Assembly (NCBI RefSeq): GCF_018873765.1
Contig: NC_057918.1
Location: forward strand, 10,920,862 to 10,984,861
DNA length: 64,000 nucleotides
Source of the DNA: Telopea speciosissima
Taxonomy: Eukaryota > Streptophyta > Magnoliopsida > Proteales > Proteaceae
Direction of reading: 5' to 3'
Below, one piece after another: positions 1 to 64,000 of the stretch (positions are counted from its first letter, which is position 1; each line of letters begins with the position of its first letter). Made by a program: the position numbers and the translations under genes. The notes under the pieces were generated by a model, which saw nothing but the letters and a program-made list of their open reading frames with translations, was not told where the DNA came from and searched no databases.

Positions 1-145
1 GGAACTGGGCCGGAGAGGAAACTGAAGGGGACAAAGATCCGCATAGATCTTGTATCAAGTATGACCTCAAACAGAACTGATTGGAGGATACGGATCCATA
101 TAGCTGTCCTCATTTAGTCAGGATAATGTTGAGTTGTTGTGGTGG
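1..145 (+). mobile_element. RTE-clade LINE 3' end fragment
   Basis: The stretch resembles the 3' end of plant RTE LINEs: a 'tatgacctcaaacagaactg' type block, then 'ggatccatatagctg', then a TTG-type tail (gagttgttgtgg). Related blocks recur at 39526, 39754, 40130 and, in minimal form, at 29300. The element continues off the left edge, so its length is unknown. The family assignment is from memory of the RTE tail and was not tested by alignment. Confidence 0.55.
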
Positions 146-546
146 AAAGTTGAAACACAAGCTGTTCATATGACGTAGGTACATTATTCCACATGATAAA
201 TACTATACGGGTAGTATTTGAAGGTATGAGCTACATGTTCTTATGAAGAAGGTTTAAACTTAGGAACACCATGTATCATGCCCTCATCCTGCTCCCCTCC
301 CTAAAACATGTTAATAATATTGATCCATATTATATTATTATTATCCAACAGATCCAAAATGTCTTTCAATTTCAACAATAAATGTGGAGAGTTTCCCGAC
401 ACAGTATTGCTAACGTATTATTATTGTCCATGTACGAAATTATATGATATATACAAAGCACCACGGATTAAGGTCAATAGTTATGACTTATGGCTTTCCA
501 TAATAGATTTTTGGATGGGTCATTCTATACGACTTGGCTCCTGTCC

Positions 547-701
547 AGCACCCTGCCTGGGTTGCATGTGCAGCGTCGGACACAGTGAGTCATGAAAAGA
601 TCGCCTCACTCCTGCCCGAGTGCCTTGCCCGAGAAGGGGTGAGGTGGTCTTGTCACGCCTCACCAAGTCCGGCGCTGCACATGCAGCCCGGGCAGGGTGC
701 T
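547..701. repeat. 155-bp near-palindromic foldback
   Basis: The outer arms (547-581 and 667-701) are 35 nt each and pair with only three differences, all T/C. The palindrome continues inward with weaker pairing (about 582-613 against 636-666), leaving a loop of about 20 nt. The sequence is GC-rich compared with its AT-rich surroundings. It could be a foldback MITE or a young microRNA-like hairpin; no target duplication was identified. Confidence 0.7.
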
Positions 702-738
702 AAACATAAGCCTTTTCTCATTCTATAAACCCCATGTA

Positions 739-1340
739 GAAAACGAGAACTTAAAACGATGTAGATAATAATGAAAATCGAGAATAAATAATCACACACA
801 ACGCACCACACAAAGAATTTACATGGTTCTGCAAAATTGTCTACGTCGACGGTGAGATGAGATCTGTTCCACTATCAATGGAGAATAAGGTTATAGCCGC
901 TTATGAACAAGTGCTTAGCACACTTGATAGCTTGTGGTGCGTAAAAGCCCATTGCTACCGGGAGGTCTTGGGTTCAGGCCTCCTGATTCACACCTTCCCT
1001 TCCCCTTAGAATAGAATAGAGCATACTTGGAAAATCAGGTTTTTTAACTCAACTCGTCTTTCAGAAAAACCTGAATATACCAATTTCGTCATTTTTTACC
1101 ATGATCTAGTCTACATGACACTTGACCAGATTTTCTAAAATTTTGAATCAACCCTCGGGCAACCGACCCCAATCAAAACCCGATTTTCCAACTATGGAAT
1201 AGAGCAGAACCTATTAAAAAAAAAGAGGTTATAGCAGCTTGTTCTCACAAATTGCTTACAGGAAGAGGAAGAATCCTTGATACAAATATATAACGAAACC
1301 CTATATAAATAATCTATCAAAATTCCAGGAAACCCTATAT
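739..1340 (-). mobile_element. Old LTR fragment, interrupted by a SINE
   Basis: Read on the minus strand, this region matches the LTR-like block in the WRKY intron at about 4360-4600. Shared blocks are 'tgtaagcaat', 'ttattctccattgatagtg', 'atctcatctcac' and 'tgcatcgttttag' type sequence. It looks like a diverged solo LTR or LTR fragment, probably Copia-like. A SINE at 903-1227 splits it. It is an old, broken relic; exact ends and target duplication are not clear. Confidence 0.5.
903..1227 (+). mobile_element. tRNA-derived SINE inside the LTR relic
   Basis: It has a Pol III-like box B (gggttcaggcctcc near 968-982), a box A-like stretch (gatagcttgtggtgcg near 926), and an A-run near 1215-1224. 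It is flanked by near-identical 'aggttatagcngctt' sequences (about 888-902 and 1228-1242), which fits a target-site duplication of about 15 bp. Removing it restores the LTR-like sequence seen at 4390-4460. The same SINE family occurs inverted at about 19325-19455. Confidence 0.6.
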
Positions 1341-2102
1341 CCGTACCCCCAACACCCCGAGAGAGAGAGAGAGAAAGAGAGAGGGCAGATAAGAGGGAAT
1401 CGTTTTGTTTGGTTTAAAAACAAGCAATTGGATTGGGGAGGTGATGAAGTCAATGGCAACGACAACCCCCAATCCCTATTATTGAAACACCGGCTTTGAC
1501 CGGTATCGTTGGCATCATTAATAAGTATGAAAGCGGAATGACGGCACCAGATTCTAGTAGTAAGAGGTTCTCATCACCGGAATCAGGCAACTCAGGTACG
1601 TCGGCGGTAGCAATTTTGACAGGTAAACCGGTTAATTTCCATGTGACGTTGATCACCCTGTACGTACGAACCTTCAACGATCCTATCTACTAGTGTGGAC
1701 CGCCTAATGCGCCTTAAACCCCTCTCTCTCTCTCTTTCTTGCTTGGGTGAAGACAGAAAAGACCTCCATTTATGTATTTATAAAAATAGTTCTCAAGCGT
1801 TGAAGTTGAATTCTTCTTCTCCTCTTCTCTACTTTTTATTTCTATTTATTTGACAAAAAATGAATAAAATAAAAGAAAGGTTTGGTTTGCTTGTCAGAAT
1901 GAACTTGGTGGGCTAGCTGTTGACATATTTATGAGTGTGTGGATTTGTAATGGGCTAAAGATATACCACTTGGGTTTTTGAATTTGTTTTAAAAATTAAA
2001 AGTCAGAAACTAGAAAGAGAAGGCCAACCAACCCCTTATAAGTACACAGTATAACAGAGATCTCAAACACAACAAGCTTTAGAAGAGCAAACAAAGAGAT
2101 CC
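1341..2102 (+). promoter_or_regulatory. Upstream/promoter region of the WRKY gene
   Basis: A (GA)n tract lies at about 1359-1383 and a (CT)n tract at 1721-1740. A TATA-like 'ccttataagtac' at about 2034-2044 sits some 60 bp before the start codon. A full W-box TTGACC is at 1496-1501, with further TTGAC cores near 1614, 1849 and 1918. WRKY genes are often autoregulated through W-boxes, but use of these sites is inference. Short ORFs at 1450-1693 on both strands resemble no known protein. Confidence 0.4.
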
Positions 2103-5583
<3,481 letters not shown>

Positions 5584-6512
5584 TGGAGGGAATAGCAAGC
5601 AAGAGACCTTCTTGGAAGTTTTAGGGGTTTTTTTTTTTTTTTTTTTTTTTTAGTTGTGTGTGGATAAAATGGGTTTTAAGGAATAGGTTGACTTGGCTAT
5701 GAAGCCATTGAAATTAAGCTCTTTTTGATCATTGGATATAGTCTTTTTCTTAGCCTATAATAGTGTAATCAAGGTTATGAATTAATGTATGATAAGGATG
5801 TTTTTGTACAAATGGAAAAGGACAAAGTCAATTTATAGAGGTTTTTTTTTTTTTTTTTTGTTTCTCACTTTTTAATTAATGAACCCATAAAAGTTAAAAG
5901 TTAATAATAAACAATGAATTAAAGACGGTGATAGCCTTTGATTAATGGGTTAATTTTGCAATCAAAGGCTTAATTATATCGTTGTTGAGTTGTAAGTAGT
6001 CTTGACTTTCATCATACAGTTGGGTCCGTTAGAATTAATCGAGACATCAAACCTGTTTGTGATGCATGGGAATTATTAAAAATTAGAGAGAGAGTTTTCT
6101 AAGCTAGCAGCGTAAGGGAATGCATCGATGAGGTGTGACAAAATGATACCTACATGGAAGATAACGAGATCATTTTATTTGAGGAAGAGAGAGATAGACG
6201 CAGATCAAGCTGTTAGCATACTTTGCCAGGCTCATAGAACCTTTTCTCACAATATTATCTCCTGAGTTCACAAATGAGACGATTTCTTAGATTTATTTAG
6301 ATAATTTATTTTCTTATCTAATAGATCTAGACAAATTTCCCATTCACAAAACTCTTTCACATCGCCTATCGTTTTTTGGTTCTTCCAAGTCCTAATTGGC
6401 ACCTCTCTTCATTAAAAAATTACCTTCACTACGAATGCTTGTGTGGAGGATGTTTGACCCAATACCCAACTACACCGCCATCAATTCAATATGAAAAACC
6501 TTATTAGGGGTA
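5584..6512. other. WRKY 3' UTR and AT-rich spacer, no gene seen
   Basis: The stretch begins with the WRKY 3' UTR, which contains long T-runs at about 5626-5652 and 5841-5859. Beyond that it is AT-rich non-coding sequence without recognisable protein-coding or RNA-gene features. Confidence 0.6.
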
Positions 6513-7060
6513 TCAATGTGAATACTTTACAAGGGGGATAAATATAAGGAAGAGGATTACCCACGACACCAATGTGGGGGGAGGAATCTCCCACGTCACG
6601 CTACTGGTGGCATGGAGAAGAGTATCATCCACATGAAATCCGTATGGTTGAGGCAAAAGATTGAGAGCAAACAATGAGAGAACCCATGTGTAAAGGTAAT
6701 AGTGTAGTGACTCCATGGGACTCTTTTTCCCTAGGATGTAATTTTCAAGGGAAAAGGATCGCTGCCTAGTCGTTTGACACATGCATCCAGACATAGGAGC
6801 ATGCAAAATTACCATCTCATCCCTATAAAATAAAAAATTTCATCCATGTTAATGCTCTTGTGAGTGTTCTCATTGGCCCCACACTGGTACAGTACTGACC
6901 ACGCAACCAGACAATGATCTCAATCCAAATTTTCAATCTACCTTTAGATATTTTTTCTTGTCCATGTAATTGTGATTCATAGTATATATATACGTGACCA
7001 AGTGATCTTTTGTCTTTGTTCTTTCTTTCTAATAAAGTCATTATCTATAAAAAATAAAAA
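6513..7060. repeat. Dispersed repeat, unclassified (copy 1 of 3)
   Basis: The core at about 6770-6900 shares an ordered series of blocks with 61735-61870 and 62640-62790: 'cataggag' + 'aaattacc', a C-rich 'cccta/ctaaaat' block, then 'tttcat' and 'ttaatgctc', and 'cattggcccc'. It ends near an A-rich tract (about 7050-7068). No coding capacity or clear terminal repeats were found. The minus-strand ORFs in this interval look like chance frames. Confidence 0.45.
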
Positions 7061-8895
7061 TAAAAAAGGGTCCACGATGGGTGGAGGCTTCTCATTTAGT
7101 CGGTAAACATATTAAGATAAGATTCTCGTCAGCCTTCTCTATTGATATTTGTTTGCTTGCCTTGTCCAGACTCTATAAGTCTAGGGCATCAGCCAAAAAA
7201 TATAAATAAACACAAAAATTTTATTAATTTTTTTCCCCTACTTCCATCATCACCGGCCAATATCTACATCACCCATCTTCATTTAAATGCCATTAATTTG
7301 ATTAATCAAAGAAGATTGTGTAATCTAAACTCTAAATTAAGTAAACGTCATGGTAAAAGAGGTCAAAATCTCAATCTCCTAATTCAATTGGTTTGGGTAG
7401 TCAATGGTGACATTTGATGAGTCAATTACAGCCTTTTTTTTAATGATTAATGATTAATTAAGGTTTCCATTTGAAGATGAAAGCTTAAAACCAATGGTTT
7501 AAGAACAAGAGATGATGAAACTTATGTTATTAAATTAATGATACCTCGGACGTTGGATAGTGGTGATGCATGAGGATATAATAAATTAAAATAAAACTCT
7601 TATAGTGTGGTCCAATTAGAAGGTATCATTAACCGTCTCATGCCTTGAATAGATACAAACTTGATCTCTTTTCCCGGCGTGTGATATTGCTTAGGTAGGT
7701 CTTTGCCTATATGATATGTTTCTTTCACCTATCATGGTTGTTCAGATTTACATTTTATTTAATGTTAGTTTAGGTGAGGCTGAATTTTTTTACTTTAGAT
7801 GAATCCAAAGGCTTTCTGTTCAGATCTCGAGTTTCAATCAAATCAAAGTTTACCAAGTGGCCAAACAAAGCAATGAAAAAAATTAAGGACGACTACCGCA
7901 GAATACCTGGATATACAAAAGAGGTTATGCGTACATGTAATAATGATATTCAAATAGAATACAGACTTGATTTTTTTTATTTTTTTTTTTTGTTGATGAC
8001 TACCACTGTAACTCAATGTTGATGAAGCACTCGTATGTTTGTCACGTCCTTCATTGTTTTGTGTATCACGTCCTTCATTAACAATAATAGAATTCGGACA
8101 ATGGTAGGAGAAAAAAATGGTGGGACTGACTCGTGCATCGATCAGTCTCTTTAAAATCTTAGTTGCCCTTACTGGTGCAACTGGGTTGGTGTGAACTAGT
8201 CTTCAAAGATAAAATAGCCCTTATAGGCCCACTAGTCCACGCGCACTCACTGACTAGGCCCTGTCAAGATACCTTGGGTTGAACACAATTTGAAGAACTC
8301 GATGGGAAGAATTAAGAGAATAAATAAAAAATACTATTGCAGAGCAGGGGTAGGAGAGAGAGAAACAAATGAGGAATTAGTTATGATGCATCTAATGTAT
8401 GGACTTCAACGGCATGGATTAAATCTAATGGAAAGGATTCGAAAATCTGTGATTTTCAACACATCCTTTTGTATGGACATGTATTTTTAAAAAGATATAT
8501 CTATATTGAAGGAACCTATCCTTTACAATTAAGAATAAGCTCAAATAGCCCATCAAAAAGAAAAGCCCAAGCGACCAAGGCCCATGTAATAAAAGTATGT
8601 TAAATAGAAAAAGGCTCGGCCCAGTGCGCCCGTATGTGCAAAGACGTCAAGGTTGTAATATCTTTCTACTATATGCTGCTTTTAGATCGAGGTTCTCTCT
8701 CACAGACTATGAAATGACCTCACTGCCTTCCTATGTATGAAATCGTTATGTCGCATGTCATTGGTGTGCTCCTCTATGCTGCTTGCCCAGAGAACCCTCT
8801 TTCAAAAATATAATAGGACAATGATTGGACCACCCATATGGGATCATATTAAATGAATTTTCGACATATTTATGCCAATACGAAATACCTTTTAT
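7061..8895. other. Intergenic, nothing recognised
   Basis: AT-rich sequence with short ORFs (7142-7417, 7774-8022, 8290-8490) that match no family I recognise and show no splice context. 'Ggcccac'-type motifs occur near 8225 and 8580, but no associated gene is visible. Confidence 0.5.
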
Positions 8896-9310
8896 GTAGG
8901 CCTGTAAACGGATCGGATTAGGCTCGGATACAGATCGGATGTAATCGAATTCGGATATTCCCTGATCGAATACGGATACCTCTAAACAGATTCGGATGCC
9001 GATCGAATTTGGATTTTCGATTTTCGACCATCCGTTTACACCTCTGCCTTGTGTAACCCGAACCTTCCTCCCCCTAGTGGATACAATTCACTCTCAATCC
9101 GTAGTTTTAGATCATGATTCTCTTCTCCTCATATTCTAGAACCTGTTGAATCTTCAAAAACCCTCAAGATCGCTATTTACTTAATTTTTTAAAATTAAGT
9201 ATTCGGATTCGGATTTTTTTCCGGATATCTCTAATCGAATACGGATGCCCCTAAACGGATACGGATGTGGATCGAATTTGAATTTTCAGCTATCCATTTA
9301 CAGCCCTACT
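8896..9310. mobile_element. TIR element built from CGGAT phrase repeats
   Basis: The left end 'taggcctgtaaacggat' and the right end, read inverted ('tagggctgtaaatggat'), form a terminal inverted repeat of about 17 bp. The interior is a degenerate repeat of GGAT/CGAAT phrases such as 'gaatacggatacctctaaac'. A non-phrase stretch at about 9045-9190 interrupts it and may be a later insertion; an internal terminus-like 'ccgtttacacc' at about 9031 supports nesting. It is related in design to 61880-62135. Confidence 0.5.
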
Positions 9311-9459
9311 ATGCTCACTTGAGTGGATGGGTGATCACCTGCGGGTGACGTAATCTTTTCCTAAATTATCATCTTCTTATCCTCAACACCGGCATAACCT
9401 TATGAATGGAAGCTAAAACAAAAGCCATGGAACTTTCTCCTCTAAAAGGAAATCAGTTT

Positions 9460-9700
9460 AATTCTCCCAGGCCCATTTTTAGGTAAAAACCAAGCAAACT
9501 TCAGGCCCATATAAAACCCACAACCCATATAGACCCATAAGAGCCATGGAACCGGATCTCTCATCCACTCGGACCAGATCATCGACAAGTGAGTCGATTA
9601 TTCGAAACTTGGGCGCGGGAGTGGGAGTGTGGAGTGTGGAGTGTAGAGAATGGAGACCGTAAACAGTAAAAGGACGTGTCTCTTTTTGGAATGCCACGTG
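9460..9700 (+). promoter_or_regulatory. Promoter of the CBS gene with ABRE/G-box pair
   Basis: Two GGCCCA motifs (about 9470 and 9504) and a TATA-like 'tataaaa' (9510-9516) lie upstream. An ACGTGTC ABRE is at 9674-9680 and a CACGTG G-box at 9695-9700. Closely spaced ABREs are a hallmark of ABA-responsive plant promoters, so stress or ABA control is a reasonable inference. The transcription start was not determined, so the ABREs could lie in the promoter or the 5' leader. Confidence 0.4.
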
Positions 9701-10170
9701 TTGCTTTGGAACTCGATGCTTGTGGAAGATAACTCTTCATTCACTTACACTTGGCAACCCAGAAGCCAGAAGTTACGGATACCCACACCAGCTGTTCTTC
9801 AAAGTGGAATAAAGCTATCTCTCACACAAACAAGCCCGTCTTTGTCTGTGTCTTTGTTGTTGAATCGACTGAAATCCTCAGTATCTGAACGAAAGAGGTA
9901 CTAGATCACCATCTTTCGTTTTCTCTTGATAGACATTTTTATCTATTTTAAAATCTTAATGGGTACACAGAAATTAATGTTTAGATATGTTTGATTTTCA
10001 ATGATGATCATGATCATGATCATGGATCCAAATATTTCATCTGGGTTTTCTTCATCAATGGCATAAGTTCTTTAGATTTCTGTATATTGATGAACAGAGA
10101 ATGATGGATCAGTTCCACATTTGCAAATCTCTGCTGTGAATCTAATGTATAACCGTAAACCGTGTAGGTT

Positions 10171-12798
10171 ATGGCACAAGTACAAGAAGAAAAGGGAAGT
10201 TCGAAACTTGCAAATTGCGATGATTATTTTGAGACAATCCAGTCCAGGAAGAAATTGCCCTATTCGTTACAGGAGTCTCTAACCGCTGCATTTGCAAGGA
10301 TTCCTGTTTCATCCTTCCCAGAGGTTCCAGGGGGTAAAGGTGATTCCTCTCTTGTGATTTTTACTTTCTTGATCATGACCCCATCAGATCATTGCTCTGT
10401 TCCATTTATAATCTGTTCTTTAATTTCTGCAGTGGTCGAAATTCCGGCTGATACTTCCATTGGTGATGCTGTCAAGATTTTATCTGAATGCAACATTTTG
10501 TCTGCTCCTGTGACAAACCCAGATGCTGAGGGTAGTCTTGATTGGAGGAATTGTTATTTAGGAATTGTAGACTATTCTGCAATCATTCTCTGGGTTTTAG
10601 AGACCGCAGAACTCGCGGCAGTTGCTTTATCAACAGGTTCTGCAACTGCCACTGGTGTAGGTGCTGGTGCTGTTGGAGCTCTTGGAGCAGTGGCCTTGGG
10701 TGCAACTGGTCCTGCGGCTGTTGCAGGGCTCACTGTTGCTGCTGTTGGGGCTGCAGTGGCTGGTGGTATTGCTGCTGATAAGGGGATGGGAAAGGATGCT
10801 TCCACTGCTGCTGATGCTCTGGGAGAGGACTTTTACAAAGTTTTACTTCAAGAAGAACCCTTTAAATCAACAAAAGTAAGCTAGGAGCCATTTTTAGAAA
10901 TTTTTCTGTCATTTCATCCTCATTTACAAATGTCATGTAATAGTGGCACTTAAACTCACATCACTGCAAGAGAGTTGAAGAAAGATCTCTGTACCTTTGC
11001 ACTACAAATGGGGTCTGGGTTCCGCTGAATGGGCTTCACTGATATATGAACTTGATATGTAGTAGGTGGGCAGAACCTGTATGAAGGAAAGCATCTTCCA
11101 TCTACAGATCCATTTTTATAGGCTGATAAATAGAATTTACCGAGTTTCCTGCTTGTCTGCTATGAATATATTCTAGTAGCTACCTCATTCATGCTGGTCC
11201 CAGCTTTTGTTCTTGAAACTAAGTAAGTTTACCTTTGGTTTGACCTCTTGTTTCAGGTGAGATCAATACTCAAATCCTTCCGTTGGGCTCCTTTTCTTCC
11301 TGTTGCAACTCATAGTTCCATGTTGAGCGTGTTATTGCTGCTTTCAAAATACAGAATGAGGAATGTACCTGTAATTGAAACTGGCAAGCCGTATATGAAG
11401 AATTTCATTACTCAATCAGCAGTTATACATGGCCTTAAAGAGTGCAAGGGAAGAGATTGGTTTGATTGCATTTCTGGACGTCCAATCTCTGATTTTGGAC
11501 TTCCTTTCATGTCTTATAATGAGGTGAGATTGCCATCTCTTGTACAGATATATAATATGGTGTTATATTCACATCCCCCCCTCCCCCCTAAAAACAAAAC
11601 AAAACAAAAAAAGCCAAATTGCTTTAACTGTAGTGGTTAAACCTGCTACCATCAGCAAACAACCCAACCCACTTTTCTTGGAAAAGTAACTCTAAACCTC
11701 TAATGAAGAAGACTTGTTTTTTTTTTTTGTTTGGGTGGGTGTGTGTGTAGTGGGGGGGGGGGGGTCTTGGTAAATCTTGCCATGATATTTATCTGGTATT
11801 ATTCTTAACTTTTTTTGTGACTTCTGTCCTTAGTTCTTTACACAAGGCATAATTGCATCATTATTTTGTAGTTCTCTCTTATCTTGTTCTTCAAACACAA
11901 GGAAAGATGTACTGAACACTGACAATTTTCCTTAAACTATTTCTCCATTTCATATCTACCCGAGATGAGTGTAAAGAAATGTTTGGGGATGCCATATAGT
12001 GGAAAACATTTTTCAGCTTTGCCATCGGATATGGAATTAAAAAAAAAAAGGATGTTTTCTATTATGGTGGTCAGGTTATTACCGTCGAGAGTGATGAGCT
12101 GATTCTGGAAGCTTTTAAGCGCATGAAAGACAACCAAGTTGGTGGACTTCCTGTCATTGAGGGCCCTCAAAGGAAGATCGTGGGGAATGTTAGCATTAGA
12201 GACATCAGGCACCTATTGCTCAAACCTGGACTTTTCTCCAATTTCAGGTACTCATTTCAGGCAACAAGTGGGATATTTAACACACTTTGAAATTATATTG
12301 TCTTGTCCTGCCGAACTGTATAGTTCGATTATAACACTCAGATTGAGTAAGAAAATTTTCCTATCACAGAAGTTAATCTTGTGGAACCATCAATAGCTAT
12401 CTGAAATCACGAAGCATTATGGTTCCACTCACCATTTCTTTGTGAATGTGCTTGTTATCATTACTTGCTATTGTTGTGTGTAAATATTGATTACCTTTTT
12501 TGCTTGCTTTTATTGCAGGCAACTCACTGCAAAGGACTTCATTAACACCCTCACTTCAACACAAGAATCTGGGAATGTTGTCACACCAATAACATGCAAG
12601 CCTGATGCTCTCCTCGGTAATGTGATTGAAATTCTTGCTTCCAAAGCAGTTCACAGGGTTTATGTGGTGGCTGCCGAGGACGATGCAGTTGTCGGTGTCA
12701 TTACTCTCAGGGACGTGATTTCTTGCTTCATCTTTGAACCTCCTAGCTATTTTGAGGATTACTTTGGGTTTTCTGCCAAAGAAATGCTGAACCAGTAA
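10171..12798 (+). CDS. CBS-domain protein, SnRK1 gamma-subunit-like (At1g69800 type)
   Basis: 443-aa protein with repeated CBS motifs, which bind adenosyl ligands; it is related to plant SNF1-kinase gamma subunits. Exons: 10171-10339, 10433-10875, 11257-11523, 12075-12247, 12519-12798; a 5' UTR exon ends at 9897 and its intron ends just before the ATG (10167). All splice sites are GT-AG and the frame is continuous. CBS-like segments include 'GDAVKILSECNILSAPV', 'LLLLSKYRMRNVPVI', 'EAFKRMKDNQVGGLPVIEG' and 'ASKAVHRVYVV'. A long Ala/Gly-rich hydrophobic insert (about residues 116-176) sits between the halves of the first CBS pair. This insert and the N-terminus match the At1g69800 class as I remember it, not KING1 itself. 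Whether it binds SnRK1 is unproven. Confidence 0.9.
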
Positions 12799-12942
12799 TA
12801 CTTATATATTTTGGGTCAATAATAACTGTGGTTGAAAGACAGGGGAAGGTGTTATACTTCAATTGTTTCGTGAGTGTATTATCTGCATCTAGTTTCTTTC
12901 AATCATAACAAACAATTACCTTGAAGTTTCCTTATCCAATGT

Positions 12943-13395
12943 TCACTCGTCATAATCTCTGTTATCCTTTCTAGATATGCCCAGCTTCCTTTCGAAAGGA
13001 GTATGGTTCCTGGGCTCTAATTCTGAAAGCATTAGACTGATTTCTTCACTCAGTTTAGTTTCTGAGTGACAAGAAGCAGCAGCAGCAAGCCGAGAAGCAA
13101 AAACAGGAGGTTGTTCTGGCAATTCTTGTATCAAGTTTCTACCTTCATCACGTCGCCCTGTTTGACCCAAAAGATCAATCATGGAACTAAAATGTATGGT
13201 AGTCAGGCTCAAACCATAATCCCTACTGATGGTCCTAAAGATTTTGCGTCCTCACCAACACGGCTATTGGGGCTGCATATAATTCTAGTTAAAGTAGCCA
13301 AATTTGGTTCCAAAACCACTTCTTTCATCATGTTGAATATTTTAAGTGCAGATTCTATTTCCCATTCCTCTCATTACCCAGAAATCATTGCATAT
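12943..13395 (-). pseudogene. PPR pseudogene, C-terminal half
   Basis: On the minus strand this encodes 'ALKIFNMMKEVVLEPN' and then 'SSMIDLLGQTGRRDEGRNLI', ending in an E-domain-like 'ISLMLSELEPRNHTPF'. This is the usual last PPR motifs plus E domain of a PLS-class pentatricopeptide protein, an organelle RNA-binding/editing factor. The frame is interrupted. The matching N-terminal half lies at 18875-19791, separated by a CACTA transposon. It converges with the 3' end of the CBS gene. Confidence 0.75.
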
Positions 13396-13409
13396 CACTA
13401 CAAGAAATA

Positions 13410-13885
13410 TGATTTTTGCCGACGGTAGAAATAGAGTTTCGTGGCCAAATATGATTTTCGATGACGGTTAGTTTATTACCGTCGCCCTATATAATTTGGG
13501 CGGCGGTGTACAATTTTCCGTCGTGAAAAATATAATAGAACGACGGTTTATATTTATTCGTCGGTAAAAATAAAATTAAGCGACGGTTTATAATTTTTTG
13601 TAGCAAAATATAATATTGGGCGACGGTTTACATTTAACCGTCGGCGAAAATGGAATTGGGGCGACGTTCACGGATTAACCGTCGTCGAAAATATAATGGG
13701 GGCAACGTTTTATAACTATTCATCGTTGAAATTGAATATGGGCGACGCTTTATACCTATCCATCGTTGAAAATACGTTACCAAAAAAAAAAAATCGTTGA
13801 AAATATATTTTGGACGACGTTTTTTAGTTATCCGTCGTGGAAAATAGAATTTAGACTACGGTTGGATTCTTACCGTCGTCGAGGA
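13410..13885. repeat. Left subterminal repeat array of the CACTA element
   Basis: About a dozen degenerate copies of a CGACGGTTTATA...CCGTCG unit occur in both orientations, spaced roughly 30-45 bp. In CACTA elements such subterminal motifs are the binding sites of the TnpA-type protein; that role here is inferred from the family. Confidence 0.85.
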
Positions 13886-14927
13886 GTAGCTTTTAACTTG
13901 GCAATTTTCCTCTTCCCGCTTTTCTTTCTCTTAAACCCAAACAACACCCATTATTCCCTCACAAAATCCCGCCATTCTCTCCTATCACTCTCCCCCCGAA
14001 CTTACGCTCTCTCACTACTCAATCTCTCAAACCCTAATATCTCTATAGCCATAATCAGAAGTTCAGAACCCTATTTTCCCCCTCTATTGAAAATCCCTGT
14101 GCTCTATTATTCACTCAATCTCTCTCAAATCTTTCTCAATCGCTCTAATCCTCTTTCAATCTCTATTCCATTGCTCCACCGCTCCACCAGGATAAGGAGA
14201 TAACGACGGAACCGGCGGGCTTGAAGTTGAATGCATCGGTACCAGGTATTATTTTTAATCCCATTTTCATCGCCCGTGTAAAAGAGGAGAGTAGAAGAGT
14301 AGAAGACTTTGAATAGCTAATGTCTTGTTATTCATCATCAGGGGAAGAAGGAGACGAGGAACCGACGCTGTGAGAGTTGGAGATTTCAGCCTCACTCTGC
14401 ATTTTGCGATTTCATCATCTGAGAGACGGAGTTCTGGGGAAATCTTTTGCGCTATATTTGTTCTTTGATCATCTGAGATACTTTGGTGTCTATGTGTCTC
14501 CTTTAATCTTTTTCTCATATTCCAGATTTTAATGCATTTTATAGATTTCATAAAACTCTGTTCACAGAAAATCAAATCCTATTTGAATGACAGTTATGCT
14601 TGCCAATTTTCATTACCCTGGAGTGCTTTGAGTGACAAGCTTTATCAAATTTTCTGTGCAGTTATGTAATATGCTGCTTTTTTCTTCTCTTTTATCCAAA
14701 AGAAATACAAGCCAGGCATAAGTTGTAGCTCTTATAGCGGCACATTCAACCCTATATTTGTGAGATGGGAAATCAAAAGTTCTATTCAAGTTGTTTGTTG
14801 TTTCAAGTTGTATGAAACTATTTTAATTCTAATGTCTTTCAACTATTGCTACTAGAATTTTCAGTGTTTAAATTGATTGGATATTCAACTTGCATTTACA
14901 CTTTGATTGTATCTGACTTGGCCATAG

Positions 14928-15854
14928 ATGGTGCATGGTGCTGCAAGTCTGCCACATGGTACTGGACAGGTGACCTTCAATTTTCCTTTGTTCATTAAAA
15001 GGAAATATATTGCTTATTAGATTGTCCGGATAGCTGTGTTTGCTAAAGGAGCAGCTGCAGATGAAGCTAGAGCTGCAAGGGTTGATATAGTTGGAGCAGA
15101 TGAGCTTATTGAGGGAATCAAAAATAGTAATTTGCATACTCCAATATATGAAATCTCTGATCTCTGATAAATAAACCACTGAGAACTGAGAGGGAGAACT
15201 TTCCCTTTCAATTTATATATTATGACTGTCATAATACCTTGCCTTAATTTTTTAACACTATTATTTACATCCTTACGATAAACGATATCATACCAGTAGG
15301 ATCTAGAATGAGAATTGAGACCATGTAGAGAGAAAACAAAATTTGCTGTTTTTTGGCTATCACCAAGTCACTGTTACTTATCATGTTATCTCACTATATA
15401 ATATTTTCTCTAATTTGAACTATATCTTAACTTATAAAACTTCTCAACTTGGATTCTTGCAGGTGGTGGAAACTCAATTTTGATAAGTGTATTGGGATGC
15501 CCATTTTCATGCCCCGTCTTGGAAAGGTATGGGATTTTTTATACTATTTATATTATGTATAACCAAATCAACTAGTACTTCTCTTCAAATAAAGGTTTTG
15601 ATCTTCCTGTTACAGATAGCAAGAATTCTTGGACCACGTGGTTTGATGCCAAACCCCAAAGTGAGTTATCCACTTGTTGATATTGAATGGATGTAAACAT
15701 ATGGATCGATCGCAATGCCCTTAATTATTTTCTTCCTGCTACATAGCTAGTTTCGGTGACCGGTGATATTCTTGGGGCGTGCAAGAAGGTGAGACGTGGT
15801 CGTATTGATTTTAAAATTGACAAAACTGCCATTGTGCATGTGGGCCTTGGGAAG
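14928..15854 (+). pseudogene. Captured fragment of organellar ribosomal protein L1 gene
   Basis: Exon-like pieces at 14928-14969, 15021-about 15126, 15463-15526, 15616-15660 and about 15747-15854 encode bacterial-type uL1 segments in the correct order: 'SLPHGTG', '[17 protein letters not shown]', '[13 protein letters not shown]', 'FMPRLGK', 'IARILGPRGLMPNPK' and 'DKTAIVHVGLGK'. Intervening sequence has plausible GT-AG borders, though the reading phase between the second and third pieces does not fit simple splicing. N- and C-terminal parts are missing. The 'FMPRLGK' and 'HVGLGK' segments suggest the mitochondrial rather than plastid protein, with moderate certainty. It lies inside the CACTA element, so the parent gene must be elsewhere. 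Confidence 0.82.
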
Positions 15855-16888
15855 GTATGATTACTGATATACCATTTTTAATTGCATAGTTAAATTCAAT
15901 TTTATTATCGCAGTGGGTGAATGTACTGTGTGATTAGTAAGCTTGTTAGCCTGCAGTGAGCCACTTCTTTGGTATGGTTGAATGTCAGTTCTGGCATGTC
16001 TTAATTCATTTAATGTGATTTATTATATAATAACATCAGCAAATATATAGAGGGAAAGAAAAATTAAAGTCTTACTATATTCTGTTGCCCAAACCTTGTT
16101 CTGTGTTGACCATATGTAGGACAATCACAGGATACCCAAATTTGATAGAAATTTGATCTAATAATAGGGTGCCACAATGGTAGTATCTCCAATAGTTGCA
16201 ACTAATGCAGCCTCGACCAAACTAGGTAGTCGATTAGGTAAAAATATTCTAAAGCTGCGCTGTTTTGCAGGGGAAGACTAGTAGCTTGAGGGTTGTAGGA
16301 TTAGTTTAGTGCTAGGGTTGGAATTAATGATGGGTGATGGGTAAGTTTGGATGGTAGAACTAGAGCTTTAGGTGAATAACAACAATGGTTTAGGGGACTT
16401 GAATAATTTCATGAACTGGGTTTTAGAAAATAAATAGGTGAAAAACACTCCAATCGGTGTCTAAGGTTGATGTGAGCAGGTTAGGGGTTTTGTTGCATAG
16501 TGGTTTGATGGAGACAACATGGGGAATGATGGTTGATTATGTTATTGGGAACCTAGATTAGGTTGCCATAATGGTAAATAGAAACTAGAAGTGCAAGATA
16601 AGCAGAAAAGAGATAATGCCTAGGAAATAGGAATCCACCTACAGAGAGACCGACTCCACAACAATTTATTGATACTAATATTCTTGCTTGGGTTACCAAC
16701 CTTTATATGGTTGCCTGCTGTGACTGAATAGTAAATAGTTGCTAAACTTCTTAACAGGCAGAGATGTTCATGACTCTTTCTGTACAAAGCAAACCATGCA
16801 TATTTGCAGCTGTCGCTTTGGTTTTTATTTTAATAGTTGGTTATTTTGTTGATTTCTTGTTCATCATATTTTTTCCTTTTGCCTGCAG

Positions 16889-17151
16889 AGAGTAGACTTT
16901 TGGATGTGCATCAAAGGCGTTTGTCAAGCTATGTTGGCACTTTAGCTTGGAGAGCACGTGAAGCAGATGGAGCAACTGATGCCAAACTACTTAAAGAGCT
17001 TTACCGCCGAAGTGATCCAGAAGGAGTGATAAGACTATTTGAAAGTCAACCTTCACTACATTCCAATCCCTCCGCACTTGCTGAATATGTTGAGGCATTA
17101 GTTAAAGTAGATAGGCTGGACGAAAGTGAATTACTCAAAACATGCAGAGAG
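16889..17151 (+). pseudogene. Captured exon of FtsH4-type mitochondrial AAA protease
   Basis: One exon with acceptor 'gcctgcag' and donor 'gagag/gtggg' encodes 'SSYVGTLAWRAREAD', then 'RSDPEGVIRLFESQPSLHSN' and 'LVKVDRLDESELLKT'. This is the N-terminal domain of plant FtsH4 (i-AAA protease of the inner mitochondrial membrane), matching the family wording 'NDPEAVIRMFESQPSLHANP' as I remember it. The end reads KTCREV where the family has a T-L-Q-R-G type end, which fits loss of one T in the captured copy. No AAA or protease domain follows. Confidence 0.85.
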
Positions 17152-18439
17152 GTGGGTTAGGAACTGTTCCATTCTTTTTGTTGTGAGGATTTTGATCCGC
17201 ACTCTCATGTCTTATTGATGATTGTTGATGGTTTAATATGCTGACCTTTCTATTAACAAAATAGTGACATATGTAGCTTGTAGATATTTTTATTTTAGTT
17301 TGTGGTTTGTTTATTACATGAGAGGATGGCTGCTTGAGTGCTTGTGTATCTATATATCGTAGATTGTTGGTGAGTGTTTGTAGAGGATATCTGATGCAGG
17401 AACACTTCCTTGGACTAGCCCAAACTCGATGGGGAGCCCAGATGGAGATGAATCGGGTCCAAATTTAGTTTTCATTTAGTAGGATATCAAAGTTTATTTA
17501 TTTATGTAGATCTAGATTTATCATTTGGATTTCTTGTCATCTTTTGTTTTACTTTAGGCAGTGGTAGAGTTTGATTTAGTGTTTGTTTCATTTTTAGTCT
17601 AGATATGAGTCTTTATTTTCCTATTTAAATACAAGGTTGTAACCAATGAAAGTTGCAGTTTTTTGAAAGATAGAATTTTGGTGTGGTGCATCTACTGGCT
17701 GTGTGGCTGCCTTCTCCTTCTTCTCTAGCCATCTTAGCTGTTCTATTCTTCTTCTTTCTTCAACCCTACTCTGTTGTAGTGGTACTAACAGTACCCTTAT
17801 TTTAATTTTGATCTTTCTCCTCCCTTACTTGTCCCTTCTCAGATCTTAGGAATATGAAGCCCTTTCATAGGTGGATATGGTTTGCCACTTCTTAGTGTCA
17901 AGATGATGACTTGTCAAGATGATCCCTTTTTGTTTATTTTAGTCCTTCAAAGGATTTTAACTTATTTGTAATTTGTTCATCTATGTTTCCTTCAGGTGCA
18001 ATGAAGTTAGAAGTTAGAAAGTTCCAACTATGAAATTCGAAAGGATGGAGATTGGAAGGAGGACTAGATTATGATGTTCTTGATCTGCAGTGTGGAGAGC
18101 AACGGTGATGAAGTATTTTATTGGAAGGAGTATTAGATTATTATGTTCCTTTGGCTAGAAACTTTTTCTCTTTGGGTTGTTTTTTGTTGGTGTTTTGGTT
18201 ATAACAACATTGGTGGAGAGTTGATTGAAAGTGAATTTTAAAGGAATCCTTTTGAGTTTGTGTTAATGGAAAGCAATGCATTAATGCAATGTTTATATGG
18301 ATTTTGTAGTTAATGGTTTTTCTTTTAGGGAATGAATATTATATATAGATGTAGATTACAGGTGAAAATTTCCCTTTCTGAATTACAAGCAATGAATACC
18401 CTATAATAAATAGGGGGGAAAAAAAAAAAGAGGCTTTTT

Positions 18440-18860
18440 GGCGACGGTAAACATATGACCGTCGCTAAAGATTCATTTTTACCGACGGTTATTTAAATGT
18501 CCGTCATATAAATTAGATTTTTCCTGACGGTATACCAAAGACTGTCACCTAATATTTACATTTATAGTGACGATTAAAACCGTCGTAAAACATAAATTTT
18601 TAGCGACGGAAAAGTATGTGTCGCCAAAAATATATTTTTAGCGACAGAAACACTAAACGTCGCCAAAAAGATATTTTTAGTGACGGAAACGTAAAGCGTC
18701 GCCAAAAATAATATTGCTAGACGGGAGCAGTTTTACCGTCGTTATTTTCCCCGACATCACTTTAGCCGACGGACTGGCGACGGTTAAAATTACCGTCGCC
18801 AATATTTTTAGCGACAGAAAACTATTTTTGACGACGGTTTATTACCGTCGCGAAAAATCA
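18440..18860. repeat. Right subterminal repeat array of the CACTA element
   Basis: Repeated 'gacggt', 'accgtcg' and 'agcgacgg' units in both orientations mirror the left array, next to the right terminus at 18874. One sub-cluster at about 18600-18700 repeats 'tttttagcgacggaaa' at roughly 45-bp spacing. Confidence 0.85.
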
Positions 18861-18874
18861 TATTTTTTGTAGTG

Positions 18875-19791
18875 TATGATGCTTGGATCATCAGTTCTTC
18901 CTACCTGATCAAAAATATTGAGCCCAGAAGAACAGCCACTTTTCATGTACATATGTATCACTTAGGGCAGTGCAGGTCATTTCATCAGATCACCGTTGAC
19001 ACCAGTCCTGATTATGTGTCCATGGATCTTTTTCCCCATGGGAGACAATGAAACCTGCCTACCTAATCGGTGTTCTGAAAGGTCTGAACAAACTAAGAGA
19101 ATGCAAACAAAAGTAAATGGACTAGATTCCATGCCCAGGATTCCCTCATTTTCTTAAACACATTGAGGACTATACGAGTCAGCCCACCTGCAGGAGACCT
19201 GACATCAGAAAATTGAATCTCGCAACATTCTTATAAGGAAACCCATTGAACATCCTCATAGCCAGGACAACGGATTTGCACGCTATGCTCCATGGTTTCA
19301 AAGGTAATCCACATCAAGTATAGTGAAACACTTCGTTTTTTACAAGGGGGGAGGGGGGATAGAGAGGGGGAAAGGTATCAGCCAGGAGACTCGAACTCAA
19401 GACCCCCTAGTGAGCATGGGTATGAAGCGCACCACGGTTCACCATAACGCTTCTCTCAAATACTCATTTTTGTGTAAAAAAAAAATCCAAATTTGATAGC
19501 GTTTAGGAAAGCCAAATCCTTTGAGACAATTCTTTGAACACCATGATAGCATCTACCGAGAGGTGAAGGTTCATGTACATGTCCCTGAGAGTGGCAGTGT
19601 TGAGCTTTCCATAATTCACAGGCTTTGAGGAGAGAGGGATATGTGAAATTGTCAGCAGAGTGCAATTGAGAGAACAACGAGAGTGATTCTCTGGAGATCA
19701 GGAAGCAAAAACCTTCTATACATTTATCTAGAGTATGAAGAAAATGGATTCTGTGAATTCCACTGCTTAAACGAATAGTAGTTCTTGGCAC
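18875..19791 (-). pseudogene. PPR pseudogene, N-terminal half
   Basis: Read on the minus strand from 19791, fragments in order are 'SLFSQLHSADNFTYPSLLKA', 'VARFNFLMSGLLQVG', 'GKKIHGHIIRTGVNGD' and 'HMYMKSGCSSGLNIFDQVG'. These are classic PLS-class PPR phrases. The frame is broken several times, and a SINE (about 19325-19455) lies inside it. The sequence runs directly up to the CACTA insertion site and resumes at 13395. It probably targeted an organelle when intact. Most of the PPR array is short or missing, so decay likely began before or soon after insertion. Confidence 0.72.
19325..19455 (-). mobile_element. tRNA-derived SINE in the PPR relic
   Basis: On the minus strand it reads 'gtggtgcgcttcataccc', then a box B-like 'gagttcgagtctcctgg' and a C/T-rich 3' part. 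The order and wording match the SINE at 903-1227 ('gtggtgcgtaaaagccc', 'gggttcaggcctcctga'). The ends are approximate. Confidence 0.55.
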
Positions 19792-19990
19792 AATAACTAA
19801 ATCCTCTGTTGAATACCCTCATCAAAAGGACGGGGGAAGGCGGCTTAGGAACAATGTATTAAATACAATAGCCTTTATGAATAGAGCAATAAACAAAAAA
19901 GAATCAGAAATTACTAAAAATTAGATCAGTTAAAAATTTGACAATCCCTTCGGGTACCTCTGCAAAAGACACTACTTTGATAGTTTCTAC

Positions 19991-22900
19991 TCAGGACACT
20001 TTTAGAAGCTCGTGAAAAGCCTCCTGTGGTATATCAACAGACCCTACACGTTTCATGCGCTTCTTTCCTTCCTTCTGCTTCTCCAGCAGTTTCCTCTTTC
20101 GAGTAACATCACCACCATAGCACTTTGCAAGAACATTCTTCCTCATTGCCGATATCCTGGAAAACAAGAGGAGCTATGTTACAATTCCATTGTTCATGAA
20201 AGCAACTGAATCCAGAATATAACAGAACTAATCAACATTAAGTATATATTTGTTACAATTCCAATGTCCATGAAAGCAACTGAATCCAGATTTGCTACAA
20301 AAAATTGGTGGACACATGGTCTATGTTCTCCAGCCTTAGTTTTTCTTGAAATAAATAGCACGAATATTGCCTGCTTCAGTGCATGTGTGTGTACCCATGT
20401 GTGTATGCTTTCGGGCCTGGATTCAGAAAGTCTTGCTCCAGAATTTCAATTCCTTTAAAGACAATTATGAATTCTTTCTGGTTTCTGAGTACTGAAAGCA
20501 CACACTCATCACCTGCTTCCTACACTACTTCAGAAGAGTTCGGTCATAAAAGAAGGAAGATTATGTTTTGAGTCCACATCAGCAAAGATGGAGATCAATA
20601 TACTCAAGCTCTACATGTATCTCCAGGTACTCACCATATATCGTCAGCTACCACAGAAGCAAATAGAAAGCACAAGGAGGCTCTGTCTGGTGAGAAATGG
20701 TTCATGCCATCTTTCCATCTAGTTTCATTCTTGTGATTGGCAGCAGCCATTCTTCAAGCAGAGTAACTGTTAGGTATAAGAAGCACAGAGAGACATCTCT
20801 AGAAATTTCCGGTCCATTTCTACCCCATCAGAGAGAAACTATACCCTCAATATCCTCAGTTGGACCAGCTCTCTCGTCACAATTTCAAATTTCCTATGGT
20901 TTCAAGGCAGCAAACTTAGAATCCATCCTCCCCTAACGTAGCATGTGGACATTATTTAATATGCTAAAGCCACTTCATTTTCTCATCAGTGATCTCTTCT
21001 GTTTTTTCCTAGGGGAGGGAGGAGATTAATATCATTCATAGGTCAAAACAGCACCTTTACTTCAATCTATATTCCGAAGGAATATATCACTCAACACTTC
21101 CCCATCATTTTCTTTTGGATTTTCTCGGACAGTTCATATTTCTAGTTTTACCTAATTTTTAGTTTAACATCATTTGTTATTCAATTCCAACATCAAAACA
21201 TCTCTTTATCAACAAGGTGTTCTTATCTCATAAAGAACAGGACCTAATTTGTTCTTATCTCATCCTTTGTTTGATCATTTTGTGCTTAAAATTTAATAAT
21301 CTGCTGTCTAAGCATCCACATTTCAGACCTGGGTATAATTGTGCCCAACCCCGCCCCCCTCTTTTTCCTAGGTCTGTTTTATTTATTTCTGTTGAAAGTA
21401 TTTTGTATGCATCAGATAGCTTCTGCATCCTCTCTGACCAGTAATTTATGGGTCCTCACCATGCGAAGCATAACGAAGCACCTTTTTGAACACATGGAAA
21501 ATTCATCTACAAATTTACTTTAATTGATTCGCAAGCAAGCCAACAAAAATTGCATAAGCTAATTAACCATTACATCCAGTTCTGAAAGAACAGATCCAAA
21601 TTAATCCATAGAAAATTACAAAAAAAGAAAAAAAGTCTAAGCTACCATCTTGTAGACAGTAAAGATCATTAGCCAAACGAAGGAACCATAGATGTGAAGT
21701 AAATGCAGGGGGTGGTGAGACCCACTGGCTTATGCATGATACCTGGGAGCAAACAGTTGATCATAACCATCAAATAAAGCGCATTCTTTCAACACTGACA
21801 ATAATGGAAAAGGTCTTAAAGACATCAATGGTGACTGTCAAAATAAAAATCTGCCAAACAACTCAAATTTGGTGTAGATTTTCAAGGTGGGTTTTGCCAT
21901 TGCAAGACCATATTTACAATCTACAGAATAGTTGTTCTAAATTTCTTGTTGAACAACATAATTAAATCCAACTGTGAAGATAGAGCTTACTCCAAGCTTT
22001 TCCAGAAAACTAAAGACTTACGTTTCCCTTGCTACAATCTTTGATCCAATAGCAGCTTGTATTGTAATCTCAAACATTTGCCTGTTTTTCAAAACTATAA
22101 ATATCAGAAGAAATTATGTTTCACCAAAAGAATCTACTAAAGAGTAAGTGAAAAGTGTAAAGCTTCCACTTTGACTTGGCATAGCCATGCTAAACCTGTC
22201 TATAAATTTCTTCAGTTTTTCCACCAGCTCACGACCAACTCGCTGTGCTTTCAGATTGTGAACAATGGTGGCCATAGCGTCAACAGGTTGTCCATTCAAG
22301 AGGATATCAAGCTTCACCAGATCAGACTTTAAATACCTGTTAAACATTACATTGACAAACTTAGTGTCAACTTGAGTGTTCACAGAAAAAAAAATGACCA
22401 CTGAAAACAAGGTTCAAAGTCAGCAGATACAGAAATCTAAGTACACATTTGAACATTTCAAATGCATAGTCCTCCCTGGTTTTCATTGGAGACCAACAGT
22501 TAATGCTGCCTCTGAAATATCACATAAAGGAAATCTACCTCAGGGGTTTGAGTCGTCACATGAAAACCCAAGGAAGATCAGAAGGCATCACTTTCATAAC
22601 TGTTAGAACCCAAACCGTATGCCTCTTAGTTCAACCACCACATTCATCTAGAGTAGTCCATTGTTATGTTACTACACTTTCAGTATTTGAAACTTACTGA
22701 CATGCGGTATGTGTGTGCATTGACAGAGACCTGAGAGAGAGAGATAACACTTACTCTGCATCCTCATAATCGAATGATGCATATCCAGATGTTATACTCT
22801 TCAATTCATTGTAGAAATCCACAACAATTTCCCTCAATGGTAGCCGATACTTCATGAAAGCCCGCTGACTGCATAATGAAACTCGGATAAGATCAAAATG

Positions 22901-25900
22901 GTGGTCATCTTACAGTCTACAAAAGCATAAAGATATGGCAAAGGTGTTATACAGACAATAGTTCCTTCCTAAAAAAAAAAAATCTGGAAACAAGGTGTAC
23001 ATGCAAGGATCATGTTCCACCACTGAATGGGCTCCAACAGGCAATCTCCCAAAAATAAGAAATCAGATGACATCAACTTAACTAAGCCTAGAGTTCATGA
23101 CATCGAAATATCCCAAATATCTGATCTTCCTTAGTCAAAAACGTGGAATGTAGTCCAGAGAGAGGTAGAACAGATGAGTGAAACCATCAAATGGTGCATC
23201 AGGACCCCGTACATATCACATCACAAGTATCCATAATTTGTCTAGAAACTGCAATGTCTACAATATTTGACATTAAAAAGAAGTATCAATTGTTAAGTTG
23301 TACCTATCAATGAATGAATACTCCAATTGCTCTCCTCTCCGTTCAGAGCAAAGGGTAATAACTGGTCCCACATACCTTTAAGCAGATAACAAATGAGGGG
23401 TGAATAAAGGAGTCTTTGCGTATTGCTCTAAATGAGTATGTCAAACAGAAAGGTGAAAGAGCTTACTCACTAGGAAAAATAATGGTGGCCATAACAGTTG
23501 GTTCCCAACATGCCGTTACACGTTTACCAGGATTGGATAACAGAGCAGCTGGATTCTGTACTTGCACTTTGCTAAGCAAGGGTCCCAAATTTGTATTGTT
23601 AAATGAAGCAGAATTCAGCCTTATCATTACAAAAGAGTAAACAAAATTATCCATCGGCATACCTTCCATCTGAATACTCGAATATATATGGTACAGTTGG
23701 AACAGTAGAAATGACACTAGCTCCATATTCCTATCATTCCATAACATGAGCATTGAGATCAGTAGCCAAGGAAAAAAAAGGGTTCTCAAAGCCATAGGTT
23801 ATGAGTTCAAACTAATCAAAATTATGAATGTCCATTAGATTGTAATAGTTCAGCTTTTACTACATTTTATATCTACCAGCCACTTTCAGAGTCTCAGACC
23901 CCAAAATCTTGCACCATGTAGAAATTAAAGAGCATGATCTTGAATACTGTAAGTTGATTGAGCCCAACTATCTTGTCACCAAATTTATTGACTGACATAC
24001 AAGGGGTTATATGTCCTTCATGTTTTGCGGAGGATATTCCTTTGTACTCTGATTCATTTATAGTTGTAGGGTTTAGAGTCTGGGGACTTTGGCTTTGTTT
24101 AACTTATGTTGTTGCAACAGTATATTGTACTGTCCATATCCTTTCATCAATAAATTGCTAATTATCAAAAAAGAAAAAGCTTGCTTGAGAATCCTTGGCA
24201 TCAGTTACCACAATACAGGGACCAGGATCCATTAAGTGTTGAAACCAAGAAGATCTTGTGGGCCAAAGTTATCACATGATTTAAACGACCAACATATTCT
24301 GACCACTCAGCATACTGCTGGATAGCTACAATTATCTAATCATCTGAACAGAATTATAAATTCAAATGCAAGAGAAAAGATAGTGAATACTTGTTCAAGC
24401 CGCTGATGAAAGACATCCATATGAAGTAACCCTAAGAAACCACACCTGCAGAGGATATGCCAGTAAGCCTAATCAATCCTCAGCTCTTTCAAATGAAAAC
24501 AGGTTGAAATTTTGAAATAATTAAAGCTAGGTTCCATCATAAGCAGCCATTCATACCTGAAACCCAGGCCGAGTGCTGTGCTACTCTCTTTAGTAACAGA
24601 GACACTGGCATCATTGCATGTGAGTCTCTCTATTGCGTGGTTAAGAGCTTCAAAATCAGATCCATCCACAGGATAAAGACCAGAAAAAACCATATGTTTT
24701 GCAGGCTTGAAACCTGAAATATTACAAGTGCATATAAACCACATAGAAAATGCCATGGAAGTGACAGTTTTAGGACCAACTGCTCATCGTTATTGGTCCA
24801 CAAAGCAGCAACAACCAAATAAAAGTATTGAAAATTGGTTCCATAACCACGTCACATTTATGAAAATCAATAACGAGTCATCCAGATGTCATGTAATTAT
24901 GTAAATTCTCTCTCTTTGGAGAAAATGTATAGAATTAATGACGCAGCACGCAGATGGTAGTTAGTTACAAAGTAATTGTTTGAAACACTACCAATGCCAT
25001 AACTTCCATTACCTGGAGGTACACATGAGATTGTATTAGCGCCAAGACACAACAACTTAACCAGTCTTAAACCAATGGCCAACAACCATATTCAAGGAAA
25101 TACACTCACTCTAAAAATGTTCTTTATACATAGGTTAGGTGCTGCCAAGAAAGAAATGGATAGCCAACCACTAAAATAAGCTCCCAATACAGAGCCCTCA
25201 CCAATGGAATCATTCAAACGCAACAGAGACAAATAGAAAATCAAGGAGACAAAGTTGTAAACTTAAGTTGTTGTAAACTAATGGAACTCAGCCCATTTGT
25301 TGCCTCCAGTGGATAGTCAGACATCTAATCAAATACAAGGCTGCACAACCGGAGTAAAAAAACAAACTCTTGCTAAGTTATGCTCATATGCATGATAGAA
25401 TCTACATTGCTAGTTAAGTTGAGAGTACACACTCCAAGATGAAAGAGATATAAGAAAATTGATGCAGTACAAATATGCATGTAGGAGGAAGAAGGCAGGC
25501 CAGCAGACCATGGTTAAGGTCCTAGGCCAGAACCAGGCCCACAACAGTGGCCATGGTTCTGGCTCTGGTTCTGGTCCTTAACTAGGCCAGGCCGTGTGGA
25601 CCAGGTTTGACTCTCGCATGACCTAGTGTGGGCCCCATATAGACAGGTGGTGTGGGAAAGATGGGAACTGCCAAGATCTTTGAGTTTCTATTTATCAAGT
25701 TACTATTTCCATTAGTTTCTATTTTCAAGTATTGCTACATGGTTATTAGCTAGGCTAAGTAGGAGTTTCTATTTCCATGTACTTTCTATTTCTCTTGTTT
25801 AGTTTTATTTTTTTAAACTTGCTTTGCAGCCAACCCACTCCCAACACCATAGGGAGTTTTGATTGTTGTAATGTTCGTATGCTCATTATAAATAAAGTGG

Positions 25901-28900
25901 AAGGGCCACAAGAGCCCATGATTTTGGTTGAAGCTATTTCTTGCTCTATGAGAGTGGTGAACTGTGGTGATTCAGTCCTAACCAAGGTGGTGAAGCCTAG
26001 GAGGGAGGGTGGTGGAAACCAAACTGCAGGCCATAGGTGGTGAAACCTATTGGTCATATCTTCTTTTTCCTTTCTTCCTCTTCTCTCTTGTGTTTTCTGT
26101 TTTATTCCCTGTTCATCAATATTCCAGCAACTAAGGGTCTCATCATGGGCAACTTCTAGGTTCACTATGATCCTGTTTTCTGTAGGTTTACTAGTCTTGA
26201 TTTGTTTCACCCTACCATACCTCATCAATTGGTATTAGAGCTATGGGCAGTAGTGATCCACAGCCCTCCCAGCCCTTTAGTGTTGATGACAATTTCAATC
26301 ACCTCATAGAGATGATAACACAACTTACAAAACGTGTCACTAACATAGAGAAGCAGTGTATGGAGCCTAATAATGTTAGTGCTAGACCTCGAGATGATGC
26401 ACATGTGTATTCTAAAGCAAATACCTTCACAAGGACACAACGAGAACCTCAAAAGATAGTAGTACAGCCACCTCCTCCACAGCCGCAGCCTACTTTTGAG
26501 GACCATGTGTGTGCCTACTTTGAGGTGGGCACTCCCAACCGACATATCATGGATGACTACCACAAAGTTAGAGTTGAAAGAACACAATGATCGACACGAT
26601 CCTCAGGTATTCTATGACTGGTTGTGTTGTTTAGAGGGTTAATTTGACTGGTTTAGTTTGACAAAGCCCAGGAAGTTACAACTTCCTCATGCTAAGTCGA
26701 TCGGTCCCGCTTGTGAATGGTGGAGGAACCAAGAAAGGAAAATGCAAAGACTTGATGCTACCATCACTACATGGGGAGAGATGAAAGAGGCCTCGAAAGA
26801 CAGATACTTATTCCAAAATTCTAAGGCACAGTTACGTGACAAGCTGAACTCCCTTTGACAAGGTGCCATACTGCCATGTCAGTAGCTGAGTACATGGATC
26901 AGCTTGACACCCTCGTTTCACGGACAGGAGTTGAGGACCATGATGAGCCAGCTGAAATCTCATTTCAGGTTGGGATTGAGACCGGACATTCGGGACAGAA
27001 TTGGGTTGCTGACGTATTTGATTTGCAGGACTGTTTCCAGAAAGCACTATGGTCAAAGAAATTGTTGAAGTCTTCAACTACGCAGTTTGGTTTTCAAGCT
27101 AGGGAGGTAGAAGGGACCCTATAATTGATAGGCCCTCAGATCGACCATTCCCCGCTATTACATCCCATCACACTGATAACAAGGGAAAGGCCCCCATGAT
27201 CAGGGGTAGCAAGACCCGATGTTTCCATTGTCAGTTTGGACATGTCTCAAAATTCTGCCCTTTGAAACAACAATTGAATGCAGTGGTTACTAACACTATT
27301 GAGGAGGACGATGAAGTGGCGGTAACCAAGCCATATCCACTTAATGATGATGCTAACGATTGTGACGAGGACATTCAAGGTGTCAATCTTATATTTCTTG
27401 ACACTACCACTAATACTAAGGAAGAAAGCGACATTAAAGAAGGCAAGGAGCTTGGTACCATTAGAGAGATTGTGATGGAGGTTGACGCTATAGTTCCGGA
27501 AGATTCTACGGAAACACCCTTCACAATCGAAACCGAGCCAGAAGTAGAACACATCGAATTTGTAATTCCACCCATGTTCTTCGAGGAGAGGAAACCATGT
27601 CTTGAGGACTACATCCCTAACTATCGTGAGCTGCCAGAGTATTTGTATAGGCTAAAGTTGGACGTGCACCACACCAAACTTATTCCTAGACTTAAACTCG
27701 TGGACGAGTTTTTTCAAGATGGGGAGAGCTGATCAAGTACAGGAGGAAGAAGGCAGGCCAGCAGACCATGGTTAAGGTCCTAGGCTAGAACCAGGCCCAC
27801 AAGGCCACAACAGTAGCCATGGTTCTGGTTCTGGTCCTTAACTAGGCCAGGCTGTGTGGACCAGATTTGATGCTCGCATGGCCTAGTGAGGGCCCCATAT
27901 GGACAGGTGGCGTGGGAAAGTTGGGAGCTGCCAAGATCTTTGAGTTTCTATTTATCTAGTTGCTATTTCCATTAGTTTCTATTTCCATGTTTGCTACTTA
28001 GTTATTAGCTAGGCTAAGTAGGAGTTTCTATTTCCCTTGTTTAATTTTTTTTTCAATCAAACTTGCTTGGCAGCATAGTTGTCACGGTGTCTCGGCGAAC
28101 CAAGGCGGTGGAGAGGGTCCAAATTTCAGGCGACACCAACTAGGTGACCAAAGCGCCCTAGGCGACCAAGGCGTCCTAGGCGCCTGGACGTCTAGGCATC
28201 GCCTAGTCGACACCTTGACAACTATGCTTGGCAGCCAATCTACACCCCACGCCATAGGGATTTTCTATTCTTGTAATGTTTTTATGCTCATTATAAATAA
28301 AGTGGAAGGGCCACAAGAGCCCACAATTTGGGTTGAAGCTATTTCTTGCTCTATGAGAGTGGTGAACTGTGGTGATACAGTCACAACCTAGGTGGTGAAG
28401 CCTAGGAGGGAGTGTGGTGAAACCCAACCGGAGGCCATAGGTGGTGAAACCTATTGGTAACATCTTCTTCTTCCTTTCTTCCTCTCCTCTCTTGTGTTTC
28501 CTCTTTTATTCCCTGCCCATCAATATTCCAGCAACTAAGGGTCTCATCGTGGGCAACTTCTAGGTTCACTGCAATTCTGTTTTCTGTAGGTTTGCTAGTG
28601 TTGATTTGTTTCAGGTTACCATACCTCATCAAAAATGAAAACACAAAATCAAGCTCCAAAATTTACGTGACTGAAGAATCCCTGCCATTTGACCTCCACT
28701 GGAAGTCATGGAATCCCTTGAAAGAGTTCACGGTCCAAATCTAAGACAAGCATTTTAAGTTCATTTCAGATTCAGAAGAGAGCACATTCTTTCGTCACTC
28801 GAAAATGTAGACCATTGATCAATATGAAAAGAAAATATATTTTGGAATCAAGCTTCCATGTACTAACATAACCCAATACAGTTGAGGACTATGCTAGAAA

Positions 28901-31900
28901 AAAGTTGGGATGGCCCCAACCTGTATCAATGAGATGCAAGACATCCAGTGCAACTTTTACTTTCATTATGTAATGGATTTGATGAAATCTAACTTGAAAC
29001 TTCATGAGTTTCCAGTCTGCTCAAGGAAACCATTAGGAAATGCAAGTTGAATTTTATTTGGTAAATAATAAACAGCATGTGGAAGCATGTTAAGAAACCA
29101 GAGGGAGAAGGATGAACAGCAAAGCCAGTGACAGGTTGCCTCCTAAGCTTCCACTGCTTCAACTGCTCAATCCTTTCAGTCTTATAAAAAGAAACGAAAT
29201 AAAATAAACCAATTAGATGATGTAGCTCCAGACTCCAGCTCCCAAATCACATTCAAACCTTGAACATTATAATTGAACACTGCAATGCAGTTAAAAATAC
29301 GCCGACACCATTTACTAGGGATAAGGCTGAGTTGTTGTTGTTGTTGCAATGCAGTTAAAAATAGTAATAGGTATACCTGGAAGAGGCTCTACAACATTTC
29401 GAGTGTGACAAAGAGTATCTCCAACACGTGCCTCTTTGGTTGAACGCATACCACTAACAACATAACCCACTTGTCCAGTCAGAAGCACCCCAGTAGATGT
29501 GAGTTCGGGATGCATAATCCCGACATCCAGTACTTCATAAGCTTGTCCAGTTGCTGCAGATGAAATCTTATCCCCCTTACGCAAAGCACCATCAACAACT
29601 GCAACATGGCAGATTACTCCTTTGTACTCATCATAATAAGAATCCAGTAAAAGCATCCTTAGAGGTAAACTACTCTTCCCAGGAGGTGGAGGTATCCGCT
29701 CTATGACAGCAGGAAGAACATACTCCAGACCTTGACCAGTTTTTGCAGAAGTCAAAAGAGCAGCTTCAGGGTCAAGATCAAACATGGATTTCAGCTGGGC
29801 CTTAATCCGATCAGGGTCAGCGGTTGGCTGGTCAATTTTATTTATAACGGGAATTATGGTCAGGTTAGACTCGAAAGCAAGATAGAAGTTAGCAACCGTC
29901 TGAGCCTGAACACCTTGAGCAGCATCAACAACCAAAAGAGCACCCTGGCAAGCTGCAAGAGATCTTGATACTTCATAGCTAAAATCCACATGACCAGGTG
30001 TGTCAATTAGGTTTAGTAAGAAATATGGTGAATCTTGTGCATCAGTATTCAGAGGACATTGAAAATTATGCTTATAGAACATAGTTGCAGTCTGAGCTTT
30101 AACTGTGATTCCCCGTTCCCTCTCTACCTACAAGTGTTAGAAGATAATCCAAGAGTCATTATATAAGCAAGTAAATGAGATGAGATAGAGAAAATAGGAT
30201 ATTAAGCAAGATGATCATTTAATGTATTAAGAGAGATCACATATGGAAATTATAACTAACTCATAATCTCTGCCACATAAACTAAGTGCAGTACAGATTA
30301 AAATGTTGAGACGGGTAGTGGCAAGCCAAGGAAGTATAGAAATAGAAATGAATTTGTTCGAGAAAACTTAAGAAGTGCACCAATAGACGAGGATGAAGGA
30401 AGGTTAATTAAGATGATCCGGGCATGCAGAACAAAGACCACAGATAAAAGGTTAAACCGAAGGTAGTAGAAGGACAAGGGTCAGGCTGAAGATGACCTGG
30501 GTTTAAGTGAGTGCTTATGAGTTAACAGCTCCTAGTCCTAAAACCTTTGTTACAGACTTACAGTGGATTAGTGAAACAATGAGATGAGTTGTTTTAATTA
30601 AGACTATGAGAAAGACTAAGGTTTGGATGGTTGTTAATTACAGGGTATGGCCGCAATGCAGAAAGGAATGGAGAGGAGACTTTAGTTGGAATATGTGAAA
30701 GGAAACTTTGTAGGTTGTGGATGATGAAACAAATCAAAGTGAGCAAGAAGAAAAGGAAAAACTGTACAACAATAGGGCGGATGGCCTTTACAGCTATTAT
30801 TTATCACAACAAATTAATAGATTAGCTGCCTCTTAATGCTTCAACTTCACTTGGTTTATTAAAGACAGAACCCCCAGAACCATCACACACACACACACAC
30901 ACAAAAAAAAGCCCAAGACCGACAGACAGGCTCCTGGTTTTCTGTGGAATAGGTTAAGACGTGCAGCTGATACTGGCTGGTGACCTTTCATGCAATGCCT
31001 TATGCATGAAATTGAGCACAAGAATGATCATATAACTTTTGCATTGCAGGTGGAAAGCATATCTGGAATTAATATATATTGGACTATTTGGAGTTTTTTG
31101 GGTACTTCCTCAAGACACATGGATGTAGTCTACTTCTTGCTTGATGCTTCTGATCTTTTTTCCACCCCAAGGTCAAATTTTGTGGAGAATGGTGCTTTTG
31201 GCCAATTAAAAGAGAGGGTGGGAGGATAGAGACAGAGCTTTTGGCCATTTTACAGCTTATAAAGCCTCTTTTTGGAGCTATCTGGTCATCTGTTGCAATT
31301 GATGATCGAAGAACAAGTTCTGCTGGCTGCTTCTATTTTCTCTAGTTTATATCTAGGTAACAAGGATACCGGTATACAAAATGGCACCTGCTGGGAAAAT
31401 TATATAGGGCTCCATACAGAAAACAGAAGTGTTGGTGCTCAGCATGGATATTGATATGGGTTATCTGACAAAGCAGAATTTATAAAAAGAAAAATGAAGT
31501 GTCCTTGTTGCACAGTTTTGTATCAGGACAAATACATATCATACACATCACAAAAGGCTTGTACTTCTGCATCCTTGCGCTACTTAAAGTCACATCAAAG
31601 AACTCCTTTGCCTTTTCTATTTTTTTCTGAAAGAAATATTTATTGGAGAGAGATGAATCAATGAGTTCCATTTTTTACAAATTAAAATTTTAAGAGTTAA
31701 GTGTTAATGTATTAACACTTAAGGCTGCAAAAATTAACAATTACAATAACAATAATAATGATGATGCCTAAATGAAAATATAGAAAACACTTTACAAGGA
31801 TTACTACAGTTCTCCTTTGATATTTCATTTCGTCATTCCAACAAATGGACACTCACAAATAAATTAGCTGTCGTACAGAGCTATAGAAACACGATTCTCA

Positions 31901-32052
31901 AAAAAATCATCTTCCCTTTAAATAAGAAGGAACCATCTTCCCTTTAAGCAGGTTCTACTTGAAGCAATAAGAAAACCAACCATGACCCTTTTCATTTGGC
32001 TACGAAGGAAACATCATATATCAAATCTCTCAGCTTCCAGTTCGACCAAGAA

Positions 32053-32085
<33 letters not shown>

Positions 32086-32471
32086 GGGGGGGGGGGGGGA
32101 GCGGTTTGGGCGCGGTATACCTGCAATTTATCGAGGTACTGCGGCTGACCGTGACCTCTCTTAATCGTGCCCGTGAGCTCCAAAAGACGATCAGCGAGTG
32201 TAGACTTCCCATGATCAACGTGGGCAATGATAGAAAAATTCCGAATCCTTTCAGAAGGATACTGAATCAAATCCACGTTATTCTCCTTGGAAGTTCGGCG
32301 GGAATGAGAACAAAAGGCACGCCAACAACCAAGATAGCGCCAATCTAACTTAGACCCATAGAAATTTCCTCTAAATGTATCAGACAATGGACTAAAAGCA
32401 GAGGAACCATATAACAACGACGAGAGCCCCAGCGGTCGCAGTGTCCTTGAAGTTCGATTCAAAAACCCCAT
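19991..32471 (-). CDS. GUF1: Mitochondrial translation factor GUF1 (LepA/EF4)
   Basis: 679-aa GTPase of the LepA/EF4 family, which back-translocates or remodels stalled ribosomes in mitochondria. Eleven exons in minus order: 32471-32121, 30127-29377, 24713-24557, 24445-24391, 23730-23663, 23571-23467, 23375-23304, 22868-22755, 22336-22196, 22081-22022, 20156-19991; summed length is 2,040 nt with an open frame. GTPase motifs: AHVDHGKST at 83-91, RGIT at 122-125, DTPGH at 159-163, NKID at 213-216. The C-terminal LepA domain ends '[20 protein letters not shown]' and then '[16 protein letters not shown]'. The Arg/Ser-rich N-terminus fits a mitochondrial presequence; '[13 protein letters not shown]' and the C-terminus match At5g39900 better than the plastid LepA. 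Intron 2 (4.66 kb) carries an LTR element and an RTE fragment; introns 1 and 10 are about 2 kb without recognised content apart from a T-run/G-run at 32058-32099. Confidence 0.95.
26243..27732 (+). pseudogene. gag-like region of the LTR element (fossil)
   Basis: Pieces resemble a plant Gypsy gag: a retrotransposon-gag domain followed by a zinc knuckle ([13 protein letters not shown], near 27220-27257) and an acidic tail. It is broken. No protease, reverse transcriptase or integrase was found between here and the 3' LTR. Confidence 0.7.
28074..28226. mobile_element. 153-bp hAT-type MITE nested in the 3' LTR
   Basis: Termini are CATAGTTGTCA and TGACAACTATG, perfect inverted repeats. The flanks are both CTTGGCAG (28066-28073 and 28227-28234), the 8-bp duplication expected of hAT elements. 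The 5' LTR at about 25822 shows the empty site (gctttgcagcc). The interior is a degenerate GGCGACC/GGCGCC phrase (gcgaccaaggcg, gcgcctgg). It resembles the MITE at 39957-40089. Confidence 0.9.
29300..29344 (+). mobile_element. 45-bp RTE LINE remnant with 19-bp target duplication
   Basis: The insert contains the RTE 3' signature 'tactagggataaggctgag' followed by (TTG)n. It is flanked by perfect 19-bp copies of 'tgcaatgcagttaaaaata' (29281-29299 and 29345-29363). It is therefore an extreme 5'-truncated retrotransposition event. It sits in GUF1 intron 2, only 12 bp past the splice donor at 29376/29375 in the sense of transcription. Confidence 0.85.
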
Positions 32472-32689
32472 CTGTTGATTTCCACGAGACCTTAGCCAGG
32501 TGATGATTTAGGGTTTCCGTGGAGTTGCATTTGTGAAGTTTAAGAGGAAAGCTTTTGGGTAAAGACTAAAGAGAAGGCTCGGCTGAACTCTGGATTGCAA
32601 ATTGAGATGTCTGCGTTAGTGTTGCCCTGAAGTCTGATAACTATCTATGCGAGTCGCAGTCTCGCAGATGCATGCGAGTGGAAATAGTA

Positions 32690-32726
32690 TGGGCCTGGGC
32701 CGGCTTTCGACCTCTTGATTTGGGCC
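32690..32726 (-). promoter_or_regulatory. Site II (TGGGCC) cluster in the GUF1 promoter
   Basis: Three TGGGCC motifs occur at 32690-32695, 32696-32701 and 32721-32726, about 220-255 bp upstream of the GUF1 start codon. A TATA-like 'tatatata' follows at 32736-32743. Site II elements bound by TCP factors are typical of plant nuclear genes for mitochondrial and ribosomal proteins, which fits a mitochondrial translation factor. Confidence 0.6.
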
Positions 32727-32743
32727 AGAACGTCGTATATATA

Positions 32744-33689
32744 ACCAGGTTTTGCTCTGTCCTTGAATTTTGTTTTCCCCTGCTGTTCCCCTTTTTTTTT
32801 TTTTCCTGTATGTTTCTGTTGCCGCCAGAATCTGATCTACCACATAAGTGGGGAGACCTACTACACACCACAAGATAAATATAGAGCAAGAGAAAGTGTC
32901 GGAGCTGGCTCTAAAGTGGATTCTTCGATGCTAAAATCAGTAATCTAAGCTACAACAATAAAAGATTTTGGAACTAAGTGAGTAGTTAGGTAAGAGTAAT
33001 AAATGCGATTAAGCATCCTATTACCTTGTACAAAGCCCTCATATATAGAATGTATGTTTGTAGAATTGGGTATCATGTCAATGAAGTAAAGTAAGTTCCC
33101 CCGTGTAAGGTCTCTTGTCCCAGTGGCGGTTATATGACCCAAAGGCTTATGCTTAAATGGATGATAGAAATATTCACCTTAAATTTCCACTTTAACTAGA
33201 CCTCAAGCCACATGTCAAACAACCATAACTGGATCGTTTTTATGCATATCGTTTTCTGATTTTTTACTAATTTATACATATTTATTGTATTAAAAAATAA
33301 AAAATAAAAAATGATCACTAGTCTTGACTAGGTTTGACGAGGATTATCTATTCTTCACACTTGAAACAGTAATAATGTTTACACAAAAAAAAAAACAAGA
33401 ATAATTATGGTGGAAACATATAGGGGGAGTTGCAAGAGATATGTATATGTATATATTTTGTAAAACAAAGGTGGGTTATGTATTTGATAAGGTGGTATTC
33501 TCTATTTTTATTATTGTCTTACATTTTCCTTTAATGTATATATTGTCAAGCGGGGAGACTTGTATCAAGAAGTATCAACATATTTTCTTTACTATTCATG
33601 TGGTAACTGTTTTGAAAATTTGGAAGTTGAGAAATGCAAGAGTTTTGAAAGTTTCCATCCTCTCTTTTAGTTCTTGGGTGACAGTACGT
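32744..33689. other. Intergenic, nothing recognised
   Basis: AT-rich sequence with A-runs and no protein-coding region, RNA gene or clear repeat that I can identify. Short ORFs on both strands look like chance frames. Confidence 0.5.
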
Positions 33690-34068
33690 GGTTAACAGAA
33701 ATGTGGAGGAGGCCATCTCTCTGATTCCAGGTTCTTCTTTTGGGCATGCATGCGCTAGTGCACTGGCCAATTTCCCTTCCGGCCCCCCTGCCCACATCGG
33801 TGAATCCTTCCACATCTTCACTGATGTGGCCTCAGCTACTCGGCCCAAGACTATGGGTGTTGGTTGTATGATCCTTAATCTAAGGAAGAAACTCCATTTG
33901 ATTGCTACTGATCACTTCATCGTCTTATCTGTTGTGGTGGGTGGGGCTTTTGTCATTACTTCGGCCCTCTTATCAGCTCACCTTGTTGACCTATCACATG
34001 TGACTGTATTCTTGAATTGCCGCATTCATCAAGATGCCAACGCAAGCACTCTCATTGGCCTTGTATAA
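33690..34068 (+). pseudogene. LINE RNase H-like fragment
   Basis: The frame reads 'GESFHIFTDVASATRPKTMG', then 'VGCMILNLRKKLH' and 'LSAHLVDLSHVTVFLNC'. This layout (D-x-A/G near the start, 'GVG' strand, helix, then 'VTV-x-x-D/N-C') matches the RVT_3 RNase H domain at the end of plant L1-type LINEs. The central catalytic Glu and the later Asp positions read Gly and Asn. No reverse transcriptase was seen upstream, so it is a truncated relic. Confidence 0.5.
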
Positions 34069-34500
34069 ACAGATCCAAGGCCACGCTCCCCCCAAAGATA
34101 ACACCGACCCTTATCAATATAGTCCCATGCGGGGGGTCATTCCCCAAAAAACAGAGGTGGGCTGCACTGCATGTGCGTCATTCGCTTCCAGCTTCGCAAG
34201 TGTCAGAGATCGGCCTCACATGAAGACAAGTGCATGAGCATGAGTGAGTCATGCTCCTGCGTAACGCGAGTCAGACGAACAAACCATGCAAAAAATTAGC
34301 CCATAAGCCCATTCAGTGATGCATAAATATTAAACGCCATATATATATTATTGATTATTGATACGTTGATGATACATATAAATATCCGGCAAACCGCGAG
34401 TGGGAGGGGAGATGGGGGATTTGTCGTCATCATCAACTCACCAGAGAAAGAGAAAGGGGCTAACAGAAGCAAGCTCACCACAGCAGGGAAAGGCTGTCCA
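34069..34500. other. Spacer and upstream region of UBC2
   Basis: No coding sequence recognised. A short CT-rich tract (about 34541-34558) lies close to the inferred 5' leader of the ubiquitin-conjugating enzyme gene. Confidence 0.45.
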
Positions 34501-36096
34501 GTAAAAGCCGTGGTGACTTCTCCATGAATTCCAAACCCTAACTCTCTCTCTCTCTCCGCGCCGTAGATCATCTGTCGTAGGAGGTTTCCTCTGGTTTCTC
34601 TGCTTGTATCTAATTGCCCTCTCTGCGTTAAAATTGATAGCTCAAAACTGCTCAGAAACTAGAGCCCTAGCTCTTACAGAGATTCTGAAACCCTTGAAGA
34701 ATTAGGGCTTCTTGCCGCGTCTAATTTTGGGTGAGACATCTTATCGATTGGTTTCTGTACTTTACTTTTCTTCCCCATTCCCCGGCCGGGGAGGGGGGTG
34801 TTTCTTATTTTTATGTACGCCTTTTCTCTATTGCTTGATTTAATTTTGCATGGATCTCGTTAAAAGAAATTCGAGACTTTTTCCTTTCTTTTATATATAT
34901 ATATATATATCTTTGGGCTTTGCCTTGTAGTTTAGTTGGGAAAAAAATTGAAGAAATACGAACACAGTAATGTTAAATTCAGATTTTTGAATGAATTATG
35001 GGCAGATATTAGCTATTGTATATGTTGGTTAGATTGGGTAAGGGACTTCAGTTGCCGATCTTGAATTTTGTGAGTTTGGTGCCAATTAGAGGAATAATCT
35101 TGCTCAAAGGCCATTGGGCTGTGATGAGGTTTCGGATTTCCTGACTCCGATTAGTATGTTTCTTTTCCTCCAGATTTAACAGATTAGTTTATGGAAAAAG
35201 CGCAGAGTAGATAACATGCTAGGATTTTGTGCTACCTAGTCTGGCCATTTTGAGAAATTAATTCCAATTCTCTGCGTGATTTTTGTGTGTTATTGGCATG
35301 TCATCCTCATGGAATATAGAATGGACTGTAACCTGTAGTCTGCCATTATCATCATCATCGACGTCAGCATCAGCGTCAGCATTTTTTTGTAGTATATACT
35401 GATTATGTGATCACCGGTTCTTTGAATGTTTTGTGGGCTTAACATGAATTAATACTCATGGGTTATGTTACATTGACTCTTGGATTTTAAATCATCATTG
35501 TATGATAGTTAAACAGTTTACAGTCCCAGTTCGTCCTCCCACCGCTCCCCAATTCCCCCTTCCCCCTTCCCCCCCAAAAGGAAAAAGAGAAGAAATTTTA
35601 ATATTATTTGATTTCAGAACCAGTTGAGTGCAAAGTTTTTTTTTTTTTTTTTTGTTTTTTTTGTTGGGGATGTAACTCCAAAACTAGCTGATATATATTG
35701 TTTCCAATGAGAGGAGTTTAGTTACTTCTCGGGAAAAAAAAAATACCTACAAGATAGATTGTTGTTGTAACCATGGACTTAATTGGGCCGATGAATTGTA
35801 AGTAATTGTTCTTGGGCTTAAATTTCAATTGTTAATGTGGATTTTTGATAAATAGGCTTTATCAGTAGCCGCATTGAAGTGGGAACCCAGTAATTATTTT
35901 ATTTGTTGTTTCTGTGGATATTGGAGCTCTTGTGTCAGTGAAATTAGAATGGTTTGAACTGTAATTGTGTCTTCATTTTAGTTGGTCTGAATCATTGGAC
36001 TAAAATCCAACTCTGATTATTAGTATATTTGGAGAAGATTAATAATGATTCAGTTCTGTTTTGATTGGCATTTGCTTGAATGTGAAGGCAGTGAGG

Positions 36097-39000
36097 ATGT
36101 CGACTCCTGCAAGGAAAAGACTGATGAGGGATTTCAAGAGGTTGCAACAGGATCCTCCTGCAGGTATCAGTGGCGCACCCCAAGACAATAATATAACGCT
36201 TTGGAATGCTGTCATATTTGGGTAAGTTACAGGTTGAAAATTTTCTCCACCTGGTATGTTTTGTTGTGGGACAGTATAGGTCTGGACTGGTCTTAACACT
36301 CTTTTCTGGCTTTGGATTGCAGTCCTGATGACACCCCCTGGGACGGAGGTAAGCTAATTCTTACAACCTGTGAGATGGTTAAGTCATGTTTAAATTGTTC
36401 TTTTGATTTTAGTTTACTTTACCCCACAATTTGATTATTTATAGTGGATAGATTGATCTCATTGAAAATTTATTTTATTTGTGGTTCAGTGTGTTCTATG
36501 TTTACTTATTTTCTGTAGATTTGTTCGTAGGAGTTATTCCTTGTGTTCTTTTCTTGGGTTAAATCTTTCAGTTCAATTGCATACTTGAATAACACACATG
36601 AGTAACTTGCCACATTTCACTGTTATGAGAACTTTCAGCTCCGGTCACTATACTCCATTGTCTTATGTGGATAATGTGTGTCAGATGTTTGTAAGTACTC
36701 CATGTTTGTGAGTGCATTTGTTGCATAGAAAAATATTCCTGTGTGTAATGGTTAGAGGTCTTACTCAACCTTTACATGTAAGAGATGACTTGTGACACCA
36801 GTACTCATCATGGATTTGATACTGCATAATGAGATCAATCTATTTAGTAATATATCTATTAAATTCCTCATAGAAATGATGCCATATCCGTAACATGTCG
36901 ATAAGAGTTCAGTTGTTAGATTGATTTCATCATACTTTTGAAACTCTGTGGTGACCTACTTCACATTCCCAGATATAAGTGGCATTTTTTCCCCCACCAG
37001 TTGGCAAAAAATCTCTTGAAGTGTATAATAGAGGTATCTGTGTTCTTTTAGCCAATTTGTATAACTCAAAATTTATTGTCTATGTAAAACAAATGCCTTT
37101 ATTTGTTTAATTTTACATTTACCACCATTTTTTATCCAACCGGACATTTTGAATCTCTTTTGAGTCCTTCAGGTACATTTAAGTTGACACTTCAGTTTAC
37201 AGAGGATTATCCAAATAAGCCACCAACAGTGCGGTTCGTTTCTCGAATGTTCCATCCAAACAGTAAGTTGCAATTGCTACCGAAATTGTAGTTTTGAGAA
37301 GATTATATGGGAACACAAATATTTAAAAAAAACATTATATCCGAAAAGGTAAAAACAATTCTGTAGTTTGGATGCAGCACACAAACAAACCACGAAAGAG
37401 AAAACCAACCTCTTTCTTACAGCTCTCCAACCTTCAAAGCTTACGAAATGGGGGGGGGGGGGGAGTACCTCCTTGAACAGCCTCTAAATTGTGATCATGG
37501 AGGTGTGCCCAGCCATTTACGTGCTCTAACAACTGGAGATAATTGGAAAGCTTAAGGAATAGAATTGAAGGGCTTTGATAAAATCTTGAATTGGGAGGGG
37601 GGAGGGGGGGGGGGAAGAAGTTGTTAGGAAGTAGGTATGTTTTCTCTGGGTACAGAAAATGTGAAAATTTAAAAATAATTGTTATTTTTGGGTTTTATTC
37701 TTTTGTGAATATTCTTGTTTTTAAGTTAGTTTGATCCCTGCATAATAATATTTTTGGGGCAGAGAAAAGCAGGATAGAAAAATAGAAATTCTCATATCAG
37801 AAACTATAGTGGTAGAAAAATTATACTTTTAAATTGATTGCTTTTTATATTTCATTTTTTCTGTTATAGATTGAGATAGCACTTAAATATCTTTGCAGTT
37901 TATCCATTTTAAATCCTTAAAATTAGTGTAGAAGGGGAGGCTGTAGGTGAGAGCTTGCAACTGGGCTTGCATGCTCCTGGAATTATGTCAACTTCATGTT
38001 GATCCTCACTGACTTGCATAACCTCTCTCTCTCTACCCCTGCCCCCCCCCCCCCACCTTCCTTGGTGTTGAAAAAATTTAATTCATTTTTAATAATAAAG
38101 GTTATGATGGGATAGCTTGTCAGATCTTCCAACTTCTAACATCCTTCTCTTTGAACGTTGCCAGTTTATGCAGATGGAAGCATTTGCTTGGATATTCTGC
38201 AGAACCAGTGGAGTCCCATCTATGATGTGGCTGCTATACTTACATCTATCCAGGTATAGTTGTTGCTTCCATTTATAATGATGCATTTGGAATTTTATGA
38301 GAGTGAATTAAGATTGATAGTCCCTATGAATTATGATGTATTTGTTCTGTTCTCTATGTTGGATTGTTAGGTATAATAATTCTCCAAAACCAGATGGGGA
38401 CATGACTGTCTTATGAAACATACTAATTGAATTAGTTAAATATTCTAGCATAAATAATCATTTTTAAGCTGTCATTATTTGAATATGTTTTCCAACTTAT
38501 ATTTTGTATATGAATACTCTTCGGTTATTTTGTCTCATAAAGTATGGTAAATTTTACTTTCAGTAACATGTTTTGCTAGGGGTGCAACTTGGCCAGGCTG
38601 GGTTGAGCAATTGTTGGATTTTGAGAAGGACTAAGCCCAAAGCCCTGCCCACTTTAATTCTAAAAGAGCCGTAATTTCTCATGGGCAAACCTGAGGTGCG
38701 CCCTTACATCTTGTCATGACATTCCCGAGGCCTCTACCATGTCTACAAGGAAAGCCCTGTTTTATTTATAAATAGAAAATAATTTAGTGACTTCTGTTCT
38801 CAACACTTGACTGGGTATGGGTTTTGACATGGACTATAGAGTTGTTCTGGTGACCTCTATTGGATGAAAATTTGGATTCATTATCTCATCTGTTGGCTGA
38901 ATGAAAATTTTGTATTGATAGGATATAGAAAGGACGCACCCAGTGCATGAGGCTCCTGCTATTGCAGGGTCTGGGGAGGGGCATATCAGCATATGTACGC

Positions 39001-42000
39001 ATCCTTCCCCCACTTTTTGTGAGAGTCTGTTCCCTTGTTCGAACCCATGATCATCAGATTGCAATAGAGCAAACTTCCCATTGCGCCGAGGCTCGAAACG
39101 GTAATGACTGTTGCCTACGGATATAGGATAATGACTGTTGTTACCAAATGTATTACCATCTATGTTCAAAAGAGACATGTGGGTTGCCTACCGGTCCTAC
39201 TGCTTAACCTACCCAGTTTTCAAAAATACATGCATACTACTTGATGATTCCGTAGGTGTCCATCTTCTAGATACCATTGTCATTGGTCTCTAGAAAGTAG
39301 AAACCACTGCCACTGGCTTTTTCAGGATACCATTGGATACCATCTTTACTCTCTATTTCCTCCCCCCCCCCCCCCCCCTTGTCGTCATCAAAAAGGCAAA
39401 TAAGGAGGGTAGAGCTTGTGGTACCAATTTGGGAACACTGATACGCATGCCCCAGAGGCAAGAAATCAAATGAGATACGCCGTGAAAGTTGGACTATGAT
39501 GCTTAGCTTAGGCCTTGTTCCTAGTATGACCTCAAATAGAGCTGATTGGGGAACAAAGATCCATGCGGTCAACTCCATTTAGTTGGACTATGATGCTGTG
39601 ATGTTGTTTTTGTATTACATTGTTTAAACTCCATTTCGAGGTCTAGAACATAATGTTGGGCGGTTAAGAAGTGGTACGTAGCTAAGAAGGGTCGATGCCC
39701 TTGAGTTTGTGTTGATGTTGTATGCCCCCATAGTTGTCACGGCGGTTAGGTGAATGACCTCAAATAGAGCTGATTGAGGAACAAAGATCCATGCGGTCAA
39801 CTCCATTTAGTTGGACTATGATGCTGTGATGTTGTTTTTGTATTACACTGTTTAAACTCCATTTCAAGGCCTAGAACATAATGTTGGGCAGTTAAGAAGT
39901 GGTACGTAGCTAAGAAGGGTCGATGCCCTTGAGTTTGTGTTGATGTTGTATGCCCCCATAGTTGTCATGGTGGTTAGGTGACCCAAGGCGGTGGAGAGGG
40001 TAAAAATCCAAGGCGACACCAAGTAGGCGACCAAGGCGCCCAAGTCGACCAAAGCACCTGGACGCCCAGGCGACGCCTTGACAACTATGATGCCCCCCTC
40101 CCTTTACTTCTTTATTATTATTCTACTGTCTCTTCTTAGATCCATGTAGCCTACCCCATTAAGTTGGGATAAGGCTATGATGATGATGTTGTTGTAGTGA
40201 AAGCTCAAAAGGATTAAACAAGTCAATACAAGGATTTCAGCATTAATACCCATGATTGGTAAAAAGAAATCATTGTTGGTAGGTATTTCCTAAATATTAT
40301 TCTGGAAGAGATGATCAATGATTCAGTTATTGTCTTCAGTTTAGAGCTTCTCTCCTTGCGCAAAGATAATGGAGATTCTAATCACCCAAGGGTTTAGGTC
40401 CGCAATCCCAAAAAAGTCCAGAATCGCAGGAAAGTAAGGAACCCAATTCAGGAGAAAACTAGTTAATGCAGTAAAAGTATATCATATATGGTCGAGACCA
40501 AAAAAACTAGTTGAATGATCTGTTTGTGGAGAACAGTTCAGCATTAAACAGCTATCCAACGGTGTGATTTTAAAATACTGGAGAATCCTACCAGCATAAG
40601 GAAACTCAGACCCAGGCCAAAACAAAGAATTCGATAAAGGGTTTAAGGATTTAAATCTCAGGTCAAATTATGTATTGAAATTAATGATTAGCACACACTC
40701 AAACCAGAATCAGTATTCAGAAATCAGAAGCAGAGAAATCAGTCCATGAGAACGAGATTTGGAAGTAGTTGACAGCAATTAGGACTCTTGGAATCGACTG
40801 GAAATTTAGGGATTTGAAAACAGAAAACAGCCACTAAATAGTTGAACAATAAACTGAGATCATCCAAGGCAGGAACCTAACTAACAGAAAAAGAATCTTA
40901 AAGAGGAGTAAAACATGTGCAGGATAAGAAAGATCAGAAAAGAAGGGAAGGAAGATGAATCAGGAATCAACACCTGATCCTCAGATTGGAATCACCACCA
41001 GGCGTCCTACTAAATGACCTCAGCAGGAGCTCTGAATCAACACAGAACCCAAGGTAAAGCCAAACTGTGTCATTCATATCAAATCGTTGGGGGCTAATAG
41101 CCTTTACATGTTTAAGTAAAACTGAACGGAAAAGTGAAATAAAATAGATTTTAAACTGTCTTAAACTCCCCAATCATTGCCTGCTGTTGGAGAGTCTCAA
41201 ACAAGTGAATAATAAAAGAACTAACAACCTAAACAGATAAGCAAACCTCCTCCCTTACACCTCCCTGTAGCATCCACTTGGTTAACAAAGCTGAGTCTCC
41301 CAGCCACTGGATTTAAAACAGTAATTAAAGCTTCAGAATCAAAAAAATAAAATTCCAGATTTCGTCATTTAGGTGATTTTATGTATCAACAGATCAGAAG
41401 CTCTGATCTGCTCAATACCCTGGTTGAAGATAAGTCTAGGGAAGTACTTTATTGCCCCAAAGTATCTCCCTCTATGATGAATATCGATTCTGCCCAAATA
41501 TGCCCCAAAACAGAGCATCCGCTGGGTAATTCTTATAGAGTTTCTGATATATGGCAGTCACTTACGGATCTGCTGTGAATATCAGTTGATAACTTGAGGA
41601 TTAATATCACAATACAGCAGTGCCAATCGATGGAAGAGGTAAACAGAAACTTACTTGCATTAAAATAGAGCAATAACAATGGGATATGACCTTGATCTCT
41701 CACCAAAGGCCTGGATCAGATTCTCTCCAATCAAACAGAGTTCCTCACTCCCTCACAGTCTCTCACAGCTCACTGATTCTCTCAGCAGTAAAGGCATAAA
41801 AGCCAAATTCTTTAAACTTCATAAAATCGTGGGCAAGGCCCTGACAAGCTATGTGAAAAACTCCAAAACAATGTAGGAAACTGTCCACTCACAATAGCAA
41901 CTCAACTAGGGAATCAAAAACTAAAAGGTAACCTCAAAGGAAACCCCCCCACGCAAGGTAAAGGAGTTCTCCAAGATAAGACTAAAAAATATAAAACAAC

Positions 42001-42720
42001 TTAAAAGTAAAAGCAACTAAGCACTAATTTCGTAGGCCTAGCTTCTACCCATATTAGGCCCATTACAATGAAAACACTGGATCATAGGCCCAACACATAT
42101 ATAACCCAACCCAAAGCTTATATCCATTAAAATAATCCCAATTGTGTTTTAGGGACGTCCGAAACATTCTAAATCATATACTGTTCTTGGGAAGGAAGAC
42201 TCTAAAATTGTAAGGAAGACTCTAAAATTGTATGATAATTCATTGTAAAAATGATATAATTTGTGTTCTCAGACGTTAGGTTGGAGTAAGGTAATAACTT
42301 GTCAGATTTTCTTGTTGTCTATGAGATTCATTCTGTCTGCCTCTTTAATTTGAGTTGTTAGATTGATCTGTAGGCGATTAGTATTTCCTTGCTATTATTT
42401 AGTTAAGATTGCTTGTTCTCCCAATGATAAGTATTTCTAGCTAATATTCGAAGTTGTCATTTTATGAGTCATTATAGATCCATTGATGGATTATGAGGAT
42501 TTCTCTGACTACATGATTGGTAAGTAAATATAATAATGTTTATTCCTACACCAATCCTCACTATGGTTCTATGCTATCTTTCTAATTGCAGTCATTGCTA
42601 TGTGATCCAAACCCAAACTCACCTGCAAATTCAGAAGCAGCACGGATGTTTAGTGAGAACAAGCGTGAATACAACAGGAGAGTACGTGAAATTGTTGAGC
42701 AGAGCTGGACAGCAGACTAA
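36097..42720 (+). CDS. UBC2: Ubiquitin-conjugating enzyme E2, RAD6/UBC2 type
   Basis: 152-aa E2 that carries ubiquitin on a cysteine and, in the RAD6 family, monoubiquitinates histone H2B and PCNA with RING partners in the nucleus. Exons: 36097-36221, 36323-36348, 37173-37262, 38165-38253, 42592-42720, total 459 nt. A 5' UTR exon ends at 34730 (ttttgg/gtgaga) and a 1.36 kb leader intron ends just before the ATG. The start '[20 protein letters not shown]' is almost invariant in plants. HPN (78-80) and the active Cys88 in '[15 protein letters not shown]' are present; the C-terminus '[10 protein letters not shown]' is standard. The length equals that of Arabidopsis UBC1-3. The last intron is 4.3 kb and full of repeats (SINE, tandem duplication, MITE, an unidentified 1.9 kb block). 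Confidence 0.96.
38925..39105 (-). mobile_element. tRNA-derived SINE in UBC2 intron
   Basis: On the minus strand it begins 'gagcctcggcgcaatggga' (box A-like) and has 'catgggttcgaaca' (box B). It then reads 'agactctcacaaaaagtgg', ending with 'gcctcatgcactgggtgcg'. This wording matches a SINE I know as widespread in angiosperms; the family name is not assigned. Confidence 0.7.
39526..39981. repeat. Exact 228-bp head-to-tail duplication
   Basis: Units 39526-39753 and 39754-39981 align without gaps and differ at only a few positions. Each begins with an RTE-like 'atgacctcaaatagagctg' and ends with the first ~25 bp of the 39957 MITE ('catagttgtca...ggttaggtga'). The duplication therefore happened after the MITE inserted. 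Confidence 0.9.
39957..40089. mobile_element. hAT-type MITE, same family as 28074-28226
   Basis: Ends are CATAGTTGTCA and TGACAACTATG. The flanking ATGCCCC (39950-39956 and 40090-40096; one more C matches if the end is set one base in) gives a 7-8 bp duplication. The interior shares 'ggcggtggagagggt', 'aggcgacaccaa' and 'gcgaccaaggcgcc' with the 28074 copy. Confidence 0.85.
40130..40200 (+). mobile_element. RTE LINE tail fragment
   Basis: 'Gatccatgtagcctacccca' followed by 'ttaagttgggataaggct' and a GATGATGTTGTTGT tail is the RTE 3' end signature seen also at 29300 and at the window start. Confidence 0.6.
40201..42090. other. Unidentified ~1.9 kb block in UBC2 intron 5
   Basis: The block differs from flanking intron sequence: less T-rich and with many CT/GA-rich stretches (for example 41740-41790). 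It has GGCCCA motifs near its right end (42053, 42089) and no long ORF. It could be a solo LTR or another non-coding insertion on the minus strand. I could not find terminal repeats or a target duplication, so it is left unclassified. Confidence 0.35.
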
Positions 42721-45700
42721 CTCTCATGGTAGGATGCCTTGAATTTTTCTGGAAGTTTGGGGGGACTGTTGGAGTAATTTTGTCACTTAAAAGACTGTTG
42801 CATCATAAACTTCTTTAAGATAAACTTATTATCAGTCTGCTACCCCAGAGGGATGGATGTTTCATTCCTTATCTATATTTGCCAAAAACGCATTGCATTG
42901 CACGTGTTCTCCAGTTCATGTATATACCATTCCTTGTATCGCTTGACCTGGGAAAACTCCTTAATAGTTAATATGCAACATCGTAACGTGATTGGTCAAT
43001 TGTAAATGCAATTGGACATAATCTTCGTGGTGGAATGGTTGTGAAGTTGTGCAACTGGAAAACTCAGTGCTAACAAAAGTAATTTTGGGGCCTTGGACTG
43101 CTATAGTGGGTCGATATGTTAATCTGCAGTCTTGAATTTTGAAGAAGTGGGCTGGTTGACTATGTTTAGCTGTTAGCATCATCCCTTCACAACAGGAACG
43201 ACAGATTCTAGACTTGGTCACTTGGGTGTAGGCTGTGGTGGTTTTACTATTATTTACACAAGAGGGAAACAAGTTAGCCATTGTGATCAGGAGAAAAAAG
43301 AAAAGGAAATGAAGAGAAATTTGGGCATTGTGACTAGGGAGGATAAAAGGAAAGATCTTGATGGGTAGAGTTAACTTTAACCTCTCTCCATTTAGGTAAG
43401 AATTTGGTCTAGTTTAGGTTATTGATGTCCTATTTGAGATCTCTCCATCATTGGCTGTTGTTCTGGCCAGTTCTTTTACATCTTTAGTTAAACTTCTGAG
43501 TCAAATTGATTTTGTTCTTGATGATAAAACCTAGCATGAATGGTGCCCGGCCGTGGAAAAGATTTTTTTGGCATGTCTAGGAGACTATAACTGCTTGCCA
43601 ATGCAATGAATATCATGGTTTTAAGAATCGGTATTCGCTGAATTGGTAAATCGTCTTCAACACTAGATTTTTGGGTTTAAAAAAATGACTTTTTAGTTTT
43701 TATTCAGTGTTAGCCCAATTCGATTGATGTGTATCAGTATTGGTATGACTGGTTACCGATACTTGAGCCAATACCATGGACTACATCCACGAAGGTGATC
43801 GAGAATTAAAAAAGTAAAAATTACACACTGCTGGAACTTCTTCTCCAAACTTGCCTCCAAGTAGCTCTCTCTACAAACGCTGTTTGGACATTGTCAAAAA
43901 AAAATACAAACGCTGTTTGGATTTTAAGCTAAAATCTTGAAAGGAACAACTATAAAAATGATCAAATGGATTGTATCATTTAAGAAAAAAAGAAATCGAT
44001 TCTGGTACACATGTCTCATCCAATTGCTTGCCTTGATATCTTCAAAATACAGTATATAAGCACATTGGAATCCTGTACGTGCTTGGATGTGTGCAAATAT
44101 AATATTGGGTTTCCTCCCCCTATAGACCGGTTGATGAGGGTGAGTTCTTCCAATTGTATCAATTGGTATTTTCATTGATCCATTCTTTTGTGGTTGACTA
44201 TTCGGGAGGGGGCGACTTGGTGCAAGAGTGCAAACCACTAGGAAAGGGTTATCTGTCGCCGGAAAAAATCTTGGAATAGGATAGAGCTGCCTAGAAAAGA
44301 TTCTGATTTGAAATGAATCGACGATAACGTCCCTTAAAAGATAAGGTAATGTTATGTACAATAATTCCACATCCAAATTCGCTTCTCTATCCTTTCCCCC
44401 ATCATGGTCTATCCTTTCTGACACGCAGTCTCTCTTTGCCCTTATTAATGAAACCTATCCATTCCCACTCTGACGTTGGGTAAAACCTCCTCCCTTTCTT
44501 AAACTTAAGATTCAGCGAATCTGATGGAATTCGCTCATCAAACACAAACGGAGGTAGATTTGGGCGTAAATAGCTGAGAAGAATGTATTGGTACTAATGG
44601 TGCATGCATTAACTAACCAAGCTCCGTGTTCTTACCTGGGTGATCGTGCCCTCCCATTAAAAGAAGCGCTACTGATTGCTATGGTTTCGTAAAAAGGTCA
44701 CCTGTGAAGTGACGCTTGGAATTTCATTGAAGTCTATTTAGTTGTAGAGATCCATGTGGCAGCAATATTTAAGAACTGTGTATTTGGCTTGTCTGTCCCG
44801 CCACTTGAACAGTGATATGGCCCATAACTTGGCCATGCAATAATGGCTTTTTCTAGTAGTCTTATTAGTCCGATTCTCGATCCACTGGGGTGGGGATTTC
44901 CAGGTATCGATGTATTAAAGTGATTTCCATCTTTACAGCCTGCTTCTGCTCTCTGTATCCATGAGTTTTAAAGTTTTCTCCATCTTTGCACAAAAAGTTG
45001 GGAGTGAACGCATGGCTCTACTTATTGATCAATTGAGTGCTTTAGTGGTCCATGTCATACATTTTGGCGACCTTTTTTGGCTGTTATAATCAGGGTTTTA
45101 GTTCAAGTTTTGCCCTAAAAGATATCAATATCTTTATCAACCGGCCCAAATATTTGCGATGTTGCACGTTGGATCGAACTGCAATTTTGTGGACAAGTAG
45201 TATATGTCACCAAAATGAAGTTGGGTATTTGACAAAATAAAACTTTAAAAATTCAATAGAAAAAAACACACTTTTCTGGAAAGAAATAGGCAACTGAGAA
45301 TACAAGGGAATATACCAATTCATGAGAGGACATATGGTTGAATATGAGTCTGAAATTTAGCATTGCCAATCTAAACTATTTTCTTGATTTCCAAATAGTT
45401 GAAATTGCCACATGACAAAACTAGGTGCCAATTTAGAAACCCTTAACCTGTCAATGTAGGAAAACTTTTGGCAAAACTAATTTCTGAACTTTTTTGAAAC
45501 TTTATTTAGACATATGTACAGTCTATTCAAATTGAAATGTGACAAACAAATAGAGGATGATGCAAACAACATGCCATCTATATTGAAAACAGACCAATCT
45601 GGACATAAAGATGTCCATAAGGAAAAATTTTCCTCCACTAACCCTGTAGGAAACCTGTTTCCTTTTTTTTTGGGGGGGGGGGGGGGGAGAGGAGAAGGTG

Positions 45701-46003
45701 GAGGAAGTTAGTTTGAAGTGAGAGGTTATAGTTTGAATTGATAGTTCTTACATTTAAAATGGTTAACAGTTGATCTGTGACCATGCTGAAAAGAACATGA
45801 ATATAAACTCCATTAAGAATCTGTTAATAAGGATGCTCTTGAATTTGGGTTTTATTGGAATGGACATAAACTTCACAAGCATTTTTATTATTAAAAAAAA
45901 AAACCTTTTAAAAAACAAAGCATCAAGATAAACAAAGAATTAACATGTATTGAAGTTGCAGCAAGATTTAAGAAGACCAAGAAGAGTGCTAACTGAAACC
46001 TTA
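42721..46003. other. Intergenic between UBC2 and the LRR receptor gene
   Basis: Holds the UBC2 3' UTR, a phrase-repeat element at about 43610-43790 and a T-run/G-run at about 45662-45688. A 166-aa minus-strand frame at 43924-44424 has no recognisable domain and is not supported as a gene. Confidence 0.5.
43610..43790. repeat. Phrase-repeat element of the 'atggttttaa...ccatgg' type
   Basis: It begins 'atcatggttttaagaatcgg', ends 'gagccaataccatggact', and is filled with degenerate ATCGG/ATTGG/CCGATA phrases. The ends give an imperfect inverted repeat (catggtttt / ataccatg). The design matches the other phrase-filled elements in the window. Confidence 0.4.
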
Positions 46004-49000
46004 TCATTGAGTATTAAAGCTCCCACTAAGTCTCCCACCAAGGAAACCACTAAGTTTACCGCTGAGATTTCCACTAAGTTTTCCACTGCCGTTCCATCCA
46101 TCTTGAACTTGAACTGAATACTGCAAATTCCAGAGAACATCATCTATCGATGGACGCTGGCTAGGTTCTTTGGATAGACAGTTGAGGGTTATTTCAACTG
46201 TTGTTTTTAAAGACTCGTATGCAAAGGTGCCCCGCATGGAAGGATCTGTTGCACCTCGTAGTTTTGATGGAATGTCCATTAAACTTTCCTCAAGCTGTGG
46301 ACCAATACAGTACAATCAACTAAAATTTACTCCACATAATTCTAAAGATTTTTGTATTATAGAAGGCTCAAGGGATGAACAATTTAATAGATAAAACAAA
46401 GAGTTAGGAAGATGATGAATATATACCTGAAGTTTCAGCACATTCACATCGTCCTCGGACTTGACTTGTTTACCAGTGATTACCTCTAGTAGAATGACAC
46501 CCAGATGATAAACATCATCCTTCTCTGAATTTTTAACACTGCATGTAAAACTAAAATCATAAAACACTCGAAATGATGATTGATTGTTATGTGAATGAAC
46601 ATAATCAATCCCTTCTTTGCTTGTAAGGCCATGGGTCAAGTGGTTGACTAGTTTTAATATGTTTAGCTTTGGCTCTCTGTGTTATGATTCACATCATGAT
46701 GTTAATGTTGAACAAAGCTGTAGCTTAGTTATAGCCATCTGGGCATGAGGCTCAGATCCAGCTATCAAATTAGATCAATAGGAAAGACTTACCTGCCATG
46801 ATGATCAAGAGCTTCTCCTCCAGTGGAAGCGCTCTCTGAACCTACCTGGAAGATTCAAGAATTGCGAGAGAATTAATGAAAAAGGTCCAATTCAAATAAA
46901 AAGCACCTTTGGGTAAAACCCAGAAATCTTCAACTTAATTTGAACCCACCCTGACTGGCAAGGGAAGATTGTAGCCACTAATTTTTGCAGTAAGATTCTC
47001 ATCCAACAAAATATTCTCAATCTTTAAATCATTTCCGAAAATGCCAGGTGCAATTCCTGTGTGCAAGAATTGGATTCCCCTAGTGATACCAACAGTAATT
47101 GCTACTCTTTGTGGCCATTTCAATATTTCTCGTTTCCTCCAGTCTGCAAAATCAGAGGTAATCAAGAATTGGTCCTATAATCTCTTAGAAATTAATGTTT
47201 GAGAAAGCAAAATGATCACAACTATTTTCTGTACCAGTAAGATGACTCCTCAGCGTCCCTTTTGAAACATACTCAAGGACTAGAAAGACGGTATTAGACA
47301 CATTGGGGTGATCTTGGTATGTGACAATGCAGTGCCCAAGAAGACCAACCAAATGCCGATGCCTGAGCTTAGAAATTACTTCCATTTGCTGGAGTAAGCT
47401 CTGAGGTGAATGCCTTTGCTTCAATTTCAAACATCTTACCACAACCAAGGAACCGTCTCTGAGCCAACCTTTGTATAGCTGAAAACATCAAGCATAAGTT
47501 ACACAAGGATCAACGAGGGATCATGGCCAAATACACAGATGACCATCCCTTTGTCAAGTGAGCTAAAACTTACTGTGTTCTTCAAAGATACCAACCCCTA
47601 CCATCTGAATAACCCACTCAGGTAGTAGTGTTGGCACAAACCAATTGAATACATATCGGTTACAAAATAATTTTTTAAACACCTCCTTAGCAAAGTATTA
47701 ATTATGTTTTACTGAAAAAAAACGAAGTATGACCATGTTTAGAACCTCAAAAATGCGATATATTGTTCGACCTAAAAAACGCAGAGATCCTGAGAAGAGT
47801 TGAAGACACTGAAACATTGAATCCTGTTTTGGTTCTTTGACTGGAACTATGACATGAATTATGACCTAAACTAGGTGAATTATGAAGCTTTCTTCCCCTT
47901 TTCCCCTCTTTCTCTCTCTCTCCCTTCCTGAGTAAGAATTCTCAAACCTGTGATAGTGACCAATTGCGTTACCTGTCCCTTAGATCCTTGTCCCATCAAA
48001 TTTGCTGGGTCAAAGTTATTTGTAGCTTCTTCTATTTCCTCCAAGGTGAACTCATGATATGGGGGGAGCCCAAAAGCTCCCATCCTCATTGCATGGGACA
48101 CATGCCCTGCAGATAGAAGAATTGTGGTTTGTTAATCAAGCTAAAATAAGGAAAAAATAGGAGTTTAGATTGGTTACATAAGGAATAGAAAGAAGGCCTT
48201 ACTTGTATCAGTAAGGAGTACCGTAGAGCTGCGAAAAAATGGTTTTCCAGTTCTAGACTTCTCAAATTTATTGTCTGCAGATGTTCTCACTCCAGCCCAC
48301 ATAAAAATTAACAAGAACACAACCACCATTGCAATACCACCTACCACGGTACCCACTGCAATACCAATTATGAGGCCTAATTTGCTTCTAGGCTCACTGT
48401 TCTGGTTCTCAGTCGGAGGCTTGACAGCCAATGCTGCATTATCACAAAAGGAGAAAGGGTGTTGGTACTTCGAGCTCCCACTTGCCAAACAATTCCATGA
48501 GTAAAACACAACCAAGTCTGAAGAATTAGATCCAATGCACCAGGGCAATCTTCCAGTTAAAAGGTTGTGAGAAAGATCCACAGACGCAAGCCCATGGTTA
48601 CAAGATACATTCCTTGGAAGAGCTCCACTAAGTCTATTCATGGCCAAGTTGAGGTACTGGATCGATGGCAGAGAAAACAGAGCAGATGGGATCGGTCCAA
48701 CCAACTTGTTGGAGGAGATGTCCAATCTCTGCAACTGATTGAAGGTCTTGAACTCCAAAGGAATCCCAGACAGAAAACTGTTGTTTCTTAATACAATGCT
48801 CACAAGCTTGTTTCCAAGAGAAGGAAATTTGGGTCCTAGAAGATTGTCACTCAGATCTACTTCTTCTAGTGCTATTAAGCTGGAGAGATCAGGAACCGTT
48901 CCATTTAACAAATTATCAGCCAATACAATACTCCTGATATTTTTTAAGGAAGCAATCCCTGCAGGGATCTCTCCGTACAAGAAATTTGAACTCATGTTGA

Positions 49001-49448
49001 GAACCTCAAGTGACTGGAAACGAGTGATCTTGCGAGGTAGTGAACCCCACAAGCCCAAGGATACTAGTGACAGCACATTCAAGCTGGAAAGCTTGGTAAG
49101 AACAGTGAAGAACGTATCGATGGAGAATGCTTCAGACAGAGTTTGCTGAGAAACAGCAAACTTTCCTCGAGCAGATTGTGGGGACCGAGAAGGGGAGCTT
49201 TTGTTGCCGACGATAGTCAACTGGGTTATATGGTTACCTGAGCAGACGATTTGGAGAGACTGGGAAGGAGGGAGATAGCAGAAGTTGGTCCAGTTGTTCC
49301 ATCCCTCAAGGGAAGGTGGGAACTCTAGGATTTGTTGAATTTCAAAAAGGATTCGGTTTTCAGAGGGCGACAATTGAGCGAAGGAGTGAAGGGGAATCAA
49401 AACTAATATGAAGATTGGAAACAAGAAAAAGAACCTGTGACGATCCAT
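46004..49448 (-). CDS. LRR receptor-like pseudokinase (At3g03770/At5g14210 type)
   Basis: 757-aa plasma-membrane receptor-like protein. Exons in minus order: 49448-48203, 48106-47973, 47478-47235, 47143-46950, 46845-46793, 46538-46427, 46294-46004; 2,274 nt, frame open. Signal peptide about 1-24; leucine-rich repeats about 120-300 (for example 'LQRLDISSNKLVGPIPSALF'); transmembrane segment about 357-387; kinase-like domain about 440-735. The VAIK lysine is Arg (R475). The catalytic loop reads GNDLKIEN (578-585), lacking the HR of HRD. DFG reads GYN (598-600), losing the Mg-binding Asp. This fits the 'probable inactive LRR-RLK' group, likely signalling as a scaffold. The C-terminus ends in an (LSG)-rich tail encoded by a 15-bp-type repeat. 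'HCIVTYQDHPN' and 'DVLWNLQYSVQVQDGW' are group hallmarks. Confidence 0.93.
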
Positions 49449-52020
49449 TGTTTAAGAAGTAGAAACTCAAAAACCAGCTCTGGTTTGGTTTCCAAGTTTT
49501 GCACTAGGAAGAGATGAAACAGCTTAAACTGCTTCTTAAAGGCTAATTCTGCAAGTAATTACTTCCACATAAGAATGGAAAGTGAAATTATTACTGCCAT
49601 TAATGGAGTGGAGGAAGAAACAAACCAACCATGATTCCACCTGAAGCTCTCATAAAGATAACTGACAGGTCAAAGAAACCGAAGATGATGAATTTTCAGA
49701 TTTCAGTTTCTAGCTTTCTGTCAAGTGTCAAAGAAAATGAAGAACTCTGAAACTGAAACTGAAACTGTTCAAATTTCAGTTCCCATCTTCAAATAATGTC
49801 TACATGTAACAATTTAGAGAGGAGATATGCGAAGATAAAATATGGATTGAGTCCTTCACAGGAAAAAAAAATACTCATTATGGAATGATGTTTGAGAATG
49901 TAAAGAGATGAAGCAGCAAAGATTGCAGAGTATAGAGAGATCTCTATCTCTAGACTTCAGAGAGTGTTATCAGAGAAGAGGGAAACAAAGAAGAGGAAAG
50001 GATCTGATTTAGTAGCTACAGACTATCATTGGAAATTGCTCCGAGTATTGGGAACCGTTGATCTATCCTGATCAGAGGATGTTTTGAGTGCTTGCTTGCT
50101 GCTCCAGCATCAATTAATTAAAAACTTCGAGCACCGTGGTCCGTGTAATCGAAAACCACGGCATTGACAATAACAAGGTAAACCCCAGCAAGCATTACAA
50201 AATCACGTGCCCCATTGCACGTGCATTCCCTGAATTGCCGAGTAATTCAATCGAGCGGTTATCCTAAGCCTATTATGAAGAAGACGGGGTGGACGGTTCA
50301 GATCGAATAAAGGGCGAAGACAAATTTAATTGATGAAACTAATAAGGGGAAAAATCATGGAATTGAATGATTTGAATCATTTGAATCATTTGAATCTTAT
50401 TTGAAATTACCAAATCAACCCTTTTAGTTGATCTGTACTATTGGTCTTGGTTATGGGTAATTGTGTCGGTGAAGCTGTAGCATTAAAGTTCTTGGAAAGA
50501 AGTGTGAGACAACGAAGCACTTACGTAGCGAGACTAGAATAACAAGTCAACACATGCAGTTGCATTACCTAGAAATGTGAACAAATAAATATAAAATAAG
50601 TGTGGGCTCCTTAATCCATAAACTAAAACAGTAATTTAGTGACGTTTATGGTCCTTGCTTAGCTGGCCCCATCCGCACTACTTCCCTTTTAAAATCTCTG
50701 GTCACTTATCCTATTCTGGTTTGGCTCATATGGAAGGCCTTGAATTGCTAGGCTGTGTTTGGTCGACCACATGACTTGCACTAGCTGTCGGCTTATTGCT
50801 CGGCGTTTTCACTCCGTTATGCTTGGATGCTTTTACAGAAAGCGTCCCACATCCACACAACCCACCATACATAACCTTAGCTTTAACAATAAAAACCCAA
50901 ACAAAACCTTACAAGTAGTACGTACCATTATGCTCCACAAAAATGATTGTTCCCCTGTCTTTTGTACAATAATTTTCTGGAATTAAATCAGTGATTTCAT
51001 TCCTGAAAGACTTGCCGCCTGCTCAATTTGAGGCATCAAGTCACCACCGAACAGGTAGCTAGAAAACTCTTCAATACAGAAGGTTTAAAAACTTAGGTAC
51101 AAAATTTATTCAGTGCCAAATCATGTGCAGAATTACCAGTCTCTGGAAACGCCAGACCCAAAGAAACTTAGAAGATCCTCAATTATTTAGCTTCTTTATG
51201 ATTGCAAGAGTTAGTCATATCTAGACGTAATAATGATTGCTCCCCTCCACTGAGCCCTTTGCCCAGGGAATGGGCAATGAGGCATCCAACGGTTGGACTG
51301 GCTGGCACACATCCCTGCCTCATTGGGCAGATTTCTCATTAAAGACGAGCCTGACGCAATATAATACTCACTGGGACATATATTCCTTGGTATCTCTGTT
51401 GAGAAGTAATTAAAATAGTGAAATGAAAAACATCTCAAGGGAAATGTTCATCCAAGCAGGCAGCTGAGTTTATACATGGATGAGAAATCGATTGGCCATG
51501 TGTCAAATTTAAAAACCTAATTCAATCAAATACCATTTGGAGATTCCTTTCCAAGCTGCCTGCTTAGAGAACCATCACTGCTGAATTTCTCTCATAAGAC
51601 TGTCTGTTCTGTAACTCAGCATGGAAGAAGGGTGTCTGTCAATCTAAGAGAAATGACTGACATATATATACACATTAACTAGAAAGAAGTGCGGGAGGGG
51701 GGAGAAAAATGATATTTTGATAACACAAATATAATACAATAATAAATGTTTATAACACGAATATATTACAATAATAATTCTGCAACCACATCATTTTAAT
51801 TCAACCAGACAGCAAGTTAACCCAGTTGGCCCAGCAAAAGAAGAAAAATGGGGAAGAAACAGACCACAAAGATGGTAAATGACAGTCAAACCAAGCTCAA
51901 ACTCTTTAGTAAATATCTCCTACAAGCAAAATCCCCACTGAAAAAAATGCCAATGAAGTATGCAAACATCTATATCAATTTGATTTTGTAATTTTTTTTC
52001 TTTTTCTTGCGCATGATCCT
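49449..52020. other. Intergenic: LRR receptor promoter and spacer
   Basis: The minus-strand upstream region of the receptor gene (49449 to about 50100) is AG/CT-rich and may hold a 5' UTR. Further on, 50740-51000 and 51210-51440 have GC-richer, ORF-like stretches without recognisable protein similarity; they may be old repeats. No RNA gene was found. Confidence 0.45.
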
Positions 52021-55000
52021 TTAATGTACTTCTTCGGTCAAGTTGATTTCTTCCATCTGTTGGGCCTCCTAAAATAAGAAACAGACAAATATACCAGAAT
52101 TATTACAATAACTAAAATTCAATATGAAAGAAAATCTGCAAGTTTCTTTGTTTTTTCGTTAAAAACAAAGTTCAGTCAAAATTCCCATCAAAGGATAAAA
52201 TTGTTTGGTCATGGTAGAAGATGCCTTGAACAAAAGTTTCCTTAGTATATTGTAACCATCTCCTCCTCAACCATTTAACAGATTTATTTCAAATGAACAA
52301 TGAATACTTAAAAATATCCAAGGATATTGAGCATCCAAATAATTTGAAACATAATATTTTCTCCATAGCGAGTTAGGATAAAGTACTTTACCATGTTTTC
52401 TTTATCTTCTTGCAGTGTCCCCTCAGTAGGCAATGGATCAGCTACATCTGGAAAAAATAAACACGAATATGAATTATTCACTTTCCCAAATATTATAACC
52501 CAATGTTCGTGATCACCTCACAAATTTGGAGTTACTAGCCAAAATTTAACAGCGTTAATGTATACAAGTAATTAATAAAGGACTGGAAACCGAAGTCTAG
52601 AGGATCATAAAAGACTTCTACCAAGGCCTATTAAAGAACAAAGTAAAAGGCTCTGACACAATCCATTGTATTCCATGAGTATTCACCTTTTTCAGGAGCT
52701 CCCTGCTTTGCTTGGTTTTTTATTTTCTCCTTTTTGGTAAATGCTTGCCTATTTGGCCTCTGGGATTTCTTCTTCTGTGCATTGCCAGAATCTATGTTGG
52801 TAACAGAACTTAAATTTGCAGAATTTCGGTTCAATGATGCCCTGTTCTTGCTAGCATGAGATCTCTTCAAAGTACTGTCCTTTATTGCTTCTTCATCTTT
52901 GGCAGCTTGAACATTTCTGGGGTTCAAGGACTTGGGTCTTGGTTTCCGAGCTCCTGTACTAGAAACAGAGCTGTGTGCATCTTCATCAGAGGACCGAGTC
53001 CCCTCTTCGGGCACCTGAGAACAGGTCCCTGATACCTGTAACTGCTCAAAATCTTCCCGGATATCATAGCTTCCAAGTAGCTCTTTCACAAATTCTCCAA
53101 GTTCACCAAGGTTGTGTCGACACTTATAGGATTTCAACTCATCTCGCATACGTTGCAGAGGCTGCAAATTTGAGAGAAATAAGCATATTGAAAAGAATTT
53201 TTTATTTTTTCCAATCTTTGCAGCCATTGCTTATTGAATAATAAATATGGATAGTGCTACATGCCCACATATATTCATAACATATTGAAATAAGCAAAGA
53301 ATCTGAGCTATCAGTGCTGTACACCTACATATATTCATAGCTTGAGACATTCAAAATAGGCAATGGATTGCAATTTCAGGGGAGAGAGGGAGGCAGATAA
53401 ATAAGGTTACCTCGCACCCAGCCTCTAAAGCAAGCTTGAAGAAGCCAAGTGAAATGGAATGCTTAGCAGCCGATTCAGATAGCTTAATCTGTGATAACCA
53501 ATATGAAGCTGAGGATAAAACACTGAACTTCTTTCGGTTCAAAGATTTGGAAACTTCAGAAACTGGTGTTTCACTTTTCCCTTTGCTATTACCCAATCTC
53601 TTTGCCCTGCTCTCATATATTGGCGTTATGGTTCCTGCTGGTCTTGGAAGAGGACTGATAGCAGACTTAGCAGGAATGGAGAGCCTTCTAGCTGGTTTGG
53701 CAGATTTTTCCTTCCCAGAAAGATCAAGAACACTCACACTTTTACTCACATTGGATGCAGGTCTCCCTCTGAAAATATACATTCTCACAAAAAGTAAATT
53801 ACAAGTGCTTTCAGAGAATAATAGTGTCATGGTTCTTGTTGGAAGAAAATGAGAGTATTGCATTTTATATATTAAACGGGAAAGATGAGCCTGAAAAATG
53901 ATTATAACATGAAAGGCTTGCCTGAAAATTTGATCGTGAACCTGTAATAACATAAAACATACAATATCCTTGCATACCCTTCACCCTGACGTTTTACTCC
54001 TTTGCTTGGTATGTTCTGTTTATGCCTGATTTATCTGAATTATTGTGGTTTTTACATTTAGAAACTGAATAATGAAATCCTAATGAGAACTTAATTCTCC
54101 TTCATGCTTTATCAAACGAGATAAAAGCCTCCCAATCTCCTATCCTATACCGATGTTTCAATTCTTAATAGATGTTCATCTTTCCCTCAAGCATTTCAAA
54201 GCTACTCTCTACAGTTAAACAGTATATGTTCATTGGAAATTTATGGTTTACCAAAAATTTTAACTTCAGTAAGACCGGAAATTAGATTAATTAGCAATCT
54301 CAAACTCATAAACAACACTCATACACTTTCATAATAATGACAACGTGATTAGGGTTTTAATTTTTGAGGACTGCATCCCATCGCCATGAAGTTTACATAC
54401 TTCCAATTCACTCTTATCACAACTCAATTGTACAAATTGTACCCGTGGTTGGCCATTCACAGTTTCACACAACAAAACTAAATAAAATTGCCCATTCTAT
54501 CAATCCAGATTTCGAACCCATACCACATGCTCCCATAATACGCCAGGAGTAAAATTGAACTACTCTTGTACTTATCTTGGTTAAAAAAAAATGAAAGTGT
54601 CTAAATTAATATAAAAAAAAACCCACCCATTATGAGTGTAGAATCTCTATAAAATTAGAAAAAGAAAAAATAGACTTCATTTGGGTTAGTAGATTTACTA
54701 CAATTTAAGTACTCTTTCTGTTATTCTTCGTAGTTAATTCCTCAACTTTCCCCCTTTCAATTCTTAGGGTTTCCAGAAAATTACATAGTGAATCACAATA
54801 AATCAATTAAAAAGAATAATCAGAAAACCAATTTGATCGCCTCTCAGAATTGAATTTTAATCTCCATTCGTCGACAGGATGAATTACATTGTAGTATGAA
54901 AATACAAAACAGAAAAAGAAAAAAAGCATAGCGTGAACTGTAGCAGCAAGTGAAAGGATACACAAAAGGGAATAAGGTAAGGTAAGGAAGGTACCTCTTG

Positions 55001-55222
55001 GGAACAGATGCGCTCGATATTTCCGCCATGGCTGGCTTTTCATCCTTAGATTTGCTTGCAGATCGTAGAGGATATCGAAGTTTCGACTTCGACGAAGTAT
55101 TTCCTGAGACTATAAAACCAAAAAATGTTTAAGAAACGTAAATGAATAAAGATAGAGGGAGAGAGAGTGGAGCCTAAAATTTTACCAGAAGTGGAAGAAG
55201 ATTGGGCTTTAGTAGCGTCCAT
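52021..55222 (-). CDS. Plant-specific Ser/Lys-rich protein, function unknown
   Basis: 360-aa predicted protein from six exons in minus order: 55222-55186, 55103-54995, 53768-53411, 53161-52687, 52447-52392, 52068-52021; 1,083 nt with GT-AG borders and an open frame. Start 'MDATKAQSSSTSG'. The conserved-looking core is 'KFSVLSSASYWLSQIKLSES' plus 'AAKHSISLGFFKLALEAGCE' and 'PLQRMRDELKSY', likely helical. It is preceded by a basic Pro/Ser segment ('ARRLSIPAKSAISPLPRPAG') and followed by a low-complexity Lys/Ser/Asn-rich tail ending acidic. No catalytic motif, signal peptide or membrane segment. I believe the core occurs in uncharacterised proteins across angiosperms, but I cannot name the family. 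The basic tracts suggest nuclear or cytoskeletal location, as inference only. Confidence 0.8.
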
Positions 55223-55699
55223 GGTTCTGCTCTGATGGAAAAAGGAAACACAGAGGAAAAAATGAGAGAATGGGGAGATACAGAGTGGAAACGAGAATAA
55301 ATACAGAAAGAGTAGTAAGTTACGAGTTTTTAGAGAGGAAAACGGTGGTTTCGCCAGATGTACTTTGGGCGGGAAAACAAACTCAAACTAAAGAGAGATT
55401 GGTACCCCACTATATCAACGGTCCAAAAACGACTAAAAATAGGTAGACGATTAGGAAAAATATATATATTTTTTAACTTTTTCTAAGTAAGTGGTTACCG
55501 AAAAAAATAACTTATAATGTTGAGCGCTTCCCGCGTCTTGGGTCCCTCTTGGGTCCCACTTAATCCAACCAAATTCGAATTTCAAATTTCAAACCATGGT
55601 ATTGACTGTTGGGTCCACTTTTTCTAAGTTTGCCATCTCTTAGGTGATTCCAGGCCGTCTGATGGAAAAGAATCTCTTGATGGGAGGCTTATATCATGC

Positions 55700-56130
55700 C
55701 CCCTCAATCTTCTTCCGTTTCTCATACACGTACCTTGGGACCCACAATATGAAGGAGTCCCGAATTCCCGATCATTGAATCGGCCTGCACCGGCTCTGGA
55801 TCTGGGTTGTTCAAGCCTCGAAGTTGAAAGTGATAATTCTGGACTGGTAGACCTGCTCAACAACACTTCACTTCACCCCCCTTTAGCTGTTGTCAATATT
55901 TTGCACGATATACGGGACCTTATGCGTCGCCTTAGTATTTCTTCAGTTGTTTGGATTTCTAGGAAAACGAACTGTACCGTTGATGTTCTAGCTAGGAAGG
56001 CCATTTCTTTGGCAAATAAGATTGAATGGCCTATTTCCACCTTGGAGTTGTGTCAATAGGATGCTATTGTAAATGTTTACCGTGAGTTTGAATAAAATGA
56101 TTTTTTACCACCCAAAAAAAAAAAAAAAAA
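55700..56130 (+). mobile_element. 5'-truncated L1-type LINE, RNase H end plus poly-A
   Basis: The frame to the stop at 56057-56059 reads 'LEVESDNSGLVDLLNN', then 'VNILHDIRDLMRRL' and 'VWISRKTNCTVDVLARKA'. This is the C-terminal half of the plant RVT_3 RNase H domain, with the D of 'ESD' and the terminal 'N-x-x-x-D-x-L-A' motif present. A 3' UTR with 'gaataaaatga' and an A-run (56114-56130) follows, the normal LINE end. The 5' limit is uncertain. Confidence 0.72.
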
Positions 56131-56755
56131 CGGCTATTATCGATTGATCTTAATTTCCATCAATTTGACTCGTTTACACCTAAAACCCATAGAAATTCCT
56201 TGTTTTTGGATCTTAGGAGTGATTCTGGGGTTCTTGAGCACCGGACTGATTCCAATCTAGATTGGAATCGTTAATGATTGATTCCATCCCCAATTCCGTG
56301 TTTTAAAACCTGGTTGTTGGAGTTTGTTTTAAGATAAAATGTTAAACGGATGGATGGCTTCCCAACTGGTCCAAAACCCTAAGACGTGTCTAACATGCAT
56401 ATTTACTTATTTGGTGGTATGGAAGTGTGGAATTTTGGACTTATATGAGTGTTTGTTTGCTTAAGAATTGATTTTGATTAGTTGTATTAGGAATATGTAC
56501 TCAATTATTTGTATGTGTGAAAAATATTTGTATAACTATGAATTTTGGACATTTTGAGTGTTTGAGACGTTGAATGCCTCTAATAGTTTAAAGAATTGGA
56601 ATCCCGCTGTTAAAATGAGATTGGATCCTAATTTTTGGACGGTTTGTAAACATAAAGGTTCTAGGATTGATTCATTGGAACTGAAATCGATAAAATTAAA
56701 AAAAAAAATTCATCCAATTTATTTAGAATTATTCAGTTTAATACATTTTCTAAGT

Positions 56756-57049
56756 AAGGGTGTCAAAATCAAACCGAAACCTTTTAAACCAAAAAATGAA
56801 TTTGTGATTACAAAATTGAGGCCGTTTAGTTAAACGGTTTGAACCAAATAAACCGTTCAACACCATTAATTGTACATAAATGTGCCAAATTTAAACAAAA
56901 CCATTTACCGAATCGAACCGAACCATTTAAAATCAAAACCATGAAACCGTTTGACAAATGGTTCGCTTATGGTGTAAAAAAAATGCGCATGTCTATTTAA
57001 ATGATTTGAACCAAACCGTTTAATCGAAACCGAACCATTTAACACCCTT
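56756..57049. mobile_element. TIR element built from AACCG/AAACC phrases
   Basis: The left end 'aagggtgtcaaa' and the inverted right end 'aagggtgttaaa' are near-perfect terminal repeats. The interior is a run of degenerate 'aaccgaaacc', 'ggtttgaacc' and 'ccatttaa' phrases in both orientations. No coding capacity; no clear target duplication was recognised. Confidence 0.5.
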
Positions 57050-57220
57050 GCTTCTAGGTACCCTTAATGCCTTTGTCGCATTGATCTGACTGTTTTTGGG
57101 CTGGCCTTTTGGGTTTTGGCTTAGGCTATTAAAAAATAAAAAAAACTTAGGTCCCTTTGTTATGGGCTTGGGTTAAGGTCTTGGCAACACTAGTTTATGC
57201 CCAGTTGGAACAGTATTAAA

Positions 57221-57343
57221 ATCCTCTGTAGTACTGGCGGGGCGGCGGTGCACATCCAAAGGCACAGCAGAGACCATGTGTGCCACTTGGCCTCTGCTGT
57301 GCCGTAGGATGTGTACCGCTGCCCCGCCGGTACTGTAGAGGAT
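57221..57343. repeat. 123-bp perfect-style hairpin (52-nt arms, 19-nt loop)
   Basis: Arm 57221-57272 pairs with 57292-57343 with 7 differences in 52. Five of the seven are G-U compatible if transcribed from the + strand. The arm starts 'atcctctgtagtactggcgg' and is GC-rich. It could be a foldback MITE or a small-RNA precursor. The loop is 57273-57291. Confidence 0.8.
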
Positions 57344-58866
57344 TCTGGTCCGTTAGAACGGGTTTGAGAACTTTTTATACGAAGCTTTCTAAGGAAACAG
57401 TTACTTTATGGACCCGTGGATTTGATTCTGGAAGTTCTAAGAACAAATGTTTAAATACCTTGAGGTTCATATCAATGCCAATCACCTCTTATCAACTTAC
57501 ATGAAATTCTTTGAGCATATTCCTTTTTTTTTTTTTAATGAAAAGAAGAATACTGATTGGTCGCATGCCTAAAATGACTCCCCTCCCTCTATAAAATGAA
57601 AAATCCCAATTTCGCCGATGCCTGAGCCTGCGCTAGTGCAGGGGCAAGGTGACTGGGCAAAGTTCATTTTCTCTTATTTTACGTAGAATTGTCTTTGTTG
57701 GTGTTGTTGCCTCCCTACCCCCAAGTTTTACTTGTTCAAAGCTTCATAAAAATTTATTAAATAAAAAAAGAAAAGAAAAAAAATTCACATATTGTTTGTG
57801 TGTGGATTCTTTTGCACACCCTCTCACGAGAAGTTAGTGTTCCATTCATATAAATTTTATTTATTTATTTATTTTGAAAATATGAGTTCCACATGCATGA
57901 TACCTTTTTCCCTTCTAAGTGGTGTACTATGCAGATTCCTTCCCATGCTGGGCAACGAGAAAAACCCTCTCTCTAATAAAACAAAATATTTTATTTTTTA
58001 CGGTAAAAAAGAAAACAAAGGCATCTACTTCTATTTATTGACAAGGAAGTCTGGGAAAGTCCAAAATATAAAATGAGGGTGACATTCTCCATTGATCCAA
58101 AAGTTTGATTGAAAGTTGTTTTCTAAATTCTGCATTGTCGGTGGCTTTAGCTTATGCTATTTTAATTAACCATACCTGCCACAGGGTTAGGGGTGACATC
58201 CAATTTTTCTTTTTCTTCCTCGGGGTCACATATGGTTCATGAACCATGACACTAGTGAAAAAAAAAATTGAGAAGATCTGGTTGAATTACATCACAAATT
58301 CCAAACAAATGACCTTGTATGTTGATAAATTTACCACAATGCCACCCATATTTTACACAATTATACTTCAAAATTTTTAATTTGGAAGACTTGAAATTTC
58401 GCCTTTTTTATTTAGTTTATAATATTAAATATTAAACATCAAAGAAAAAGAGAAATAATAAGCATAAGAATAAATAATTTTTGTATTTAATCATTATGCT
58501 TATTAGCTTATAGCATTTATTTAACAAATAAAACCACCAATCATTTCCTCACATTACAGCTAGTCTTTGATGTATTGATTCCTTTTGCCAATGTTCAACA
58601 CTTGAACGCCATCACTGGCATTAAATTCCACTTGCTTACTAGAAAAAATATCTAAGTGATCATTATCTATGTGTGAGAGAGAGAGAGAGAGGGCCCCGAG
58701 AGAAAGGGGATGTGAGAGTAAGGAAGGTGAAAGATTGACACTGCTCTATAGATAGATAGAGACATAGGATGGGGGACAATGAGAGTGAGAGTGAGAGTGA
58801 GAGAGGAACCAATAGATTCCAGTGGAAAAAATAAAGGATGTGGTGTGGTATACATAAAAATATACT
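57344..58866. other. Intergenic, nothing recognised except a GA microsatellite
   Basis: A (GA)n tract lies at about 58674-58690, with further GAGAGT repeats at about 58780-58805. Short ORFs across the tract are simple-repeat artefacts. Confidence 0.5.
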
Positions 58867-59745
58867 TGTTGATACATCCAAGATTTATCGAACCAGTCAG
58901 CGGCTGCCACGTGTCATAAAGCGACCCGCTTCAGAACCAAGGAGAACCAACTGGGGGTCCCACCCGGGCGTGGCCTCACCCAGGTGCGGGCCTCACCCAG
59001 GCACCGGCCTCACCCAGACACGGCCTCACCAAGGTGGCGGCCTGCACCCAGGCGTCGGCCTCACCCAAGCGTCGGCCTCACCCAGGCACGACCTCACCCA
59101 GGAGTCGGCCTCACCCAGGCGCAGGCCTCACCCAGGCGTTGTCTCACCCAGGCGCGGCCTCACCTAGGCGTGGCCTCACCCCCAGGCGTGGCCTCTCACC
59201 TAGGCGCAGCCTCACCCAGGCGCGGCATCGTGGACGCAGAAGTGATGTACACTACACGGACACCGAGGCCGCTCATCTATGACCCAATCGTGTCACTATA
59301 GACTTATGCCACCACCAGGACTCAAGGCCACCGCTTAGAGGTCACGTTACCCAGACGGATTCAAGCACCAATGACGTTATCATCACACGCAAGTATCTAT
59401 CCGCCAAGGATCTTGATACCACCAGGACACTCCTTCCTCCGGGGAGATGACTAATCAGGATTGAGTCATACTACCCAGGGCCTCTATCCACTCAACGGCA
59501 CACTCGCCATCAAACTGGGACTCTCCACACTGTCATACACTACTATAAAAGGAAAGGTACACCACCCTTAAAACGGACATCTGAACTCATATTGAATAAT
59601 CACTATTCATCTGTTTGCTCAGGAGATCTAATTTTGGCATCGGAGAGCCCTAGGCCGGAACCACACCGGTTCTCTCTGTTGACCCCTTGGTCCACTTGCA
59701 GGTGACGGCACTCGCAGGACCGTTCGACGATTTTTTGACGCAACA
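58867..59745 (+). mobile_element. Solo LTR, Ty3/Gypsy-like
   Basis: It starts TGTTG and ends CAACA. It contains a TATA-like 'ctataaaagg' (about 59544) and a 3' part with 'ttttggcatcggagagccc', typical of plant Gypsy LTRs. No internal region or second LTR lies nearby, so it is probably a solo LTR left by recombination. No convincing 5-bp duplication is visible at these borders. Its first third holds a minisatellite. Confidence 0.7.
58960..59225 (+). repeat. GCCTCACCCAGGCG minisatellite inside the LTR
   Basis: About 16 tandem units of roughly 14-16 bp (consensus cctcacccaggcgcgg) run from about 58970 to 59225, with small length changes. All reading frames across it are open and give Ser-Pro-Arg-rich chance ORFs. 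Confidence 0.85.
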
Positions 59746-61734
59746 CCTGTATAGGTGGTAGTATGATAGAAAGGTCTTTTGATTACATAAGACCATGTGT
59801 GTTTCCCATCATTAATGTATTTAAAGTATCAAGTCTTCTAATTTCTTCCAGGATGATTCAATACGATCGATCTAACTCAGTCGGCTATAACAACTCATCA
59901 TTCCCTCAAGATGATCGTGATACAAATCGATCCGAACTATAGAAGGAACAGTGTCTGACAGAGGTAGATATTGACATTTATTACTCTTATTGTATTTTAC
60001 TTATGTTTACCGTTGCCTGATTATAATTTAATCATCAGAGTTACCACAAGTTTACCTCGGTTTTGTCCGACCATTTTCTATCTTTCCTACAAGTCATCCA
60101 CTTCAACGTGATCAAAATCAAGTGACAACACGATGAGACAGAGAACGAGAGAGAGTGAAATTGGAGAACCATGTCATAAACTCAATTGAATAATTCGTAG
60201 ATGGGAGAGAGATATGTGATATTTTTAAGGATTTTTTTTTTTTTTTTTTGGTAGAAAGATATTTTTAAGGATTGAAGATGGAGAGAAGAAGAGGAACTAA
60301 AGATGGAAATGGAATAAAGCACAAATATTCTCCTATATCATCAGCAATACCTGCTCACATGGCAGGTTGAAAAAAAGAAGAAAAATAAGCATTAGGTGAG
60401 GTGGGATTGTTTTATATATAGTATTGATGCAGAATTACCCCTTTTTTTTTTGTTCACTTAAGCTCATCTTATAGGGGGACATCCACTCTACGAGTTCAGA
60501 GGTGGTCAACTCTTGACTGTTGACGTTTATTTGTTACAAACGTATAGCAAATGAGACATGGTGAGAGCAACCCGTGGGGCTAGAAAGGAAGAGACCGTAT
60601 GCTAGCGTGCACACATTGGACTCTACACTTGCAAGTAAGGTGCTGGACACTCACAATTGGATGAACTTGTAGCCGTAGGGGGCTCGACTTGGATAGGAAT
60701 TTGAGGGTCATTTGTGTAAATACATAATAATTGGAGTCTATTAGGGTCTTTTAAATAAACAAACAAAGGGTTTTCTTATTGACAACCCTTATGGTGTCAA
60801 TAAAATTGTATTTTTTTAAAAAAATCCTTTTAGTATAATATATATATATTTTTTAAAGAAGATAAAACTATCATTTCACATGTATCCTCAAAAAATGTAC
60901 AATGTCAATTTTGATAATAACATAGAATGGAATGCTGGGGAACTGGGTTAGGCAGAGAATTGGAGGAGACAACGATCCAGACTCACGTTTGGATAAGAAT
61001 TTCCACTAAACATTCCACACACCATTGTGGTGGCCCCCGAGAGGGATTGGGCGCCTATAGGGCGACAGGGCCCAAGGGGATGGGGGATAGCATATCTTAC
61101 ATGGTGCGGGGTACGACTCGATCACTCGACATCCCTAGCCTTACGCCAATATCACTAGTTGGCCACCTCCACTGAGCTAGAAGCTCATACGCAATCATTT
61201 TCTTAAATGAAGAAACTTGTAAAGCCAATGGCTCTTTACTCAGGTGGCTTGTAGCATCAAAGCAAGTCCGGATTCATGCACCTCAAAAGACTTAATTTGC
61301 TTAGAAATTCTCACATCTGATTGTAGTGAAGACTAACTCTCTACACTAGCGAGGCAATGTAGATGTTGTTGCAAGCCAGTCATTTGATGCGAAGAGTTTC
61401 TATTCACCTCCGAATGGGATCATCCTTGCTTCTTCCCCCTTAAAGTTGTAGCTCCCCTGTAAGTATTCTAGTTGTAGTCCATGTGGCATTATTTTGTACT
61501 TTCATCCTTGACCCAGAAAGAAAACACTCCCAGGTAAAAATTTACAATTGGCTCTTCTCCAACCGTGGCGATAGCTGGAGGGTCCAAATCCATTGGATAG
61601 GGGGAAGATGAAAAAGGAGGCCATTAAACTCTTTACTTTGCTAGATTAATTGACTTGTGATTGGTAGATGAAGCTTGGATCAACCTTTTTCTAAAATATT
61701 TGTCCTCAAACTCTCAATTCTTAATGCTAACATG
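59746..61734. other. Intergenic with a short RTE-related patch
   Basis: 'Ggggaactgggttaggcag' at about 60938 and the following 'gaggagacaacgatccag' resemble the opening of this window (ggaactgggccggagagg...), suggesting another RTE-related remnant at about 60935-60990. T-runs occur at about 60231-60250. No gene seen. Confidence 0.4.
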
Positions 61735-61870
61735 GCTTCTACACTTAGATATAGGAGTGCTCGAAATTACTGCTTAGCCTATTCTAAAATAAAAAGTTTC
61801 ATTTATATTGATACTCATATGTGCACTCTCAATGGCCTCATGCTGATGCAGGTGCTACACGACCCTCTTG
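61735..61870. repeat. Dispersed repeat, unclassified (copy 2 of 3)
   Basis: Shares ordered blocks with 6770-6900 and 62640-62790: 'ataggagtgctcgaaattac', 'ctaaaataaaaagtttcat', 'tgcactctcaatggcctca', then 'gtgctacacgaccc'. Confidence 0.45.
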
Positions 61871-61879
61871 TCCTAATTT

Positions 61880-62135
61880 TAGGGGTGTAAATGAATAACC
61901 GAAATCCGTTTTCGTATCTGTTTAGCACTATCCGAATCCGTCCGAAAGCTAAATGGATGCGGATACAGATAGGCTATAGCTATCCGAAAAGCTATATTTA
62001 CATGTAAACAGATAAAATATCTGATCCATATCCGTGTTCGTATCTGTTTAGCACTATCCGAATCCGTCCGATAGCTAATCAGATGCGAATGCGGATATAG
62101 CACTATCCGAGTCGAATCCGATCCATATACAGCTC
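61880..62135. mobile_element. TIR element built from ATCCG/TCCGAAT phrases
   Basis: Left end 'taggggtgtaaatgaat' and inverted right end 'tagagctgtatatggat' form terminal repeats like those at 8896-9310. The interior has an almost exact direct repeat: 'cgtatctgtttagcactatc' plus 'cgaatccgtccga' at about 61913 and again at about 62039. Confidence 0.5.
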
Positions 62136-62639
62136 TAGGTTAATTTTAATCCTTAATAAAGCGGATGTCATAGTACTCTTTGTTTAATATAACGAATAAT
62201 CCGGTTACAATATTTTATGCGATCATATGATAATACCTCTTTATTGTAATATGGAAGATGCTACTGACAAATCAGCTTCCCCTTTAATAATAATAAGCTT
62301 TTCAAAGCACTGCTGTAACATGTGGCTTGCGAAAGCTATTTGGATTGTGGGAAAACTACCATTTGGAATTGTTTGTGCGTCTCGACGAGATTCGGTCTCC
62401 TAAAACCAACTGGTCTTTAAACTTTGTTTATTGAAGAATTAAAATTTTTATTATTTTTAGGAAAATGTTCCACCACATTATTGTTAATATCACCTTCTCA
62501 CCGAGTTTTTCTTCTATTGTTTTTTCTCCCTTATGGTCTTACCATGATCATGTACGCCTTATGTAAATGGAATTATTATTTTTTTATCGTCATTGATGTG
62601 TCATAAAAGACACATTTTTTAGGGAAAAAAGCATTGCTT

Positions 62640-62790
62640 GGTCTATAATTCCTATGCTCAAACATAGGAGTACTTGAAATTACCACTCCACCCCCTCTAA
62701 AATCAAAGATCTTATTCATTTTAATGGCCGGTATACACTTTCTTTGACCCTATAATAGTGTAGGAGACCAGGCAGCAATCTCTTGCCTAT
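62640..62790. repeat. Dispersed repeat, unclassified (copy 3 of 3)
   Basis: Shares 'cataggagtacttgaaatta' and 'ccccctctaaaatcaaagat', then 'cattttaatgg' and 'accaggcagcaatctc', with 6770-6930 and in part with 61735-61870. Confidence 0.45.
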
Positions 62791-63904
62791 TTTATGAATT
62801 GGAGTAGGAGAATGACACTAAAATCCGGGTAAAATGCCACAGCCTTGTGGGTTCCACAAGTCACCATCAGCAACAGCAAGTTATATGCACATTCATGAAC
62901 AGTTTCAATATTTTGAGATAACAAATTTTTTTCTTCCTTTTTCGAATAGATGTGTGTTAAATAAATAAATATATAAGTAAAGAAAAGTATGTTCAACCTT
63001 ACATTTGTAAATATAACGAGATTCAAGCGTAGATTGTAGGAAAATAAATTGTCTTTAATCCCCAACTCATGGTCGTGAAATTAAGTAATTAGTTGACTGC
63101 CAACTAATAAAAGATATTTAAATCTCAGTCCAAACCCTGTTCGAACTCAAGATGGATTCGAGTCGGCAAAGCCAAACTTGCACCCTAAAGTGAAATATTA
63201 TTGTCAAAGGTCTTTTGTTATTTTTCCAAATCTATCAGGACACCTTTTTCTTCATTTGATAGAAAATCTTGGTTTTTCTTTCTTATTTCTATTTCTATAT
63301 CTGATGTTTCTATTTTTTTTCTTTCTTCCAAGGATACAATTATAAACTTAATATCCTTTTATATACTGCAATGAGAGTGAAACCTAATATATAATACCCC
63401 TCATAACTACCACTTTTCCATTGTTTCAAACATGGATGGCAACCCTCGATCCAATTTACCAAACGATTACATTACAATTTTTCATTACTCACATCCATGT
63501 CCCAGTTAGATACTTAGATATTGTCCAATTCAATACTAACATTCATAATTCTACCCAAAAAAAAATAAAAAATTTACTAACATTCTTAATTATAAATTGA
63601 TACTTTAACGACTTGATGGCTACGGATGGGAATTTTTTTTTTTTAAATTAAACTTATAAAAAATAAGTAGATAAAATTTGTTGGCATCTTTTGTACGCAC
63701 AACTGTAAACAATTGAAAATTTTGGAAAAAGAATAACAATTTTAGGTTTATGGATACACAAGGCATGTTAATGATACTAAATTCTAATGAAGTCATGATA
63801 TGCAACCATGTACAACTGTACAAGGGATGACATTGATACGGAAATGAGTCACATAGGAGGCAATGAAGTAGAGAATACAATTCACTAGTGGAACGAAACA
63901 ATCA
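62791..63904. other. AT-rich intergenic, nothing recognised
   Basis: Low-complexity AT-rich sequence with A- and T-runs; no coding or repeat signature that I can name. Confidence 0.5.
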
Positions 63905-64000
63905 AACAACTAGACTGAGCGCAATTGCTAGTGCAGCTGGTTTGAGGCTAGTGCAGAGCCTAGCCCTCAAGAGGTCGCTCGAAACCTCTTGTTTCCCATT
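63905..64000 (+). mobile_element. Possible SINE, cut by the window end
   Basis: 'Gcgcaattgctagtgcagct' followed by 'ggtcgctcgaaacctcttg' has box A/box B spacing similar to tRNA-derived SINEs. It cannot be confirmed because the 3' part lies outside the window. Confidence 0.3.

Follow-up and report, generated by a model that had tools for sequence, protein, structure and literature searches.

What is the 5,479-bp segment at positions 13396–18874 of the 64,000-nucleotide stretch of Telopea speciosissima DNA analyzed here (the window), and how did pieces of two plant genes come to be enclosed in it? An earlier sequence-only reading had taken the segment for a complete CACTA element with a TAT duplication and subterminal arrays, holding L1 and FtsH4 fragments instead of a transposase, and the ends, length, and arrays of a complete element are confirmed at these positions. 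Terminal inverted repeats, a 3-bp duplication, subterminal arrays, and a larger relative with Transposase_21 (PF02992) place it in the CACTA (En/Spm) superfamily. It lacks a transposase of its own, carries host fragments traceable to donors, and has a payload that, judged by its sequence, appears to move as a unit, which points to a Pack-CACTA. The element is almost certainly a non-autonomous, multi-copy Pack-CACTA, and its payload derives from an L1 gene on C2 and an FtsH4-type gene on C3.

Ends and Copies of the Element

The element is bounded by a TAT target-site duplication (left copy 13393–13395, right copy 18875–18877, unstranded); all other features are given on the + strand. The terminal repeats are 22 bp long and match at 21/22 positions (5′, CACTACAAGAAATATGATTTTT; inverted 3′, CACTACAAAAAATATGATTTTT). 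At the 5′ end (13396–13887) the repeat is followed by a subterminal GACGG/CCGTC array, and a 3′ subterminal array with the 3′ terminal inverted repeat occupies 18442–18874. The first 492 bp contain 11 GACGG/CCGTC motifs and the last 433 bp contain 15, where base-shuffled sequence would give about 0.3 in each case. The 4.5-kb middle contains three occurrences versus 3.2 expected on the same basis.

The L1 and FtsH4 parts, module A, the 5′ end, and the native 3′ region, used as five queries, all recover the same 11 loci, namely the window element and 10 further full-payload copies in the same 823-Mb genome. The sequence-only reading had allowed that other insertions might reveal different true termini; the further copies instead have the same termini, with the 22-bp 5′ start CACTACAAGAAATATGATTTTT in 11/11 and a recognizable 3′ end throughout (TGTAGTG in 10/11, TGTAATG in L015). 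All 11 full copies show CACTA-type ends, and the 3 bp on their two sides match (TAT, TAC, TAA, ATT, TAT, GTA, TGA, TTC, ATA, TGA, and GGA), and this agreement is beyond chance. The 5′ end (13396–13887) is 96–98% identical in the other 10 copies, and the next long matches are at 69–77%. Copies differ from one another by 1.2–3.0% (K2P; mean 2.0%) and from the donors by 3.8–5.7%; they are therefore closer to each other than to the donors, and spread after capture, reaching at least 11 places in the genome.

None of 121 PF02992 transposase matches genome-wide lies within the 11 copies, in agreement with the earlier claim, and only one ORF of 130 aa or more overlaps the element (and, within it, module A); this ORF has no Pfam match. 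A 27-kb relative at C1:70.20–70.23 Mb has both ends, is flanked by ATT on each side, and matches PF02992 within an open frame of 491 codons. Over 22 bp, the 3′ terminal repeat of this relative is identical to the 5′ repeat of the window element, and its own 5′ repeat differs from the latter at 3/22 bases. Larger relatives with related termini very probably supply the transposase by which the window element would be moved in trans.

Captured Segments and Their Donors

Two parts of the element, 13888–14663 and 17874–18441, recur within or next to other CACTA elements. The first, module A, is promoter/5′UTR-like and adjoins another CACTA 5′ array elsewhere: it aligns at 78–92%, in three blocks, to a site at C6:66.358 Mb that lies 1.4 kb behind a decayed CACTA 5′ array, and at 77–87% to three loci (L046–L048) with a CACTACAAGAAA start of another sequence. 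Because it is present beside another CACTA 5′ array, module A is probably CACTA-borne and not a fresh gene capture, as far as sequence comparison can tell. The second is the native CACTA 3′ region. With 40 of 64 candidates scored, it is common to at least 29 loci besides the 11 copies (28 at 81–94% and one at 74%), which rules it out as a further gene capture.

A 43-bp stretch (14664–14706) leads from module A to the L1 segment (14707–16746), which originates from a mitochondrial-type ribosomal L1 locus and is 94–96% identical to L019 (C2:66.38 Mb). Relative to this donor, about 43 bp are missing at 14984, and 1.52 kb including two further L1 exons are missing at 15937–15942, where there is a 6-bp overlap. 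The multi-exon L1 piece with introns in + orientation was correctly recognized in the sequence-only reading; it contains five exons, at 14928–14969, 15021–15126, 15463–15526, 15616–15660, and 15747–15854. Exon 3 carries a one-base deletion relative to the donor that breaks the frame in 11/11 copies, and private changes cluster in exon 5 of the window copy.

In the C2 donor, the five exons contain zero stops and are bounded by AG/GT at every site. Together with the two further exons they match Ribosomal_L1 over profile positions 30–195 of 198 (E 4.7e-48); a PF00687 family search gave no signal at this locus, which has short exons, and no upstream exons could be located. A protein search of the genome with the L1 exons matches only the C2 donor, the 11 copies, and, weakly, a plastid-type gene on C10. 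The C10 gene is the other L1 gene of bacterial type and scores 270 bits against PDB chain 4v61_BD, which we take to be spinach chloroplast L1, compared with 156 bits for the C2 donor. Because the C10 gene is by far the better match to this chain, the C2 donor is, by elimination, probably of mitochondrial type. No second mitochondrial-type L1 gene was found, the C10 gene being plastid-type and the L1 peptide being unmatched at C9:59.92 and C2:24.83 Mb; at the other PF00687 places in the genome the protein search likewise gave nothing.

An 8-bp junction (16747–16754) separates the L1 segment from the FtsH4 segment (16755–17873), which consists of one exon and flanking intron sequence from an FtsH4-type gene at C3:27.224 Mb. 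It is 92.6% identical to this donor (L030) and 93.7% identical to a CACTA element on C5. The FtsH4 exon lies at 16889–17151, with introns and in the + orientation that had been assigned to it, and has a one-base deletion near its end in 11/11 copies. A PDB search with the exon gives a single, weak match (E 0.14), the mitochondrial i-AAA protease YME1. This match and the assignment of the C2 gene agree with the earlier suggestion that both donors are probably mitochondrial-protein genes. The C3 donor has the same exon, a flanking gene end (presumably PPR) ordered as in a C7 paralogue, and a stop-free M41 domain about 7 kb downstream. The FtsH4-type gene on C7 is rejected as donor, at about 30% K2P versus 3.8% for the C3 gene. 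With parent loci present at C2:66.38 Mb and C3:27.22 Mb, the fragments are not the sole, decayed copies, an outcome that the sequence-only reading had considered. That reading placed both fragments correctly but made them too short; introns included, they fill 14707–16746 and 16755–17873.

Assembly of the Payload

The larger CACTA element on C5 combines a CACTACAAGAAA 5′ end, an FtsH4 piece collinear with L030 126–2641, and the native 3′ region. Its 3′ end was searched for and not found, and it has no PF02992 match. The FtsH4 segment of the window element is nested inside the longer C5 piece, and it seems somewhat more probable that the FtsH4 piece arrived inside an older, C5-type CACTA than straight from the gene. 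For the L1 piece, we tentatively suggest enclosure by joint mobilization of two neighboring CACTA insertions, which would give a fusion product laid out as [5′ end + module A]–L1–[FtsH4 + 3′ end]. Pack-TYPE capture in Arabidopsis, maize, and rice has been explained in this way, by neighboring insertions mobilized as one (PMC8903248, PMC13317346).

Alternatively, both fragments were taken straight from genes, separately and successively, and the C5 element took the FtsH4 locus independently, a course of events to which we give appreciable but minority weight. FtsH4 distances among the window copies, the C5 element, and the C3 gene are about equal (3.8% each), and polarized FtsH4 sites split 3, 5, 3, as direct capture would allow; because of these two results the sequence leaves the hand-me-down step undecided. 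One copy (L013) is also on C3, some 128 kb away from the FtsH4 donor. Against direct capture, the same 1.1-kb stretch would have to be taken twice within one CACTA family, a coincidence, and the window segment is nested in that of C5. The earlier claim of two independent captures stands as to two donors on two chromosomes, but their independence is in doubt because the longer FtsH4 piece in the C5 CACTA contains that of the window element.

Divergence values count against the fusion proposed for the L1 piece. The L1 piece differs from its donor by 4.9–5.7% and the FtsH4 piece by 3.8%; the L1 piece is thus at least as diverged, and the order of ages that fusion predicts does not appear. The asymmetry between 5′ and 3′ ends is weak evidence for fusion, because the C1 and C5 5′ ends are also strongly diverged (C1 vs. 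C5, 78.6%; window element vs. C1, 70.8%; window element vs. C5, 73.5%; figures with no shuffled baseline behind them). The 11 duplication-flanked copies, both donor loci, and the possible C5 carrier together make the stepwise-capture and fusion models testable through breakpoints across related genomes.

Coding Capacity and Possible Roles

A one-base deletion breaks each captured frame in 11/11 copies, and the element is therefore not expected to function through a protein. After splicing, the L1 frame runs for no more than 71 codons in any of the 11 copies. Between copies, four of five L1 exons differ by 3.8% versus 1.4% for other parts, and the FtsH4 exon by 2.1% versus 1.5%. Given exons more divergent than the rest and shared frame-breaking deletions, selection on the coding sequence is rejected. 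On this evidence the captured frames are unlikely to yield a protein, and the element is most likely a mobile passenger with no further role for the plant.

Splice dinucleotides are intact at 109/110 L1 exon boundaries across the 11 copies, and the FtsH4 exon keeps its AG acceptor and its GT donor in 11/11; the element may be transcribed as a spliced chimeric non-coding RNA. Trans regulation of the L1 and FtsH4 genes by such a chimeric RNA, or by small RNAs, is improbable. The intact splice sites would fit, as would the 45 nt of L1 exon 4, over which 9/11 copies match the gene exactly, and the spliced chimeric RNAs described for the soybean element Tgm-Express1 (PMC1947982). However, the exons appear unconstrained, differing more between copies than other parts do, and intact splice sites in young copies are a poor guide to use. 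Slightly less probable still is that spliced chimeric RNA or small RNAs from the 11 copies dampen the mitochondrial-type L1 gene, of which the plant apparently has just one, together with one of two FtsH4-type genes; if true, this would connect mitochondrial translation and protein quality control with the activity of a transposon. A new chimeric protein-coding gene made by exon shuffling, for which several L1 exons and the FtsH4 exon do lie in the same orientation, is hardly credible given the one-base deletions in L1 exon 3 and the FtsH4 exon and the short spliced L1 frame in every copy.

The window element, then, is a clean new example of the Pack-CACTAs already known in other plants. Such elements from Arabidopsis, maize, and rice were reportedly treated by Catoni in 2019. 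The kind is known from soybean, maize, and Arabidopsis, and multi-gene Pack-CACTAs have been described (PMC1947982, PMC8903248). Tgm-Express1 (PMC1947982) is a 5,722-bp soybean CACTA element in an F3H intron, with five host fragments and cDNA-backed chimeric splicing. The window element resembles it in family, in nearly the same size, and in carrying several unrelated host fragments with exons and introns, but has two gene donors and 11 copies. With the Pack-CACTAs of Arabidopsis, maize, and rice (PMC8903248, PMC13317346), it shares CACTACAA termini, duplications, and gene DNA from several loci; it differs from them in belonging to another plant lineage and in that its two donors have been identified, along with a possible carrier of one fragment. 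A literature search found no paper joining CACTA capture with FtsH or with Proteaceae. For annotation, the 11 copies account for 11 L1-like places in this genome and, with the C5 element, for 12 FtsH4-like ones, all of them transposon passengers and not genes.

The element and its copies

The element at window 13396-18874 comprises 5,479 bp, starts CACTACAAGAAATATGATTTTT, ends AAAAATCATATTTTTTGTAGTG and has TAT on each side. GACGG/CCGTC motifs number 11 in its first 492 bp and 15 in its last 433 bp, against a base-shuffled expectation of about 0.3 in each end region. The complete CACTA element claimed by the sequence-only reading from these ends, flanks and subterminal arrays is borne out, and in every feature open to testing it is a Pack-CACTA. 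It resembles Tgm-Express1 of soybean, a CACTA element of similar size (5.7 kb) that contains five gene fragments and produces chimeric spliced RNAs (excerpt of PMC1947982).

The genome searched spans 823 Mb in 1,287 contigs (window, C3:10920862-10984861), and place counts are lower bounds. The L1 part (14707-16746) was found at at least 12 places, the FtsH4 part (16755-17873) at at least 14, module A (13888-14663) at at least 11 places at 96–100% and at least 15 weaker ones, and the native 3′ region (17874-18441) at at least 11 loci at 96–100%. All parts together are carried by the same 11 loci, the window and L009–L018. The 22-bp 5′ end is identical in 11/11 copies, and the 3-bp duplications are TAT, TAC, TAA, ATT, TAT, GTA, TGA, TTC, ATA and TGA in ten, and GGA in L013; the proposed search for other copies with the same termini was thus productive. 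Ten of the 11 are 5,428–5,501 bp long. The copy L013 (C3:27359000-27367200) contains two nested inserts, of roughly 1.3 kb and 0.7 kb; it shares its chromosome with the FtsH4 donor gene, some 128 kb away.

Excluding the inserts and 3′ part of L013, copy pairs differ by 1.16–2.97% (mean 2.03%); nine copies group at 100% support, with L014 and L015 outside them. In a 5′ search with 40 of 90 candidates scored, the 11 copies matched at 96–100% and the next long matches at 69–77%. Since no close payload-free relative was found among those scored, the payload was probably already aboard when the family spread.

Donor genes of the captured segments

Both captured fragments have parents elsewhere in the genome, as the sequence-only reading supposed. 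Element positions 1312-3351 match C2:66.38 Mb at 94–96% identity, where five stop-free exons have AG/GT at every site and, joined with two further exons, encode a peptide matching Ribosomal_L1 over profile positions 30–195 of 198. Those two further exons are absent from the element, which is 1.52 kb short there, with 6 bp of overlap at the gap. In a protein search the captured L1 exons matched at C2, in the 11 copies, weakly at C10, and nowhere else; a PF00687 family search gave 17 matches in the genome, five being weak ones within copies, and none at C2:66.38. Given 270 bits for the C10 gene to PDB chain 4v61_BD, which we take to be spinach chloroplast L1, versus 156 bits for the C2 peptide, the C10 gene is classed by similarity as plastid-type, and the C2 locus, by elimination, as mitochondrial-type. 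As a whole working gene the C2 donor stays putative, because upstream exons were not found within the stretch read.

Element positions 3360-4478 match C3:27.224 Mb at 92.6% and a place on C5 at 93.7%. The match to a C7 gene is confined to the exon and its surroundings (87% over 422 bp, 82% over 72). The C3 and C7 loci have a flanking gene end in common, in the same order, and both have a stop-free M41 peptidase domain 6–7 kb downstream; by these features they are two FtsH-type genes. The captured exon gave no Pfam match, and its only PDB match was YME1 (weak, E 0.14), so the name FtsH4 is our assumption, drawn from the M41 domain and the YME1 match.

A possible carrier element and proposed assembly

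The C5 place sits within another, large CACTA element (C5:37802300-37822300) with 5′ end CACTACAAGAAA, followed by a piece collinear with positions 126-2641 of the C3 donor locus, interrupted by a 2.5-kb insert, and then the native 3′ region; its 3′ terminus was looked for and not found. The window FtsH4 segment is nested in this longer piece, which suggests that the piece was handed from CACTA to CACTA; the segment meets the native 3′ region with a 5-bp overlap. Window copies, C5 element and C3 gene differ by 3.8% between each two, with polarised sites at 3:5:3, a pattern that favours no one route.

The native 3′ region is common to at least 29 other loci, at several of which a PF02992 match lies nearby or between it and a 5′ end. 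At C1:70.20-70.23 Mb lies an element with both ends, ATT on each side and a PF02992 frame that is open. The 22-bp 5′ repeat of the window element is identical to the 3′ repeat of this C1 element and differs at three bases from its 5′ repeat. Module A recurs on C6, where a decayed CACTA 5′ array precedes it by 1.4 kb. A relative at 77–87% occurs in L046–L048, loci that start CACTACAAGAAAAGTGC (5′ starts checked), a hint that internal modules may be common to different CACTA families. L046, L047 and L048, holding this relative, are also recorded as starting CACTACAAGAAAAGTGCTC.

The best relative of the 5′ third is thus on C6 and that of the 3′ part in C5/C1-type elements, with L1 between. Two neighbouring CACTA insertions mobilised as one would give an element with L1 enclosed in its middle, and such a 5′-middle-3′ layout is predicted for joint mobilisation (excerpt of PMC8903248). 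As 5′ ends are highly variable within this CACTA family, fusion of neighbouring insertions is a reading of this layout, not a proof.

Coding state and neighboring features

In 11/11 copies L1 exon 3 is one base short, as is the FtsH4 exon near its end, and in none of them does the spliced L1 frame run past 71 codons before a stop; given these deletions and early stops, a protein product is not expected. Across the copies, L1 splice dinucleotides are intact at 109/110 sites, all but the acceptor of exon 4 in L015; the element could therefore give a non-coding transcript that is spliced. Copies differ more in captured exons than in the rest (four of five L1 exons 3.8%, versus 1.4% for the rest of the L1 part), with no extra exon conservation; the excess is partly made up of tight clusters in single copies.

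Private substitution/indel clusters lie at window 15755-15786, in L1 exons of L013, L016 and L017, and in the FtsH4 exon of L011; several fall within captured exons and others outside. They may be genuine, or errors that long-read consensus left uncorrected in repeats.

Elsewhere in the window, a 255-aa ORF (29318-30082, minus strand) has matches to the elongation factor Tu GTP-binding domain (its C-terminal part, profile 69–188) and to domain 2, and may belong to an elongation factor gene. A 228-bp unit is tandemly duplicated at 39526-39981 (96% matches), and a G+C-rich minisatellite of unit CACCCAGGCGCCGGCCT and its multiples occupies 58961-59226.
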